From: Oryzomonas sagensis
GTDB lineage: Bacteria > Desulfobacterota > Desulfuromonadia > Geobacterales > Pseudopelobacteraceae
Direction of reading: 5' to 3'
Length of the DNA: 64,000 bases
NCBI RefSeq assembly: GCF_008802355.1
Contig: NZ_VZRA01000001.1
Span: 318,980-382,979 of the forward strand
How positions within the stretch are numbered: position 1 is the first letter of the stretch; every line of letters begins with the position of its first letter. The position numbers and the translations under genes are program-made. The notes beneath the pieces were generated by a model. It was given only the letters and a program-made list of their open reading frames with translations, was not told the DNA's origin and did not search any database. Of this stretch, positions 1 to 64,000 are shown in pieces.

Positions 1-96
1 GAGAACGCCACCCGCATCAGGCCGGCCGTTTCCTTTATCGAGGACGACGAGGACCAGTACGACATCCCGACCTTCCTGCGGAAATCGGTGGACTAG
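1..96 (+). CDS. ftsZ: FtsZ, C-terminal end (partial)
   Basis: These are the last 31 codons and the TAG stop of a gene that begins before the window. The residues DIPTFLRK near the end match the conserved FtsZ C-terminal peptide, which binds FtsA, ZipA or MinC-type partners at the division ring. The acidic stretch EDDEDQ just before it fits the end of the variable linker. Only this tail is visible, so the call rests on that peptide. A terminator pair follows directly, so ftsZ is probably the last gene of its division operon. Confidence 0.8.
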   Translation, partial: ENATRIRPAVSFIEDDEDQYDIPTFLRKSVD

Positions 97-112
97 ACAG
101 CGCACCAACAAC

Positions 113-174
113 GAGGGGAGGCAGCGATGCCTCCCCTCTTTCTGCCCGGCTTCTTCTGAAGAACCGGGTTTTTT
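113..174 (+). terminator. Tandem Rho-independent terminators after ftsZ
   Basis: The first hairpin has a perfect 10-bp stem, GAGGGGAGGC (113-122) with GCCTCCCCTC (129-138), followed by a short T run. A second hairpin pairs CCCGG (145-149) plus TTCTT with AAGAA plus CCGGG (164-168) and is followed by six T. Both lie between the ftsZ stop and the cytochrome gene. Confidence 0.85.
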
Positions 175-225
175 GTACCCCAAAATCCTGCATTACAACG
201 TCCCACGGCACGAAGGTTGACGCAC

Positions 226-534
226 ATGGATTGGATCGAAACCGCACACGGCAGAAAGATGATTCCCGTTGCCACAGGTATTGTTGCCGTGGCGCTGCTG
301 GCGGGCACGGCCTGCGCCGCCCCCGAAGTCATCCCCATGAAAAACGGGGTCACATTCAGGCACAAGGCCCACATGCTCGCCACCCACACCTGTAGGCCCT
401 GTCACGAAGCTGGGCCGGGCAAGATCGAGGGTTTCGGCAAGGAGTGGGCGCACAAGAACTGCAAGGGGTGCCACGGGGAGCGGAATGCGGGGCCGTATCA
501 CTGCGCCGGCTGCCATGCGAAGGTGTATGATTAG
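226..534 (+). CDS. Periplasmic triheme c-type cytochrome (c7-like)
   Basis: The 102-residue protein has three CxxCH heme-binding motifs (CRPCH, CKGCH, CAGCH) and extra histidines (FRHKAHM, WAHK) able to act as distal ligands. This is the layout of small class III c7 cytochromes that carry electrons in the periplasm of Geobacter relatives. The N-terminus has an RK-containing start, a hydrophobic stretch and an ACAA-type signal peptidase site near residue 29. The ATG at 226 is chosen because GAAGG lies 9 bases upstream. An in-frame TTG at 217 touches that ribosome site, and ATG 259 would lose the positive n-region. It has its own unit after the ftsZ terminators and converges with the next minus-strand gene. 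Confidence 0.85.
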   Translation: MDWIETAHGRKMIPVATGIVAVALLAGTACAAPEVIPMKNGVTFRHKAHMLATHTCRPCHEAGPGKIEGFGKEWAHKNCKGCHGERNAGPYHCAGCHAKVYD

Positions 535-562
535 CGGGACGCTGAAAGAAAGATAACCGGCT

Positions 563-742
563 TTAAGTGTTATACTCCGGGCAGTACATCATCACCAGCC
601 TGGCCCGGTTCTCGAGGCAGAGGGGGCACAGTTCTCCGGCATCCTGCCACACCTCGCCAGCCAGCCATTCCCCGGCCTCGGCGTATTCCGAACGCTCACC
701 AGTCTCATCAAACTCCTGCTTGCAGATGCTGCATCGCTTCAT
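563..742 (-). CDS. Small CxxC/CPLC zinc-ribbon-like protein
   Basis: This 59-residue ORF has two cysteine pairs, CSIC at residues 4-7 and CPLC at 39-42, plus a lone Cys at 54, a spacing that suggests a small metal-binding ribbon. GGAGAGG lies 5 bases before the ATG. The ATG overlaps the stop of the radical SAM gene upstream (ATGA), so translation is probably coupled and the two likely work together. I do not recognise a named family. A metal-binding role is inferred only from the cysteines. Confidence 0.65.
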   Translation of the reverse strand: MKRCSICKQEFDETGERSEYAEAGEWLAGEVWQDAGELCPLCLENRARLVMMYCPEYNT

Positions 743-2433
743 GGCGTCCTCTCCCCTCCCCCCATGGCTCGTTCGTACTCATTCCTCAGATGTTCCCGGT
801 CCGCCGTGCCGATGACGCTCCAGGGCAGGATCGCATCTTCGGGGATCTCGCGGCACACATAGCCGTCCGTATCGATCCCGCACTGCTTGGCCGCCTTCTT
901 GAGGGAACACCCCGCGGCCATGGCGGCCACCAGGGCCGAGAGCCGCCGGTCCCCCCGGGACAGCAGGGCCTGGAGGTAGGACTCCCGCAGGCTTTCCACC
1001 TTGAGGCGCACGTTGGGCATGGCACGCACGGCCGTTTCCAGGAGCTTCACCTTGCGCTCCAAGGAGGCGAGCGGCTCCATGCCGCACCACTGGAAGGGGG
1101 TGAACGGCTTGGGAATGAAGGGGTTGACCGACAGGATAATCTCGCCGATCCGCTTGTTGGCCCGCGCCCGCTCCAACACCCGCTCGCGGATGGCCGCCAC
1201 CAGCCGGAGCAGTTCATCCAGATCAGCCTCCGTCTCCGTCGGCAGGCCGATGATGAAGTACAGCTTCAGGTTCAGGATGTCCCGGGAGATCAGCATGTCG
1301 CAGGCATCCAGGATCTGCCCCTCGTTCAGGTTCTTGCGGATCAGGTCCCGCAGCCGCTGGGAGCCACCCTCCGGCGCCAGGGAGATGGTCTTGTGGCCGC
1401 TTTGCGTCAGGGCATCAAGCATGGCGCTGTCCAGCCGGTCGATGCGCAGGGACGAGACCGAGACCTTGGCCCCTTTTTCCACAATGTAGCTACAGAGGCG
1501 GCCGATATCCCGGTAGTCCGACACCGCCGCCCCCACCAGCCCGACCTTGGAGCGGTGCCTGAGCCCCTCGTCCACCGCAGCCGTGAGGTGCTCGAAGGGC
1601 TGCTGGCGAAAGGGGCCGTAGATGAAACCCGCACTACAGAAGCGGCAACCGCGCGGACACCCCCGGCTCACCTCCACCAGGAACATGTCGCCGAATTCCG
1701 TGTTGTCGGTCAGGATGAGGGACGCCGCCGGCCGATGCTGTTCCAGTACGGGGCAGGCGCGCACCACCGGCAGCGGGGCGCCCGGAGCACCCTCAAAGCC
1801 GGTCAGGCAGCCATCGGTATCGTACCGCGGTCGGTAGAGGCTCGGGACATAGAAGCCGGGCCGGGCGGCCAAGGCGGACAACAACCCTCCCCTCCCCCCC
1901 TGCTGGGGGGACATCAAGCACGACACCAGGGCCGGGATGAGCTCCTCCCCCTCGCCGATGCAGACGACGTCCAGGAAGTCGGCCACCGGTTCGGGATTGA
2001 TGAAAAACGCCGCCCCTCCCGCAATGATCAGGGGATCGGCAGCGGTGCGCCCGGCAGCCGAAACCGGGATACGCGCCAGTTCCAGCATGAGGGGGATATG
2101 GAGGTAGTCAGGCTCGAAGGAGGTGGAAAAGGCGACGACGTCGAAATCAGCCAGGGGGCGTTGGCTTTCCAGAGAGAGGAGCGGCGTGCCGCTGCGCCGG
2201 TATTCCTCCCGATCCTCCCGGTCGGGTAGAAAGGCCCGTTCGCACAGGATATCGGCAGATTCCGCCAGGAGCCCGAAGACCGTCTGGAACCCCAGGCTGC
2301 TCATGGCGGTCTGGTAGGAGTTGGGGTAGACGAGGCAGACGGCGAGCTGCCCGCCCCGGCTCCGCACATCGGGGCGCAGGCTGGTCTCCGCCTCCAGCAG
2401 GGCGCGCAGTTTTTGTCTGATCTTCCAGGTCAT
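739..2433 (-). CDS. B12-binding-type radical SAM protein
   Basis: The 564-residue protein has an N-terminal cobalamin-binding-like region (VCLVYPNSYQTAMSSLG onward) and a radical SAM core with the cluster motif CPRGCRFC near residue 260, then SAM-barrel features (LAPEGGSQRLR). It matches the TIGR03960-type family often linked to a radical-SAM-associated DUF2344 protein. No DUF2344 domain is fused here. ATG 2433 is chosen because the longer frame's first 21 residues are encoded by the upstream intergenic repeat and the region just before the ATG. Its stop overlaps the small CxxC gene. The substrate is unknown. Confidence 0.8.
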   Translation of the reverse strand: MTWKIRQKLRALLEAETSLRPDVRSRGGQLAVCLVYPNSYQTAMSSLGFQTVFGLLAESADILCERAFLPDREDREEYRRSGTPLLSLESQRPLADFDVVAFSTSFEPDYLHIPLMLELARIPVSAAGRTAADPLIIAGGAAFFINPEPVADFLDVVCIGEGEELIPALVSCLMSPQQGGRGGLLSALAARPGFYVPSLYRPRYDTDGCLTGFEGAPGAPLPVVRACPVLEQHRPAASLILTDNTEFGDMFLVEVSRGCPRGCRFCSAGFIYGPFRQQPFEHLTAAVDEGLRHRSKVGLVGAAVSDYRDIGRLCSYIVEKGAKVSVSSLRIDRLDSAMLDALTQSGHKTISLAPEGGSQRLRDLIRKNLNEGQILDACDMLISRDILNLKLYFIIGLPTETEADLDELLRLVAAIRERVLERARANKRIGEIILSVNPFIPKPFTPFQWCGMEPLASLERKVKLLETAVRAMPNVRLKVESLRESYLQALLSRGDRRLSALVAAMAAGCSLKKAAKQCGIDTDGYVCREIPEDAILPWSVIGTADREHLRNEYERAMGGGERTP

Positions 2434-2475
2434 GGGACGAGTATACAGGCGCAGCGCGGGATCAGGCAAACAAAA

Positions 2476-2596
2476 AGGTCGTTGAAAAACAGCCATCTCG
2501 CCGCCGTCCTCGAAAACCCCTTGTGCGACGTAGCGCTGCTACGCCTCCGCGGGGTTTTTCTGCGGGTGCGACGATCTGACTATTTTTGAACGACCT
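2476..2596 (+). repeat. Palindromic MITE/REP-like element, copy 1
   Basis: This 121-bp element is an imperfect palindrome over its whole length. Its outer ends are AGGTCGTT and AACGACCT, its middle stem pairs GAAAACCCC with GGGGTTTTTC, and its core is GCGTAGC...GCTACGC-like. It is closely similar to copy 4 (17929-18049), and differences fall in paired positions. It lies between the sfrA stop and the radical SAM start. Confidence 0.9.
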
Positions 2597-2624
2597 GGGC
2601 CTTTCAGCCAATGTAGGTCCGGCA

Positions 2625-5222
2625 TCAGGCCTTTTCCAGCTTGACCCCCACCGTGTTCCCCGCCCCCTGGGTCAAGAGGTTCACCTGGGCCTCCCGGAAA
2701 TGGGCAGGGACGAACAGCGTGCCCTCCGGGGCCGTCTCCAGTACCTTGGCGGTGAGGAGAATGCTCCCCCGGGAGGAGGAAATCTTGACCGCACTTCCGG
2801 TGACGATACCCGCCTTGCGGGCATCCGCTGGCGCTATCTCCACATACGCCTCGCCGGCAACGGCCATATTGTTGTCCGACCAGGTGGAGAAGGTGCCGTT
2901 GTGGTGCAGCACCGGCCCGATGATGAGGCTCAGGGGGTAGGCCCCATCCCGCCGGGCAGGGGAGGCGGGCGTTACCGGCGCAAACGTCGCCGGCTTGTCG
3001 CTGAGGGCCGGCCGGTTCTTGGCCCGCCCCATACGGCACCCCTCGTGGTCGCACTGCTCGCTGTAGAGCCCGGTCAGCCGGGCGATCTCATGGTGCAGCT
3101 CTTCCGCCGACGCCGCCGTGATATTCGCTACGGGCGACACGAGATCGTGCAGCTTCGCCAGGATCTCGCCGTCGGTGCGGGCATCGCCGGCCGGGGCCAC
3201 GGCCCGTGGGAAACACTGCACCCGATTGTCCACGGAGGTGAAGGAGCCGGACTTCTCGGCCCCGCTGGCGGCGGGCAGCACGATGTGGGCCAGACGGGCG
3301 GTGTCGGTCAGGAACAGGTCCTGCACCACCAGCAGGTCCAGCTTCTGAAGAGCCTTCATGATGCGGGTGCGGTCCGGCATGAAATGCAGCGGGTCGCTTC
3401 CCATGACGTACAGTGCACGGATTTCGCCCTTTTCGATCCCTTCGACGATCTGGAAGAGATCCTTGCCCGGCGTGGTGGAAACAGCGACCTTCCAATCCGC
3501 ACCGAAGCGGGCGGCGGCATGGGCGTAGTCGTGATAGCCGGGCAGATACTCGGGGCAGACCCCCATGTCCAGCATCCCCTGGGTGTTGTTCTTCTCGTCC
3601 AGCGGATAGATACCGGCGCCGCCCGTGCCGGCCGCCCCGGTCAGGAGGGCCAGATTGACCACGCCGGTGACGGCATTGGCCGCATCAACGGAGCGCATGA
3701 CCTCGGCACCGTAGATGACGGCCACGCGGCCGTTAACGCCTATGAGGCGAGCCGCCTCGCGCAACTCGGCCTCGCCGACGCCGCTCGCCTCGGCGATCTG
3801 CTCAAAGGTGATCCCGCCGAGGGCCGTGGTGAACGCGGCGAACTCCTTGGTATCGGCGTCGATGAAAGCCTTGTTTTCAAGCCCTTCAGCCAGGATAGCC
3901 TTGTTGAGGCCGGCCACCAGCCAGGCCTCGCCGCCGGAACGGTACTGGAGAAACGCGTTGGCGAACGGCGTGATCCAACTGGCGCGGGCACCGGCCACGA
4001 CCAATTTGGCGTCGTTCCGGGTGGCGGCCCGGATCACCCGGTAGGCAAAACCGGCCGATTCGGCCTTGAGGTCGCTCCCCAGGACCACGACCGCCGTGGC
4101 CTGCTCAATGGCGTCCATGGCAACGGTTCCGCCGCTGTAGCCCAGCATCCGCCACTGGATGAGCTGGGCCGGGAAATAGCCGAGACGCGCCTCGGAGTCG
4201 ATGTTGTTGGTGCCCACGGCGCCACGCAGGAACTTCTGGAAGAGATAACTCTCCTCGTTGGTCACCCGGGGCGAACCGATACCGGCCACACTGGCCCCGC
4301 CGCTTGCGGAAACGATATCCTTCAAACGGGCCGCAACCGTGCCCAGGGCCTGATCCCAGCCGGCCTCCTGCTGTTTGCCGGCTGCGTCCTTGAGGAGTGG
4401 TTCGGTCAGTCTGCCGGAAGAGTTGAAGGCGGCATAGCCGAAACGGCCGTTGATACACAGGTTGCCGCGGTTGAAGCCGTCATCGGAACTGGTGACCCGC
4501 TCCACGCGGCCGTCGCGGGAATGGTAGTCGATCTGGCAGCCGGACGAGCAGAAGGCGCAGACGCTTCTGGTCACGTCGAAGGTCCAGGGGCGGCCGCGGA
4601 ACTTGAACGGTTTGCTGATCAGGGTGCCGGTGGGGCAGGCGTTGATGCAGTTGCCGCAGAAATCGCAATCAAGCGGCTTGCCGTCCACGGTGCCGATCAG
4701 GGAGCGGTCGCCGCAGTTCTTGACCTCGATGGCATCGGCCCCCACGATCTCGTGGCAGACCTTGACGCACTTCTCGCACAGGATGCAGCGGGTGGAGCAA
4801 TTCTCGATCAGGGGCCAGTCGTAGACGATCGGCAGAGGTTCCCGCTCGGCGGCATACTCGTTCCGGTCCACCTTGAGGGCAAAGCAGGTATCCTGCAGGT
4901 CGCATTCGCCCCCGGCGTCGCACACCGGGCAGTCCAGCGGGTGGTTGACCAGCATCAACTCCAGCGTCTTTTTGCGGGCTTTCTCCAACTGCGGCGACGT
5001 GGTGGTGACAACGATGCCTTCCTTGACCGGGGTGTTGCAGGCGGTCATGAACCGGTCAACCCCCTCGATCGCCACCACACAGATACGACAGGCCCCGGTG
5101 GTGGAAACCTTTTTCAGCCAGCAGAGCGTCGGGATCTTGATCCCCAGCCCGGCGGCCGCATCCAGGATGGTCGTCCCTGCAGGGACCTGTATCTGTCTGC
5201 CGTCAATCGTCAGCGTAACCAT
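2625..5222 (-). CDS. sfrA: SfrA/NuoG-like iron-sulfur oxidoreductase subunit
   Basis: The 865-residue protein is built like NuoG. It has an N-terminal [2Fe-2S] ferredoxin (Cys 34, 45, 48, 62), a His-Cys3 cluster site (His 94, Cys 98, 101, 107), two 4Fe-4S ferredoxin motifs (Cys 142-156 and 186-196), a further CAFCSSGC cluster site at 222-229, then a molybdopterin-oxidoreductase-type body and a C-terminal dinucleotide-binding domain. Because it follows a GltD/NuoF hybrid subunit rather than nuoE/F, I read the pair as SfrAB. In Geobacter this is a cytoplasmic NADPH oxidoreductase first described as a soluble Fe(III) reductase and later tied to acetate metabolism. ATG 5222 has GGAG 6 bases upstream. 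TTG 5228 would touch the ribosome site. A NuoG role in complex I is the alternative. Confidence 0.8.
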   Translation of the reverse strand: MVTLTIDGRQIQVPAGTTILDAAAGLGIKIPTLCWLKKVSTTGACRICVVAIEGVDRFMTACNTPVKEGIVVTTTSPQLEKARKKTLELMLVNHPLDCPVCDAGGECDLQDTCFALKVDRNEYAAEREPLPIVYDWPLIENCSTRCILCEKCVKVCHEIVGADAIEVKNCGDRSLIGTVDGKPLDCDFCGNCINACPTGTLISKPFKFRGRPWTFDVTRSVCAFCSSGCQIDYHSRDGRVERVTSSDDGFNRGNLCINGRFGYAAFNSSGRLTEPLLKDAAGKQQEAGWDQALGTVAARLKDIVSASGGASVAGIGSPRVTNEESYLFQKFLRGAVGTNNIDSEARLGYFPAQLIQWRMLGYSGGTVAMDAIEQATAVVVLGSDLKAESAGFAYRVIRAATRNDAKLVVAGARASWITPFANAFLQYRSGGEAWLVAGLNKAILAEGLENKAFIDADTKEFAAFTTALGGITFEQIAEASGVGEAELREAARLIGVNGRVAVIYGAEVMRSVDAANAVTGVVNLALLTGAAGTGGAGIYPLDEKNNTQGMLDMGVCPEYLPGYHDYAHAAARFGADWKVAVSTTPGKDLFQIVEGIEKGEIRALYVMGSDPLHFMPDRTRIMKALQKLDLLVVQDLFLTDTARLAHIVLPAASGAEKSGSFTSVDNRVQCFPRAVAPAGDARTDGEILAKLHDLVSPVANITAASAEELHHEIARLTGLYSEQCDHEGCRMGRAKNRPALSDKPATFAPVTPASPARRDGAYPLSLIIGPVLHHNGTFSTWSDNNMAVAGEAYVEIAPADARKAGIVTGSAVKISSSRGSILLTAKVLETAPEGTLFVPAHFREAQVNLLTQGAGNTVGVKLEKA

Positions 5223-5279
5223 GTGCAACTCCAGACTTTAAGTGCTATTTTTCTCTTAGCAGGCTATTCAAAAATTCAT

Positions 5280-5477
5280 AGGTTGTTCAAAAATAGCCAG
5301 ATCGTCGCCCCCGGAGAGAGCCCTGAGGAGGCAGGCCCTCTCTCTATCTCTCCCCCAGAGGGGGAGAGCATGCCTTGCCCTCTCCCTCTGGGAGAGGGAT
5401 TGGGTGAGGGTTTGCAGCGCTACGCCGCACGAAAGGGCTTTCGAGGAGGCGGCGAGATGGCTGTTTTTCAACAACCT
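5280..5477 (-). repeat. Palindromic element, copy 2, with nested repeat
   Basis: This 198-bp copy lies in the reverse orientation, between sfrB and sfrA. Its ends match copies 1 and 4, but its core palindrome is broken after TAGCGCTGC by a second repeat (about 5337-5412). That insert holds CTCTCCC/GGGAGAG-type hairpins and GGGTGAGGG. The element ends 2 bases from the sfrB stop. A degenerate extra end (aggctattcaaaaat) precedes it at 5259-5275. Confidence 0.9.
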
Positions 5478-5479
5478 CC

Positions 5480-7501
5480 CTACACAACCGCCATGGCCAT
5501 GCGGTAGCAGCGCAAACACCGGTCGGCCTCGGCCTGGGCAGTGCTGTCGCTGAAACCCAGTTCGACCTCGTTGTAGTTCTTGAGGCCGGCCCGCTCTCTG
5601 CCGTGGACCTCTTTCTGGTTGGCGCGCCCGGCGGCATCGAGCCAGGCCACCTTCTCGCCCTTGTCGTATACCCCCAGGTAGGTTAAGAGGTCGTCAAAGA
5701 TATCGTCTTCGGTGAGATAGGCCTTGCCCTCCTCCAGCCAGCGCTGGATTACCCGGGCGGCACGGTGAGCATTGCCCACGCAGGCCACCACGGTCAGGGG
5801 GCCGATCTCGGCGTCGCCGCCGGCAAAGACCCCGTCGCAGTCGGTCATGAGGAAGCGGGAGAGCGGGTTGCCCATGCCGTCCTTGAGATCCTTTCCCGCC
5901 GCATCCTTGAGGGACAGGTGCCTGGTGACCACCGTATTCCACTTGCTGATGTCGATGCCCATATCGGGGGGAATGAACCCCAGGTCGGCGTCCTGGCCGA
6001 TGGCCGGGATGACCGTGTCGCACTCGATGACGAACTCGCTGCCCGCCATCGGTTCGGGACGGCGGCGGCCGGAGGCGTCGGGCTCTCCCAACTCCATGCG
6101 GACGCATTCCACGCCGACCACCTCGTGCTGCTCGTTGGCGATGATCCGGGTGGGGAGCACCTGGAACTCGAACTGGACCCCCTCCTCGTCGGCGCCGTCC
6201 ACCTCCCACACATCGGCAGGCATCTCCTTGCGGGAGCGGCGGTAGACCAGGTAGGAGTCCTGGGCACCTTCGCGCAGGGCGACCCGGACGCAGTCGATGG
6301 CGGTATTGCCCCCACCGACCACCACGACCTTCTTGCCCATGCCGGTCGGCTTGCCCATGTAGGCCTCACGCAGGAAGTCGATCCCCCCCTTGAGGAAGCC
6401 CTTGTACCCCTTGTCCTCCCCTTCCACACCCATGGGCTTGGAGCGGTGGGCGCCGGGGGCGATGAACACCGAGTCGTGCTTCTTCTTCAGGTCGGCCAGG
6501 GAGATGTCCGTGCCGACGCGGCAGTTATAGACGATCTCGACCCCCAGGGACTGGATGATGTCGATGTCGCGTTGCAGGATCGTGCGCGGCATGCGGTAGG
6601 CCGGGATGCCGACCGCGATCATGCCGCCGCCGTACCCTTCCGGCAGCGCCTCGTAGATGGTGCAGGGGTATCCTTCCAGGGCCAGGTAATAGGCGGCGGC
6701 CAGACCGGCAGGACCGGCGCCCACGATGCCGACGGTCTTGCTCTTCCGCGGCTTGGGCTGCATGGGGGGGGCAAGTTTGTGCACTCGTTCGTAATCCGAG
6801 GCGGATCGTTTGAGCACCATGATGTTGATGGCATCATCCACGTTCTTGCGGCGGCAGGCGCTCTCGCAGGGGTGGGGGCAGACCCGCCCGCAGACGGCCG
6901 GGAGCGGCATGTTCTCGCGGATGGTGGCCAGGGAATCGGAAAAACGGAGGTTCTTGATATCCTCGATGTACCGGGGGATGTCGATATGGGACGGGCATCT
7001 GTCCATGCAGGGGGCGGTGATCCTGTGGAGGTATCCGTCGGTGTTGTTGACCGCACGCCGTTCATGGAGGCGGGTGACGAATTCGGCGCGGTAGTGTTGT
7101 ACCGCATCGAAGACCGGCACCGTGGCGCTCTGGCACAGGGTGCACTTGCAATTCCTGAGCAGTTCCGCCAGATCCCCGACCATGTCCAGGTCGGTCTCTT
7201 TGGCCGTACCGTCCAACACCCCCTTGAGCAGGTCCATCAACACCTTGGTGCCCTTCTTGCCCGGCGTGCACTTGCCGCAGCAGTACAGGGTCTGGACGCG
7301 CTTCATGTACTCGGCCGTCATGGCCGGCACATCAACCGTCTTGTCGAACAGAATGATGCCATCCCACCCCATGAACGCGCGCAAGGGACGTTCGCCGTCA
7401 AAGGCCGCCGGCAGCTTGAAGGCGACCGCCTGCGGTTCACCGGAAACATTCCTGTTGTCAACGACGTTTCTGCCCCACGTGGAAAAGAGTACTGAAGACA
7501 C
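5480..7501 (-). CDS. sfrB: SfrB/GltD-like FAD-NAD(P)H oxidoreductase subunit
   Basis: The 673-residue protein starts with a NuoF-like 4Fe-4S domain (CCGKCTPG at 74-81; CKCTLC at 118-123). A GltD-type double-cluster domain follows (CMDRC at 165-169; CGRVCPHPCESAC at 204-216), then an FAD site (GAGPAGLAAAYYL near 261) and an NADPH site (GGGNTAID at 396-403). This is the SfrB design of Geobacter, where the flavoprotein oxidises NADPH and passes electrons to SfrA. GTG 7501 is chosen because GGAGG sits 5 bases upstream; the frame stays open to a TTG at 7552 that lacks this site. sfrA follows, separated by repeat copy 2. Confidence 0.82.
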   Translation of the reverse strand: MSSVLFSTWGRNVVDNRNVSGEPQAVAFKLPAAFDGERPLRAFMGWDGIILFDKTVDVPAMTAEYMKRVQTLYCCGKCTPGKKGTKVLMDLLKGVLDGTAKETDLDMVGDLAELLRNCKCTLCQSATVPVFDAVQHYRAEFVTRLHERRAVNNTDGYLHRITAPCMDRCPSHIDIPRYIEDIKNLRFSDSLATIRENMPLPAVCGRVCPHPCESACRRKNVDDAINIMVLKRSASDYERVHKLAPPMQPKPRKSKTVGIVGAGPAGLAAAYYLALEGYPCTIYEALPEGYGGGMIAVGIPAYRMPRTILQRDIDIIQSLGVEIVYNCRVGTDISLADLKKKHDSVFIAPGAHRSKPMGVEGEDKGYKGFLKGGIDFLREAYMGKPTGMGKKVVVVGGGNTAIDCVRVALREGAQDSYLVYRRSRKEMPADVWEVDGADEEGVQFEFQVLPTRIIANEQHEVVGVECVRMELGEPDASGRRRPEPMAGSEFVIECDTVIPAIGQDADLGFIPPDMGIDISKWNTVVTRHLSLKDAAGKDLKDGMGNPLSRFLMTDCDGVFAGGDAEIGPLTVVACVGNAHRAARVIQRWLEEGKAYLTEDDIFDDLLTYLGVYDKGEKVAWLDAAGRANQKEVHGRERAGLKNYNEVELGFSDSTAQAEADRCLRCYRMAMAVV

Positions 7502-7564
7502 TCGAACCTCCAAAAACCGGCCCCCGGGAGTCAAGGGGTTAAACTCTTGCAATTATTGTTAAAT

Positions 7565-7595
7565 TTTGCATAAGCAAAGTGTATACAGTATGCAT
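7565..7595. promoter_or_regulatory. Inverted repeats in the sfrB/aminopeptidase intergenic region
   Basis: The 232-bp divergent region between sfrB and the M29 peptidase gene holds two short inverted repeats: TTTGC-ATAA-GCAAA (7565-7578) and ATAC-A-GTAT (7583-7591). TTTGCATA recurs near 7638. They could be operators for sfrBA, but I found no convincing -35/-10 pair, so this is tentative. Confidence 0.3.
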
Positions 7596-7733
7596 GAGTA
7601 GCACAATAATGTTCCAGAAATCAAGGGAAAAAAAATCTTTGCATACCACTGCCTTTCAAGCGGTTTCACCTTTGCGCCATTCTGTGCTATAGAGAGGTGA
7701 CAGGAGTACCCCACGCTATGGAAGGATACGGTC

Positions 7734-8864
7734 ATGACCCCTCTCGACGGAGCATTTCGTTCACTCTTTGAAACCAACATGGGTATCCGCGCCAATGAAC
7801 GGGTCCTGGTGTTCAGCGACACGATCCGGGCCGACGAAACGGTCTCCGCAAGCGACCGGGACCGGCGCGTACGCCTGCATGCCACCGCCCGCATGGCGGC
7901 GGCATTCGCCGCGAGGACGTATGGCAGCGGCGGCTTCGTGGAATTCCCCGCCACCCCTGCCTCGGGAGCCGAGCCGCCCCGGGAGCTCTGGCTGGCGACC
8001 TTCGGCGCAGACGCCATCGCCGAACTGGAACGGACGGGGCTCCTGGCAAAGCTCCTGGCAAAACAGGCTGCACCCGACGAGATCGGCACCGCCCGGGAGA
8101 TCATCCTGGCCCACCGGCACGCCGTGGCCGACGTCATCATCGCCCTGTCCAACAACTCCACCAGCCATACCCGCTACCGCGCCCTGGCCTGCGCCACCGG
8201 CACACGCTTCGCCAGTCTGCCCCACTTCGACCCGGACATGTTCCACAGTTCCATGACCGTGGACTGGCAGGCCTTGGCAGACCGCACCGCCCGGCTGGTG
8301 GCGGCGGTCAACCGGGCGGAGTGGGTACGGGTCACCTGCCCCAACGGCACCGACATGATGATCTGCAAACAGGGGCGCCACGCCGGGGGGGACGACGGTC
8401 TGCTGACCGCGCCCGGCTGCTTCGGCAACCTCCCGGCCGGCGAGGGATATCTTGCGCCGTTGGAGGGCAAAAGTCACGGCATCATGGTGATCGAGTGGGC
8501 GCCGACCCGCAAATTGGACGAGCCGCTGCGTCTCTTCGTGGAGAACGGCACCGTGGCGCGGATCGAGGGAGCGGACCGGCATCGCGCCAAGCTTGAGGCC
8601 AAATTCGCCGAGGACGCCAACTGCCGGAACATCGCCGAACTGGGCATCGGCACCAACGACAAGGCCAGCCGGCCGGACAATGTGCTGGAAGCCGAGAAGA
8701 TCCTCGGCACCATCCACATCGCCCTGGGGGACAACTCCGGCTTCGGCGGCCGGGTCAGCGCCCCGTTCCATGAGGATTACGTCTTCTACCACCCGACCGT
8801 GACGGCCATCATGGCCGATGGGAGTGAGCGGGTCCTTATCGATGACGGGAAGATGCTGGTTTAA
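7734..8864 (+). CDS. M29-type (AmpT-like) metal aminopeptidase
   Basis: The 376-residue protein has the motifs of the thermophilic aminopeptidase T family. LPAGEGYLAP supplies a metal-binding Glu, and the C-terminal block has LGIGTN, EKILGTIHIALGDN, FGG and the HEDYVFYHP region with further ligands. Such enzymes are cytoplasmic metal-dependent exopeptidases, usually 370-410 residues, and no signal peptide is seen here. AGGA lies about 8 bases before the ATG. It is transcribed away from sfrB and followed after 146 bp by mqnD. The natural substrate is unknown. Confidence 0.8.
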   Translation: MTPLDGAFRSLFETNMGIRANERVLVFSDTIRADETVSASDRDRRVRLHATARMAAAFAARTYGSGGFVEFPATPASGAEPPRELWLATFGADAIAELERTGLLAKLLAKQAAPDEIGTAREIILAHRHAVADVIIALSNNSTSHTRYRALACATGTRFASLPHFDPDMFHSSMTVDWQALADRTARLVAAVNRAEWVRVTCPNGTDMMICKQGRHAGGDDGLLTAPGCFGNLPAGEGYLAPLEGKSHGIMVIEWAPTRKLDEPLRLFVENGTVARIEGADRHRAKLEAKFAEDANCRNIAELGIGTNDKASRPDNVLEAEKILGTIHIALGDNSGFGGRVSAPFHEDYVFYHPTVTAIMADGSERVLIDDGKMLV

Positions 8865-9010
8865 CCGCCAGAGAATGCGATCCGGGCAAACGGGCGGAGT
8901 CCCGTGTGTCCCCGCACTAACCAAACAACATTGTAAAGGGTTCGGATGCCGGGCGCCTAGGGCGCAACGAAGCGGACGGACCCGATCCCGAGTTATAGAA
9001 CGGAGTTGCC

Positions 9011-9844
9011 ATGAGTAATCCACTCACCCTCGGTTTTTCCCCCTGTCCCAACGATACCTTCATGTTCTACCCCCTCGTCCACGATCTGGTGGACACCCGC
9101 GGCATCTCCTACCGGGAGCGGTTGGAGGATGTGGAGACCCTCAACCAGTTGGCCCTCAAGGGTGAGTTGGACGTCACCAAGGTTTCCTACCACGCCCTGG
9201 GGCATATCCGCGATGAGTACGCCCTGCTCCGCTCCGGCAGCGCCCTGGGACGGGGCTGCGGGCCGCTCCTGGTGGCAAAAGACCCCATAGATCCCAACGA
9301 TCTGCGCGACAAGACCATCGCGATCCCGGGACGCTTGACCACGGCGCTGCTCTTGTTGCGCATGTTCGATCCCACCCTGAAAAATTTCCTGGTCATGCCC
9401 TTCAACGAGATCATGGATGCCGTCCTGAACGGCAACGTGGACGCCGGCGTGATCATCCACGAATCCCGTTTTACCTACCAGGGGTTCGGCCTGCACAAGA
9501 TGCTCGACCTGGGGGAGTGGTGGGAACGGGAGAGCGGCCTGCCGATCCCCCTGGGGGGTATCGTCGCCAGGCGTTCCCTGGGGGCAGACACCATCGCCGC
9601 CATCGAGGGGGCCCTGCGGGACGGGGTGGCCTACTCCCGGGCCAACCCCGCCGCCGCGGCCCATTACATCCGTGAGCACGCCCAGGAGATGAACGCAGAG
9701 GTCTGCTCGGCCCACATCGGCCTGTATGTCAACGACTTCTCCAGCGATCTGGGGGACGAGGGGATCAGGGCCATTCAGTGCCTCATGGAACGGGCCGAGA
9801 AGACGGGCATTGTCCCGACCTCCACGGCGCCGCTTTTTGGCTAG
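9011..9844 (+). CDS. mqnD: 1,4-dihydroxy-6-naphthoate synthase MqnD
   Basis: The 277-residue protein begins with the MqnD signature GFSPCPNDTFMFYPLVH and continues with the periplasmic-binding-protein-like fold of the family. MqnD converts cyclic dehypoxanthinyl futalosine to 1,4-dihydroxy-6-naphthoate in the futalosine route to menaquinone. MqnA lacks this N-terminal motif, which decides between the two. CGGAG lies 6 bases before the ATG. Repeat copy 3 begins one base after its stop. Another gene of the pathway, mqnB, lies 15 kb away. Confidence 0.9.
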   Translation: MSNPLTLGFSPCPNDTFMFYPLVHDLVDTRGISYRERLEDVETLNQLALKGELDVTKVSYHALGHIRDEYALLRSGSALGRGCGPLLVAKDPIDPNDLRDKTIAIPGRLTTALLLLRMFDPTLKNFLVMPFNEIMDAVLNGNVDAGVIIHESRFTYQGFGLHKMLDLGEWWERESGLPIPLGGIVARRSLGADTIAAIEGALRDGVAYSRANPAAAAHYIREHAQEMNAEVCSAHIGLYVNDFSSDLGDEGIRAIQCLMERAEKTGIVPTSTAPLFG

Positions 9845-9845
9845 G

Positions 9846-10031
9846 AGGTTGTTGAAAAACAGCCATCAGGCCTTCGTCCTCGAAGGCCCTTTTGTGACTG
9901 AGGCCTTTGGCCTCACCCTGCGGGCGCCTTCGCGGTCCAATTCCACGAGTGAAATTGTGCGGCGTAGCGCTGCTACGCCTCCGCAAGGCCTGTCGAGCGG
10001 GTGCGACGATCTGACTATTTTTGAACAACTT
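9846..10031 (+). repeat. Palindromic element, copy 3 (extended form)
   Basis: This 186-bp copy has the same ends as the other copies but carries an extra module of about 65 bp. That module contains the small palindromes GAGGCCTTTGGCCTC and TTTC/TTCC-ACGAGTGAAA, and copy 5 has it too. The core GCGTAGCGCTGCTACGC is intact. It starts one base after the mqnD stop and may act as its 3' structure. The rest of the 326-bp gap to the next gene shows only the 18-nt repeat listed at 10072. Confidence 0.9.
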
Positions 10032-10071
10032 GGGGGTTTTCGGTAGCCTTCCGGACGAACGGAGGCGTGGC

Positions 10072-10089
10072 GGCGTCACGGATTCAGGT
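10072..10089 (+). repeat. 18-nt exact repeat, first copy
   Basis: GGCGTCACGGATTCAGGT occurs here and, identically, at 58871-58888 directly after the leuB stop codon. It is too long to expect by chance in 64 kb. Its role is unknown. Confidence 0.7.
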
Positions 10090-10170
10090 GATGCCGACCG
10101 CCCCTTTACAAACAACACCGATATGATTATGTTGCATCCCTAAAACGTTCATTGTGCAGGAGGAAGATGT

Positions 10171-10704
10171 ATGGCGGAAGAACAGAAGGAAAAATGGCAG
10201 GGGTGGCTGGCGCTGTCCACGGCCATCGTGGCGGTCCTGGCCGCCCTGACTACGCTCTATATGGGGAAATACTCGTCCCGCGCCATCATGGCCCAAGGGC
10301 AGGAGAGCGACCAGTGGGCCTATTATCAGGCCAAGAGCATCAAACAGCATAATTTTGAAATGAACAAAAAGGCGCTGGAGTTGCAGTACCATGCCCAGAG
10401 GGGACTGCCGCCCGAAGTGGCCGCCGACTATGAGAAGACCCTCGCCAAATACGGTGAGGAGATCAAGCGCTACGATAATGACAAAAAGGAGATCAAGGAC
10501 AAGGCGGAGGGTATCGCCAAGACCAAACTCAAGGCCCAGGAGATGGGTGGCAACTTCGCCTACGCCCTCATCTTCCTCCAGATAGCCATCATGCTTTCAT
10601 CCCTGGCCAGCCTGACCAAGCGCCACTACCTCTGGTACATCGCCCTCGTGTGCAACCTGGGGTGGCTGTTCTTCTTTCTGGATGCCTGGATGCTCTTTTA
10701 CTGA
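10171..10704 (+). CDS. DUF4337-type membrane protein
   Basis: The 177-residue protein has one N-terminal membrane segment (about residues 12-30), a soluble charged helical middle that looks coiled-coil-like (residues 40-120, rich in K and E), and two C-terminal membrane segments (about 125-145 and 152-175). This layout and the motif SDQWAYYQAKSIKQH match the DUF4337 family, whose function is unknown. AGGAGGA lies 7 bases before the ATG. A bidirectional terminator follows. Confidence 0.8.
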   Translation: MAEEQKEKWQGWLALSTAIVAVLAALTTLYMGKYSSRAIMAQGQESDQWAYYQAKSIKQHNFEMNKKALELQYHAQRGLPPEVAADYEKTLAKYGEEIKRYDNDKKEIKDKAEGIAKTKLKAQEMGGNFAYALIFLQIAIMLSSLASLTKRHYLWYIALVCNLGWLFFFLDAWMLFY

Positions 10705-10726
10705 AAGCCTCCCACAGCTGACGCCA

Positions 10727-10757
10727 AAAAGGCCGCCCGATCCCAGGGCGGCCTTTT
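10727..10757. terminator. Bidirectional terminator
   Basis: AAAAGGCCGCCC (10727-10738) pairs perfectly with GGGCGGCCTTTT (10746-10757). With A/T runs on both sides it can serve the DUF4337 gene on the plus strand and the nuo-M48 operon on the minus strand. Confidence 0.9.
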
Positions 10758-10764
10758 CTCATGC

Positions 10765-11562
10765 TTATTTCCGGTAGTATGACATGGCTTCCGGTATCAG
10801 GCGTTCTATCCCCGTGATCCGGGTGGCATCGGACGGATGGGTGCTGAGGAACTCCGGGGGCGCCTGCCCCCCTTTCTGTGCGGCCATGCGTTGCCAGAAG
10901 ACAACCGCCTCGTGGGGATCGTAACCGGCCATGGCCATAAAGATCAACCCCAGGTGGTCGGCCTCGCTTTCCTGCAATCTGCTGTAGGGGAGGATGGCCC
11001 CGTATTGGGCCCCGACGCCGTACACCGACATCCAGAGCTGCTGCGTGGCGGCCGACTTTGTGGCAAGCGCCGTGGAGAGCGCCACCCCGCCCATTTGCGT
11101 GATCAGCCCCTGACTCATGCGCTCGTTGCCGTGCTCTGCGATGGCATGGGCGATCTCATGCCCCATCACCACGGCCAGGCCCGCTTCCCCCTGGGCGACC
11201 GGCAGGATACCGGTATAGACGACCACCTTTCCCCCCGGCATGCACCAGGCATTGACCTGCTTGTCTTCCACCAGATTGAACTCCCACTTGTAGTTGGCCA
11301 GATGCCCGCTCAGGCCGCTGGCGGCAAAGTAGCGTTCAACCGCATCCTGGACCCGCGCCCCCACCCGCTTGACCACCCGGGTCTGCTCCATGTTGGCGCT
11401 GACCTTGTGCTCCTTCAGGAACTGGTCGTACTGCTGCAGGCTCATGGAGATCATGGACGAGCCGGGGATCAGGTTGAGCTGCGAGCGCCCGGTGATGGGA
11501 ACGGTGCTGCACGCGGCCAGGGCAAAGGCCAGGCAGAGTATTGGTGCAATTCGTCCAGACAT
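10765..11562 (-). CDS. M48-family metalloprotease lipoprotein
   Basis: The 265-residue protein has a lipoprotein signal ending in LAACS, so it is probably lipid-anchored. It carries the zinc motif HEIAH with a downstream ESEAD glutamate ligand, as in M48 proteases such as LoiP/BepA that handle outer-membrane protein quality. ATG 11562 has GAGGAGG 8 bases upstream; a GTG at 11571 would touch that site. The ribosome site begins inside the nuoN stop region, 13 bases downstream of nuoN, so it is the last gene of the nuo transcript. A stable tie to complex I assembly is speculation. Confidence 0.88.
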   Translation of the reverse strand: MSGRIAPILCLAFALAACSTVPITGRSQLNLIPGSSMISMSLQQYDQFLKEHKVSANMEQTRVVKRVGARVQDAVERYFAASGLSGHLANYKWEFNLVEDKQVNAWCMPGGKVVVYTGILPVAQGEAGLAVVMGHEIAHAIAEHGNERMSQGLITQMGGVALSTALATKSAATQQLWMSVYGVGAQYGAILPYSRLQESEADHLGLIFMAMAGYDPHEAVVFWQRMAAQKGGQAPPEFLSTHPSDATRITGIERLIPEAMSYYRK

Positions 11563-11575
11563 CAGGACCACCTCC

Positions 11576-12979
11576 TCACGGCAATCTCAGAATATGGGCC
11601 ACCACATCCAGCAGCGGGGAAGGAGAGAGGCCAAGGAAGAGGATGGCGGCGGTGGGGATGGCCAGGGCGACACTCTCGGAGATGGACAGGCGGCGCACCG
11701 GCGCGTCCCCACCGTCGGCAGGCCGCATGTAGAGCGCAACCACCACCCGCAGATAGAAGAAGACCGCCACCAGGGCAGAGAGGGCGCCCACCACGGCCAG
11801 GGCGGTTTCGCCGGCCCGCAGCGCGGCGCTGAAAACCGCGAACTTGGCCATGAAACCGACAGCCGGGGGTATCCCGGTCAGGGAGAACAGCGCCACCGCC
11901 AGGGCCGCACCGGCCAGGGGATTGCGGTAGCCCAGGCCGCGGTACTGTTCGATGGCGTCCCGGTCCGTGCCATCCGACAGGACCGCTACCGCCCCGAAGG
12001 AGGCCAGCCCGGCCGCAGCATAGGCCACGATGTAGAAGAGCGCGGCCCGTGCCCCACCGGCCGGCAGGGCCACAAAGGCCAGGGCCACATACCCCATCTG
12101 GGCCACCGACGACCAAGCCAAAAGCCGCTTGATGCTGCTCTGCACCAGGGCCGCCAGGTTGCCGCAGACCAGGGTGGCGAGCGCCAGGCCCCAGAGGATG
12201 TCGTGACCGCCGCGCCATACGGCCGCCAGGGGCAGGACGAGGAGCACGGCCGCCGCCGAGGCCCCCTTGGAGGCGGTGGAAAGGAGCGCCGTTACCGGCG
12301 CCGGCGCCCCCTGGTACACGTCCGGGGTCCAGAGATGGGCCGGAACCCAGGAAAGTTTGAAGGCCAGTCCCACGAGGACCATGCAGACCCCAGCCAGGAA
12401 CAACGGCTCGGGCGGGGCCGCTTGCAGGGCCAGTTCGGCCAGTTTGAGCGTACCGCGGCTGCAATAGACCAGCGCGATCCCCATGGCCAGGATGGCCGCA
12501 GACAGGGTGCCGTTGAGCAGGTATTTCAGCCCTGCCTCGCCTCCCCGGACCGAATCCCGTTCAACGGCCACCAGGATGTAAAAGGCAAAGGTAAAGGCCT
12601 CCAGGCCGAGGAACAACATCAGCAAATCGGTGGCGGCACAGGCCGCCCCCATGCCGGCCAGGGCGAAGAGCAGGGTGGCCGGATACTCCTCCCCCACGAT
12701 GCCGCGCCGCTTGTTGTAGCCGGAGGCCAGCAGCAGGGCCACCAGACCGGTGCTGTCGAGGAAGACGGCGAAGAAACGGGAGAAGGGGGTGACGGCAAGG
12801 CCCGGCATGACGGCGTTAGCCGGGAGGGCAATCGTCCACACCAGGGCGGCGACGACAAAAGCGAGAGCCAACTCATACAGCCATCCCCCCGGTCGTACCG
12901 CCCCCGCCAATAAGACCACGACGCTGCCGCCGGCCAGGATAATCAAAGGCATGAATGCCATCAGGTCGGCATTTGTCAT
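11576..12979 (-). CDS. nuoN: NADH-quinone oxidoreductase subunit N
   Basis: The 467-residue, strongly hydrophobic protein is a proton-pumping antiporter-like subunit of complex I, with the typical block around FKLSWVPAHLWTPDVYQGAP in the middle. NuoN is the pump that contacts the NuoAJK module. The ATG overlaps the nuoM stop (ATGA). The open frame extends far upstream through nuoM, but that part is out-of-frame shadow. Confidence 0.95.
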   Translation of the reverse strand: MTNADLMAFMPLIILAGGSVVVLLAGAVRPGGWLYELALAFVVAALVWTIALPANAVMPGLAVTPFSRFFAVFLDSTGLVALLLASGYNKRRGIVGEEYPATLLFALAGMGAACAATDLLMLFLGLEAFTFAFYILVAVERDSVRGGEAGLKYLLNGTLSAAILAMGIALVYCSRGTLKLAELALQAAPPEPLFLAGVCMVLVGLAFKLSWVPAHLWTPDVYQGAPAPVTALLSTASKGASAAAVLLVLPLAAVWRGGHDILWGLALATLVCGNLAALVQSSIKRLLAWSSVAQMGYVALAFVALPAGGARAALFYIVAYAAAGLASFGAVAVLSDGTDRDAIEQYRGLGYRNPLAGAALAVALFSLTGIPPAVGFMAKFAVFSAALRAGETALAVVGALSALVAVFFYLRVVVALYMRPADGGDAPVRRLSISESVALAIPTAAILFLGLSPSPLLDVVAHILRLP

Positions 12980-14469
12980 GGCGCCCCTCCAACCAGAAGC
13001 TGCACCGGTCCGTGGATCAGATCCAGAAGCGGCGTGGGATGCACGCCCATCCAGACCACCAGCAGGGCCAGCACGGCCAGGAGGCAGAGTTCCCGGCGAT
13101 CCAGGTCCGCCAGCGGCAAGGGTGTGCGTTCCGTCTGAAAGACCACTTCCTGCACCAGCCGCACCGTGTACACCAGGGTCAGGACGATGCCGGTGAAGGC
13201 CAGCCCCGCCGCCAGGGGGGACCTGGTGAAGGTGCCGGACAGTACCAGGAACTCGCCCACGAAGTTGTTCAGCCCCGGCAGGCCGGCCGAGGCCATGGAG
13301 AAGAGCAGGAAGAAGAACGACCAGAGCGGAATCTTGCCCCACAATCCGCCGAAGGCGTTGATCTCCCGGGTGTGCGCCCGCTCGTCCAGCATGCCCACCA
13401 TGGCGAACAGGGCGCCGGTGGTCACACCGTGGTTGGCCATCTGGATGATGGAGCCGGACAGCGCCACCGGTTGCCAGGCGGCGATGCCGATGGCCACGTA
13501 TCCCATGTGGCCGATGCTGGAATAGGCGATGAGGCGCTTCATATCCTCCTGGGCAAAGGCCACCAGCGAGGCGTAGACGATGCCGGCGATGGCCAGGGTG
13601 TAGAACAGGGGGGTCAAGGTCTGGGCCGCCTGGGGGAAGAGCGGGTAGCCGAAACGGAGCAGGCCGTAGCTCCCGGTCTTGAGCAGAAGCCCGGCCAGGA
13701 TCACGCTCCCCGCGGTAGGGGCGTCGGTATGGGCGTCCGGCAGCCAGGTGTGCAGGGGAAAGAGCGGGAACTTGATGGCGAATGCCAGGAAAAAGGCGCC
13801 GAACAGCCAGAGCTGGGTACCGCCCGGCAACCGGGTCGCGATCAGTTGCTGCAGCCCGAAGGTGGCCACGCCGCTCTGTTGGGCATGGAGCAGGTGCAGG
13901 GCGATGATCGCCAGGAGCATCAGGAGCGAACCGAACATGGTGAAGAGGAAGAACTTGACCGTGGAATAGATGCGCCGGCCATGCCCCCAGATGCCGATCA
14001 GGAAGAACATGGGGATCAGCATCACCTCCCAGAACAGGTAGAACAGGGCCAGGTCCAGGGCCAGGAAGACCCCCATGATGCCGGTTTCCATGGCCAGGAG
14101 CAGCGCCAGGAACAGGCCGACCTTTTCGCCGACGGCGCGCCACGACACCGCCAGGGCCACACAGAAACTGAAGGCGGTCAGCATGACCATGAGGAGCGAT
14201 ATGCCGTCCAGCCCCAGGGTGTAACGGATACCGAAGGCCCCGATCCACGGCGCGTCCTCCACCAGCAGGTAACCGGGCAGGATCGGTTTCAGCGCCGCCA
14301 GCCCGTGCCACGAGGCGTACAGCCAGAGCGCCAGCAGCAACTCTCCGGTCATCACCCCCAGGGCCAGCGGCCGCGCGGCCACAGGGCGCTTCCAGACCGG
14401 CAGCATCAGCAGGCCGCCCGCCAGGGGGAAGAAGACCAGGATGGTCAGGAGAGGCAGATCGGCCATCAT
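12976..14469 (-). CDS. nuoM: NADH-quinone oxidoreductase subunit M
   Basis: This 497-residue polytopic membrane protein is the second antiporter-like proton pump of complex I. Family motifs are FLIGIWGHGRRIYSTVKFFL, FPLHTWLPDAHTDAPTAGS and YSSIGHMGYV. The start ATG at 14469 overlaps the nuoL stop (ATGA); a second ATG follows directly. The longer frame reading into nuoL is shadow. Confidence 0.95.
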   Translation of the reverse strand: MMADLPLLTILVFFPLAGGLLMLPVWKRPVAARPLALGVMTGELLLALWLYASWHGLAALKPILPGYLLVEDAPWIGAFGIRYTLGLDGISLLMVMLTAFSFCVALAVSWRAVGEKVGLFLALLLAMETGIMGVFLALDLALFYLFWEVMLIPMFFLIGIWGHGRRIYSTVKFFLFTMFGSLLMLLAIIALHLLHAQQSGVATFGLQQLIATRLPGGTQLWLFGAFFLAFAIKFPLFPLHTWLPDAHTDAPTAGSVILAGLLLKTGSYGLLRFGYPLFPQAAQTLTPLFYTLAIAGIVYASLVAFAQEDMKRLIAYSSIGHMGYVAIGIAAWQPVALSGSIIQMANHGVTTGALFAMVGMLDERAHTREINAFGGLWGKIPLWSFFFLLFSMASAGLPGLNNFVGEFLVLSGTFTRSPLAAGLAFTGIVLTLVYTVRLVQEVVFQTERTPLPLADLDRRELCLLAVLALLVVWMGVHPTPLLDLIHGPVQLLVGGAP

Positions 14470-16352
14470 GACAGCGTCACCCAAACGAGGTAAACCAGCA
14501 CCACGCAGACCCCGGCCGCCAGGCCGAACAGGGAGGTGGCCACCCGGCCGCTGCTCCAGGCGGCGGGCAGGCCACCCAGGCGGGCGGTGAGACGAGCCAG
14601 GCCGTCCAGGGTGCCGTCGATGCCGGCCTCGTCCCACCGCTTCCAGAGGAAACGCGCCAGGTGGTTGAACGGATTGATGACCAGCACCCAGTAGAGGCTG
14701 TCCAGATACCAGCCGTTCAGCAGGAACCGAGCCCCCGGCTGGCCTGCCTCCTCGCGGGCCAGGGTTTCGGCCCGTCGGCTGCCGGTGTAGCGGGACCACG
14801 CCAGGCCCAGACCCGTGAGGCTCAAGGTGGCGGCGACGATCTGCAGGGCGATCTCGTCGGCATGCGGGGGCTGCTCAACACCCCCAAAACCGGGGATCGA
14901 ACCGAGGAAGCCGTCCAGAAGCCCCTGATACCCCAGGTAGGCGGGCAGATTGAGCAGGCCGCCGCATAAGCCCAACAGGGCCAAGGGGACGAGGGTGAGG
15001 GTCATGATCAATGGGAGTGGGCCGGGTGGGAGGGAATGTCCCTGTTCCCCATGAAAGACCACAAAGACCATGCGAAAGGTGTAGAAGGAGGTCAACAGCG
15101 CCGTAAAGAGGCCAAGGAGCAGCAGGCCACCGTACAGGGGACCGCCTTGGGCGACAACCCCACCCAGAATGGCGTCCTTGCTGAAGAAGCCGCCGGTCAG
15201 GGGAAACCCGGCCAGGCAGAGCGCTCCGGCCAAAAACGGCCAGTAGACCGCTGCCAGCTTTGTCCTGAGCCCCCCCATGCGGAAGATGTCCTGCTGGTGG
15301 TGCAGGGCGGTGATGACGCACCCCGCCCCCAGGAACAGGAGCGCTTTGAAGAAGGCGTGGGTCAGCAGGTGGAAGGTCGCGCCGGTCAGCGCCCCGGCCC
15401 CCACGCCGAGCACCATGTAGCCGATCTGGCTGATGGTGGAGTAGGCCAGGATGCGTTTCAGGTCGCGCTGGCAGCAGGCGCAGGTGGCGGCGTAGAAGGC
15501 GGTGATGCCGCCGGTCAGGGCGATGGCGGCCCGCACCGTGTCGGAGGAACCGATCAGGGGAAACATGCGCGCCAGCAGGTAGACCCCGGCCGTGACCATG
15601 GTGGCGGCGTGGATCTGGGCCGACACCGGCGTGGGGCCGGCCATGGCGTCCGGCAGCCAGACCGACAGGGGCAGTTGGGCCGATTTCCCGGCGGCGCCGG
15701 CCAACAGCAGCAGGCCGATGGTCGTCACGATGGCAGCCGGGACCAGCGCGCCCATGGTGTTCAGGTGGGTGATGGATACGGAGCCGGAGAGCTGGTACAT
15801 CCAGACGATGGCGATGCCGAAGGCGGTGTCGCCGATGCGGGTGGTGATGAAGGCCTTGCGCCCGGCGGTGGCGTTCTTCTCCTCCGTATACCAGAAGCCG
15901 ATCAGGGCGTAGGAGCAGAAGCCGACCCCCTCCCATCCCAGGTAGAGGAGCGGCAGGTTCTCGGCCAGCACCAGGGTCAGCATGGCAAAGACGAAGAGGT
16001 TCAGCAGGGCGAAGTAGCGGGCCCAGGCCGGGTCGTCCTGCATATAGCCCACGGAATAGAGGTGGATCAGGCCGCACACGAATGTGATCATCAGGGTCAG
16101 GCTCAGGGAGAGCTGGTCCAGATACAGGGCGATGGGGGCCTGGAAAGTGAACGCGGCCAGCCAGGAGCCAAACTCCACCCTGACCGGGCCGGTGAAGCCG
16201 ACACAGGCCAGCACGGCGCAGCAGAACGCGCCCCAGATCACCCCGCAGGCCACCGCCTCGCCCACGCGGCGGGGCAGCAGCCGCCCCAGCAGGGCGTTGT
16301 AGAGGCCTCCCAGGAGCGGCAGCAGGAGTATGAGGGCGAGGTAGAGGTGCAT
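14466..16352 (-). CDS. nuoL: NADH-quinone oxidoreductase subunit L
   Basis: The 628-residue protein is the distal proton-pumping subunit of complex I. It has about 15-16 membrane segments and motifs FFSYALIGFW-like (here FCSYALIGFWY), LSVWLPDAMAGPTPVSAQIH and YSTISQIGYMVLG. The C-terminal part includes the lateral helix region and a last membrane helix. Its length is normal for NuoL. It lies 12 bases after nuoK. Confidence 0.95.
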   Translation of the reverse strand: MHLYLALILLLPLLGGLYNALLGRLLPRRVGEAVACGVIWGAFCCAVLACVGFTGPVRVEFGSWLAAFTFQAPIALYLDQLSLSLTLMITFVCGLIHLYSVGYMQDDPAWARYFALLNLFVFAMLTLVLAENLPLLYLGWEGVGFCSYALIGFWYTEEKNATAGRKAFITTRIGDTAFGIAIVWMYQLSGSVSITHLNTMGALVPAAIVTTIGLLLLAGAAGKSAQLPLSVWLPDAMAGPTPVSAQIHAATMVTAGVYLLARMFPLIGSSDTVRAAIALTGGITAFYAATCACCQRDLKRILAYSTISQIGYMVLGVGAGALTGATFHLLTHAFFKALLFLGAGCVITALHHQQDIFRMGGLRTKLAAVYWPFLAGALCLAGFPLTGGFFSKDAILGGVVAQGGPLYGGLLLLGLFTALLTSFYTFRMVFVVFHGEQGHSLPPGPLPLIMTLTLVPLALLGLCGGLLNLPAYLGYQGLLDGFLGSIPGFGGVEQPPHADEIALQIVAATLSLTGLGLAWSRYTGSRRAETLAREEAGQPGARFLLNGWYLDSLYWVLVINPFNHLARFLWKRWDEAGIDGTLDGLARLTARLGGLPAAWSSGRVATSLFGLAAGVCVVLVYLVWVTLS

Positions 16353-16364
16353 CGGTTCTTTCGT

Positions 16365-16673
16365 TTACCCTTTCATCTCGCTGAACAGGTCCGTATCCAC
16401 GGTCTTGCGCCGCCGGTGCAGGTAGACCACCATGGCCAGGGCCAGGGAGACCTCGGCCGAGGTGAGGGCCATGATGAAGATGGCGAACAGTTGGCCATCC
16501 GCAGTGCCCCAACGGGCCGAGCCCGCCACGAAGACCAGCATGACGGCGTTCAGCATGACCTCGATGCAGACCAGCATCATGATCAGGTTGGCGCGCCAGG
16601 CCAGAAGCCCCCCCATGCCCAGGAAGAAGAGCAGACCGGCCAAAATGAGGATATGTTCCAGCGGGACGATCAT
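16365..16673 (-). CDS. nuoK: NADH-quinone oxidoreductase subunit K
   Basis: This 102-residue protein has three membrane segments and the conserved buried glutamates in LVCIEVMLNAV and TSAEVSLALA used for proton transfer. The ATG overlaps the nuoJ stop (ATGA). Its ribosome site (GAGGGG) lies inside the repeat-derived tail of nuoJ. Confidence 0.95.
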   Translation of the reverse strand: MIVPLEHILILAGLLFFLGMGGLLAWRANLIMMLVCIEVMLNAVMLVFVAGSARWGTADGQLFAIFIMALTSAEVSLALAMVVYLHRRRKTVDTDLFSEMKG

Positions 16674-17221
16674 GACGGATTCCCCTCATCTCCACCCCCT
16701 CTCCCCGGGGGAGAGGGTGGCCGAAGGCCGGGTGAGGGGGAATCTTGCCGCCCCAAATACAAAGCCCCCACTAAAGCAAACAGAAGCTGTAACGAAACCA
16801 GTTCCACCGCCAGACCGTGATCCTCAAACAGGCGCCGGGCCACCTCGCGGATCGGCAGGGCCGGGGCCGGTGCTGCGGAACCACGGCGGGAGACGATGAC
16901 GACCGCCAGGGAGGCGATGCTCGCCCCGGCCAGCACCAGGGCCGACAGCCACTGGCGCCACCGGGGTGCGACCCCTTTTTCCGGGTGCCCCAGGTCGAGC
17001 ATCATGATCACGAACAGGAACAGCACCATGATGGCCCCGGCGTAGAGGATCACCTCGAAGGCCGCCACCAGCGGCGCCATCAGCAGGTAAAAGATCACCG
17101 CGATGGAGAACAGGGAGGTGACCAGGTACAGGATGGCATGCACCGGGTGTTTCTCGGTAATGGCCAGGATCGTGCCGATAACGGCCACGCCTGCCAGTAT
17201 GTAGAAGATGATCTGTTCCAT
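16670..17221 (-). CDS. nuoJ: NADH-quinone oxidoreductase subunit J, with repeat-encoded tail
   Basis: The 183-residue protein has five membrane segments, including AFEVILYAGAIMVLFLFVIMML, typed here as two parts: AFEVILYAGA and IMVLFLFVIMML. The normal NuoJ end (ELVSLQLLFALVGALYLG) is followed by about 24 residues rich in P, G and S. These are encoded by a CCCTCTCCCC/GGGGAGAGGG repeat at 16678-16745. The tail is therefore probably a late insertion that replaced the original stop. Complex I function is likely kept because the core is intact. Confidence 0.92.
   Translation of the reverse strand: MEQIIFYILAGVAVIGTILAITEKHPVHAILYLVTSLFSIAVIFYLLMAPLVAAFEVILYAGAIMVLFLFVIMMLDLGHPEKGVAPRWRQWLSALVLAGASIASLAVVIVSRRGSAAPAPALPIREVARRLFEDHGLAVELVSLQLLFALVGALYLGRQDSPSPGLRPPSPPGRGGGDEGNPS
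16678..16745. repeat. CCCTCTCCC/GGGTGAGGG repeat inside nuoJ
   Basis: CCCCTCTCCCC and GGGGAGAGGG form a strong hairpin, followed by GGCCGAAGGCC and GGGTGAGGG. The same elements recur nested in copies 2 and 5 of the palindromic family (5337-5412; 49575-49660). Here the repeat is read as coding sequence for the end of NuoJ. Confidence 0.85.
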
Positions 17222-17235
17222 AGTTCAATTCATTT

Positions 17236-17364
17236 TGCCGCGGAGACGCAGAGGCGCAGAGAGACAGGGGAATTCAACAGCAAGAGACAACTATACCCGA
17301 AAAAAAGCGTTCCGCCTTTCTCTCTGTTTTTTTGTTTCCTCTGTGTCTCTGTGTCTCCGTGGCA
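17236..17364. repeat. Inverted CACAGAG-type hairpin repeat between nuoI and nuoJ
   Basis: The left arm (TGCCGCGGAGACGCAGAGG...) and the right arm (...CTCTGTGTCTCCGTGGCA) form an imperfect inverted repeat of about 30 nt around an A/T-rich centre. It fills the 159-bp gap between nuoI and nuoJ. The neighbouring nuo genes from nuoJ to nuoN overlap or lie within 12 bases of each other. A related element is at 57291-57440. Confidence 0.8.
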
Positions 17365-17380
17365 GATTCGATTTCCGCCG

Positions 17381-17911
17381 TTACGGCATCAACGACCTGG
17401 CATCCACCGGCGGATTTTCCTCCACCCCCTCGCCCCGGGGCTGGGTCACGGCGATACCGGCATGGCGGTAGAAGTTGTAGGAATCGTCCTTGCCGCAGCC
17501 ATCGATCAGCAGGTCCTCTTTTTCATAAACCAAGTCCATGATGTCCCGCTTGCAGATCTCGAAATCGGGGGTCATCTGGATGGCCAGGGTCGGGCAGGCC
17601 TCAGCGCACAGGCCGCAGAAGATGCAGCGGGAGAAGTTGATCCGGAACCATGCGGCATAGCGGCGGCCATCCGCCCCTTCGGCGGCCTGCATGGAGATGC
17701 AGTCCACGGGACAGGCGGCGGAACAGAGGTAGCAGGCCACGCAGCGCTCGCCGCCGTCCGGGTCGCGGGTCAGCACGATCCGCGCCCGGTAACGCGGGTA
17801 CGGGGTGCGTTTTTCCTCGGGATACTGGATGGTGACCGGCCGGCGCAGCATGTGCGCCAGGGTGATGCGGAAACCGCCCAGGATGGCCCGTATGTCGGAG
17901 AATATCGGCAT
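17381..17911 (-). CDS. nuoI: NADH-quinone oxidoreductase subunit I
   Basis: The 176-residue protein carries two 4Fe-4S ferredoxin motifs, [15 protein letters not shown] and [12 protein letters not shown], for clusters N6a and N6b of complex I. It starts with the amphipathic membrane-contact helix typical of NuoI. It is separated from nuoH by the ankyrin gene, a terminator and repeat copy 4, which is unusual. Its own promoter is not obvious. Repeat copy 4 lies just upstream of its start. Confidence 0.95.
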
Positions 17912-17928
17912 GGTTCGTTCTTCTAAAG

Positions 17929-18049
17929 AGGTTGTTGAAAAACAGCCATCTCGCCGCCGTCCTCGAAAGCCCTTTTGTGCGGCGTAGCGCTGCTACGCCT
18001 CCGCAGGGCTTTCTGCGGGTGCGACGATCTGACTATTTTTGAACAACCT
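17929..18049 (+). repeat. Palindromic element, copy 4
   Basis: This 121-bp copy is the cleanest member. Its ends are AGGTTGTT and AACAACCT, its middle stem is GAAAGCCCT with AGGGCTTTC, and its core is GCGTAGC-GCT-GCTACGC. It lies inside the nuo operon, 17 bases upstream of nuoI. Compared with copy 1, the changes occur on both sides of the stems. Confidence 0.92.
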
Positions 18050-18068
18050 GGGTTTTTCAACAGTTTGT

Positions 18069-18100
18069 AAAAAAACGAGACGCCCCGGCGGGGCGTCTCG
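18069..18100 (-). terminator. Strong Rho-independent terminator inside the nuo operon
   Basis: On the minus strand a perfect 11-bp stem, CGAGACGCCCC with GGGGCGTCTCG (3-nt loop), is followed by seven T. It lies 20 bases downstream of the ankyrin gene stop and upstream of nuoI, so it should end most transcripts started before nuoH. Confidence 0.88.
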
Positions 18101-18119
18101 GCTCGGGAGTTCGAACGTA

Positions 18120-18542
18120 TCAGGCGTTACCGTGTTTGGCCCGCTCGGCCTTCTTGAGCAGCGCCGAGGCCAGGGGGTGGCTGTTGTTGTCCGCATAGCG
18201 GCTGGCGGTATTGCCGGTGGACGTTTTGAGTCCCGCATCGGCGCCGCCGTCCAGCAGGGCCTGCACCGTCAGGTTGCAGCCGTAGATGGCGGCCAGCATC
18301 AGGGGAGTATGCCCCTCATGGTCGCGGACGTCAACGTCGGCGCCCTTGTCGACCAGCATCTTGACGATTTCGGTGTGGCCGTTGGCGGCGGCGTAGTGGA
18401 GGGCCGTTTTGCCTTTGTCGCTGCTGGCGGTCAAGTCGGCGCCCCGGTGCAGCAGGTCTTGAACAAAGTCCTTCTGCCCCTCTTTCGCGGCATTGATCAG
18501 AGGGGTGTGGCCGTGACGGTCTTTGGCGTTCACACTTTCCAT
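18120..18542 (-). CDS. Ankyrin-repeat protein within the nuo operon
   Basis: The 140-residue soluble protein consists of about four ankyrin repeats (HGHTPLINAAKEG, KGKTALHYAAANG, EGHTPLMLAAIYG, and a weaker TGNTASRYADNN). No signal peptide is seen. GGAGGAG lies 6 bases before the ATG. It sits between nuoH and nuoI, 52 bases after nuoH and before a terminator. Ankyrin repeats bind protein partners, but nothing shows which. A link to complex I rests on location alone. Confidence 0.9.
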   Translation of the reverse strand: MESVNAKDRHGHTPLINAAKEGQKDFVQDLLHRGADLTASSDKGKTALHYAAANGHTEIVKMLVDKGADVDVRDHEGHTPLMLAAIYGCNLTVQALLDGGADAGLKTSTGNTASRYADNNSHPLASALLKKAERAKHGNA

Positions 18543-18594
18543 GTTCGACTCCTCCCGTGGTTGATGTATGTTCCGGACGGCGATGTCCGCAGTT

Positions 18595-19608
18595 TCATCG
18601 TGATAAAGGTATCATGTCCCCACGCAACGCCAGCCACCAGCCGGTGACCAGGATATTCGCCAGGGCCAGGGGCGTCAGCACCTTCCACCCCAGGTGCATG
18701 AGCTGATCGTAGCGCAGACGGGGCAGGGTCCCGCGCATCCAGATGAAGAAGAAGGCAAACCCCAGGGTCTTGAGGGAAAACCAGATCACCGGCGCCAGAA
18801 AGGGGCCGTGCCATCCCCCCAGGAAGAAGGTCGTCGCCAGTCCGCCCAGCACGATGATGTTGATGTATTCCCCCACAAAGAACAGGCCGAAGCGCATGCC
18901 GGAGTATTCGGAGTGGAAGCCGGCCACCAACTCCCCCTCGGCCTCGGGGATGTCGAAGGGGATGCGTTTGCACTCCGCCGTGATGCTGATCAGAAAGATG
19001 AGAAAGGCCAGGGGCTGGTAGACGATGAACGGGATGGGGGCCTGGGCGGCGACGATGTCCGCCAGGCTGAAGGAACGGGCCAGCATGACCACCGGCACCA
19101 GGGACAGCCCCATGGACAGTTCGTAGGAGATCAGCTGGGCCAGGCCGCGAATGCCCCCCAGCAGGGAGTACTTGGAGTTGGAGGCCCAGCCGCCGATGGC
19201 AACGCCGTACACGGCGATGGAGGAGAGCGCCAGGAAAAACAGCAGCCCGACGTTCAGATCGGCCACCAGCATCGGCACCCGGCGGCCGGCAATGGTCACC
19301 GGCGCACCGAACGGGATGACGGCAAAGGTCAGAATGGCCGGGATGGCGGCCATGGCCGGGGCAAGGTAGAACAGCCATTTGTCGGCGGCTCTTGGGATAA
19401 AATCTTCTTTGGTGAGGAGCTTGATCAGATCTGCAAGGGGTTGGAGAAGTCCAAGGGGGCCGACGCGATTGGGTCCCTTGCGATCCTGGATCCAGGCCAG
19501 GACCTTCCGTTCGGCGAATACCAAGTAGGCGGCCAGGGTAAGGATCACGAAGAAGATCATCCCCAGCTTTGCCGCAAACAGCGCTATGTCCACAGTGGAT
19601 GCCGTCAT
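18595..19608 (-). CDS. nuoH: NADH-quinone oxidoreductase subunit H
   Basis: The 337-residue membrane protein forms the quinone-binding foot of complex I. Signature motifs include ERKVLAWIQDRKGPNRVG, ISYELSMGL and ECKRIPFDIPEAEGELVAGF. The ATG at 19608 is preferred; the longer frame starting at 19665 adds 19 residues not typical of the family. It is the first nuo gene here. No nuoA-G lies upstream, since the next gene (engB) is divergent. Confidence 0.95.
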   Translation of the reverse strand: MTASTVDIALFAAKLGMIFFVILTLAAYLVFAERKVLAWIQDRKGPNRVGPLGLLQPLADLIKLLTKEDFIPRAADKWLFYLAPAMAAIPAILTFAVIPFGAPVTIAGRRVPMLVADLNVGLLFFLALSSIAVYGVAIGGWASNSKYSLLGGIRGLAQLISYELSMGLSLVPVVMLARSFSLADIVAAQAPIPFIVYQPLAFLIFLISITAECKRIPFDIPEAEGELVAGFHSEYSGMRFGLFFVGEYINIIVLGGLATTFFLGGWHGPFLAPVIWFSLKTLGFAFFFIWMRGTLPRLRYDQLMHLGWKVLTPLALANILVTGWWLALRGDMIPLSR

Positions 19609-19855
19609 CGGTACCTGGTCAGGAGCATGTAAGAGGACACCAACGGAATGGTATTCATATATCACAAAAACGTGTCGAACGCCACCGACTAATTCCAGGG
19701 CGCGGATGGCAGCGCGGGGGACGCTGCACGAAGAACTGCGGCAGAACTCCGGCGCTTCAAGGGGTTACGTTTGCCCCCCCGGCAAGGATATTCCGTCAAC
19801 AGGAGGTCGGAGGTGCGAATAAATTCCAAATTGTCGGCGCCAGAGAAATAAGCGC
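19609..19855. other. Divergent intergenic region nuoH/engB
   Basis: The gap between the nuoH and engB starts is 301 bp. Apart from the engB promoter at 19856 I see no gene, and no convincing -35/-10 pair for nuoH. An A/T-rich stretch near 19660-19675 could hold one. Confidence 0.4.
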
Positions 19856-19885
19856 TTGAACAGCCACGACGCGGCGCACTATAAT
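19856..19885 (+). promoter_or_regulatory. Sigma-70-type promoter of engB
   Basis: TTGAAC (19856-19861), an 18-bp spacer and a perfect TATAAT (19880-19885). Transcription should start near 19892. That rules out the upstream in-frame ATG at 19886 and supports the start at 19910. Confidence 0.75.
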
Positions 19886-19909
19886 ATGATCGCCAAGGAG
19901 AGTGTTGAC

Positions 19910-20509
19910 ATGGATGTACACCAGGCGGAATTCATCAAAAGTGCGGTAAAACCGAAGGACTACCCGGAGACGGCCCTGCCCGAGGTGGCCTTTGTGGGCC
20001 GCTCCAACGTGGGCAAGTCGTCGTTGATCAATGTGCTGGTCAACCGCAAAAGCCTGGTTCGGACCAGTTCCACTCCCGGCAGAACCCAGTTGATCAACTT
20101 TTTCGACGTTAACGGCCGCTTGGTCCTGGTGGACCTGCCCGGCTATGGCTACGCCAAGGCGCCGCCCGAGGTGCGCAAACAGTGGCAACCGATGATCGAG
20201 ACCTACCTGGCCAAGCGCGAGAACCTGCGGGCGGTGGTCTTGATCCTGGATATCCGCCGCATCCCCGCGGACGGGGATCTGGAGATGCTGCGCTGGCTGG
20301 AGACCTATGGTATCCCGCCGATCATCGTGTTGACGAAATGCGACAAACTCTCGAAGAACGAGCAGGCCCGTCAGGCGGGAGTGATCGCTGCGGCCATCGG
20401 CCGCAGGCGGGAGGAGCTGCTCCCCTTCTCTGCCCTGTCGAAGGCCGGGCGCGACATGGTCTGGCGGGTGATCACGGAACTGGCCGGGCTGGAGAGCGTC
20501 ACGACCTGA
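19910..20509 (+). CDS. engB: Ribosome biogenesis GTPase EngB (YsxC/YihA)
   Basis: The 199-residue protein has the G motifs of this family: [10 protein letters not shown] (P-loop), TPGRTQ (switch I), DLPGYGYAK (G3) and TKCDKL (G4). EngB helps assemble the 50S subunit in the cytoplasm. ATG 19910 gives the normal family length and has AAGGAG 9 bases upstream. Its end overlaps the convergent acyP gene by 11 bases. Confidence 0.92.
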
Positions 20510-20774
20510 TGGAGAACCCCGTGAATTCGCCGACGCAGGTCTCACGGCGCAGGTCGAGCCGTTCCACCCAGGCGGCGGGCGGCCCCTGATGGCACCATTC
20601 GACCAGGGCGTTCACCCCACTCTCATCGCCCTCGAACACGCCGGCTACCGAGCCGTCCGGCAGATTCCCGACCCAGCCGTTGACGCCCAGCTCCGCGGCG
20701 CGGAGGCTGGTGTAGTGACGAAACGCTACCCCCTGGACACGGCCGAAAACCGTGACGGAAACCCTGATATTCAT
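20499..20774 (-). CDS. acyP: Acylphosphatase
   Basis: The 91-residue protein matches acylphosphatase, which hydrolyses carboxyl-phosphate bonds. It shows [11 protein letters not shown] with the substrate-binding Arg, [11 protein letters not shown] with the catalytic Asn region, and a VEGEE-like site seen here as VFEGDE. The start is placed at ATG 20774 ([15 protein letters not shown]). The longer frame into folE2 is shadow. It converges with engB, and its 5' end lies 54 bases from the divergent folE2 start. Confidence 0.88.
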
Positions 20775-20828
20775 ACGGTATCCCCCTTGGATACTGAACA
20801 GATCCCAACCGATCCACAGGACAATCCC

Positions 20829-21644
20829 ATGGTGCAACAACCAACCAAAACGGCAGCGGACAAGACGGCCATGCCGGACATGCAGAAACGCCCCGACCAC
20901 CGCAGGATACCCATCGCCAAGGTCGGCGTCAAGGACATCTCCTACCCCATCGTGGTGATGGACAAGAACCACTCGCTCCAGCACACGGTGGCGCGGATCA
21001 ACATGTACGTTGACCTGCCCCACCACTTCAAGGGGACCCACATGAGCCGCTTCGTGGAGATCCTCAACCGCCACCGTGAGCATATCGGCCTGGACAAGCT
21101 GGAGCCGATCCTGGACGAGGTGAAGGCCCGGCTCGGCTCCGCCAGTGCCCACGTGGAGATCCAGTTTCCCTACTTCATCGAAAAGAAGGCGCCGGTCTCG
21201 GGCGCCAAAAGCCTTATGGAGTACAGCTGCGAGTTCAAGGCGTCCATGACCGATACCCTGGATTTCGTGCTGGTGGTCAAGGTGCCGCTCACCTCGCTCT
21301 GCCCGTGCAGCAAGGAGCTTTCCCGCGCCGGCGCCCACAACCAGCGCAGCGTCATGACCGTGCGGGTGCGCTACCGGGAGTTCATCTGGATCGAGGATCT
21401 GGTGGAGTTGATCGAGCAGTGCGGCAGTAGCCCGCTCTACTCCCTGCTCAAACGGGAGGACGAGAAGTACGTCACCGAGCAGGCCTACGACAATCCGCGT
21501 TTTGTGGAGGACATGGTCCGGGAGGCTTATTCCCGGCTGGCAGCCGTGGAAAACATCACCTGGTTCTCGGTGGAGGCGGAAAACTTCGAGTCGATCCACA
21601 ACCATTCGGCCTATGCTGCCGTGGAGCTCGACCGCCGGGCATGA
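20829..21644 (+). CDS. folE2: GTP cyclohydrolase FolE2
   Basis: The 271-residue protein is the type IB GTP cyclohydrolase, which makes 7,8-dihydroneopterin triphosphate for folate. SLCPCSKE carries the catalytic cysteine, and AHNQRS plus VKDISYPIVVMDK are family blocks. ATG 20829 has AGGA upstream; a later ATG at 20871 (MPDMQKRPDH) is a possible alternative close to other family members. The stop overlaps the next gene (ATGA). Confidence 0.9.
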   Translation: MVQQPTKTAADKTAMPDMQKRPDHRRIPIAKVGVKDISYPIVVMDKNHSLQHTVARINMYVDLPHHFKGTHMSRFVEILNRHREHIGLDKLEPILDEVKARLGSASAHVEIQFPYFIEKKAPVSGAKSLMEYSCEFKASMTDTLDFVLVVKVPLTSLCPCSKELSRAGAHNQRSVMTVRVRYREFIWIEDLVELIEQCGSSPLYSLLKREDEKYVTEQAYDNPRFVEDMVREAYSRLAAVENITWFSVEAENFESIHNHSAYAAVELDRRA

Positions 21645-22324
21645 CCAGAGGACTGATCATCTTTGCCCGGGAGCCGCTCGTCGGCACGGTAAAAACCCGG
21701 CTGGCCCAGGATCTGGGCAGCCATCGGAGCGCAACGGACCTGTATGCGGCCATGCTGGCCGATGTGCTCGCCGCCGCCGTCACCCTGGACGATACCCGCC
21801 TGCTGATCTTCTGGGCGTCGAAAAACGGATCCGTTCCCTCTGTTCCGGCCCTGCCCCAGGCGGCGATGTTCGAACAGCAGGGGGGAGACTTGGGCGAACG
21901 CATGGCCAACGCCTTTGAAACGGCCCTGGCGAGCGGTTGCGAAACATGCTGCATCATCGGCAGCGATGCGCCCGACCTCCCCCCGGAGTACATCCTCCGG
22001 GCGTTTGACCTCCTGGAGCTGGGGGAAGCCGAGGCGGTTTTCGGCCCGGCCGAGGACGGGGGCTATTACCTGCTCGGCCTGCGGCGCTTGCAGAAGCGGC
22101 TGTTCGAGGAGATTGCCTGGAGCAGTTCGGAGGTTCTGCACACCAGCCTGGAACGGGCCCAGCTCTGCGGGCTCGGGACCGCCCTCCTGCCGCCGTGGCG
22201 GGATATCGACACAGGTGAGGACCTGGAGGCATTTCTGGAGCGGCCCACGCGGGATACTGCGCCCCGGACCCTGGCCGTGGCGCGACGCCTGAAAGGAAGT
22301 GCGACCTTATGTCCGACTATCTGA
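21641..22324 (+). CDS. DUF2064 / TIGR04282-type glycosyltransferase
   Basis: The 227-residue protein resembles the DUF2064 nucleotide-sugar-transferase-like family, named for arsenosugar synthesis in some genomes. It shows FAREPLVGTVKTRLA at the start, GSDAPDLPPEYI, and GPAEDGGYYLLGL, a GT-A-like fold. No arsenic genes lie nearby, so an arsenosugar role is not supported by context. It overlaps folE2 by 4 bases and the kinase gene by 16. Confidence 0.78.
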   Translation: MTRGLIIFAREPLVGTVKTRLAQDLGSHRSATDLYAAMLADVLAAAVTLDDTRLLIFWASKNGSVPSVPALPQAAMFEQQGGDLGERMANAFETALASGCETCCIIGSDAPDLPPEYILRAFDLLELGEAEAVFGPAEDGGYYLLGLRRLQKRLFEEIAWSSSEVLHTSLERAQLCGLGTALLPPWRDIDTGEDLEAFLERPTRDTAPRTLAVARRLKGSATLCPTI

Positions 22325-24975
22325 TGGCAATACTGGTCGAGTTTACCGGCGGGGACTTTGCCCCCGATCATTTCGTTCGCCTCGGCACGGCGGCCCTGTT
22401 CTGGGTCCTGCTCATCTGGGCGGCCATGCGCCAGCGCCGCCACGACCCGCAGCGCAACAGGCTGCTGCTGATCGGCTTCGCCCTCGGTCTGGTGCGGGAA
22501 CTCTTCATGTTCGCCGTCCTGTTCCTCTCCTTCAGCAAGACGATTCCAAACGCGCTCATGCAGCCGTTCACCGAACCGGTGGAACAGCTTTTGACCGGTG
22601 TTTCCCTGGTATGGATCGCCTCCGCCTATCTGGACAGCCTGCTCGACGCCCGCTTGGCCGGGCGCTACCTCAAAGGAGGAGTGGCCTGTCTGCTCGCCGC
22701 CTATCTGGCAACCTTCCGGGGCTGGGCCTCCTTCAGCAGCAGCCTTCCGGAGGCGAACTTCCATGCCAGCGGATATGGCGTGACCTTCCACCTCGCCGGG
22801 GCCCTGGTGCTGGCTGCCGCCCTCGTCTTCCTGTGGCGTGTCTCGGGATGGCGCCGAACGGCGCTCCTGATCGCCTTCGGCTGTTTTTTTCTGGATGACG
22901 CCCTGGGCCTGGCATACGGCATCGCATCCGCAAGCGCCATCACCGTTCTCGGGCCGATCCGCCACGGTCTGCACATGTTCGCCATCCCGGTCTTCGGCTA
23001 TATCTACGGCCGCGAATTGTGGGAACATCACCTGACAGCGGAACGGGAGGCGCTCCGCTCCCGGGAACGCCACCAGAAACTGGTTGATACGATCGAGGGG
23101 ATCGTCTGGGAGGCGGCTGCGGATACGCTTCGTTTCACGTTTGTCAGCGCCCAGGCCGAGCGGATTCTGGGATACCCGGTGTCGGTCTGGCTGTCCGATC
23201 CGGACTTCTGCCATGACCGCATCCACCCGGAGGATCGCGGCTGGGTGCTGGATATCTGCCGCGCAATGGGGCGTGATGGCGCATCACGACAGTTCGAATT
23301 CCGTATGATCGATGCCGGCGGCGGCACCCTGTGGCTGCGCAATGCCGTCTCGGTGATTGCCGAGGATGGCCAGCCGCCGATCCTGCGAGGGCAGATGTTC
23401 GATATCACCGAACGGCGAAAAATGATTGACTCCCTGCGGGAAAGCGAGGCCAAATTCCGTTCGTATATCGAGTTTGCGCCCATCGGCGCATTCGTTGTCG
23501 ACCATTTGGGGCGGTACGTCGAGACGAACCGCACCGGGGCCGCGATGCTGGGGTATGCCGAAACCGAACTGCTCGACATGTCAATCGCGGATGTGCTGCC
23601 CCCCGAATACCGGGAAACGGGACGGCAAAATTTCGAACGGCTGAAGGAAGTGGGTTCTGCCAGCCGGGAGTCGCTCCTGGTGCGGAAAGACGGGGGCTTG
23701 CTCTGGGTCTCCCTCCAGGCCGTCAAGCTCGGCCACGACCGCTACATCGGGTTTTTCCAGGACATTACCGAACGGAAACAGACGGAACAGGCCCTGATTT
23801 CGGCCAAGGACGCAGCCGATGCGGCCAATGCCGCCAAGAGCCAGTTTCTGGCCAACATGAGCCACGAGCTCCGCACACCCTTGAACGGTATCATCGGCAT
23901 GAGCGGGCTTCTGATGGATACGGATCTGACCCCCGAGCAGCTCGAATACGCCGGGATCGCCCTCAAAAGCAGCAAGGATCTGCTGGACCTCATCGATGAA
24001 CTTCTCGACTTCGCCCGCATCGAGGCAGGAAAACTCCTGTTTGAAAAACGCGACTTCAATCTCCAGACCGTCCTCAAGGACACCATGCAGATACTGTCAC
24101 TGCAGGCCGCGGAAAAGAGGCTGCAGTTGGACTGGGGGGTGGAACCGGATGTGCCGCTGCACCTCAAGGGCGATCCGGGCCGTTTGGCCCAGATCATCAG
24201 GAACATCGTGGGCAACGGCATCAAATTCACCCGGCAGGGTGGTGTGGCGGTCCACGTATCCCGCGAGGCGGAGGAGGGGGGAGAGGTGACGCTCCAGTTT
24301 GCCGTAACCGATACCGGCATCGGTATCCCCCAGGAGTACCTGAGCCGCATCTTCACCCCCTTCGTCCAGGTCGACGGCTCAAGCACGCGCAAATACAGCG
24401 GCACGGGACTGGGGCTGGCCATCAGCAACCAACTGGCCGAACTCATGGGCGGCTCCATCAACGTGGTAAGCGCCGTGGGCTCGGGTTCGACCTTCCGCAT
24501 CGTCCTGCCGTTCGAGAAACAGGAGCAGAAGCCAATGAAGAATCAGGAAGGCGAAAACCGGACCATATTCTTCAGCCGTGACGCCGACGCCCCCCAACGC
24601 GCCCGCATCCTGCTGGCCGAGGACCATACGACCAACCGGCGGGTGATCAGGATGATGCTCAACAAGCTGGGCTACGAGACCGACGCCGTGGCCAACGGCC
24701 GCGACGCGATCAAGGCCCTGGAAAGCACCTCCTACGACCTGGTGCTGATGGACTGCCAGATGCCGGAAATGAACGGCTACGACGCCACCGCCGTCATCCG
24801 CGACCCCGCCTCCCGCGTCCTCGATCATGCAACGCCGGTGATCGCCCTGACGGCCAACGCCATGGCCGGCGAACGGGATAAGTGCATCGAAGCGGGCATG
24901 AACGATTACCTCTCGAAACCGGTGCTGGTCCAGGACCTGGAAACGGTCCTGAGCAAATGGCTTGAAAACCGATAG
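22309..24975 (+). CDS. Membrane hybrid sensor histidine kinase with PAS and receiver domains
   Basis: The 888-residue protein has an N-terminal membrane sensor region of about seven helices (residues about 20-235) and two PAS domains ending in DITERR and DITERK. A HisKA domain follows with phospho-acceptor His 519 in SHELRTPLNG, then a HATPase domain (DTGIGIP, GTGLGLAIS) and a C-terminal receiver with phospho-acceptor Asp 815 in LMDCQMPEMNG. It should sense an unknown signal and relay phosphate to a partner not seen here. No separate response regulator gene is adjacent. mqnB follows. Confidence 0.92.
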   Translation: MSDYLMAILVEFTGGDFAPDHFVRLGTAALFWVLLIWAAMRQRRHDPQRNRLLLIGFALGLVRELFMFAVLFLSFSKTIPNALMQPFTEPVEQLLTGVSLVWIASAYLDSLLDARLAGRYLKGGVACLLAAYLATFRGWASFSSSLPEANFHASGYGVTFHLAGALVLAAALVFLWRVSGWRRTALLIAFGCFFLDDALGLAYGIASASAITVLGPIRHGLHMFAIPVFGYIYGRELWEHHLTAEREALRSRERHQKLVDTIEGIVWEAAADTLRFTFVSAQAERILGYPVSVWLSDPDFCHDRIHPEDRGWVLDICRAMGRDGASRQFEFRMIDAGGGTLWLRNAVSVIAEDGQPPILRGQMFDITERRKMIDSLRESEAKFRSYIEFAPIGAFVVDHLGRYVETNRTGAAMLGYAETELLDMSIADVLPPEYRETGRQNFERLKEVGSASRESLLVRKDGGLLWVSLQAVKLGHDRYIGFFQDITERKQTEQALISAKDAADAANAAKSQFLANMSHELRTPLNGIIGMSGLLMDTDLTPEQLEYAGIALKSSKDLLDLIDELLDFARIEAGKLLFEKRDFNLQTVLKDTMQILSLQAAEKRLQLDWGVEPDVPLHLKGDPGRLAQIIRNIVGNGIKFTRQGGVAVHVSREAEEGGEVTLQFAVTDTGIGIPQEYLSRIFTPFVQVDGSSTRKYSGTGLGLAISNQLAELMGGSINVVSAVGSGSTFRIVLPFEKQEQKPMKNQEGENRTIFFSRDADAPQRARILLAEDHTTNRRVIRMMLNKLGYETDAVANGRDAIKALESTSYDLVLMDCQMPEMNGYDATAVIRDPASRVLDHATPVIALTANAMAGERDKCIEAGMNDYLSKPVLVQDLETVLSKWLENR

Positions 24976-25012
24976 ACCAGCAAACAAACAGAGAAAGGCT
25001 ATTCCCCCAGAT

Positions 25013-25777
25013 ATGCAACCGATTCTCATCATGACGGCAGTGCCGCAGGAAATGACCCTGCTGGAACACGCCCTGACCAACACAGTCCGACGGACGGCAA
25101 CCGCTTTCGAGTATGCCGAGGGGACCATCGGTACGCTCCCCGTACTACTCTGCGCGGGTGGCGTCGGCAAGATCAACGCCGCTGCCGCCACGGCTACCCT
25201 GATCGAACGCTGCCGGCCGCGCCTGGTGATCAATACCGGCTGCGCGGGCGCCTATCCCGGGAGCGGGCTTTCCATCGGCCACCTCGCCGTTGCCAGCAAC
25301 GAAATTCTGGGGGATGAGGGGGTCCTGACGACCGGCGGGTGGAGGGATCTGCGCTTCATGGAGTTACCATCCTTCATGCAGGGCAAGCGGGCCTATCACA
25401 ATGAAATCCCCCTGTCCAAACACGCCGCCGAAAAGGCCATGCAGCTTGCCGATTATTACGGAGTATTCCTGATGCGGGGACGGTTCGTGACCGTTTCCAC
25501 CTGTAGCGGGACGCGTCAGCGCGGCGAGACCTTGGCGCGGCACTTCAACGCCATTGCCGAAAGCATGGAGGGGGCGGCCGTGGCCCAGATATGCCTGCGG
25601 TCGGGCGTGGACTGCCTGGAGATCCGCGGCATCAGCAATCCGGTGGTCGATCGGGATATGAGCGCCTGGGATATCCCGCGGGCTGCGGAATCGGCACAAC
25701 GCTTCGTGCTCAAATACCTGGAAGACCTGGACCGGCCGGAGTTGAGCGCTTTTATGCAGGTGGCGCCCGAACGGTAA
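25013..25777 (+). CDS. mqnB: Futalosine hydrolase MqnB
   Basis: The 254-residue nucleoside-phosphorylase-fold protein shows ESMEGAAVAQICLRSGVDCLE, typed here as ESMEGAAVAQ then CLEIRGISN, and GVGKINAAAAT, as in futalosine hydrolases. It removes the base from futalosine in menaquinone synthesis. ATG 25013 is used; the TTG at 24962 lies inside the kinase gene and adds a non-family leader. Together with mqnD this shows that the cell uses the futalosine route. Confidence 0.85.
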   Translation: MQPILIMTAVPQEMTLLEHALTNTVRRTATAFEYAEGTIGTLPVLLCAGGVGKINAAAATATLIERCRPRLVINTGCAGAYPGSGLSIGHLAVASNEILGDEGVLTTGGWRDLRFMELPSFMQGKRAYHNEIPLSKHAAEKAMQLADYYGVFLMRGRFVTVSTCSGTRQRGETLARHFNAIAESMEGAAVAQICLRSGVDCLEIRGISNPVVDRDMSAWDIPRAAESAQRFVLKYLEDLDRPELSAFMQVAPER

Positions 25778-25801
25778 GACAAAAGCCGGCTCACGTACAC
25801 A

Positions 25802-25840
25802 ACAAAGGCCCTGGGGGATACTCCCAAGGGCCTTTGTTTG
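25802..25840. terminator. Bidirectional terminator
   Basis: ACAAAGGCCC...GGG pairs with CCC...AGGGCCTTTGT, with T-rich sequence after it on both strands. It separates mqnB from the convergent M48 operon. Confidence 0.85.
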
Positions 25841-25862
25841 TTGTGGTGTGTTTATGCGGCCG

Positions 25863-26738
25863 TCAGGGGACCATGTCCGCAAAACGTTTACTGCGCCGGG
25901 GAAAACCGGAACGGTCAACGGACACGGCGCCCGCCTCGCGCACATTTTCGAGGCGCTCATCGGTTCCGGGATGAGTGGCCAGGATGCCCCCCTTCGACCC
26001 TCTGCCCGCCTCCTGAAGCCGATCCAGATACCCCACCAGCCCCTGGGGGTCGTAACCGGCGGCGGCAAGATACCCGAGGGCGGCCAAGTCGGCCTTTTTC
26101 TCCTGATCCCGGCCGTAGCCGTTCACCACGAGGGTCTTGACCACATCGTCGATGGAGCCCTGGAACAGGGAGACCAGTTGCGCGGTATCCTTGGAACTGA
26201 ACTCCCGGGCCGCCTGGCTGCCGATGATCAGCAGCGCCTGGCTCCAGCGGGAGGACTGGATGGCCGCAATGCCGTCGCGATGGATGACATGACCCAATTC
26301 GTGGGCCAGTACGGCGGCCAGTTCATCCTCGTTCTTCACCGAGGCGATCATCCCCCGGGTGATCAGGACGGTGCCGCCGGGACAGGCGAAGGCGTTGATC
26401 TCCGGGGTGTCCAGAACGGCAAAATGGTAGCCGCCGAAGGTTGTCGGTTGTTCGGTGTGGAGCGCCAGCGTCTGCCCCACCAGGTTCAGGTACTCGGTGA
26501 GGCGCTTGTTGCGGTAGAGGGGGTAGGTGGCGGTGAGTTGGGCCGCCACGGCCCGGCCGATGTAGTATTCCTCTTCGTCGGAGACGGGGCGCGCCGCCTT
26601 GCCGATGGTCTGCACCGACGAGGCGATCATGCCGATCTGCTGGGGGGTGAGATCCTCCAGCCGGCAGCCGGCCAGGGAGAGGCCGGCCAGCAGGAGGCAG
26701 ATCATACGGCGGGCGGCTGATGGCGACGGGAACATCAT
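25863..26738 (-). CDS. M48-family metalloprotease lipoprotein
   Basis: The 291-residue protein has a lipoprotein signal (LLLAGLSLAGC) and the zinc motif HELGH, followed by EKKAD for the third ligand. It resembles the outer-membrane-facing M48 proteases, without a TPR region. The ATG overlaps the stop of the SH3 gene (ATGA). The longer frame into that gene is shadow. It ends a four-gene operon of YggS, cyclase, SH3 protein and protease. Confidence 0.87.
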   Translation of the reverse strand: MMFPSPSAARRMICLLLAGLSLAGCRLEDLTPQQIGMIASSVQTIGKAARPVSDEEEYYIGRAVAAQLTATYPLYRNKRLTEYLNLVGQTLALHTEQPTTFGGYHFAVLDTPEINAFACPGGTVLITRGMIASVKNEDELAAVLAHELGHVIHRDGIAAIQSSRWSQALLIIGSQAAREFSSKDTAQLVSLFQGSIDDVVKTLVVNGYGRDQEKKADLAALGYLAAAGYDPQGLVGYLDRLQEAGRGSKGGILATHPGTDERLENVREAGAVSVDRSGFPRRSKRFADMVP

Positions 26739-27196
26739 GGCTGGATCAGACCTCCCTGCTGGATGAACGTCTCCAGACTCTTCTCGCCCACGGCGAGACG
26801 TTCGATCTCGTCCACCGTCCCGTAGTTCAGGTTTTTGTTGGCGTTGCGATACCCCGCCTCGACCTGGGGATTGAACCCCTTGCCGGCCAGGGAGACCTCG
26901 TCGGCGGACACCCCGCCCGCGGAGCGCCCCCGGCCGGATGCCGAGTAGGAACGGGACTCCACGGCGCTCTTGTGGACCCAGCCGTTCACCCCCTTGGCGC
27001 TCACCTGGTACCAATCCCCTTTGCGGCCGATGACGGTCAGGCGGTCGCCGTAGCGCACCTTGGCCCTGACCGGGGCGAAGAAACGGCTCTCGGAACGGAT
27101 GGCGTTGTCCCGGGTGACCACGCTCACCGTCTCGGCGGCGGCATCCACGGTCCAGAGCAGGCAGATCAGCAGTATGTAACGGGTTAATGGTCTCAT
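26735..27196 (-). CDS. Exported SH3-domain protein
   Basis: The 153-residue protein has an N-terminal signal peptide (about 20 residues, ending DAAAE). A bacterial SH3 domain follows at about residues 22-80 (VTRDNAIRSES, YGDRLTVIGRKGDWYQVS, GVNGWVHKSAV). The C-terminal half is unrecognised. Such domains bind peptidoglycan or proteins in the envelope. Both ends overlap neighbours by 4 bases, so it is co-translated with the cyclase and the protease. Confidence 0.8.
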   Translation of the reverse strand: MRPLTRYILLICLLWTVDAAAETVSVVTRDNAIRSESRFFAPVRAKVRYGDRLTVIGRKGDWYQVSAKGVNGWVHKSAVESRSYSASGRGRSAGGVSADEVSLAGKGFNPQVEAGYRNANKNLNYGTVDEIERLAVGEKSLETFIQQGGLIQP

Positions 27197-29292
27197 TTCT
27201 CTTTCAGATGTATCACATTCCAGTCATCAGTCAATGGGGGAGTTTCAAGGCAGCGCCGGCACCAGTCCAGATAAAAGAGGGCCGGGCCGTCCTGGGGCCG
27301 TTGGGCAAGGGCTTCTTCGAACTGCGCCGCGGCGGCTTGCCACTCCCGATGGTGAAAGGCGTCAACCGCCCGGCCGTACAATGCCACCCATGCCGCCAAC
27401 TCCGGCGGGGCGCCGTCCCGTTCCGCCAGCAGCTCATGGATGCGCACCGGCAACGCCTTCCCCTTGACGGCGATCAGCCCCAGTTCCCGCGCCAGGAAGC
27501 CATCCCCGGCCTCCACCAGGGTCGCGTCGCTGACCATGATGCGCGTGGCAAAGAACTTGTTGGCCGACTCCAGCCGGGAGGCAAGGTTGACCGTATCCCC
27601 CACCACGGTGTAGTCGAAGAGGCGGTCGCTCCCCAGGTTGCCCACAATGGCGTCGCCCGTATGGAGCCCGATGCGCAGGGAGATCGTCCCCAGGCCGCGG
27701 GTTTTGAATGCGGCGTTGACCCGTTCCAGGGCGGTCAGGGCGGCCAGGGCCGCGCGGCAGGCGTTACGTCCCGCATCCGGCCGGGCCAGGGGCGCGCCCC
27801 AGAAAGCCATCACGCAGTCGCCGATATACTTGTCGATCACCCCCTGGTGGCCGATGACCTCTTCGCTCACCGCGTTCAGCACGTCGTGCAGCATGAGGGC
27901 CGTCTCCTCCGGCGGAAACTGTTCGGCAATGGTGGTAAAACCGGCGATATCGGCAAAAAAGACCGTCACCCGCCGGCGCTGCCCCCCCGGCTTGATCAGG
28001 TCGGGATGCTTCAGCAGGTGGGCCACGACGGTCTCGTCCATGTACTGGGAGAAGGCGCGCCGCACGAAGCGGCGCTCCCGCCCTTCCGTGGCATAGCTGT
28101 AGGTGGAGGCGGCGGCAAAGGCGACCGCCAGGGCGGCCAGGGGAGGAATGAGCGGCAGGTAGACCCCCTGGCTGAACAGGAGCGCCGGCACCCCCAGGGA
28201 GGCCAGCAGCAGGCCGGCCAAGAGTGCCAGGTTCGCGGCGATGGAGGTGTGGGTCAGGATGAAGGCGCAGGCCGCCGCGGCGATGGCGGCCATGAAGACG
28301 ATGGCGAGGGCGTCCGGCACCCGTTGGAGAAACGTGCCGTGCAGCAGGGCATCCAGGGTGGCGGCGTGGACCTGCACACCGGAGGTCACCGCCGATACGG
28401 CCGTGGGCTTCAAGTCATAGAGGCCGGCGGCGGTCAGCCCGAGAAAGACCTTTTTCCCCTTGAACCATGAGGCCGGATAGGCGCTCCGGCCATCGTCGCG
28501 GATCAGCTCCCGGATCGATACGATCTGGTACGGCTGCGCGCCGCGGGGGAAACGGGGCAGCAGGGCGCCGCCGTCCAGGGGGAGCGGTGCGGTGCCGCGC
28601 ACCAGCCGGCCCTCGCGCACGGAGACCACCCGGCGCTCCAGGAGATGCCCCAGCACGAAATGCGGCAGGGTGCGGCCGGCTGCCTGGAACAGGAGCGGCA
28701 GGCGGCGGTAGACGCCGTCCCGGTCCGGCTTGATCATGACGTTGCCGCCGCCGTGGGCGCCACGGGCCAGGGGTGCGATGGGGGTGATGGCCGACGGCAG
28801 GGACGGGGACGGGGCCGGCACCCCTTTGACGGTCATGCGATCGAGGAACGCCTGTCCCGCAGCGTCGTTTTCCCGCTGGTTGGCGGTGGCGAAGACCGGG
28901 AGGACGACGTTGCCGGCCCTGGCCACGGCGGCAGCCAGGAGTTGGTCGTCCTCCTCGCCGTAGGAGGAGGGCTCGGTGAACAGGATATCCACGAAGACCG
29001 CATCGGCCTGGGCGAGCCGTTCGAAGACCGGGGCGTAGACCTGGCGCGGCCAGGGCCAAGTGACCCCCTCGGCGGCCAGGGCGTCCAGGCTCGGCTGGTC
29101 CACCTGGACGATGACGATATCGGAGCCTCCCCGCTCGGGGTTGAGCAGGCGCGACAACAGGTCGTAGGATTTCAGTTCAAAGGAGGAAAAAAGCGGGGTA
29201 AGGGTAAGGCTGGCGAGGAGGAGCGACGCCAACGCAAGAAGGACGATCCGCAGGGATTTCGCCGAAACGGTTCGGGGCGCCGGGGCGGGCAT
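27193..29292 (-). CDS. CHASE2-domain adenylate/guanylate cyclase
   Basis: The 699-residue membrane protein has a first membrane helix and an extracytoplasmic CHASE2 sensor (residues about 50-330, with IVIVQVDQPSLDAL and ADAVFVDILF). Three membrane helices follow (about 340-415), then a class III nucleotide cyclase domain with metal-binding Asp in VFFADIAGFT and IGDCVMAFWG. The C-terminal tail looks TPR-like. It should make cAMP or cGMP in response to an outside signal. Its ATG shares one base with the yggS stop. Confidence 0.9.
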   Translation of the reverse strand: MPAPAPRTVSAKSLRIVLLALASLLLASLTLTPLFSSFELKSYDLLSRLLNPERGGSDIVIVQVDQPSLDALAAEGVTWPWPRQVYAPVFERLAQADAVFVDILFTEPSSYGEEDDQLLAAAVARAGNVVLPVFATANQRENDAAGQAFLDRMTVKGVPAPSPSLPSAITPIAPLARGAHGGGNVMIKPDRDGVYRRLPLLFQAAGRTLPHFVLGHLLERRVVSVREGRLVRGTAPLPLDGGALLPRFPRGAQPYQIVSIRELIRDDGRSAYPASWFKGKKVFLGLTAAGLYDLKPTAVSAVTSGVQVHAATLDALLHGTFLQRVPDALAIVFMAAIAAAACAFILTHTSIAANLALLAGLLLASLGVPALLFSQGVYLPLIPPLAALAVAFAAASTYSYATEGRERRFVRRAFSQYMDETVVAHLLKHPDLIKPGGQRRRVTVFFADIAGFTTIAEQFPPEETALMLHDVLNAVSEEVIGHQGVIDKYIGDCVMAFWGAPLARPDAGRNACRAALAALTALERVNAAFKTRGLGTISLRIGLHTGDAIVGNLGSDRLFDYTVVGDTVNLASRLESANKFFATRIMVSDATLVEAGDGFLARELGLIAVKGKALPVRIHELLAERDGAPPELAAWVALYGRAVDAFHHREWQAAAAQFEEALAQRPQDGPALFYLDWCRRCLETPPLTDDWNVIHLKEK

Positions 29293-29975
29293 CAGCGTTT
29301 ACCGAAGATGGCGGTGCCGACCCGCACCAGGGTCGCCCCTTCCTGGATGGCGGCCTCGAAGTCGCCGGACATGCCCATGGAAAGCTCCGCCATCTCCACC
29401 CCCGGAACGGCTGCGGCGGCGATCAGTTCCGACAAGCGCTTCAGCTCCGCGAAATAGGGGCGGGCCCCTTCGGGGTCGTCGAAGAGGGGGGGCATGGTCA
29501 TCAAGCCCCGCACCCTGACGTTGGGCAGTTGGGCGATGGCACGCACCAGGTGGAGCGCCCCGGCCTCGGTCGTTCCCGACTTCGTGGCCTCGCCGGCGAT
29601 GTTCACCTGCACCAGCACGTCGCAGCACCGCCCCAACCGGCCCCACTGGCGGCTGATCTCCTCGGCCAGGGAGAGGCGGTCGACCGAGTGGACCAGCGTC
29701 ACCAGCCCGGCCAGGTATTTGACCTTGTTGCTCTGGAGATGGCCGATGAAGTGCCATTCCAGCGGTTCCGTTATCGCGGCCGTCTTGGCGGTCAGTTCCT
29801 GGACGTAGTTCTCGCCGAAGACGACCTGCCCGGCCCGGTAAGCGGCCAGCAGGTCCTCCGGGGGGCGGGTCTTGGAGACCGCCACCAGGCGCACCGCCTG
29901 CGGGTCACGGCCGGCCTTGACGGCCGCATCCGTGATCCGCGACCGTATCTGATTGAGGCGTTCTGCAATGGACAT
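29292..29975 (-). CDS. YggS-family PLP homeostasis protein
   Basis: The 227-residue protein shows VAVSK with the PLP-binding lysine, FGENYVQE, WHFIGHLQSNK and the C-terminal MGMSGDFEAAI with VRVGTAIFG. This family binds pyridoxal phosphate and balances its level in the cytoplasm. It is the first gene of an operon leading to the cyclase, SH3 and M48 genes. Confidence 0.92.
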   Translation of the reverse strand: MSIAERLNQIRSRITDAAVKAGRDPQAVRLVAVSKTRPPEDLLAAYRAGQVVFGENYVQELTAKTAAITEPLEWHFIGHLQSNKVKYLAGLVTLVHSVDRLSLAEEISRQWGRLGRCCDVLVQVNIAGEATKSGTTEAGALHLVRAIAQLPNVRVRGLMTMPPLFDDPEGARPYFAELKRLSELIAAAAVPGVEMAELSMGMSGDFEAAIQEGATLVRVGTAIFGKR

Positions 29976-30063
29976 GGGATTCTTCCTGTTCCGGGCGGAT
30001 TGCCACCACCGGAATCAAAGATAGTAAGAACTTGTTCGTAAATAATTTTGTTCAAGTATCGCG

Positions 30064-30174
30064 CCCGGCTTTGGGGGAGATTTTCCTGGCCTGATTGAGT
30101 AAAACCGCAGGCGTAGCCCGGCTACGTCGAGGATTTTACGATTGAGGGACAGGGAAAGATGCCCCGAAGACGGG
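30064..30174. repeat. Long imperfect palindrome between maf and yggS
   Basis: The 111 bp fold back on themselves. The two 55-nt arms share CCCG, GGGG, CCTG, TAAAA and GTAGCC blocks at mirrored positions, around the centre GTAGCCCGGCTAC. It lies just after the maf stop and could act as a terminator or be a single copy of another mobile-type repeat. The flank at 30028-30058 is A/T-rich, with AACTTGTTC and TTGTTCAAG. Confidence 0.75.
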
Positions 30175-30180
30175 ATGCGA

Positions 30181-30759
30181 TCAGGGGAGCGCCTCGACCG
30201 TCTGCAGCACCTCGTACAGCTCCGCCATGGGCAGGCCGACCACATTGGTGTACGACCCGCTGATGGAGCGGACGAAATGCACGGCCCCCCCCTGGATGGC
30301 GTAGGCCCCGGCCTTGTCCCTGGGACAGCCGCTGGCGATGTAGTCCCGGATCTCTTTTTCGCCGACGGTGCGGAAGGTCACGTCGGTATGCACGCTCCGG
30401 CTGAGATGGATGCCGCTCACCGCGTCGAAGACCGTAAAGCCGGTAATCACCTCGTGGTTCCTGCCGGACAGGGCGGTCAGCATGCGGAAGGCATCGGCAT
30501 CGTCGACGGGCTTCCCCATGATGGTGTCGTCCAGGACCACCACGGTGTCGGCACCGATGAAAAAACGTCCGGCAGTCTTGTGCGCCACGGCGTCGGCCTT
30601 CTCCCGCGACAGGCGGATGACATGCGCGGACGGTTTCTCGCCGGGCAGCGCATCCTCGCAGATATCCGCCGCAACCACCGTGAATTCGATGCCTGCCAGG
30701 GCCATCAGCTCGGTGCGGCGCGGCGAGGCAGAGGCCAGAACGATTGCTCCATGTTTCAT
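30181..30759 (-). CDS. maf: Maf-like nucleoside triphosphate pyrophosphatase
   Basis: The 192-residue protein starts with LASASPRRTEL and has GADTVVVLDD, the two signature blocks of Maf house-cleaning NTP pyrophosphatases, which degrade dTTP/UTP or modified nucleotides. ATG 30759 (MKHGAIVLASASPRR) is chosen over the longer frame, which reads into the small membrane protein gene. It follows that gene by 5 bases. Confidence 0.9.
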   Translation of the reverse strand: MKHGAIVLASASPRRTELMALAGIEFTVVAADICEDALPGEKPSAHVIRLSREKADAVAHKTAGRFFIGADTVVVLDDTIMGKPVDDADAFRMLTALSGRNHEVITGFTVFDAVSGIHLSRSVHTDVTFRTVGEKEIRDYIASGCPRDKAGAYAIQGGAVHFVRSISGSYTNVVGLPMAELYEVLQTVEALP

Positions 30760-30764
30760 ATCGA

Positions 30765-31049
30765 TCACTTCTCCCGAGGCGGGTCTGCAGGAGGATTTTT
30801 CTGACCGCCACGGGCCTTCTGCTCCGCCTCCAGATCCTGCCAATGTTTTTGCCAATCCTTCTTGCGGACCTTCATCAGGATGAAAACGCCGGGGATGATG
30901 ACGACCCCCCAGAGGATGCTGGTCTCCACGCCGTTGACGATGCCGTAGACGAGCGATGCCACCCCCATGAGGAGCAGCATGGTCTCCAGCGACAGGATCC
31001 GCCCGACGAGCGAGACCTCCTGGCGTCCCTTACCGCTATCCTGCGGCAT
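30765..31049 (-). CDS. Small two-helix membrane protein, function unknown
   Basis: The 94-residue protein has two membrane segments (about residues 23-40 and 45-60) and a charged, lysine-rich tail ending in PPADPPREK. GGAGGGG lies before the ATG, inside the end of the FAD-oxidase gene, which it overlaps by 14 bases. I do not recognise a family. Position suggests co-expression with the oxidase and maf. Confidence 0.7.
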   Translation of the reverse strand: MPQDSGKGRQEVSLVGRILSLETMLLLMGVASLVYGIVNGVETSILWGVVIIPGVFILMKVRKKDWQKHWQDLEAEQKARGGQKNPPADPPREK

Positions 31050-32439
31050 GCGTCCCCTCCCCCCCGGGAAACATCTTGCCCGGATTCAGGATATTGTTCG
31101 GATCGAGGGCGTGCTTGACGGCCTTCATGGCCCCGATCTGGTCCGGGGACAGCTCCAACTCGATATAAGGGGCCTTGGAAAGCCCCACGCCGTGCTCGCC
31201 CGACATGGTTCCCCCCAGATCCAGGGCGGCCTGGAAGATTTCCTTCACCGCCCCCTCGGCCCGCTCCGGCATGCCGGGGATCTGCTTGTCGATCATCACG
31301 TTGACGTGGATGTTGCCGTCCCCGGCATGGCCGAAATTGACGATCGGCACGTCGTACTTCCGCTGGATGGCCTCGATCCGCCTGATCACATCCGGGACCT
31401 TGCTGCGGGGCACCACGATGTCCTCGTTGGTCTTGTCGGGATTGATGTCCCGCAGGGACGGGGACACCAGGCGGCGCACCTTCCAGAGCTGCTCCGATTC
31501 GGCGGCGTTCGCGGCGGCGCGGAACTGGACCAGCCCCAGCGGCTTGATGATCGCGTGGATCTGCCCGGCCTGTTTCTCGATCAGATCACGGTCCCCGTCC
31601 ACCTCGATCAGCAGCACGGCGCGCCCCTCGGGGGGGATGCCCAGATTGAAACGGCGCTCGACGCATTGCAGGGTGGCGTAATCCATGAACTCCAGGGTGG
31701 TGGGGATGATCTTGCCGCCGATGATGGCCGAGACCGCCTTGGCCGCCCCGTCGATGGAGTCGAAGATGGTCAGCATCGTTTTTTTGGCGTCGGGATAGGG
31801 GAGGAGCTTGAAGATGATGCGGGTGATGATCCCCAGAGTCCCCTCGCTGCCGCACAGGAGCTTGGTCAGGTCGTAGCCCACCACCCCCTTGTAGGTCTCG
31901 CCGCCGGTGCGGATGATGGCGCCGCTCGGCAGGACCACCTCCAGCCCCATGACGAAATCCTTGGTGCAGCCGTACTTCACGGCCCGGGGTCCGCCGGCGT
32001 TCTCGGCCACGTTCCCCCCCAGGGTTGAGAACTTGAGGGAGGCCGGGTCGGGCGGGTAGAACAGACCCAGCTTTTCCACCTCCTGCTGGAACAGTTCCGT
32101 GACGACCCCCGGCTCCACCTCGGCAATCAGGTTTTCGGTATCGATGCGCAGGATGCGGTTCATGCGGGTGGTGACCAGCACGATGCCCCCCGCCTTGGGA
32201 AGCGCGCCGCCCGAGAACCCGCTGCCGGCGCCGCGGGGGAACACCGGGAAACCCTCGCGGTTGGCCAGTCTGAGCACGGCGGACACCTCCTGGGCGTTCG
32301 CCGGGTGGACAACGGCGGAAGGAAGAAACTCCATCTGGGTGGCATCGTAGGAGTAGCAGAGCATATCCTGTTTTTCGGTCAGGACGTTGTCCGTCCCGAC
32401 TATGGCGGCGAGTTCGCCGAGAATCCGTGAATCGAGCAT
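31036..32439 (-). CDS. GlcD-type FAD-linked oxidase (lactate/glycolate dehydrogenase-like)
   Basis: The 467-residue protein has the FAD-binding PCMH block (PRGAGSGFSGGALP, GGNVAENAGGPRAVKYG) and the C-terminal cap motif GHAGDGNIHVN, NFGHAGDGN being the family mark, with SGEHGVGLSK. Relatives oxidise glycolate or D-lactate and pass electrons onward. ATG 32439 has AAAGG 7 bases upstream and gives the usual length. No iron-sulfur GlcF partner lies nearby, so the electron acceptor and the substrate are open. Confidence 0.85.
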   Translation of the reverse strand: MLDSRILGELAAIVGTDNVLTEKQDMLCYSYDATQMEFLPSAVVHPANAQEVSAVLRLANREGFPVFPRGAGSGFSGGALPKAGGIVLVTTRMNRILRIDTENLIAEVEPGVVTELFQQEVEKLGLFYPPDPASLKFSTLGGNVAENAGGPRAVKYGCTKDFVMGLEVVLPSGAIIRTGGETYKGVVGYDLTKLLCGSEGTLGIITRIIFKLLPYPDAKKTMLTIFDSIDGAAKAVSAIIGGKIIPTTLEFMDYATLQCVERRFNLGIPPEGRAVLLIEVDGDRDLIEKQAGQIHAIIKPLGLVQFRAAANAAESEQLWKVRRLVSPSLRDINPDKTNEDIVVPRSKVPDVIRRIEAIQRKYDVPIVNFGHAGDGNIHVNVMIDKQIPGMPERAEGAVKEIFQAALDLGGTMSGEHGVGLSKAPYIELELSPDQIGAMKAVKHALDPNNILNPGKMFPGGEGTHAAG

Positions 32440-32538
32440 CGGCATACCTTTCGAATTGGTTTCCATCCGGGCTCTACGATACATGATTACCCCGGTCCGG
32501 CGCAAGGCACATTTGCGGCGCTGCGGCCAACAATCATG

Positions 32539-32567
32539 TTGATTACGCATAGTTCATGCCGTAGAAT
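32539..32567 (+). promoter_or_regulatory. Sigma-70-type promoter
   Basis: TTGATT (32539-32544), a 17-bp spacer and TAGAAT (32562-32567), 33 bases upstream of the GTG start of the next gene. Confidence 0.55.
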
Positions 32568-32600
32568 GGATTCCATTTACCGTTATTGGAGGAAACCTAC

Positions 32601-34034
32601 GTGACCGACCTGCTGCTGATAACCGATGTACCGCGCCTCAGAAAGGTCTTCAACCGACTCGCGGACGACAAGGGCATCACGCTGCGTACGGCATCCAGCC
32701 TTGAAAAAGGGGTCGAGGAGCTGATCGCCAGGAAACCGGCCATGGTCTTTGTCCAGACCCATCTCTCCGGGCTTTCCGCCGACATCCTGCTGATGCACCT
32801 CAAAAAACAGCTCGGCAGGAAGCGCAGCCGCTTCGTGCTGCTCGGCACCCCCACCCAGGTCAGCGCCGAAACCATCAAGCTCTACCAGGGGCATATCGAT
32901 ACCTCGCTGGGCGAAAAGGCGCTGTTGGACGCTATCCGAAACATGGTCGCCACCCCCGCCCGGAAAGGCCAAAGCGGCCTGGAAGCCGCCCTGGCGGTGG
33001 AGGACATGGTTTCGACCACGACCGCGGCACGACCGGCGCCCCCCCCGGAACCGGCAGCCGCGGAACCGGAACGGGAAGCGACCGTTGCGCCGGTCACCCG
33101 GGACATCCTGGCCCTCACCGTCCCCCCGACCGCCCCACCTGAACCGTCCCTGGAGGATCAGGGCATCACCTATGCCCCCCGTTCACGGGTCACGGTCTAC
33201 TCGGAGTTTACCAGTTCCTTCGACAGCGCCGTGGAGAGCATGCAGGAACAGGAGCCGCCTGCGGAACCGGTGCGGCAGCATTTCTCCGGGTGGGATGTGG
33301 AACAGCTGGAGACCATCGAACCGAAAAAGACGCTCTCCAAGCGCTCCTCCTTCCTGCTCTGGCTGGCTCCGGTGCTGATTGCCGCCGTGGTCGTCACGGT
33401 GATCCAGAACCGCAAGCCGGAGGGGCGGAAGCCGGTCGCGATCATCACCGAACCGCCGCTGCAGCAGGCGAAGCCGGCCCCCCAACCGGCCGTCCCTGCA
33501 CAGCCCCCGGTTGCCGCCGTACAGAAGCCGGCCGCCGCTCCCGTCCCCCGGGTTGCCGCCGCGCCCCCCACGGCGGATGGCGGGGCCACGCCTCAATTGA
33601 GCGACAAGGCCATCCTGTCCGACATCGCCGGGAACCGCGGTTCCAAGGAGCAGCCCACCCCGTCCCGGGCGGGTGTGCGCCCCAGCAAGTTGCCGGACTT
33701 CATCCCCCGCTACGGCGCGGACAAGAGCTACGGTGCCGCCAATCCGGGCTGGGAACGCTACAAAGGACAGGTTACCGAGTTCAAGGTGTTCCGGGAAAAG
33801 GAGACCATCAAGGCCATTCAGGTGATCGACCGGGGTGGGCAGGGGGTCCCCGAATCGTTCATGAGGGGGGTGCTCCACCAGGTGGTTAAGAAACCGGCCT
33901 TTGTCCTCGAAGCGACCGAGAAAAAGGATGGCTACGAGATCCAGCGCGGCCGCATAGCCGACAATCTCAAGGTGGTCTATTACCGGGACGAGCGCGGGGG
34001 CCGCTTGCGCGCCTTCGTCATGACGTGGCAGTAG
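32601..34034 (+). CDS. Pseudo-receiver, single-pass membrane protein of unknown function
   Basis: The 477-residue protein begins with a CheY-like fold (residues about 1-115). The usual phospho-acceptor Asp after beta-3 is replaced (VFVQTHLSG) and the KP switch motif is absent, so it is a degenerate receiver. A long acidic, proline-rich linker follows. One membrane helix (about residues 250-270, FLLWLAPVLIAAVVVTVI) comes next, then an Ala/Pro-rich stretch and a conserved-looking C-terminal domain (about 370-477). With no signal peptide, the N-terminus should be inside and the C-terminus outside. GTG 32601 has GGAGGA 8 bases upstream. I do not recognise the family. Confidence 0.75.
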   Translation: MTDLLLITDVPRLRKVFNRLADDKGITLRTASSLEKGVEELIARKPAMVFVQTHLSGLSADILLMHLKKQLGRKRSRFVLLGTPTQVSAETIKLYQGHIDTSLGEKALLDAIRNMVATPARKGQSGLEAALAVEDMVSTTTAARPAPPPEPAAAEPEREATVAPVTRDILALTVPPTAPPEPSLEDQGITYAPRSRVTVYSEFTSSFDSAVESMQEQEPPAEPVRQHFSGWDVEQLETIEPKKTLSKRSSFLLWLAPVLIAAVVVTVIQNRKPEGRKPVAIITEPPLQQAKPAPQPAVPAQPPVAAVQKPAAAPVPRVAAAPPTADGGATPQLSDKAILSDIAGNRGSKEQPTPSRAGVRPSKLPDFIPRYGADKSYGAANPGWERYKGQVTEFKVFREKETIKAIQVIDRGGQGVPESFMRGVLHQVVKKPAFVLEATEKKDGYEIQRGRIADNLKVVYYRDERGGRLRAFVMTWQ

Positions 34035-34071
34035 TATAAGGTCTGGATTAGTACATTGGGCTGGGATCAAA

Positions 34072-34106
34072 AAAACCGCCGCCGGCAAGGGAGCCGACGG
34101 CGGTTT
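34072..34106. terminator. Bidirectional terminator
   Basis: AAAACCGCCGCCGGC (34072-34086) pairs with GCCGACGGCGGTTTT (34092-34106), with one mismatch, between two convergent genes. Confidence 0.88.
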
Positions 34107-34130
34107 TGTATTGTTCCATGAGTGACACTG

Positions 34131-34970
34131 CTACTGGCTGGAGAGCTTCAGATAACACTCCGCCTTGTACAGGCTGGCATCGGCCGCCAAGGGTGAGCCG
34201 GGGTTCTTTGCCAGGAAACGGTCGAACAGTTCCAGGGCTCCGCGGAAGTCATCCTGGCGGTAGGCCTTGACCGCTTGGGCGAACAGCTTCTGACCGGCGT
34301 CCTCGCCCGTTGCCGCCGGGACAGATGCCGGGACGCTCTTGGTAACCCGCTCCTCGCCCACCGGCTGTTTGGCCTTCTGCCGCCCTTCCACACCACGATT
34401 GCGCGCCTCGGGCGCGGCCTTTTTCCGCAGCTCCGCCTTCTTCTCCCGACCGCTGTCCAACTGTTTCAGATCGCTGGGGGAAAGATCCATGGAGCGGTCG
34501 CCAGGGGCCTTGCCGGTTGCCGACTGCTGTTTGCGCTTGGCAGGCACTGCGGCGGACGGAGGCTGAACAGCGCGAGACGCCTTTTTGCGTCCGGCATGCC
34601 GGACGCTCTTTTTCCGGGCCGCGGGGGTCGGCTGTGCCTCGGAAGGCTCTGCCGCGGCCGCCTGCCCCGCGCTCACCGGGACCCTGAGGGTCGAACCGGC
34701 GTAGATGAGGTTCGGGTTTTTCACATCGTTGAAGAGCAGTATCTGGGGATAGTAGGAACCATGGCCGCTGAACCTGCGGGAAATGCCGGAGAGCGTATCC
34801 CCCTTCTCCACCGGCACCTCACGGACCAGGATGCCGTCCTTGCCCTGCCCCTGTTCTTCCGGGCCAACCGGCTTGGGCGTATAGAGATACTGCTGTTCAC
34901 CCCACGCCGGTACGACGGCAAGCGAAAAAATCAGCGCTGCTGCGGCAGTTCCCCATGGGCGTCGCGCCAT
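34131..34970 (-). CDS. Exported LysM-domain protein with TPR-like end
   Basis: The 279-residue protein has a signal peptide (cut near residue 24, PAWGE) and a LysM peptidoglycan-binding domain (about 50-98, VEKGDTLSGISRRFSG). A lysine- and alanine-rich linker follows, and the C-terminal TPR-like pair is AVKAYRQDDFRGALELFDRF and later LYKAECY. It starts 2 bases after the large coiled-coil gene, so both are one unit and probably act together at the cell wall. The exact role is unknown. Confidence 0.8.
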   Translation of the reverse strand: MARRPWGTAAAALIFSLAVVPAWGEQQYLYTPKPVGPEEQGQGKDGILVREVPVEKGDTLSGISRRFSGHGSYYPQILLFNDVKNPNLIYAGSTLRVPVSAGQAAAAEPSEAQPTPAARKKSVRHAGRKKASRAVQPPSAAVPAKRKQQSATGKAPGDRSMDLSPSDLKQLDSGREKKAELRKKAAPEARNRGVEGRQKAKQPVGEERVTKSVPASVPAATGEDAGQKLFAQAVKAYRQDDFRGALELFDRFLAKNPGSPLAADASLYKAECYLKLSSQ

Positions 34971-34972
34971 AT

Positions 34973-37900
34973 TCAGTACCTGTTCCCCAGTTGATCTTCA
35001 TAGGTCATGATGTTCTTGACCTGGATATTCGTGCCGACCCCGATGCCGTGCTTGACCCTGAACGAGACCTTGATGGCCTTCTTCTCTCCGGCGCCCAGTT
35101 CCTTGAACTTCCAGAGGATATTCCCGTTGGCGGCGGCACTGTTGGCGGGATCGGCGCCGACCAGTTCAAGCTGCTCGGGCCAACTGCTCTGGAGTTCCAC
35201 GATCCGGGCCAGGTTGGAGCCGCTATTGGTGACCATCAGGTCGAAGGACGCCACCTCTCCCGGTTTGAGCCGGCCGTCCCGGGCTGCGATGGCCAGTTTC
35301 AGCACCGGACGCGAGTAGAACAGGCGGGCGGAGGCCACGGCCGGGCGGGCCGCATCCCCTTCAGGGGTGAAGGTGAGCTGCACGCTGTCTTCCGTCCCGT
35401 CGCCAACGCTCCGCGGGGTCTTGACCTCCACGATGATGGCGGCCTCTTCCTTGGGCGCCAGCGGGCCGATCTCGGTGATGGCCGGCTCGTTCGCCTGATG
35501 GATGCCGTCGCGGTTGATGTCGTGGTAGATGACCATGTCCGGGGCCGTCTTCAAGTTCGAGGCGATCCGGTATTTCTCGCTCACGTTGCCGGTATTGGCC
35601 ACCACGAACGGAATGGTCATGGTCTGGCCCGGGATGACCACCTGCCGCTCGGAAGCGGTGTGGACCCTGATGCCGTGCTGCGGATCGACGGAGGCCAGAT
35701 TGGAGACGAACACCGCCGTGCTCTGGAGCGGGTTGTTCACCAGCTCGGCACGGGTGATCAATTCCTGACCGGCCAGGGAATCGTCCTTCAAACGGAAGGC
35801 GACGCTGAACTCCCTGCTTTCCCCGGACTTGATCTGCAGCCCGTCGGTGACCATCACGGACTTCATCCCCTGTTTGAATCCGGTGGCGGAATAATCGAGC
35901 GGCTCAAGCTGCGGGGGATAATTCAGGTTGAGGGTGACGTCCCTGGCGGCCATGGTCCCGATGTTGAGGACGACGATGCGGTAGACGACCTGTCCGCCCG
36001 GCAGGAGGTGCGTTTTGTCGGCCTTCAGCACGGCCCGCAGAAGCGGGGCCGAGGCGGTCATGGCGACCTCGCGCGACTGGCTCGCCTCGGCCATGAGGGT
36101 AGAGGCGGCCTTGACGGGATGCGTGATCTTCAAGCCGTCGATGCTGGCGGCGGGAATCTCGAAACTCACCACACCCCGGAATACCTCGCCCGGAGCCAGT
36201 CTCGGCGTTTCCCTGATCCCCTTTTCGGGTGCGCCGGCGGCGGCGAACTCGGCCTTGAATTCAGCCGGGAAGGCCGATTCCAGCACAAAGGAATCGCTGC
36301 CGTTGCCCCGGTTGATGACCTCGAACGGTATGCCGGCCCGGTGAGCTACCTCGTATGCCTTGGGCTGGGCCAAGAGATTGAATTCGAAACCGACGTACTG
36401 CCCCACTTCAAATTTCAGGACCTGCGCGTTTTCCTGGCGCTCAACCGCAGCGGCCTGGGGCGGCAGGGCGACCGCGACCCCCAATGCCTTCAGCTTGGCG
36501 GCGGCCGTGACGGCCGCGCTGCTGCCGGGATAGGTTTCGATGATTGATTTGTACTGGGCTATGGCCTTTTCACGCAGCAGCGCCTTTTCGGCACGTGTCT
36601 TCTCCTCTGCCTGGCGGGCCTGGGTTTGGCGCTGCTCTTCAGCTCTGGCTGCCGCCTGCTGCTGAGCCGCACCCGCCTCGGCAGCGGCCCGCTCTTCCCC
36701 AGCCTTCTTCGCCGCCAACAGTTCACGCTCGGCCTGTACCGCCACCTGATGCTGCTGGGCAGCCTGTTCGGCTGTTTTGCTCTCTTCCTCGGCCTTGAGA
36801 ATCGCTTGGCGTTTCTGCTCGGCCTTTTCACGGGCAAGGCGCATGATTTCAGCCTGTTCGGCTACCTGTTTTTCCTGGACAGCCTGTGCCTGAACATTCT
36901 TTTCCTGCGCCAGTTTTTCCTCTTCGGCCTTTTCGATCGCCATGCGTTCCTGGTCGGCCTTCTGCTTCGCAAGGCGTTCCATTCCGGCCTGCTGTTTGGC
37001 AAGCTGCTCCTTGGCGGCCTGTTCCTGGGCCAAACGTTCCTGCTCAGCCTTCTCGGCTACCAGGCGTTCCTGTTCGACCTTCAGCTTGGCGAGACGTTCC
37101 TGTTCAGCCTGCTGCTTGGCAAGCTCGGCCTTGGCGGCCTGTTCCTTCGCCAGCCGTTCCTGTTCCGCCTTCTCGGCGGTCAGGCGTTCCTGCTCGGCCT
37201 TCAGCTTGGCGAGACGTTCCTGTTCAGCCTGCTGTTTGGCAAGCTCGGCCTTGGCAGCCTGTTCCTTCGCCAGCCGTTCCTGCTCCGCCTTCTCGGCGGC
37301 CTGGCGTTCCTGGTCGGCCTTCAGCTTGGCGAGACGTTCCTGTTCAGCCTGCTGCCTGGCAAGCTCGGCCTTGGCGGCCTGTTCTTTCGCCAGCCGTTCC
37401 TGCTCAGCCTTCTCGGCGGCCTGGCGTTCCTGATCCGCCTGCTGTTTGGCGAGACGTTCCTTTTCCGTCTGCTGTTTGGCAAGCTCGGCCTTGGCGGCCT
37501 GCTCTTTCGCCTGCTGCTCCTGCTCGGCCTGCTGTCGGACCGGCGGGGCAACTACCGGCTTCACCTGCGGTGCCTGGGCCTGTTTTGCAGGCGCCTCGCC
37601 GGCCGTTATCGTTTCCCCCCTGTCATAGCGGGCCGTCAAGGCGAGGAGTTCATCCTCCACGGTCGCCCTCAGGGGATTGTCGGGATATTCCTTGGCGAAC
37701 CGGGACATGTTGCGGGCGGCGTCCTGAAGATTGCCGTTTTTGTAGTAGGAGCGGGAGAGCCAGAATATGGCCATGTCACGCAGGGGAGAGTCGGGGTACT
37801 TTTGCAGTACCTCGTTCATCCTCTTGATGGCGGCGGGATAGTTTTTCTGCTGATAGGCGTTGAAGCCCGCCATGAAGATCTGGGAGTCTTCAGTTTCCTG

Positions 37901-37993
37901 ACAGAATCCGGGAGGGACAATGAGCGTTGAAATTATTGCCACTACGAGGAAAAGCCGAAACAGAATATTGCGGCAAAATTTCATTGAAATCAC
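34973..37993 (-). CDS. Large exported TPR / coiled-coil / Ig-like repeat protein
   Basis: The 1006-residue protein has a signal peptide (to about residue 31), two or three YbgF-like TPRs (about 35-115) and a TolA-like coiled coil of E, K, A and Q (about 150-490). The coiled coil is built of 40-residue repeats. The C-terminal half (about 520-1006) holds beta-rich DUF11/CARDB-like domains with blocks such as GDTVYRI-type (GGQVVYRIVVLNIGT) and VTNSGSNLARIVEL. GTG 37993 has GAGG 9 bases upstream and a promoter at 38071. It probably spans the periplasm. No catalytic motif is visible. Confidence 0.78.
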   Translation of the reverse strand: MISMKFCRNILFRLFLVVAIISTLIVPPGFCQETEDSQIFMAGFNAYQQKNYPAAIKRMNEVLQKYPDSPLRDMAIFWLSRSYYKNGNLQDAARNMSRFAKEYPDNPLRATVEDELLALTARYDRGETITAGEAPAKQAQAPQVKPVVAPPVRQQAEQEQQAKEQAAKAELAKQQTEKERLAKQQADQERQAAEKAEQERLAKEQAAKAELARQQAEQERLAKLKADQERQAAEKAEQERLAKEQAAKAELAKQQAEQERLAKLKAEQERLTAEKAEQERLAKEQAAKAELAKQQAEQERLAKLKVEQERLVAEKAEQERLAQEQAAKEQLAKQQAGMERLAKQKADQERMAIEKAEEEKLAQEKNVQAQAVQEKQVAEQAEIMRLAREKAEQKRQAILKAEEESKTAEQAAQQHQVAVQAERELLAAKKAGEERAAAEAGAAQQQAAARAEEQRQTQARQAEEKTRAEKALLREKAIAQYKSIIETYPGSSAAVTAAAKLKALGVAVALPPQAAAVERQENAQVLKFEVGQYVGFEFNLLAQPKAYEVAHRAGIPFEVINRGNGSDSFVLESAFPAEFKAEFAAAGAPEKGIRETPRLAPGEVFRGVVSFEIPAASIDGLKITHPVKAASTLMAEASQSREVAMTASAPLLRAVLKADKTHLLPGGQVVYRIVVLNIGTMAARDVTLNLNYPPQLEPLDYSATGFKQGMKSVMVTDGLQIKSGESREFSVAFRLKDDSLAGQELITRAELVNNPLQSTAVFVSNLASVDPQHGIRVHTASERQVVIPGQTMTIPFVVANTGNVSEKYRIASNLKTAPDMVIYHDINRDGIHQANEPAITEIGPLAPKEEAAIIVEVKTPRSVGDGTEDSVQLTFTPEGDAARPAVASARLFYSRPVLKLAIAARDGRLKPGEVASFDLMVTNSGSNLARIVELQSSWPEQLELVGADPANSAAANGNILWKFKELGAGEKKAIKVSFRVKHGIGVGTNIQVKNIMTYEDQLGNRY
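37021..37500 (-). repeat. 120-bp tandem repeats inside the coiled-coil gene
   Basis: The DNA repeats with an exact 120-nt period; the same block recurs at 37081, 37201, 37321 and, more diverged, 37441. Each unit encodes about 40 residues of E/K/A/Q coiled coil. The near-identity of units points to recent duplication or ongoing exchange, so the number of copies may vary between strains. Confidence 0.9.
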
Positions 37994-38070
37994 GGCAAGT
38001 AACCTCTTCTTGGCCAGGACGCGGCGCTAAGGCGCACGGAGAGCTGCGAAATGTCAGGTAAAATGCCTTT

Positions 38071-38099
38071 TAGATAGCATCTCTCCGTGGCCTTGTCAA
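38071..38099 (-). promoter_or_regulatory. Sigma-70-type promoter of the coiled-coil/LysM operon
   Basis: On the minus strand TTGACA (38094-38099), a 17-bp spacer and TATCTA (38071-38076), about 75 bases upstream of the GTG start. Confidence 0.75.
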
Positions 38100-38165
38100 C
38101 GAAAGAAAAGGTTATTTCCATGTGTTAGACGGCCCCGAGCGGGAAAGCCGGGCACGTTTCGACGA

Positions 38166-39386
38166 TCACCGGACATGATCCTCCGGATAGGCGCCGATAC
38201 TGTGGATGGACAGGTCGGCTCCGGCATACTCCTGTTCCTGGCTGAGGCGGATACCCACGGTCTTGCCGAGGATGCCGTAGACCACAAAGCCGCTGACCAG
38301 GGCGAAGACGATGGCCGAAAGGCTGCCGGCAATCTGGGAGACAAAGGTCACCCCACCCATGCCGCCCAAGGCCTTTTGCCCGAAGATGCCGGCGGCGATG
38401 CCGCCCCACGAGCCGATCACGCCGTGCAGCGGCCAGACCCCCAGGACGTCGTCGATCTTCAGCACCTCCTGCTCACAGTGAAAACCGTACACAAAGATGA
38501 CCGATGCGACACATCCCACCACAAAGGCAGCCAGGGGGTGCATGATGTCGCTGCCGGCACAGACGGCGATCAGGCCGGCCAGGGCGCCGTTGTGCACAAA
38601 ACCGGGGTCGTTCTTGCCCGCCACCAGGGCCGCCAGCACGCCGCCCACCATGGCCATCAGGGAATTGACCGCCACCAGGCCGGAGATCTTCTCCAGGTTG
38701 CCGGCGCTCATGACGTTGAAGCCGAACCACCCCACCGCCAGTATCCAGGAGCCCAGTGCCAGAAAGGGAATATTGCTGATGGGCAGCGGATGGGACTTGC
38801 CCTGGATATAGCGCCCCATGCGCGGTCCGAGGACGAGTACGGCCGGCAGGGCGATCCAGCCCCCGATGGAGTGCACCACCACCGATCCGGCGTAATCATG
38901 GAACTCGGCACCGCCGATGCCCTTAAAAATCCCTTGCAGCAGGGAACTGTTTTTGCCCCAGATGAGCGATTCGAACAGCGGGTAGGAAAGCCCGGCGAAG
39001 ACCGCGCCGGCGAAGACCTGGGGCCAGAACTTGGCCCGTTCGGCAATGCCGCCGGAGATGATGGCCGGGATGCAGGCGGCGAAACAGAGCAGGAAGAAGT
39101 AATGCACCAGGTCATACCCCTGGGTCTTGCCCAGCAACTCTTCGGCCGGCTTCAGAAAGGAGATGCCGTAGGCGACCGGAAAACCGACCACGAAATAGAC
39201 GATCGTGGAAACCGACCAGTCGGTGAGAATCTTGACAAAGGCGTTGACCTGGTTCTTTTTGCGCACCGAGCCCACCTCAAGGAAAGCAAACCCGGCATGC
39301 ATGGCAAAGACCATCACCGCCCCCAACATCAGAAAAAGCACATCTCCGCTACTCTTCAAGCCAGTCACCGTTGACATGGTCTCCAT
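38166..39386 (-). CDS. amtB: Ammonium transporter AmtB
   Basis: The 406-residue protein has 11 membrane segments and the channel histidines: YAGSVVVHSIGG and WPLHGVIGSWGG hold the twin-His pair. It moves ammonium or ammonia into the cell. It lacks an obvious signal peptide. No glnK (PII) gene is next to it, although amtB and glnK are usually paired. A sigma-54 promoter lies upstream, which fits nitrogen control. ATG 39377 is an alternative start three codons in. Confidence 0.93.
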   Translation of the reverse strand: METMSTVTGLKSSGDVLFLMLGAVMVFAMHAGFAFLEVGSVRKKNQVNAFVKILTDWSVSTIVYFVVGFPVAYGISFLKPAEELLGKTQGYDLVHYFFLLCFAACIPAIISGGIAERAKFWPQVFAGAVFAGLSYPLFESLIWGKNSSLLQGIFKGIGGAEFHDYAGSVVVHSIGGWIALPAVLVLGPRMGRYIQGKSHPLPISNIPFLALGSWILAVGWFGFNVMSAGNLEKISGLVAVNSLMAMVGGVLAALVAGKNDPGFVHNGALAGLIAVCAGSDIMHPLAAFVVGCVASVIFVYGFHCEQEVLKIDDVLGVWPLHGVIGSWGGIAAGIFGQKALGGMGGVTFVSQIAGSLSAIVFALVSGFVVYGILGKTVGIRLSQEQEYAGADLSIHSIGAYPEDHVR

Positions 39387-39448
39387 GCTCGACTACCCCC
39401 ATTGGTATTCGTGAAATATGCCCGCCGTTGGGCAAACTGTGTGGCGCA

Positions 39449-39464
39449 TGCAAAATAGCGTCCA
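39449..39464 (-). promoter_or_regulatory. Sigma-54 (RpoN) promoter of amtB
   Basis: On the minus strand TGGACGCTATTTTGCA keeps the invariant GG-N10-GC spacing and TTGCA of -24/-12 promoters. It ends about 60 bases before the amtB start. It matches nitrogen-regulated transcription with an NtrC-type activator. Confidence 0.7.
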
Positions 39465-39528
39465 TGTCGTTTTACATCGTAACATACCGTAATAATTAAA
39501 TTCATACACACACGCACCTCAGCTTAAT

Positions 39529-39563
39529 GCCTATTTAATAGGCTTATGCATAATATTTATGCA
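39529..39563. promoter_or_regulatory. Two inverted repeats between amtB and uvrC
   Basis: GCCTAT-TTA-ATAGGC (39529-39543) and TGCATAA-TAT-TTATGCA (39547-39563) are perfect inverted repeats. They lie about 65-115 bases upstream of the sigma-54 promoter, where an activator would bind, and just upstream of uvrC. Either gene could be the target. Confidence 0.5.
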
Positions 39564-39619
39564 ACCATCAGCCAAACGATGGGCTTTTCATTCCGGGCAT
39601 AAGCCGGTACTATTGCGGC

Positions 39620-41470
39620 ATGAGCCTTGAGGACAAAATACGGCAGCTGCCCACCTCGCCCGGCGTGTACCTGATGCGCGACGGGAAGGGCGTGATCATC
39701 TACGTGGGCAAGGCCCGCAACCTGCGCCAGCGGGTACGCACCTATTTCGGCGCAACCGGCGACGGCCGCTACCACGTCAGGTTTCTGGTGGCCAAGGTGG
39801 CCGACATCGAGGTGATGCTCACCGACACCGAAAAAGAGGCGCTGCTCCTGGAGAACACCCTCATCAAGCAGCACCACCCCCGCTACAACCTGGACCTGAA
39901 GGACGACAAGACCTACTTCTCCCTGCGCCTCGACCCGCGGGAGGAATTCCCCCGCTTCAGTATCGTGCGCAAGGTGCCCCGCGACGGCGCCCGCTATTTC
40001 GGCCCCTATGCATCGGCCTCGGCGGCGCGGGAGGTGCTGCGCCAGATCACCCGCATGTTTCCGCTGCGCCATTACCCGCTCAAGACCTGCATGGCCCGCA
40101 AGCGCCCCTGCCTCTATCATCAGATCGGCCAGTGCAGCGCCCCCTGCCACGGCCTGATCTCCGTGGCCGACTATGCCGCCCTCGTGGAGGGTGCCGCCCT
40201 GTTCCTGGAGGGGAAGGGCAAACAGCTGGTGGCGGAATTCAAGCGGCGCATGGCCGAGGCGGCCGAGGCGCTGCGTTACGAGGAGGCGGCCCGCTGGCGC
40301 AACCTGCTCCGCTCCATCGAGGTCACGGTGGAAAAACAGAAGGTGGTCGTACGGGGGGGCGGGGACAGCGACGTTGTGGGGTATTTCCGCGACGGGACCC
40401 GACTGGAGGTGGCGCTCCTGTTCATCCGGGGCGGGCTGCTGAGCGGCAGCCGCCTGTTCAGCCTGACCTGGGAGTTGGACGATGCCGAGGGGCTATCGTC
40501 GTTCCTGCACCAGTTCTATGGCGGCGAGACGTTCATCCCCGAAGAGATTCTGCTGCCGCTGGCGATCGAGGAGGCCGGGACGCTCGCCGAACTGCTGGGC
40601 GAGACCAAGGGGAAAAAGGTCGCCATCGCCCATCCCCAGCGGGGCCTCAAACGGGAGTTGGTGGAACTGGCCGGCAAGAATGCCGCGGCCGCCCTGCGCG
40701 AACGGGACGAGGCCGCCGCGTCGGCCGAGGCGGTGCTGGAGGAGTTGCGGCAACGCTTGCACCTGGCGCGCCTCCCCCACCGGATCGAGTGTTACGACAT
40801 CTCCACCATCCAGGGACGCCACTCCGTGGGGAGCGGCGTCGCCTTCACCGACGCCAGGCCGGACAAGGCCCATTACCGCCGCTACCGCATCCGCGACGTG
40901 CAGGGGCAGGACGATTTCGCCATGCTGGCCGAGGTCTTTTCCCGCCGGTTCCGCGAGGAGAAGGTGGCGGAGGCGGGGCTCCCGGACCTGGTGGTGGTCG
41001 ACGGCGGCATCGGCCAATTGAACGCGGCCCAGGAGATCGTCGCCGGCCTGGGGCTGACCGGGCGCTTCGACCTGGTATCCCTGGCCAAGAGCCGCACGGC
41101 CCGGGACGCGGCATCGGCCACCATCGAGAAGAGCGACGAGCGGGTCTTCCTGCCGGGACGCAAGAACCCGGTGGTGCTGCGCCAGAACTCGGCCCCGCTG
41201 CTGCTCCTGGCGGCCATCCGCGACGAGGCCCACCGCTTTGCCATCGGCTACCACCGCACCCTGCGCGGCAAGGAGGGGCTCGCCTCGGGCGTCGAACAGA
41301 TCCCCGGCATCGGCGCCAAGCGGCGCACCGCCCTGCTCAGGCACTTCGGCAGCCTGCAACGGCTGAAGGAGGCAAGCGTGGCGGAGATCGCCGCGGTGGC
41401 GGGGATGAACCCCACCATCGCCGCAACGGTCTTTGCGGGGCTGCACGGGGAGGAGGCCGCCCATGACTGA
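39620..41470 (+). CDS. uvrC: Excinuclease ABC subunit C
   Basis: The 616-residue protein has the N-terminal GIY-YIG nuclease domain ([21 protein letters not shown]) and a UVR helical domain (about residues 200-235). The C-terminal RNase H-like nuclease follows ([32 protein letters not shown]), then two helix-hairpin-helix motifs ([18 protein letters not shown]). UvrC makes both cuts in nucleotide excision repair. The length is normal. It overlaps miaA by 8 bases. Confidence 0.96.
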
Positions 41471-42380
41471 CACGCCCCCCTTCAACCTCCTCACCATCCT
41501 CGGCCCCACCGCCTCGGGCAAAACCCGCCTGGCCGTGGCCCTGGCCGGGGAGATGAACGGCGAGATCATCTCGGCCGATTCGCGCCAGGTGTTCCGCGGC
41601 ATGGATATCGGCTCCGGCAAGGACCTGCACGAGTACGGCGCGATCCCCTTTCACCTGATCGACATCCTGGACGCCGGAGAGGAGTTCAGCGTCTTCGCCT
41701 TCCAGCGCCTCTTTATCGAGGCGTTCGAGTCGATCGCGGCCCGCGGCCGCCTGCCGCTTCTGTGCGGCGGCACCGGCATGTACCTGGACGCGGCCCTGCG
41801 TGGCTACCGCCTGGTGGAAGTGCCCGAGGACCCGGCCCTGCGGGCGGAGCTGGCCCTACGGAGCGACGTCGAACTGGCGGCCATGCTGCGGGGACTGCGG
41901 CCGGAGCAGCACAACAGCACCGACCTGGCGGACCGACAGCGCACCATCCGCGCCATCGAGATCGCCCGCCACGAACAGGGGAGGCGCACGGCGCCCGAGC
42001 CGTTCCCCGCCATTCGCCCCCTGGTGATCGGCATCCGCTGGGAGCGGGCCGAACTGCGGCGCAGGATTACGGAGCGCCTGCGACAGAGGCTGGGCAGCGG
42101 CATGATCGAGGAGGTGCAACGACTCCACGATGGCGGCATTCCCTGGGAGCGGTTGGATTACTATGGCCTGGAGTACCGTTACGTGGGAATGCTGCTACGG
42201 GGGGAACTGACGCGGAACGACCTGTTCCAAAAACTGAACAGCGCCATCCACGACTTTGCCAAGCGCCAGGAAACCTGGTTCCGCAGGATGGAGAAAAACG
42301 GGGTGGCCATCCATTGGGTGGACGGGGCGGGGGACCCGCTGGCCGAGGCGCGGCGGATCGTCGGGGAGAGGCGTGAATAG
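41463..42380 (+). CDS. miaA: tRNA dimethylallyltransferase (MiaA, second type)
   Basis: The 305-residue protein shows the P-loop [15 protein letters not shown], the [18 protein letters not shown] block and [13 protein letters not shown]. It prenylates A37 in tRNAs reading UNN codons. The segment [20 protein letters not shown] differs from standard MiaA (NDxxRxxRALEV) and fits the divergent MiaA2 seen in Geobacter relatives. ATG 41463 overlaps the uvrC end. Confidence 0.85.
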
Positions 42381-42417
42381 TGAATAAAAACACGGACCTT
42401 CACCATTCACTATTCAC
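42373..42417. repeat. GTGAATAGTGAAT inverted repeat at the miaA end
   Basis: GTGAATAGTGAAT (42373-42385) is mirrored perfectly by ATTCACTATTCAC (42405-42417). The hairpin includes the miaA stop codon. Confidence 0.8.
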
Positions 42418-42430
42418 GATTCACAAAAAG

Positions 42431-42458
42431 AAAAGGCCCTTCAAGCGAAGGGCCTTTT
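42431..42458. terminator. Bidirectional terminator
   Basis: AAAAGGCCCTTC (42431-42442) and GAAGGGCCTTTT (42447-42458) form a perfect 12-bp stem between miaA and the convergent ndk. Confidence 0.92.
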
Positions 42459-42484
42459 CCGATCGGCTTCAGGAAAAAACGGGA

Positions 42485-42898
42485 TTACACCAGTTCGAAT
42501 GCGTTGAAGAAGTAGGGAATCTCGAAGGCGGCCGTTTCGGGAGCATCGGAACCGTGGGCCGAGTTTTCCTCGATGTTGATGGCGAAGTCCTTGCGGATGG
42601 TGCCCGCCTCGGCGTTGGCCGGATTGGTGGCGCCCATCAGGGTACGCCAGTCGGCGATGGCGTTGTCCTTCTCCAGGCAGAGCACGATCACCGGGCTGCG
42701 GGACATGAAAGCGCACAGGTCGTTGAAGAAAGGGCGCTCCTTGTGCACGTAGTAGAAACCTTCGGCCTGCTCCCTGGTCATCTTGATCTTCTTCATGCCG
42801 CGAATGGCGAAGCCGTTGGCCTCGATCCTGTCCAGAATCTTTCCGGCCAGCTTGCGCTCGACGGCGTCCGGCTTGATGATGGCGAATGTACGTTCCAT
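42485..42898 (-). CDS. ndk: Nucleoside diphosphate kinase
   Basis: The 137-residue protein has the start [14 protein letters not shown] and the catalytic histidine in ENSAHGSD. It balances NTP and dNTP pools by phosphate exchange. ATG 42898 has GGAGGAAAC just upstream; the longer frame adds seven non-family residues. A good promoter lies at 42933. Confidence 0.96.
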
Positions 42899-42932
42899 TG
42901 TTTCCTCCAATAGTCTCAAAATGTGATCGAAT

Positions 42933-42962
42933 TACATAGCATCGCCATGGTCCACTTGTCAA
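42933..42962 (-). promoter_or_regulatory. Sigma-70-type promoter of ndk
   Basis: On the minus strand TTGACA (42957-42962), an 18-bp spacer and TATGTA (42933-42938). A 10-nt palindrome, TAACCGGTTA, lies just upstream at 42970-42979. Confidence 0.7.
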
Positions 42963-43002
42963 GTTTATTTAACCGGTTAGGCCCTCCTCGCCCGCCCTCC
43001 CC

Positions 43003-43031
43003 TTGCGCTTTTCGGCGGCAATGTTTATGAT
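43003..43031 (+). promoter_or_regulatory. Probable promoter of htpX
   Basis: TTGCGC (43003-43008), a 17-bp spacer and TATGAT (43026-43031), about 50 bases before the htpX start. Confidence 0.5.
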
Positions 43032-43079
43032 GATGGGACAGATCTGTTCTGCTTATTTTGCACGTTGCGAGGTACTCTG

Positions 43080-43937
43080 ATGAATATGCTGAAGACGACA
43101 CTGCTCATGGGGCTTTTGACCGTCCTCCTGGTGACCATCGGGGCCGCCATTGGTGGCAGGGGGGGCATGACCATGGCCTTTCTGCTGGCCGCCGGCATGA
43201 ACTTCTTCTCCTACTGGTTCTCGGACAAGGTGGTCCTCTCCATGTACGGCGCCCGCCAGATCGAGGAGGCGGACGACCCGCGCTTTTACGGGATCGTGCG
43301 CCGCCTGGCCCAGCGGGCCAACCTGCCCATGCCCAAGGTGTACCTGATCGACTCCGACACCCCCAACGCCTTTGCCACCGGCCGCAACCCGGAGCACGCC
43401 GCCGTGGCCGCCACCACCGGGATCATGCGCATCCTGGGGGACGATGAACTGGCCGGGGTCATGGCCCATGAGCTGGCCCACGTCAAGAACAGGGACATTC
43501 TCATCTCGACCATTGCCGCCACCTTTGCCGGGGCGATCACCTATCTGGCCCACATGGCCCAATGGGCCGCCATCTTCGGCGGCGGCCGGCGCGACGACGA
43601 CGAGGGGGGTGGCGGCGTCTTCGGCATGATCCTCATGGCCATCCTGGCCCCCATCGCCGCCATGCTGGTGCAGATGGCCATCTCCCGGTCGCGGGAATTC
43701 GGCGCCGACGCCGGCGGGGCCAGCATCTCCGGCAATCCGCTCTCCCTGGCCAACGCCCTGCAAAAACTGGAGATGGCCAACCAGCGCATCCCCATGGAGG
43801 CCAATGCAGCCACGGCCCACATGTTCATCGTCAACCCCCTGACCGGCGACGGCCTGATGACCCTCTTCTCCACCCATCCCCCCATCCCTGAGCGGGTGGC
43901 GCGCCTGCAGGACATGTCGCGGACGCACAGCTATTGA
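43080..43937 (+). CDS. htpX: Membrane metalloprotease HtpX
   Basis: The 285-residue M48 protease has N-terminal membrane helices, the zinc motif [16 protein letters not shown] with the third ligand and two further membrane segments. It removes damaged membrane proteins in the inner membrane. ATG 43080 has GAGG 7 bases upstream. It is the first gene of a run into rsmB, rpe and the nudix gene. Confidence 0.95.
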
Positions 43938-45292
43938 GCGCCCTGGCCCCCAGCACCGCCAACCCCCGTCAAGCCGCCTGCCGGGTCCTGCTCCGCATCG
44001 CCAAGGAGGGGGGCTTCGCCGACCGGCTCATCGACCACGAACTGGAGAAGGGACACCTGACCGGCCCGGACCGGGGGCTGTTCCCGGAACTGGTCTTCGG
44101 CGTGCTCCGCCGCCGGGGCAGCCTCGACCACATCCTGGCGCAACTCGTGGAGAAACCGCTCGATACGCTGCAGCCCCAGGTTGTGGCGATCCTGCGCCTG
44201 GGACTGTACCAGCTGGCCTACCTGGACCGGATTCCCGAATCCGCCGCCGTCAACGAGTCGGTCAACCTGGCCAGGGAGATGGTGCCCCGCGCCGGCGGCC
44301 TGATTAACGCCGTGCTGCGCACTTACCTGCGCCGCAAGGACGGCCTCACCTTTCCCGATCCCGCCGCCAACCCGGCCGCGGCCCTGGCCGCCCGCCACTC
44401 CCAGCCGGAATGGCTCGTAGCCCAGTGGCTCGGCCAGCTCGATCGCCCGGGAGCAGAGGCCCTGGCCGAGGCGTCGTCCCGGCAACCGCCCCTGACCCTA
44501 CGCACCAACACCCTGCGGACGACGCGGGACGAATTGCTGCGCCTTTTCACCGAGGACGGCGTGTCCGCGGTTCGCTGCGCCCACTCCCCCCACGGCATCC
44601 AGGTGGAGGGGCGGCACCAGATCCCCACCCTGCCCGGCTACCGGGAGGGCCTGTTCTGTGTGCAGGACGAGGCATCCCAGATGGTCGCCCTGCTCCTGGC
44701 ACCGCAGCCGGGGGAGCGGGTGCTGGACTGCTGCGCCGCACCGGGCGGCAAGGCGACCCACCTGGCGCAGTTGATGGCAAACCGCGGCGAACTGCTGGCC
44801 ACGGACATCTCCCGCGCCAAGCTTCCGGTGATCCGGGAGGCGGCCCAGCGGCTCGGCATCGACTGCCTCGCCGTCGCCACCGTTGACCTGCACCGCCCCG
44901 AGACCTTTCCCGCCGGGACCTTCGACCGGGTTCTCCTGGACGCCCCCTGCTCCGGCCTGGGGGTCATCCGCCGCAATCCCGAGGCAAAGTGGCGGCTCAC
45001 GCCGGACGATATCCTGCGCCTGGCCGCGGCCCAGAAGGCCATGTGCGCCAATGCCGCGACCATGGTGAAAAGCGGCGGCATTCTCGTCTATTCCACCTGT
45101 TCCACCTCCCGGGAGGAGAACGAGCAGGTGGTGCAGGATTTCCTTTCGCGCCACCCCGATTATGTGCTAGAAGACCTGAACGGACTTTTCCCGGACAATC
45201 GGGAGCTGTTCACGGCCGAAGGGATGTTCCGCGCCTGGCCCCACCGCCACAACATGGACGGCTTCTTCGCGGCGCGGCTGCGCAAGTTATAA
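43934..45292 (+). CDS. rsmB: 16S rRNA m5C967 methyltransferase RsmB (Sun)
   Basis: The 452-residue protein has an N-terminal NusB-like RNA-binding domain (about residues 5-135) and a SAM methyltransferase domain with [16 protein letters not shown]. Its two catalytic cysteines lie in DAPCSGLG and YSTCST. It methylates 16S rRNA in the cytoplasm. The start is a TTG overlapping the htpX stop (TTGA). No ATG with a ribosome site lies near, and the NusB domain needs this N-terminus. Confidence 0.92.
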
Positions 45293-45342
45293 CCATTGAA
45301 ATGCAATCTGCCACGGCAAAATTTTTCCGAGGTCTCAAACAC

Positions 45343-46008
45343 ATGAAAAAAATCGCCCCTTCGATCCTCTCGGCCGACTTCTCCCGTCTCGGCGATGAAA
45401 TCCGCGCCGTGGAAGCCGCCGGCGCCGATTACATCCATATCGACGTCATGGACGGTCACTTTGTCCCCAACATCACCATCGGCCCGTTGATCGTGGAGGC
45501 GGCCCGCCGGGTGACCAGCCTGCCGCTGGACGTGCACCTGATGATCGAAAACCCCGACCGCTACATCCCGGACTTTGCCGCCGCCGGCGCCGACATCATC
45601 GTGGTGCACGCCGAGGCGGTCCACCACCTGCACCGCACCGTGCAGTTGATCCGGTCCCTGGGCAAGAGGGCCGGTGTATCCCTCAACCCGGCGACACCCC
45701 TCAACGCCCTGGAGTTCGTGCTTGGCGACCTGGACCTGGTGTTGCTGATGACCGTCAACCCCGGCTTCGGCGGCCAGAGCTTCATCGAGGCGTGTCTGCC
45801 CAAGATTCAGGCCCTGCGCGCCATGCTCGACCGGCGCGGCGGCGAGGCGGAACTCGAGGTGGACGGCGGCGTCAAGACCGCCAATATCGCCCGCATCGCC
45901 CATGCCGGGGCGGATGTCTTCGTGGCAGGCAGCGCCGTGTTCGGCAGCCCGGACTACGCCGCCACCATCGCCGAGATGAAGCGCCTGGCCAGGGAGACGC
46001 TGCTCTGA
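45343..46008 (+). CDS. rpe: Ribulose-phosphate 3-epimerase
   Basis: The 221-residue TIM-barrel enzyme shows [52 protein letters not shown] and VDGGVKTAN. It interconverts ribulose-5-phosphate and xylulose-5-phosphate. ATG 45343 has GAGG 9 bases upstream and gives normal length. Confidence 0.95.
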
Positions 46009-46571
46009 ACCTGCCGGAGCGCGTTCGCGCAGCCCTGGCGGCTCGCAGCCGCAGGACCATGGAGGCGGGGCCGGTACCCGCCGCGGTGCTGCTGCCGCTC
46101 TTCCTGCGCAACAACGACTACCACCTGCTCTTCACCAAACGGACCGGCCATCTGTTGCACCACGGCGGGGAGATCTCCTTTCCCGGCGGCGCCCTCAACC
46201 CGGAGGAGGAGCCGGAGCAGGGCGCCCTGCGCGAGACCTGGGAGGAGGTCGGCATCCATCCCTCCCACGTGGAGATCCTGGGGGCCTTGGACGATTTTTA
46301 CTCCATCCACCACTATCTGGTTACCCCTCTCGTGGGGGTCATCCCGGGAGACTACCCCTACGCCGTCAATCCGGACGAGATCGACCGCCTCATCGAAGCG
46401 CCGATCGCCCATTTCCTCGACCCTACGGTCCTGCGCATGGAGCCGCGCCAGTGGCAGGGGGAGTCCCTCATGCTGCGCCACTACGACTTTCGCGGGGACG
46501 ACATCTGGGGCTTGACCGCGGCCATTCTGGCCCAGTTTTTAGAAATTGTGTTTGATGGTAAATTGGAGTAA
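46005..46571 (+). CDS. Nudix CoA pyrophosphatase-like protein
   Basis: The 188-residue protein has the Nudix box in [19 protein letters not shown] followed by EEVGI, matching GX5EX7REUXEEXGU. The upstream [11 protein letters not shown] block is typical of CoA/acyl-CoA pyrophosphatases of the NUDT7/8 kind. No ATG, GTG or TTG fits the N-terminus. A CTG at 46005 has GGAG 8 bases upstream and overlaps the rpe stop (CTGA), and I take it as start. ATG 46059 would give 170 residues, lose the first helix and has a poor ribosome site. Confidence 0.8.
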
Positions 46572-46581
46572 ATATACCCGC

Positions 46582-47508
46582 ATGTCCAACAGCGTTTTGA
46601 TCATAGACGATTCGGATACCGTTCGCGAACGGATCATCCACACGCTGGAGTCGTATGAGCTGTTCTCCCGCTACCACGAGGCGGACGACGGCCTGGAGGG
46701 CTTCAAGAAGCTGCTTTCCTCCCCGGTGGATGTCATTCTCTGCGACCTGGAGATGCCCCGCATCGACGGTTTCAAATTCCTGAATATGATCAAGGCGCGC
46801 CCCGACCTGCAGGATGTGCCGGTCATCATCCTGACCGGGATGAACGATCGGGAATTGAAGCTCAAGGGGCTCGAACAGGGGGCCAGCGACTACATCACCA
46901 AGCCCTTCGATCCCGAGGAGCTGGTGGCGCGGGTCAAGGTCCATCTCAAGATCAAGCACCTGCAGGACGACCTCAAACGGACCAACGAGCTCCTGCTGGA
47001 GTTGTCCAACACCGACCACCTGACCGGCCTCTTCAACCGGCGCTACCTGATGGAGGCCCTTGAGAAGGAGTTCCAGCGCAGTCTCCGCAAGGGGGGCAAC
47101 CTCTCCCTGATCATCCTCGACATCGACCATTTCAAAAAGGTCAACGACACCTACGGCCACCTGCAGGGCGATATCGTGCTGAACAAGGTGGCGCTCCAAC
47201 TCCAGAAAGAGCTCCGCAGCTACGACATCGCCGCCCGCTACGGCGGCGAGGAGTTCGTCGCCCTCCTGCCGGACGCCACGCTCAAGGAGGCCCTGTTCGT
47301 TGCCGAGCGGGTTCGCCAGGCGGTCCAAGGGACCAAGTTCAACGGGGCGCTCTCTTCCCTGGCGATCACCGTCAGCATGGGGATCGCCACGCTGCCGACC
47401 CCCGAAGGCGCAACGGTCGACAACTTCATCAAGATGGCCGACGACGCCCTCTACCGGGCCAAGGCCAACGGCAGAAACCGGGTGGAATACCTCACCAACA
47501 CCCTCTGA
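46582..47508 (+). CDS. Response regulator diguanylate cyclase
   Basis: The 308-residue protein has an N-terminal receiver (IIDDSD acidic pair, phospho-acceptor Asp in LCDLEMPRIDG, lysine in TKPFD). A short coiled linker follows, then a GGDEF domain with active motif GGEEF and an RSYD inhibitory site five residues before it. It should make c-di-GMP when phosphorylated. The cognate kinase is not next to it. ATG 46582 gives the standard receiver start. Confidence 0.92.
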   Translation: MSNSVLIIDDSDTVRERIIHTLESYELFSRYHEADDGLEGFKKLLSSPVDVILCDLEMPRIDGFKFLNMIKARPDLQDVPVIILTGMNDRELKLKGLEQGASDYITKPFDPEELVARVKVHLKIKHLQDDLKRTNELLLELSNTDHLTGLFNRRYLMEALEKEFQRSLRKGGNLSLIILDIDHFKKVNDTYGHLQGDIVLNKVALQLQKELRSYDIAARYGGEEFVALLPDATLKEALFVAERVRQAVQGTKFNGALSSLAITVSMGIATLPTPEGATVDNFIKMADDALYRAKANGRNRVEYLTNTL

Positions 47509-47608
47509 ACAGGTTTTATTCGTGTCCAGTGCGCTCAGGTCACCGGCATGGCACACCACTGCGGCACCCCGGGCAGTAAACCCTACACGATCAGAAGGAG
47601 AGCTGGAC

Positions 47609-47821
47609 ATGGAGCTGACCCTCGACGAACAACGGCTGATTGCCGAATACCGCAGATTGACCGCCACGGGCAGGGATGACCTGCTGGCCTACGCAGCGTC
47701 GTTGGCGCGCCAGGCCGGGACCGAAACGAGCGGCGCTAACGATACCGCGACGAATCAGTGCCGACTGAAGCGTGCCGAGCCACACCCGGAAGCGGAGAAA
47801 ACGCCCTTTTTTACCGAATAG
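47609..47821 (+). CDS. Small helical protein, function unknown
   Basis: The 70-residue protein has a helical N-terminal half (LDEQRLIAEYRRLTATGRDD, LLAYAASLARQ) and a disordered-looking tail. AGGAG lies 8 bases before the ATG. The helical part resembles small tails of HTH-type proteins, but I cannot assign a family. It lies 100 bases after the diguanylate cyclase gene. Confidence 0.55.
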   Translation: MELTLDEQRLIAEYRRLTATGRDDLLAYAASLARQAGTETSGANDTATNQCRLKRAEPHPEAEKTPFFTE

Positions 47822-48053
47822 CATCCGGGCGGCCGGACATACGCCAGCCGCAGGGCACAACCGGAATGCGGAAAAAGTATCCACTTTTTTGAACGACCCG
47901 CCGGATCTGTTGTAACCGAATGCCGATTTCTTCCGTCTTCCCTGCATTCCCTGCGGCGAAGGGGACTACCGCATGCAGCCATCACCCGTGGCGCAGCATC
48001 GGCAGCTCCAACAGCACCATCTGCCCCACCCCTTCTCGAAAAAAGGAGCATTC

Positions 48054-49502
48054 ATGAAAATAGCCCTCCGTGTACTCATTACCCTGGCCTTCACCCTGAC
48101 CGCCGTATTCCCTGCCGCGGCCGCCCCGTTCAAAAAACTGGACAAACCGCCGCTTTCGGAACGCTGGTTCGGGATCTATGTGGACAACGAGCGGGTCGGC
48201 TTCTATCGCCAGGCGATCTCCGAGGCCCCCGATGGCTACCGGATCGAGGGTGACGGCAGTGTGCGCATGAAGGTCATGGGCTTTTCCAAGGAATCGTCGA
48301 TGCGCGAGACCTATCTGGTGGGCAAAGGCCTCGCCCTGCGCTCCTTCGAGGTGGAGCAGGCCATCAACGGCAGCGCCTCGCGCATCTCCGGCAAGGTTGC
48401 GAGCAACATCATGCGCATCACCAGCGTGGCCAACGGCAAGAAAACGGAAAAACAGCTCAAATACAAAGGCGAGGTCTATCCCGGACCAGTGCTCAACCTC
48501 TACCCCCTGATGCGCGACCCCTCTCCCGGCAAATCCTTCACCACCCTGACCTTTGATCCCGAGGAGGTCAAGATCAAGGAGGTCAAGATCAGCGTCCTGG
48601 GGCAGGAGAAGACGCCCGACTCCCAGCCGGCCCTCAAGTTGCGCAACAACCTGTACCCCTTCGTCAACAACGACATCTGGGTGGACGACCAGGGGAACAC
48701 CCTTCGGGAATCGGTGCGGGACGGCCTGGTGATCACCAGGGCCGAGGAGCCCAAGCAGCTCGGTTCGTTTGTGGGAGGACTGGCCCTGGCCAAGAAGGAC
48801 CTGATCTATGATTTCAGCCTGGTGCGTGCCGAACCGCCCATCAGGGATTCCAAGAAGCTGACCGGCCTCAGTGTGGAAATCAGCGGCTGGAACGACAATC
48901 TGCCGCTCCGGCGGGATGGCGGCCAGACGGTCGAGAAGAGCGGCGAGGGCAGGATCGTCATCAAAACCGGGGGGGCCGTTCCGGAAACGGCGGCCCAGGG
49001 CAAACCGGCGACTCCCCAGGAGAGCTACCTGAAACCGGCGGAGAAGATCGAATCCGATGCGCCGGAGATCGCGGCCAAGGCCAAGGAACTTGCAACCGGC
49101 AAGAAGGAACCGCTGGAGATCGCCAGGACGCTGGCCTCATGGACCTCCGACTGGCTGCATGACACGGTGGAAGACGGGGGGGGCGCGCTTGCCAGCTTCA
49201 AATCCCGCAACGGCAACTGCCAGACCCATGCCCGTCTCTACACGGCCCTGGCCCGGGCGGCCGGCATCCCGACCCGTTTCGTGTCGGGGCTGGTCTACCT
49301 GGACGGCAAGGGCTTCCTCTACCACAGTTGGGCCGAGAGCCTGCTGAACGGGCGCTGGGTGGCCATCGATCCGACCTATGACCAAGTGCCGGCCGACCCG
49401 ACCCACCTGAAGCTCTTGGAAGGGCACCTGCCGGAGGATATGGCGCCGATCATCACCATCATCGGCAGGATTCACCTCAAGGTGCTGGAAGCCAAGTACT
49501 AA
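48054..49502 (+). CDS. Exported transglutaminase-like protein
   Basis: The 482-residue protein has a signal peptide (to AAAAP, about residue 24). A long N-terminal beta-rich region follows, then a C-terminal transglutaminase-like cysteine protease fold with Cys in NGNCQTHARLYTALARAAGI, His in LYHSWAE and Asp in AIDPTYDQ. AAGGAG lies 5 bases before the ATG. Substrate and role are unknown; such proteins often act on envelope peptides. Repeat copy 5 follows. Confidence 0.82.
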   Translation: MKIALRVLITLAFTLTAVFPAAAAPFKKLDKPPLSERWFGIYVDNERVGFYRQAISEAPDGYRIEGDGSVRMKVMGFSKESSMRETYLVGKGLALRSFEVEQAINGSASRISGKVASNIMRITSVANGKKTEKQLKYKGEVYPGPVLNLYPLMRDPSPGKSFTTLTFDPEEVKIKEVKISVLGQEKTPDSQPALKLRNNLYPFVNNDIWVDDQGNTLRESVRDGLVITRAEEPKQLGSFVGGLALAKKDLIYDFSLVRAEPPIRDSKKLTGLSVEISGWNDNLPLRRDGGQTVEKSGEGRIVIKTGGAVPETAAQGKPATPQESYLKPAEKIESDAPEIAAKAKELATGKKEPLEIARTLASWTSDWLHDTVEDGGGALASFKSRNGNCQTHARLYTALARAAGIPTRFVSGLVYLDGKGFLYHSWAESLLNGRWVAIDPTYDQVPADPTHLKLLEGHLPEDMAPIITIIGRIHLKVLEAKY

Positions 49503-49520
49503 GAGGTTGTTGATAACCCC

Positions 49521-49784
49521 AGGTTGTTCAAAAATAGTCAGATCGTCGCCTCCGCGAGACAAGCCCCGCGGAGGCCCTCACCCGGCCTTTGGCCACCCTC
49601 TCCCGGAGGGAGAGGGTAACGGTATCCCTTCTCCCTTTGGGAGAAGGACAGGATGAGGGGCGCTACGCCGCACAATTTCACTCGTGAAATTGGACCGCGA
49701 AGGCGCCCGAAGGGTGAGGCCAAAGGCCTCAGTCACAAGGCGGCTTTCGAGGATGAAGGCCTGATGGCTGTTTTTCAACAACCT
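49521..49784 (-). repeat. Palindromic element, copy 5, extended and with nested repeat
   Basis: This 264-bp copy has the family ends in reverse orientation and the extra module shared with copy 3. The GAGGCCTTTGGCCTC-type and TTTCACGAGTGAAA palindromes are inside. A nested repeat (about 49575-49660) with two CTCTCCC/CTTCTCCC hairpins and GGGTGAGGG splits its core. It ends one base from the ehrL stop. An extra partial end (aggttgttgat) sits at 49504-49514. Confidence 0.9.
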
Positions 49785-49785
49785 G

Positions 49786-51306
49786 CTAAAGGTCGAACCC
49801 GCAGTAGGAGAGATTGAAGCTCTTGTTGCAGATGGGGAAATCGGATATCTGCCCGCCACGCAACGCCATGGCCAGGCCGGACCAGTTGTGGAACGAGGGG
49901 TCCGTGACCTTGTAGCGCAGGAATTTTCCCGCCCCATCGGTGATGGCCACGTGGCAGACCTCGCCACGCCATCCCTCGACCAGCGCCACGGCCAGACGCC
50001 CCTTCCCCACCTGCCCGCAGGCCGACAGGCAGTCGCCCCCCGGCAGCGAACCGAGCCGGTCAAGGCAGAACTCCATCGAGACCTGGGACTCCTTCCAGCG
50101 CACCAGCGCCCGGGCCAGGACATCCCCCCCCGGTTCTACGCACACGGGCGGATGAAACGACCGGTAGAGGCCGAATGGGTGGTCGTGGCGCACGTCCCGC
50201 ACGATGCCGCAGGCCCGTACCGCCGGTCCGACCAACCCGAGGGCCAGGGCGTCGTCGCTGCCGACCCGACCGGTCTTTTCAAACCGCGCCATGACCGAGG
50301 GTGAGTCCCACAGCAACTCCACCGCCCCGCCGTAGTCCCGTCTCGCCTCCTCCAGACGTCGCGCCAGTTCGGCCGCCTGGCCCGGCTCGCAACCGAAGTA
50401 CGTACCGCCCGGCCGCACCAGCCCCCGCCCGAAGCGACTGCCGCACAACAGGGCGGTCATGTTGAGAAAATCCCCCCTGATCCTGCCGCAGAAGGACATG
50501 GTCGGCAGAAAGCCCACATCCCCGGCCAACGCCCCCAGGTCGCCGCAATGATTGGCCAGCCGTTCCAGTTCCAGGGCAACGGCCCGGATGGCCTCGGCCT
50601 GGGGAGGCGGCGCCATGCCGGCCAATCCTTCCCGGATCATGGCATAGGCCGTGGCATGGCCGATGGTAGTGTCGCCGGCAATGGTCTCCATCTGGGCCAT
50701 GGAGGCGGCCCGGGGGCCGTTGACCAGCGCCCGTTCGATGCCCCGGTGCTGATATCCCAGGGCGATCTCCAGGTGGAATACCGTCTCGCCGTGGCACTGG
50801 AAACGGAAATGCCCCGGTTCGATGATGCCGGCATGCACCGGACCCACGGCAACCTCGTGGACCTCCTCCCCGCCGATGCGGTAGAAGTCCCCCACGCCGG
50901 GCAGGATCGGCTCGTCCTTTCCCCGTCCCCAGGCATCCCGGGCCCGATCGAGCGACCGTTGGTAACGCACCGGCTTGAACCAGGGGTGGTCGTCCACCGG
51001 GATGCCGCACTGTTCGGCGATCTCCCGTTCGAACAGATGCGCTTCGGGGCAGACAGGGGTAATGCTGGGCAGGCGCCCTTCCACCCACGAGCGGAAGACG
51101 CCCAGGCGCCCCAGGCTCCCCGCCAGGATGCACCACAGGTCAACCCCCTCCCGTTCAGGCACGCCGAAGTAGGAGGCGATGCGCCATCCCATGCCGGTAA
51201 GATCCACGATCCCCTGGAGAAAGACCTCCAGCGCCGTCTCCGGCACATCCTTCACCAGGATGCTCTCGCCGTTTGCCAGGGTATTCAGCATGCTGTCGTC
51301 GCTCAT
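49786..51306 (-). CDS. ehrL: EhrL-like NiFe-hydrogenase-related large subunit (NuoC-NuoD fusion)
   Basis: The 506-residue protein joins a NuoC-like N-terminal part (about 1-170; FEREIAEQCGIP) to a NuoD/HyfG-like body (EPGHFRFQCHGETVFHLEI, GYQHRGIERAL). The two Cys pairs that bind NiFe are missing. Where CxxC should be it has ETIAGDTTIGH, and the C-terminal DPCxxC is DPSFHN. That loss defines the energy-converting hydrogenase-related (Ehr) complexes known from Geobacter and others. The small NuoB-like subunit is absent here. It probably is not a hydrogenase. Confidence 0.82.
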   Translation of the reverse strand: MSDDSMLNTLANGESILVKDVPETALEVFLQGIVDLTGMGWRIASYFGVPEREGVDLWCILAGSLGRLGVFRSWVEGRLPSITPVCPEAHLFEREIAEQCGIPVDDHPWFKPVRYQRSLDRARDAWGRGKDEPILPGVGDFYRIGGEEVHEVAVGPVHAGIIEPGHFRFQCHGETVFHLEIALGYQHRGIERALVNGPRAASMAQMETIAGDTTIGHATAYAMIREGLAGMAPPPQAEAIRAVALELERLANHCGDLGALAGDVGFLPTMSFCGRIRGDFLNMTALLCGSRFGRGLVRPGGTYFGCEPGQAAELARRLEEARRDYGGAVELLWDSPSVMARFEKTGRVGSDDALALGLVGPAVRACGIVRDVRHDHPFGLYRSFHPPVCVEPGGDVLARALVRWKESQVSMEFCLDRLGSLPGGDCLSACGQVGKGRLAVALVEGWRGEVCHVAITDGAGKFLRYKVTDPSFHNWSGLAMALRGGQISDFPICNKSFNLSYCGFDL

Positions 51307-52742
51307 CGGGCGACCTCCAGGAGCGCCGCGGCGGCGTTCACCAGCCGGTACAGCGGCTGCGGCAGCCAGACCCCCACCACGCCCAGGATCGTCAGCAGCG
51401 CCAGGGGCGGGCCGACCAGAAGGGGCGTATCACGGTATTTCGTCCGCTCCCGGTTCCTGGGAGGTTCGCCGAAGACCACCGGCAGCACGGTCATGGCCAT
51501 CCCCAGGAAGGCCACCATCAGCAGCACCGCCAGCAGCCATCCCACCAGCGGATACCCCTGGGTGAATGCGGCGACAAAGAAGGAGTATTCGCTGGAGAAG
51601 ATGAGGAAGGGGGGCGAACCGGTCATGGCGAGAAACCCGGCCAGGAACAGAGCGCCGCTCCACGGGGCGCGCCTGAGGGTTCCGCGGGCGCTGTCCCGGT
51701 TCTTGGAGGCAAAGGCCCGGTGAATGTTGCCGGCCGCCAGAAAGAGGACCCCCTTGGCCAGGCCGTTGCCGATCAGGTGCAGCATGGCGCCGTAGAGCGC
51801 CTTGCCCCCCAGCCCCAGCGCCACGGCGAACAGCCCCATGTGTTCGACGCTGGAATAGGCCAGCATGCGTTTGAAGTCGGTCTGGTGCACCAGAAAGGCG
51901 GCAGCCGTGAAGAGCGACAGGAGCCCGATCCCCAGCAGCGCGGCGCGGTAAAAATGCACATCCCCCGAGGACAGGCAGATCTGGTAGATGCGGATCAGCC
52001 CGATAAAGCCGCAGTTGGCCAGGCCTCCGGCCAGCATGGCCCCCACCAGCCCCGGCGCCTCGCCGTAGGCGTCCGGTTTCCAGGTGTGCAGCGGCGCCAG
52101 CCCCATCTTGGTCCCATACCCCACCAGCAGGAAGACAAAGGCCGCATCGAGCCATCCGGCCGGCAGGCGGGGCGCATACCCCTGGAGCGGTTCCAGCAGG
52201 AGCGACGGCGGGAGTCCGGCCACCACCGTGGAATAGGCCAGGAAGAAGATGCCCAGAAGCGCCAGGGCGATGCCGACCGAGCAGATCAGCATGTACTTCC
52301 AGGTCGCCTCGATGGAGCGGGCGTTGCGGTTGAAGTAGACCAGCGGGGCCATGGAGAGGGTGGTGGTCTCGATGGCCAGCCACAAAAGCCCCATGTGGTG
52401 GACCCCCGCCGCCAGGGACATGGCGGCGAGACAGACCTGCATCCCCATGCAGAGCACCCGGTTGTTCCGTTCCCGGCGGTAGTGCAGGTAACTGACCGAA
52501 TAGAAGGCGCAGGCCGCGAAGAGCGCCGACACCTCAAGCAGGAACAGCTTGCCTATGGCGTCCAGATCGATCCATTCGTTGCGGGACTGGAGCGGCGGGG
52601 CGGCGACGATGGCCACGACGAGGGCCAGGTGCAGGCAGGCCGTCACCGGCATCACCCAGGGGCGCTTCACGTTGGAGGGGATCAGCCAGGCGATCAGGGC
52701 TCCCGCCACCGGGATGAGGACCAGGAGGGTAAACAGCGCCAT
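51303..52742 (-). CDS. Antiporter-like membrane subunit (HyfF/EhrD-like)
   Basis: The 479-residue polytopic protein is a NuoN/HyfF-type antiporter-like subunit, with GYGTKMGLAPLHTWKPDAYG and YSSVEHMGLFAVALG in the usual places. It should couple the complex to ion movement. Its start overlaps the next-upstream gene by one base, and its stop overlaps ehrL (ATGA). Confidence 0.85.
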   Translation of the reverse strand: MALFTLLVLIPVAGALIAWLIPSNVKRPWVMPVTACLHLALVVAIVAAPPLQSRNEWIDLDAIGKLFLLEVSALFAACAFYSVSYLHYRRERNNRVLCMGMQVCLAAMSLAAGVHHMGLLWLAIETTTLSMAPLVYFNRNARSIEATWKYMLICSVGIALALLGIFFLAYSTVVAGLPPSLLLEPLQGYAPRLPAGWLDAAFVFLLVGYGTKMGLAPLHTWKPDAYGEAPGLVGAMLAGGLANCGFIGLIRIYQICLSSGDVHFYRAALLGIGLLSLFTAAAFLVHQTDFKRMLAYSSVEHMGLFAVALGLGGKALYGAMLHLIGNGLAKGVLFLAAGNIHRAFASKNRDSARGTLRRAPWSGALFLAGFLAMTGSPPFLIFSSEYSFFVAAFTQGYPLVGWLLAVLLMVAFLGMAMTVLPVVFGEPPRNRERTKYRDTPLLVGPPLALLTILGVVGVWLPQPLYRLVNAAAALLEVAR

Positions 52743-53386
52743 TACTCTTCCTCCCGCAGGGCGGTCATGCGGCTGGTGTCGATGGATGAGAATTCACGGC
52801 CGATCTGGTTGATGATGATCCCCATGACGAAGATGCCGGCGATCAGGTCCAGGAGCGCCCCCGCCTCCACCATCAGCGGCATGGCTTCCGTCAGGAGCAG
52901 GCCGAAGATGAAGATGCCGTTCTCCAGCATCAGGTAGCCGATGACCTGGTTGATGGCCTTGCGGCGGCTGGCAAGGGCGATGAACCCGGCCAGAATGGTG
53001 GCCAACGCCGCCGGCACGGTCAACAGCTCCTGGTGGTGGGGGGCCAATGGGAGCCGTGCGGCGAAGACGAACGCCATCACGGTGGCCACGGCGCCGGCGA
53101 TGACATTGCCGGCATAACCGAGAAACGGCGGCAGGTCCTCGCTGAATTCGATCTTGCTGAGGGCGCCGAAGAGCAGCCAGGGGATGCAGACCCCCTTTGC
53201 CAGCACCACAAACAGAGTGATCAACAGGATATGCCCCTGCACCGGGTGGATCAGGAGCGGCATCATCCCCAGGACGACCCCCTGGACGGCAATGGCGCGG
53301 ATGGCGACACGGGCCCGGTGGGTCCCCAGGATGAGGATGTTGATCAGCAGCACCAGCACGAGCAATTGGTCGGCAAAGGAACTCAT
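52742..53386 (-). CDS. HyfE-like membrane subunit
   Basis: The 214-residue protein has about six membrane segments and the NuoK-like block NQVIGYLMLENGIFIFG with a buried Glu. This is the HyfE subunit of hydrogenase-4-type complexes. It overlaps the HyfF-like gene by one base. Confidence 0.85.
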   Translation of the reverse strand: MSSFADQLLVLVLLINILILGTHRARVAIRAIAVQGVVLGMMPLLIHPVQGHILLITLFVVLAKGVCIPWLLFGALSKIEFSEDLPPFLGYAGNVIAGAVATVMAFVFAARLPLAPHHQELLTVPAALATILAGFIALASRRKAINQVIGYLMLENGIFIFGLLLTEAMPLMVEAGALLDLIAGIFVMGIIINQIGREFSSIDTSRMTALREEE

Positions 53387-53390
53387 AACC

Positions 53391-54299
53391 TCACCTTACT
53401 ACCAGGACCATGGCAAAAGCCGCCATGACGCAGGCCGCCAGGAGCATCTGGGGCACGCGGGTCAGCCGGAGGCGGGCCATGCAGGATTCCACCACGCCGA
53501 TGACAACCGCCAGAAGGATCATGGAGATCACGAAAACAAGCCAGTCCAGATACGGATCGGCATCCCGCAACGGCAGGGCCACATGGAGAAAAAGGGCGGA
53601 AAGGATCGAGAGCTTGAGCGCCGCGCCGTAGGTGATCATGCCGAAGGCGGGGCCGCTGTGGTCCAGCACCAGCACCTCGTGGATCATGGTCAGTTCCAGG
53701 TGGGTGGTCGGGTCGTCGAAGGGGATGCGGCAGTTCTCGGCCAGGAGGACCATGAACAGGCCCGCCACCAAGAGGATCAGTGAGGCGCCGGAGGCCAGCC
53801 AGAGGGTGGTGGAGCTGTGGGTCAGGATGCCGGCCAGGGAGAGCGAGCCGGAGAGGCGCGACAGCACGAGGAGGGTGATCAGCAGCACCGGCTCGGCCAG
53901 GCAGGAGAAGGTCACCTCGCGGGCGGCGCCCATCCCCTCGAAGCTGGAACCGGTGTCCAGGGCCGCGGCCGTGGTGAAGAAACGCCCCAGGGCCAGCAGG
54001 TACACGAACAGGAGCATGTCGCCGTTGAACGAGAGGGGGGGAGCGTGGTTGCCTAAGGGGATAAACAGGGCGGCGGCCAGGGTTGCGGCCAGGGTCACTA
54101 GCGGGCCGGCCCGGAACACCCAGGTGGTGGTGCGGCTGAAGACCGTGCCCTTGCGCAGCAGGCGGTAGAGGTCGTAATAGGGTTGGAGCAGCGGCGCACC
54201 GGTACGGCCCGCAAAGGCGGCCTTGGTGCGGTTGATCACCCCCGGCAGCAGGGGGGGGATGAGGATGATCAGTACGAGATGGATCAGGAGATCAATCAC
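53391..54299 (-). CDS. NuoH/HyfC-like membrane subunit
   Basis: The 302-residue membrane protein matches HyfC/EhrB, the NuoH homolog. It shows GAPLLQPYYDLYRLLRKG, AENCRIPFDDPTTHLELTM and EVLVLDHSGP. The GTG start at 54299 has GGAGGA about 10 bases upstream. It is the first of four complex genes. The HyfB-like subunit usually found next to it is missing, as the nuclease gene lies directly upstream. Confidence 0.85.
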   Translation of the reverse strand: MIDLLIHLVLIILIPPLLPGVINRTKAAFAGRTGAPLLQPYYDLYRLLRKGTVFSRTTTWVFRAGPLVTLAATLAAALFIPLGNHAPPLSFNGDMLLFVYLLALGRFFTTAAALDTGSSFEGMGAAREVTFSCLAEPVLLITLLVLSRLSGSLSLAGILTHSSTTLWLASGASLILLVAGLFMVLLAENCRIPFDDPTTHLELTMIHEVLVLDHSGPAFGMITYGAALKLSILSALFLHVALPLRDADPYLDWLVFVISMILLAVVIGVVESCMARLRLTRVPQMLLAACVMAAFAMVLVVR

Positions 54300-54356
54300 C
54301 CGAATGTGTTCCTCCCGTTGCGATGCTGGTGCCCTGTGCGGCCGGTATTCAGGGTG

Positions 54357-54884
54357 CTAACGGCGGCCGCGGCGCCTGCCGCTCCCCTCCCGGGCATGGC
54401 GGAACTCCCAGGGCGGTTGCGGGTTGGCGTCCCGCCAGAGCCCTTTATGCCGGGCACGGGCCAACTCCTCCACGCCGATATACTCCGAGGCGTACGGCCC
54501 CTGCAGATACTGGCGGTAGGCCCAGGCCATACCTTCAGCCACCATGTCCCGGTTGATGTCACGGCCGCCGTAGCGGATGACCGCCACCGTGCGGCGGTAC
54601 TGGTCCACATCCATGACCTCCACGGAAACCTGGCGTCCCATGATCTTGTACATCAGGGTCCGCCGGGAGATCTCCCCGAAGGGTTGCCCGGGGCTGTCCG
54701 GCTTGGTGGTTTCAGGGGCATCGATGCCGTACAGGCGCACCTTGAGCCGGCTATCCTCCCGCGTGGCCAGCAACACCGTATCGCCATCGTAGACCGCCCG
54801 CACCATCCCGTCGATGATGCGGCCCGCATGGGCATCGGCACCCACCGACAGAAACAGCGCAAGGACGGTGAAAAACCGTTTCAT
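54357..54884 (-). CDS. Exported thermonuclease-family (SNase-like) protein
   Basis: The 175-residue protein has a signal peptide (cut near residue 19, ADAHA) and the SNase fold. YDGDTVLL and RLYGIDAPET carry the Ca-binding Asp and catalytic Arg, and AYRQYL with GLWRD closes the domain. It ends in a basic tail (GRRRGRR). ATG 54884 follows the U32 gene by 5 bases, so they are likely cotranscribed. The substrate is DNA or RNA outside the cytoplasm. Confidence 0.85.
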   Translation of the reverse strand: MKRFFTVLALFLSVGADAHAGRIIDGMVRAVYDGDTVLLATREDSRLKVRLYGIDAPETTKPDSPGQPFGEISRRTLMYKIMGRQVSVEVMDVDQYRRTVAVIRYGGRDINRDMVAEGMAWAYRQYLQGPYASEYIGVEELARARHKGLWRDANPQPPWEFRHAREGSGRRRGRR

Positions 54885-54889
54885 CGAAA

Positions 54890-57262
54890 TCACACCAGTT
54901 CCGCAGCGTAGTTGAACTCCGTCGTGCCGGGGATCTCGCGCCCCGCCTTGAAGGCCGCCAGGATCTCGTTCCAACTCTCCCGGGGCGCCTGGCGCAGGTC
55001 GATCACATAGGAGCCGCACCCCGCCCGGCGCAGCTCGCCGTGGCGGGCGGTCAGGGAATAGGGTGTGGCGGCGGAGATGGTCTGGAGGCCGTCCCGACTG
55101 GTGACACTATACGCCTCTCCCCGGTCCGAGTGAAGCGGAATGTTGCTGTGCACGTCCTTGATGCGGATCTTGGTGGTCATGACCGGCAGCGGCGCATAGG
55201 CGATCACCCGCCGCTCCACGTCGATCCCCGCGGCCAAAAGCTCCGCCAGGTTGGCGGCGTCGTCCTCGATATAGAGGGTGCAGGCCTCGGCCCCCAACTC
55301 CTGCCAGGCGGCCAGGGCCTGGCTGTTGAGGGTAAAACAGCGGTGCCAGGTGGAGATGCGCAGGTCCGCCAGCCCCTTGAACAGGTGGAAGTGGGAGAGG
55401 TTGGCCGCCTCGAAGCGCCGGAATCCGGCCTGGTGCAGCTGGCGCAGGGTATCGCGGTACAGGGGCATGTCCCGGTCGAAGATCATGAAGGGGAGTTGCC
55501 AGATCACGCGTTCCTCACAGCCGCGCATGCGGGGGACAACCCCGGGAAGCTGGTGGATGGCCGCCCGGGAGAGCGGCAGAATCGTGGCATCGGCGCCGCT
55601 TTGCAGCGGGAAACGCCACTCCTTGGGCTGGTCCATGACTACCGCCAGGGTTTCCTTGGGAGCGGCGTGGGGGGAGCCGGCGCGAAATGCCGCCACATCG
55701 CGCAGGGCCGCCGCCCGGGCTGCGGCGATCCGCTCCCGGAACCCGGTGGAAAGCGCCTCGTCCAACTGCCGGTAGAACTGCCGCCGCACCTCCTTGAAGG
55801 TGGCCGACGGTATCAGCACCGCCGGAAAGCCGGGGGCCTCCAGCGCTTCCAGCAGAAAAGGGGTCTCGCCGGTCCTGGCGAACTGCCCCTGGAGCACCGC
55901 CTGCATGTCGCCGCTGCGGGCCGGCTCCAACGGGCCAAGGGGGAATTGGAACGGGTACGGCACGCCGCCGACCTCGGCCTCCAGGTGCATGACGCCATCG
56001 CGCAGGGCGACCCGCAACCGGCACGGCACCTTGTCCCGCTGCACCGACTCCAGCCGCCGCAGACAGGCGTTTTCGCTCAGGGTGAAGGCCTCGCGGGAAG
56101 AGACCTTGTAGACCGCATCCCCGGCCGTGAAACGGAAAGGCGTTTCCACCTCCACCACGCTCCCCGCCTTGGCCTCCATCACCTTCTTGCGCCCCACGAA
56201 CAGCTCGCGCACGGTCCACGCCTGGCCGGCCATATCGCTCTTGGGCTGGGCCCGCAGCCGATCCCCCACATACAGGGCGTCCCGACTCTCGAAGGTCAGG
56301 CGGTTGCCCTTGACAGACTTGATCTGGCCGACGAAACGCCCGGTCCCCCCCTTCTGCCACGGGTTGGCGATATCGTCCGGTTGCTGGGAGGCCAGAAAAC
56401 CCTTGGTCGGGGTGCGGCCGAAAGAGTATTTCAGGATCTCCTTGGCGGCGCCCAGCGCCTCCTTGCGGGACCGTTCCGGCGCATCCAGCACCAGGCGGTA
56501 GGCCTCCACCACGCTGGCCACGTACTCGGCCGATTTCATGCGTCCCTCGATCTTGAGGGATTTCACCCCGGCCTTGGCCAGTTCCGGCAGCATGTCGATG
56601 GCCGACAGGTCGCTGGTGGAAAAGTAATGCCCCTCTTTGCCGCGATGGTTGTACAGGCGGCGGCAGGGCTGGGCGCAGCGCCCCCGGTTGCCGCTGTGCC
56701 CTCCCAGGTAGGAGGAGAAGAAGCACTGCCCCGAGACGGAGAAGCAGAGGGCGCCGTGGATGAAGGTCTCGATCTCCACCGGCGTGGCCGCGGCAATGGC
56801 CGCCACCTCGTCCAGGGCCAGTTCGCGGGCCAGTACCGCCCGCTGGAATCCCAGCTCCTCCAGCATCTTGACACCGGCCGTGTTGTGGATGGTCAGCTGG
56901 GTCGAGGCGTGAAGCGGTATGGTGGGAAAGTGGCGGCGGATCAGTCGGGCCACGGCCAAATCCTGGAGGATTACCCCGTCCACCCGCATCCCCGCCAGGG
57001 CGGCCAGGGTCTCCACCAGTTGCGGCAACTCCTTCTCATTCACCAGGGTGTTGAGGGTGATATAGATCCGCCGGCCGTGGCCATGGGCATAGGCCAGCAT
57101 CCGTTCCATCTGCCCCAGGGTGAAGTTCTTGGCCCGGGCCCGGGCGGAGAAATCGCGCATGCCGGCATAGACCGCGTCGGCACCTTTTTCCATGGCGGCA
57201 AAGAAGGATTCCAGAGACCCGGCCGGGGCCAGGAGTTCGGGTTTTTGTGGTGAAATAGACAT
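54890..57262 (-). CDS. Peptidase U32-family protein with DUF3656-type C-terminus
   Basis: The 790-residue protein begins ELLAPAGSLESFFAAMEKGADAV-like (ELLAPAGSLESFFAA here). It has the U32 signature ETFIHGALCFSVSGQCFFSS with CAQPCRR. The long C-terminal part matches the RlhA/YdcP type, linked to hydroxylation of 23S rRNA C2501 in E. coli. It is longer than E. coli RlhA, so the exact role is open. It is the first gene of a unit with the nuclease. Confidence 0.85.
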   Translation of the reverse strand: MSISPQKPELLAPAGSLESFFAAMEKGADAVYAGMRDFSARARAKNFTLGQMERMLAYAHGHGRRIYITLNTLVNEKELPQLVETLAALAGMRVDGVILQDLAVARLIRRHFPTIPLHASTQLTIHNTAGVKMLEELGFQRAVLARELALDEVAAIAAATPVEIETFIHGALCFSVSGQCFFSSYLGGHSGNRGRCAQPCRRLYNHRGKEGHYFSTSDLSAIDMLPELAKAGVKSLKIEGRMKSAEYVASVVEAYRLVLDAPERSRKEALGAAKEILKYSFGRTPTKGFLASQQPDDIANPWQKGGTGRFVGQIKSVKGNRLTFESRDALYVGDRLRAQPKSDMAGQAWTVRELFVGRKKVMEAKAGSVVEVETPFRFTAGDAVYKVSSREAFTLSENACLRRLESVQRDKVPCRLRVALRDGVMHLEAEVGGVPYPFQFPLGPLEPARSGDMQAVLQGQFARTGETPFLLEALEAPGFPAVLIPSATFKEVRRQFYRQLDEALSTGFRERIAAARAAALRDVAAFRAGSPHAAPKETLAVVMDQPKEWRFPLQSGADATILPLSRAAIHQLPGVVPRMRGCEERVIWQLPFMIFDRDMPLYRDTLRQLHQAGFRRFEAANLSHFHLFKGLADLRISTWHRCFTLNSQALAAWQELGAEACTLYIEDDAANLAELLAAGIDVERRVIAYAPLPVMTTKIRIKDVHSNIPLHSDRGEAYSVTSRDGLQTISAATPYSLTARHGELRRAGCGSYVIDLRQAPRESWNEILAAFKAGREIPGTTEFNYAAELV

Positions 57263-57290
57263 TTGGTTCCTTAGACCTAAGAGAATAGTT

Positions 57291-57440
57291 TACCACAAAG
57301 ACACAAAGTACACATAGTTACACAAATAATGATTCCAGCTAGTTATATGACAATTCCATAATTGGCTGGACTCTCCTTTTGCGTGAGTACCTTTTCGCCG
57401 TTAACTCTGTGAATCCTTTGTGCTCTTTGTGGTGAATAAC
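57291..57440. repeat. Inverted CACAAAG-type hairpin repeat
   Basis: ACCACAAAGACACAAAG with GTTAC is mirrored at the right end by GTTAAC...CTTTGTGCTCTTTGTGGTG. It fills most of the 313-bp gap between the U32 gene start and asd; besides it I see only the asd terminator. It is related to the repeat at 17236-17364. Confidence 0.8.
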
Positions 57441-57454
57441 TACCGTCTTTAGGT

Positions 57455-57482
57455 TAAACAGAAAACGCCCCATGAAGGGGCG
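57455..57482 (-). terminator. Terminator of asd
   Basis: On the minus strand CGCCCC-TTCAT-GGGGCG is followed by TTTTCTGTTT. It lies about 95 bases after the asd stop. Confidence 0.75.
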
Positions 57483-57575
57483 CTCCGACGTTACCTGAAA
57501 AACGTGAGTTTTGTGCAAGGTCAAGGCTGCCCGAAGACTTGCTCAAGGCTTGCGCACAAGGCACGTTCTCATTCA

Positions 57576-58676
57576 TTACTTCTCAACGAGTATCCGCAAC
57601 ATGCGCCGCAGCGGCTCCGCCGCCCCCCAGAGGAGCTGATCGCCGCAGGTGAAGGCCTGCAGGTAGTGGGGTCCCATCCGCATCTTGCGCACGCGGCCGA
57701 CCGGAACCGTCAGGGTGCCGGAGACCGCAGCCGGGGTGAGCTGGGCCAGGGTGTCGGCCTTGGTGTTGGGCACCAGTTTGGCCCACTGGTTGTCGTTGGC
57801 GATCAACTGCTCGATGTCGGCCAGCGGCACGTCCTTATTCAGCTTGATGGTCAACGCCTGGCTGTGGCAGCGCATGGCGCCGACCCGCACGCAGATGCCG
57901 TCCACCGGGATCGGCGCGGTCGTGCCCAGGATCTTGTTGGTCTCGGCAAACCCTTTCCACTCCTCGCGGCTCTGGCCGTCCTCCACCTCCTTGTCGATCC
58001 AGGGGAGCACGCTCCCGGCCAGGGGGTAGCCGAACTCCTTCTTGGGCAGGGCGTCGCTGCGCAGGGTGGCGGTCACCTTCCGGTCGATCTCCAGAATGGC
58101 CGACGAGGGGTCCTTGAGCAGGTGCGCGACCGAATCGTGCAGGGCCCCCTTCTGGGCCAGGAGTTCGCGCATGTTGGGAGCGCCGGCGCCGGAAGCCGCC
58201 TGGTAGGTCATGGAGGTGAGCCATTCCACCAGCCCGGCCCGGAACAGCCCCCCCAGCCCCATGAGCATCAGGCTGACGGTGCAGTTGCCGCCGATGAAGT
58301 CCTTCTGCCCCTTGGCCAGGGCACGATCGATGACGTTGCGGTTGACCGGGTCGAGGACGATGACCGCCTCCGGCTCCATGCGCAGGGTACTGGCCGCGTC
58401 GATCCAGTAGCCGCTCCACCCCTGTTTGCGCAACTCCGGGTGGACCGCCTTGGTGTAGTCCCCCCCCTGGCAGGTGAGGATGACGTCGAGCTTCTTCAAC
58501 TCGGCCATATCGTCGGCGCTCTTGAGGGTGCCGGCGTCCATGGGGGCCGGCTGCCCGGCCTGGGACGTGGAGAAGAACACCGGCTCGATGCCGGTAGCGA
58601 AATCACCTTCCTCCTGCATCCGCTGCATGAGGACCGAACCGACCATACCGCGCCAACCGACGATTCCGACTTTCAT
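57576..58676 (-). CDS. asd: Aspartate-semialdehyde dehydrogenase
   Basis: The 366-residue enzyme of the E. coli type has the NADP fold at [17 protein letters not shown] and the active-site cysteine in [10 protein letters not shown]. It makes aspartate semialdehyde for lysine, threonine and methionine. ATG 58676 has AAAGGAAC upstream and gives the family length. It lies 212 bases after leuB on the same strand. Confidence 0.95.
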
Positions 58677-58870
58677 AGTCTGTTCCTTTTTTCCGAAGAT
58701 GTGATTAGTTACACCTGAATACGTGACGACTGAACAATGGAACGAGCGACATGTCGGGGCCCAACGCCGCCCATTCAGCGTCATGCCTGCTTTGCCGTGC
58801 GTCCTCCGCTACGGCGGAGACACGGCCGGCAATGCCTGGACTGAGGCATGATAAGCGAGAGGAGCCGGTC

Positions 58871-58888
58871 AGGCGTCACGGATTCAGG
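58871..58888 (+). repeat. 18-nt exact repeat, second copy
   Basis: GGCGTCACGGATTCAGGT is identical to 10072-10089. It lies directly after the leuB stop codon as read on the minus strand. The wider leuB-asd gap also holds a hairpin with CGTGCGTCCTCCGC and GCGGAGACACGG. Confidence 0.7.
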
Positions 58889-59977
58889 TTACAGTGCCGC
58901 AATGACGGCGTCGCCGATCTCCTTCGTGTTCACCAGCTTTTCGCCCGCCTTCTTCTGGTAGATGTCGCGGGTGCGGAACCCCTGGTCCAGCACCGTGGCC
59001 ACGGCGTTGTCGATGGCGTCGGCCGCCTCGACCATGCCGAAGGAGAAGCGGAGCATCATGCCCGCCGAGAGGATCTGGGCGATGGGGTTGGCGATCCCCT
59101 GACCGGCGATGTCCGGGGCCGAGCCGCCGGACGGCTCGTACATGCCGAAGCTGCCTTCGGCCAGGGACGCGGAGGGGAGCATGCCCAGGGAGCCGGTCAG
59201 CATGGCCGCCTCGTCGGAAAGGATGTCGCCGAACATGTTCTCGCACAGGATCACGTCGAACTGCTTGGGCCAGCGCACCAGCTGCATGGCGGCGTTGTCC
59301 ACATACATGTGGGACAGCTCAACGTCCGGGTATTCCTTGGCGATGGTCGTGACGATCTCGCGCCACAGCACCGAGCTGGAGAGGACGTTGGCCTTGTCGA
59401 TGGAGCAGACCTTCTTGCCCCGCTTGCGGGCCGCCTGGAAGGCCACGTGGGCGATGCGCTCGATCTCCGGCACGGAGTAGCGCATGGTATCCACGCCGAT
59501 CCGGTCCCGGCCGCTCCCCTCGATCCCCTTGGGCTGGGAGAAGTAGATGCCGCCGGTCAACTCGCGGATGACCAGGACGTTGAAGCCCCCCCCGATGACC
59601 TCCTCCTTGAGCGACGACGCGCCGGTCAGGGACGGGAAGATGATGGCCGGCCGCAGGTTGGCGTAGAGGCCGAAGATCTTGCGCAGGGGGAGCAGCGCGC
59701 CGCGCTCCGGTTGCTCGTCGGGCGGCAGGGTCTCCCACTTCGGCCCGCCCACCGAACCGAACAGGATGGCGTCGCTGGCCCGGCAGATGCTCACCGTGGT
59801 TTCCGGCAGGGCCTTGCCCTCGTTGTCGATGCCGGCCCCGCCCACATTGGCGTGGGTCCGCTCGAAGGTCACCTGATATTTCTTTTCAATGGCGTCCAAA
59901 ACCCGCAGCGCCTCGGCCATCACCTCCGGTCCGATGCCGTCACCCGGCAGAACCGCTATCTTATACGCCTGTGCCAT
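58889..59977 (-). CDS. leuB: 3-isopropylmalate dehydrogenase
   Basis: The 362-residue protein shows [17 protein letters not shown] at the start, [11 protein letters not shown], and the metal/NAD block [12 protein letters not shown] with [12 protein letters not shown]. It is the third step of leucine synthesis. ATG 59977 has GAGGAG upstream; the longer frame adds 14 residues. A promoter lies at 60006. Confidence 0.95.
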
Positions 59978-60005
59978 GTAAATCTCCTCTGTAAGTCTCT
60001 GTAGT

Positions 60006-60035
60006 ATACTAATTTCCATACCCCTGTTTTGTCAA
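60006..60035 (-). promoter_or_regulatory. Sigma-70-type promoter of leuB
   Basis: On the minus strand TTGACA (60030-60035), an 18-bp spacer and TAGTAT (60006-60011), about 30 bases before the leuB start. Confidence 0.75.
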
Positions 60036-60065
60036 CAGCGGGTATCCAGTAAGTGCCCCGAGCGG

Positions 60066-60096
60066 CAACAAAACGGGGCGGTTTCGCAACCGCCCC
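60066..60096 (-). terminator. Terminator of metK
   Basis: On the minus strand GGGGCGGTT-GCGA-AACCGCCCC is followed by GTTTTGTT. It lies about 50 bases after the metK stop. Confidence 0.85.
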
Positions 60097-60147
60097 GGCC
60101 TTGTCCATCCACTCGTCAGGATGTATGCAGCTGTGCGGCTCGGGCCC

Positions 60148-61314
<1,167 letters not shown>

Positions 61315-61405
61315 GAAACGGAACTCCTCTCTGATGGCAATTATTGCTCTCTCAAGCCCTGGAACCGACGGATCGGAACCCATACTGAAATACTCGCCGA
61401 ATGAA
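61315..61405 (-). other. metK 5' leader with possible hairpins
   Basis: Between the promoter and the ATG the minus strand holds small hairpins: CCGA-TCCG-TCGG flanked by GGTTCC repeats, and GCAA-TAA-TTGC. I could not match it to a known SAM riboswitch class. Confidence 0.3.
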
Positions 61406-61411
61406 CCTGTT

Positions 61412-61440
61412 AATTTATAAATATGTATCTGTTTTGTCAA
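61412..61440 (-). promoter_or_regulatory. Strong sigma-70-type promoter of metK
   Basis: On the minus strand a perfect TTGACA (61435-61440), a 17-bp spacer and TAAATT (61412-61417), in an A/T-rich stretch. Confidence 0.82.
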
Positions 61441-61536
61441 GCAAAGATAGTCCGGCTTCATTCCGTTTGACTCGCACCCGCAACTTACTGCACAATAGCG
61501 CACATTTTGGGAATTCGCCTCTTTCGGAGCAGCTCT

Positions 61537-62049
61537 ATGCCCGCCGTTTTCAACCTCATACTCGCCGTGGTCGTCTGCCTGTTCCTGGGTGGTGCGGCCG
61601 TAGCCGCCGCGAAACGGCCGAGTGGTGCCTGGCATTATTACCATTTCGACGGAAGCCGCTTTGTCGCCGGCCTGGCGGCAGACGGGAAGCGCGCCGTGGC
61701 GGTGCGGGACGGGGTTCGGCCGGTGGCCGCGCTCCCCGGTGCGAGGATCGAGGCGGTCGCCCTGCCGGCAGGCACGGGGGCCGTGGCCGGCATCTGCTAC
61801 CTCCAGAGTGCGGGCGGCACACTGACCGGCGGGGCCGGATACCTGGCCGCCCCTGCCATGCGCCTGCCGATCTCATCGGGCGCCAACGTCGTGACGACGG
61901 TACAGACCGACGATCAGGGGTATTTCAGCGCCGTGCTCCCAGCGGGGCGGTATGTGGTCGGAGAGGGCCCCCTGGCCAGGGACGTGCGGATAGATAGCGA
62001 TCAAACGTCGCTCATAGCATTGCGCGTGGGCAAAAGGATGGTGGATTGA
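61537..62049 (+). CDS. Small exported protein of unknown function
   Basis: The 170-residue protein has a signal peptide ([19 protein letters not shown], cut near AVAAA). The predicted beta-rich remainder ends in [15 protein letters not shown], which resembles the end of carboxypeptidase-regulatory-like or transthyretin-like beta sandwiches. CGGAG lies 7 bases before the ATG. Its stop overlaps the ATG of the metalloprotease gene (TGATG), so they are co-translated and probably partners. Confidence 0.7.
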
Positions 62050-63833
62050 TGGGAATGGCATTCACACGGTTTGCGGTGGCGTTTGCGTGCGTGCTTGGCC
62101 TCTCCCTGCCGGGGGCTGCCGGGCCGCTCGACGACTATTACCTGGCCGCCTTCAATGAGCAGGGCGGCAGCGCCCTGGAGAAGGCGATTCTGTCCACGAC
62201 AGCGGAGACGGTCGGGGCCATCCAATGCGGAACGCCGCTCAAACACGAGCTCAGCCGGGACTGGAGCCTGCTGGAACCGGCAACCCGCAAGACACTGGCC
62301 AAACAACTGGCCGCACCGGCGCTGACGGGCGAAGCGACCCTCCTCTCCGGCGGCGGGCACTTCCTGATTCACTACGCCACATCGGGCAGCGATGTCCCGA
62401 CGCCGGCAGCCGGGTATACCGTCCCATCCTGGGTGCAGGCCGTGGCCGACACCTTCGAGAGCGTCTACGCGACCTACATGACCACCGACGGCTACCACCC
62501 GCCGCCGGGCACCCCATACCACATCTACCTGCGCAGCCTGGCTGCGTTGAAGATATACGGCCAGACGACATCGACCTCTGCGTCGCCCTCCGCCGGCTTT
62601 GCCAACGCCTACGGGAGCTACATCGAGATCGACAAGGATTTCACCAGTCCGATCTTCCACCCCCAGGTCTACACGCCCCTGCAAAGCCTCCAGATCACCG
62701 CAGCCCATGAGTATCACCACGCCATCCAGTACGGCTACAACTTTTTCTTCGATATCTGGTACGCCGAGGCGACCTCCACCTGGTACGAGGACGAGGTGTA
62801 CGACACCGTCAACCAGCTCTACGCCTATCTCGATGCGGCGCTGCTGAACACAAACCTGAGCATCGATATCGCCCCCAGCATCACCACGGGAGGCGGATAC
62901 GGCCGTTGGCTGTTCAACCGCCATCTTGCCGAGGCCCACGGCGGGCAGAGCATCGTGCGCAGCTTCTGGGAACGGTTGGCGACAACGGCGCCAGCCGGAC
63001 AGGGCGATATCCCCATGACACCCATAATCGACGCCTTGTTGCAGGACAGCGGCTCAAGCCTGAGCACGGACTTCCTCGGGTATGCCGGCAAACTGTACAC
63101 CGGCGCCTGGAGTACCCACCTGTCGGAGATACCGCTGATCCCAGCGGCGGCCATGACGGGGACCTTTACATCCTATCCGGTTGCGGGTACCTCCACCCCC
63201 GCCCCATCCGTAACCCTGCCCCATTACTCGTTTGCTTTTTTCCGCATGGTGCCGTCGGCAACCTCGCCCGCCACACTGACCATTACCCTCACCGCCGATA
63301 CCGGCATTTCTGCGGTCGCGTTCAGCAAGACAGGGAACAGCGTCAACTCGTTCACCGCCGGCGGCGGCAACCAGATCACGATACCCGGTTTCGGCGCGAC
63401 CACCGAGGTTGTGCTCCTCCTGGCAAACACCACCGGCAGCGACAACCTCTTTGCCGGGTTCAGCAGCGACGGGAGCCAAGTCACGCGCACACCCTCCGGC
63501 GGTGGCGGCGGTGGTGGCGGCTGTTTCATCGCCACCGCCGCCTACGGCAGCTACCTTCATCCCCAGGTCCGGGTGCTGCGCGAGTTCCGCGACCGTTATC
63601 TGTTGACCAACGTCCCCGGCCGGGCCTTTGTGGAGCTCTACTACCGCCTCAGCCCGCCGCTGGCGGACGTCATCGCCCGCCATGAGACCCTGCGCTGGGC
63701 GGCGCGGCTTGTCCTGACCCCGGTCGTCATGGCCGTTGCCCACCCCGCAGCCATGGCCGCTGCGCTGATGATGGCGGCAGGCCTGTATATCCCGCTCCGC
63801 CGGCGGCGCAGGACCGTGGTCCAGACCGTTTGA
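62049..63833 (+). CDS. Exported metalloprotease-like protein with CFI-box C-terminal tail
   Basis: The 594-residue protein has a signal peptide (to about residue 22, PGAAG), then a domain with [11 protein letters not shown], an HExxH zinc site, with E in [14 protein letters not shown] as a possible third ligand. A beta-rich region with Ig-like traits follows. After eight glycines comes [10 protein letters not shown], then [19 protein letters not shown], an RHE-type stretch, a hydrophobic helix and RRRRR. This is the CFI-box C-terminal module seen in many Deltaproteobacterial exported proteins and thought to sort or anchor them. The protease activity is inferred from the motif. Confidence 0.8.
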
Positions 63834-63923
63834 CACCGGCGGGGGCGCGTGCCTTCGCCCGTTCCCGTGGTACACTTGAAACCGGGTACACCCATTGAAC
63901 AGAGCAACTGGGGGAGGCCTTTG

Positions 63924-64000
63924 ATGCACTGGAAGAAGATGATTATCGCCGCCGTCATTGTCGTTGTGCTGGCAATGACGGTATTTTTCGTCATGCGCCA
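63924..64000 (+). CDS. Start of a membrane-anchored protein (partial)
   Basis: GGGGAGG lies 6 bases before the ATG. The 25 visible residues are MHWKKM followed by a hydrophobic helix (IIAAVIVVVLAMTVFFVM), a signal anchor or uncleaved signal. The gene runs past the window end, so nothing more can be said. Confidence 0.6.
   Translation, partial: MHWKKMIIAAVIVVVLAMTVFFVMR

Follow-up and report, generated by a model that had tools for sequence, protein, structure and literature searches.

The palindromic repeats dispersed through this part of the Oryzomonas sagensis genome are IS5-type MITEs, a new family of a known kind and not a new structure-copying system. An IS5-family (DUF772/DDE) transposase acting in trans very probably moves them. 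The end repeats and the YTAR target duplications indicate a DDE enzyme of this family as the mover. IS5-type ends and a YTAR target thus provide a likely source for a high-copy palindrome that would otherwise resemble a regulatory RNA or a REP.

The window, that is, the whole stretch of 64,000 nucleotides analysed, has a G+C content of 64% and belongs to a genome of 3.61 Mb in 18 contigs. An earlier note on this DNA had described five copies sharing both ends, and all five lie where they were placed (Table 1); the search for the ends gave nine matches, where chance would give 0.02. Copy 2 differs in ending in GGCTATTTTTGAACAACCT and copy 3 in ending in AACTT. Copies 2 and 5 are on the minus strand. 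Copies 1 and 4 have a 121-nt form, and extra internal palindromes are present in copies 2, 3, and 5 (198, 186, and 264 nt, respectively).

Table 1. Copies of the repeat in the window, with their tails and target repeats, and the single Y1 transposase gene of the host genome.
Feature	Position	Strand	Remarks
Copy 1, 121-nt core	2476..2596	+	Right tail 2597-2616 degenerate
Copy 2, core with palindromic insert B2 in loop	5280..5477	-	Stop of upstream ORF at 5480-5482
Copy 2, right tail (outer inverted repeat)	5260..5279	-	Followed by CTAA (minus strand) 5256-5259; tail identical in G002
Copy 3, core with insert A	9846..10031	+	Directly 3' of TAG stop 9842-9844, ORF 9011-9844
Copy 4, left target repeat TAAA	17924..17927	+	Contains stop 17924-17926 of ORF 16817-17926
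Copy 4, whole element	17928..18067	+	17928-18049 is left terminal repeat plus core; 18050-18067 is right tail GGGTTTTTCAACAGTTTG
Copy 4, right target repeat TAAA	18068..18071	+	Matches left repeat
Copy 5, target repeat CTAA	49499..49502	+	49500-49502 is the stop of ORF 47973-49502
Copy 5, whole element	49503..49785	-	Core 49521-49784 (contains inserts A and B) lies between tail 49503-49520 and terminal base 49785
Copy 5, other target repeat, TTAG on minus strand	49786..49789	-	49786-49788 is the stop of minus-strand ORF 49786-51306
Single Y1 transposase gene	L071 2801-3739 = G000:C1 ~1397800-1398738		Flanked by 45-nt inverted repeat at 82% (GGGTCAGGTCTCCAAAATTCAAAT...)

The family is far larger than the five members first proposed. 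Genome-wide, there are 52 exact matches to the left end AGGTYGTTGAAAAACAGCC and 15 more with a single mismatch. Once duplicates and four reversed pseudo-pairs had been discarded from the extracted set, 69 copies were left, a count that may miss more degraded ends. The copies fall into size classes of 120–124 nt (35 copies), 184–186 nt (6), 198–201 nt (25), 264 nt (2), and 82 nt (1). MITEs are defined as elements of <500 bp with terminal inverted repeats of approximately 4–30 bp and, in younger copies, flanking direct repeats (PMC10969869, accessible text). All 69 cores, at 82–264 bp, are below this length and have no space for a transposase gene. Insert A sits before GTGCGGCGTAGC, inserts B and B2 occupy the apical loop, and the 264-nt copies have both A and B. 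In the stretches scanned, insert A was seen 16 times within elements and never free. Insert B was seen 26 times within elements and seven times free, with overlapping loci counted repeatedly (a free place near window position 16715 was counted three times). A free-standing relative of insert B (CCCTCTCCC...GGGTGAGGG) lies at approximately 16684–16775 of the window and also in stretches from G003, G004, and G005; it is another palindromic repeat family.

The mobile unit is bounded by an outer inverted repeat of approximately 16 bp, CAGGYTGTTGAAAAAC. Beyond the right end given in the earlier note, many copies extend by approximately 18–20 nt (GAGTTTTTCAACAGCCTG), an inverted copy of the left end, and YTAR follows. 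The terminal repeats are CAGGTTGTTGAAAAAC on the left and, as the right-tail consensus, GTTTTTCAACAGCCTG. The tail is recognisable in 45 of the 69 copies. It is more variable than the core, a comparison in which conserved core ends are favoured because the copies were located through them. The mean G+C content is 57% for the cores and 55% for the flanks; AT-richness is called typical of MITEs in the accessible text of PMC10969869, not defining, and these cores are not AT-rich.

The 4-bp duplication was examined in 222 distinct copies pooled over the loci collected, in which orthologous copies in different species were counted separately. A recognisable tail is present in 154, and 64 of these have TA on both sides. 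Among the 64, the two sides carry the same third base in 49 copies and the same preceding base in 41 (permutation p <1e-4). For the host genome alone, the flanking 4-mers are identical in 8 of the 45 tailed copies (2.35 expected, p 0.0012), and 25 of 45 show no more than one difference. The consensus of the target duplication is YTAR, which is the IS5 target motif according to the accessible text of PMC10359306. Some empty sites read CTGA or TTCA and not YTAR, and the exact pre-insertion site is not always clear.

Mobility was assessed by aligning the flanks of the copies to relatives with approximately 80–98% identity. Several orthologous places in sister species are without the whole unit, tail included. 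When the 69 copies were compared with 1.67 Mb of G002, a relative in the same genus, 22 were not located, 11 places were empty (<80 nt between the flanks), 22 held an element in the same orientation, 10 held one in the opposite orientation, and 4 were otherwise; 11 of the 47 located places are thus empty. In the window, the place of copy 1 has an element in G002–G004 and none in G001 and G005, as judged from orthologous flanks. At the place of copy 2, elements are present in G001–G004, and none in G005. The place of copy 4 is without an element in G001, G003, G004, and G005, and G002 has one in the opposite orientation. In G004 (C1, ~294900), a short scar, TTAGCAGGTTGTTGAAAAACAGCCTGTTAG, lies beside the gene end that adjoins copy 5, as if the interior had been deleted between ACAGCC direct repeats.

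The elements are closely associated with stop codons. A stop codon is found at −4 to −2 in 47 of the 69 copies, and 30 of these end an open frame of ≥100 codons; neighbouring offsets have only 0–5 stop codons. With one base of leeway, 37 copies abut such an ORF stop on the left and 11 on the right (testable in the 45 tailed copies), and an ORF stop abuts either side in 44 of the 69 and both sides in 4. This placement follows from the YTAR target, and since YTAR carries TAA or TAG on both strands, an insertion at a stop codon would regenerate the stop. The elements can therefore pack beside genes harmlessly, even beside two convergent genes, as for copy 5, in which the CTAA repeats at both ends contain the stops of two convergent ORFs.

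No gene for the enzyme was found in the host; its presence in the same genome is not among the features that define a MITE. The profiles PF05598, PF01609, and PF13358 have no match in the host genome G000, and the IS5 transposase protein of G095, used as query, has none at E 1e-30. G003, which is in one contig and has 94 exact left ends, gave no PF05598 or PF01609 match and one PF13358 match. An IS630-type (PF13358) source was considered and rejected, with no match in G000, G002, or G012. G095, a genome of the same order without the exact left end, has a 1,318-bp IS with the ends CAGGTTGTTGAAAAAC and CAGGCCGTTGAAAAAA and GTAG on both sides. Its protein matches the IS5 family (NF033581, 2.8e-86). 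The left end is identical to that of the MITE over 16 bp, and the right end has two differences. Relatives of this protein (E 1e-30 or better) are present in 19 of 141 genomes of the order. We examined 17 related ISs (of 30 loci) and found both ends in 16; the 4-bp flanks are identical in 13 of these 16. The flanks are GTAG, TTAG, CTAA (twice), ATAA, TTAA, CTAG, TTAC, and ATAT (five times), that is, five strict YTAR, two NTAR (GTAG and ATAA), five ATAT, and one TTAC. The ISs flanked by ATAT have CAGGTCTTTGAAAAAC-like ends, and the ends of several ISs differ from those of the MITE at a few bases. Pelotalea (G012) has both the element and a relative of the G095 IS at 80% identity. Other short elements with the same ends and an unrelated interior are present in the host and its relatives. 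The partner IS5 transposase has presumably since been lost from the host lineage.

In the mechanism we propose, the transposase would act in trans on the MITE (a core of 82–264 bp plus a tail of approximately 18–20 bp) through the inverted repeats. It would insert the element at YTAR and duplicate those four base pairs; where the target is a stop codon, the duplication would re-create the stop. The foldback shape would follow from the paired arms.

The places shared with G002 often have unlike occupants. Of the 32 places occupied in both genomes, those with the same orientation split into 13 pairs that differ by 0–7 core sites and 9 that differ by 11–17. The opposite-orientation pairs have core differences of 1, 4, and then 9–14. 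Random paralogs differ by a median of 12 sites (5–95% range 6–18). One explanation, to which we give somewhat less than an even chance, is that the interior was exchanged by ectopic gene conversion and not placed by independent insertion. Comparison of the flanks showed that 8 of the 9 paralog-like same-orientation pairs keep a common left boundary, whereas an identical insertion site is evident for only 2 of the 8 paralog-like opposite-orientation pairs (946809 and 1040908). Among all ten opposite pairs, the sole further case of this kind is 471346, and the others match on one side only or unclearly. At 1078001, 368745, and 1033038 (and perhaps 387480), non-consensus changes are common to both tails while the cores differ by 12–17 sites, as in random paralogs; the first three suggest that the interior was replaced within an orthologous shell. 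Of 15 same-orientation pairs with alike tails (at most 6 of 22 differences), six have cores closer to copies of their own genome than to the orthologous copy and nine do not. However, plain conversion cannot account for the two clear opposite-orientation cases, and the tails also differ (15–17 of 22) at 328825, 1111568, 486924, and 222949, where independent insertion may have occurred. Elsewhere, independent insertion at a reused site or inversion in place (471346, core distance 4) is possible.

A wider reading of these pairs, which we hold tentatively and consider rather unlikely as a whole, is that the insertion places are stable and their occupants turn over. The interior would be swapped for that of an unrelated copy, with the site and the outer tail kept, either through recombination that uses the shared ends as anchors, with reversal in some cases, or through excision followed by refilling. 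In its favour, unlike pairs that occupy exactly one site mostly have a common orientation. If it is true, the palindromic interior would serve as an interchangeable cassette and would gather other palindromes as well. Places common to two genomes but with unlike occupants are a testable system for the replacement of MITE copies.

The earlier note had inferred from paired changes that the fold itself is under selection or is copied by a structure-reading enzyme. The paired differences quoted between copies 1 and 4 are correct, and the co-change of paired bases stands for the middle stem, where it exceeds shuffled and slid versions. For the rest, the claim is weakened by frequently broken pairs, by an outer stem that is nearly invariant, and by the outcome of a tree-based test. 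Of 108 unique 121-mers, two with 80% or less identity to the consensus were dropped, and the analysis used the remaining 106 gap-free copies. Pairs were counted on the fold of a single copy; RNAalifold gave only local hairpins. In this set, 93.5% of the cells pair, and the two ends are paired in the predicted fold in all 106 copies. In total, 79 cells are changed on both sides yet paired, against 7–22 in versions slid by up to four columns, and none of 300 shuffles attained the observed co-change values, in tests that do not account for the relatedness of the copies. The co-changes are mainly at 38:84, 40:82, and 45:77. Positions 44:78, 50:75, 31:88, and 40:82 are often unpaired (44:78 is paired in 60% and 50:75 in 57%). 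The outer stem hardly varies; across the 222 copies, the AGGTCGTT change is compensated in two and uncompensated in four.

The tree-based null consisted of 200 simulations in which parsimony changes were re-dealt over the branches (it is not R-scape). Five predicted pairs have uncorrected p values of 0.005–0.015 (40:82, 58:66, 38:84, 45:77, and 54:70), but no pair is significant over all column pairs. The best predicted pair is 40:82, with E = 2.1, and the other predicted pairs have larger values. The strongest couplings, 48:75 (E 0.065) and the linked neighbours 23/24/28, are not predicted base pairs. Seven clean orthologous pairs, some places being shared, contain 20 stem differences; none is a double change, and eight broke a pair. 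Compensation in the middle stem is thus real but modest and is no proof of a selected fold. The co-changes fit selection for a hairpin and copying between the arms alike, and when a palindrome is mobile, paired changes between its arms are weak support for a functional fold.

It is improbable that the repeat is a structured RNA or a cis-regulatory element (e.g., a terminator) whose fold is kept by selection and whose mobility is secondary. The middle-stem co-changes, the pairing of the ends in every gap-free copy, and the position directly after stop codons would all suit such an element. However, the window has no Rfam match at the gathering threshold, presence and absence vary between sister species, the YTAR target explains the stop codons, and the tree null leaves no pair significant over all column pairs.

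Less probable still is a REP/REPIN-type element whose single-stranded hairpins are copied by a Y1 (TnpA-REP/RAYT) transposase, an enzyme for which the earlier note had proposed a search: the repeats are palindromic, high-copy, and extragenic, have conserved mismatches within the stem, and share the host genome with one Y1_Tnp gene, but this sole gene lies within a 45-nt inverted repeat of its own (GGGTCAGGTCT...), unrelated to the element, copies are present in four relatives without a Y1 match (G064, in one contig and 99% complete, G075, and G081 and G087, both 81% complete), and the 4-bp target duplication contradicts it. To our knowledge, Y1 elements make no target duplication. A Y1 source was rejected on these grounds, and a reading of the repeat as copied through its structure is likewise unsupported.

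IS5-family ISs of the same order (NF033581/PF05598), such as that of G095, are like the repeats in their CAGGYYGTTGAAAAAC-like terminal repeat and 4-bp duplication, which is YTAR in several. They measure approximately 1.32–1.35 kb and have a transposase gene, whereas the repeats are geneless. Our literature search returned no description of this family, which is weak evidence of novelty given its little reach into subscription papers. The closest element in the literature searched is the Chunjie MITE of Geobacter uraniireducens, which is alike in being short, non-autonomous, high-copy, intergenic, of variable size, and in a related host, as described in the accessible text of PMC10969869. Chunjie measures 178–235 bp (PMC10969869). 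The exact left end was not found in G082 (5.1 Mb; its genus is shared with Geotalea relatives). The Correia elements of Neisseria (PMC10969869, accessible text) are likewise MITEs of similar size in many copies; the host differs. REPINs and RAYT-associated REPs are also palindromic, dispersed, and extragenic, as far as the accessible parts of PMC3116915 and PMC2817692 describe them, but they are linked to Y1, whereas the repeats have DDE-type ends and a target duplication.

The exact left end is present in 22 of the 97 genomes searched, the host included, with a patchy distribution that reaches other families of the order, with other inserts. At least one of the 22 is a chance match, that in G023, where there is no element. 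Similar plasmid DNA was not found for two query sequences. In an exact scan of named genomes with 22 nt, the matches listed include Oryzomonas, Pelotalea, Geotalea, and Geobacter records and the MAG Nitrospirae bacterium GWC2_56_14. The left-end matches in this MAG lie on three contigs (L212, L229, and L239) and may reflect either transfer across phyla or mis-binning.

At L165 3831-3973 (G000:C2 ~139830-139972), a second short element combines the family's terminal repeats with an unrelated interior, and similar short elements with the same ends were seen in Pelotalea (L202) and in G069 (L371 and L376). The IMG/VR viral contig L306 terminates, at its two ends, in inverted copies of the beginning of an IS that has the same terminal repeat and an ORF start of MRGKPQAQPDFLTV... 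In Pelotalea chapellei (L174, L205, and L225), several copies break off in or close to the apical loop and continue into one common sequence (TTGTATGTTGGACTGACAG...), which is probably an IS that landed in the palindrome.
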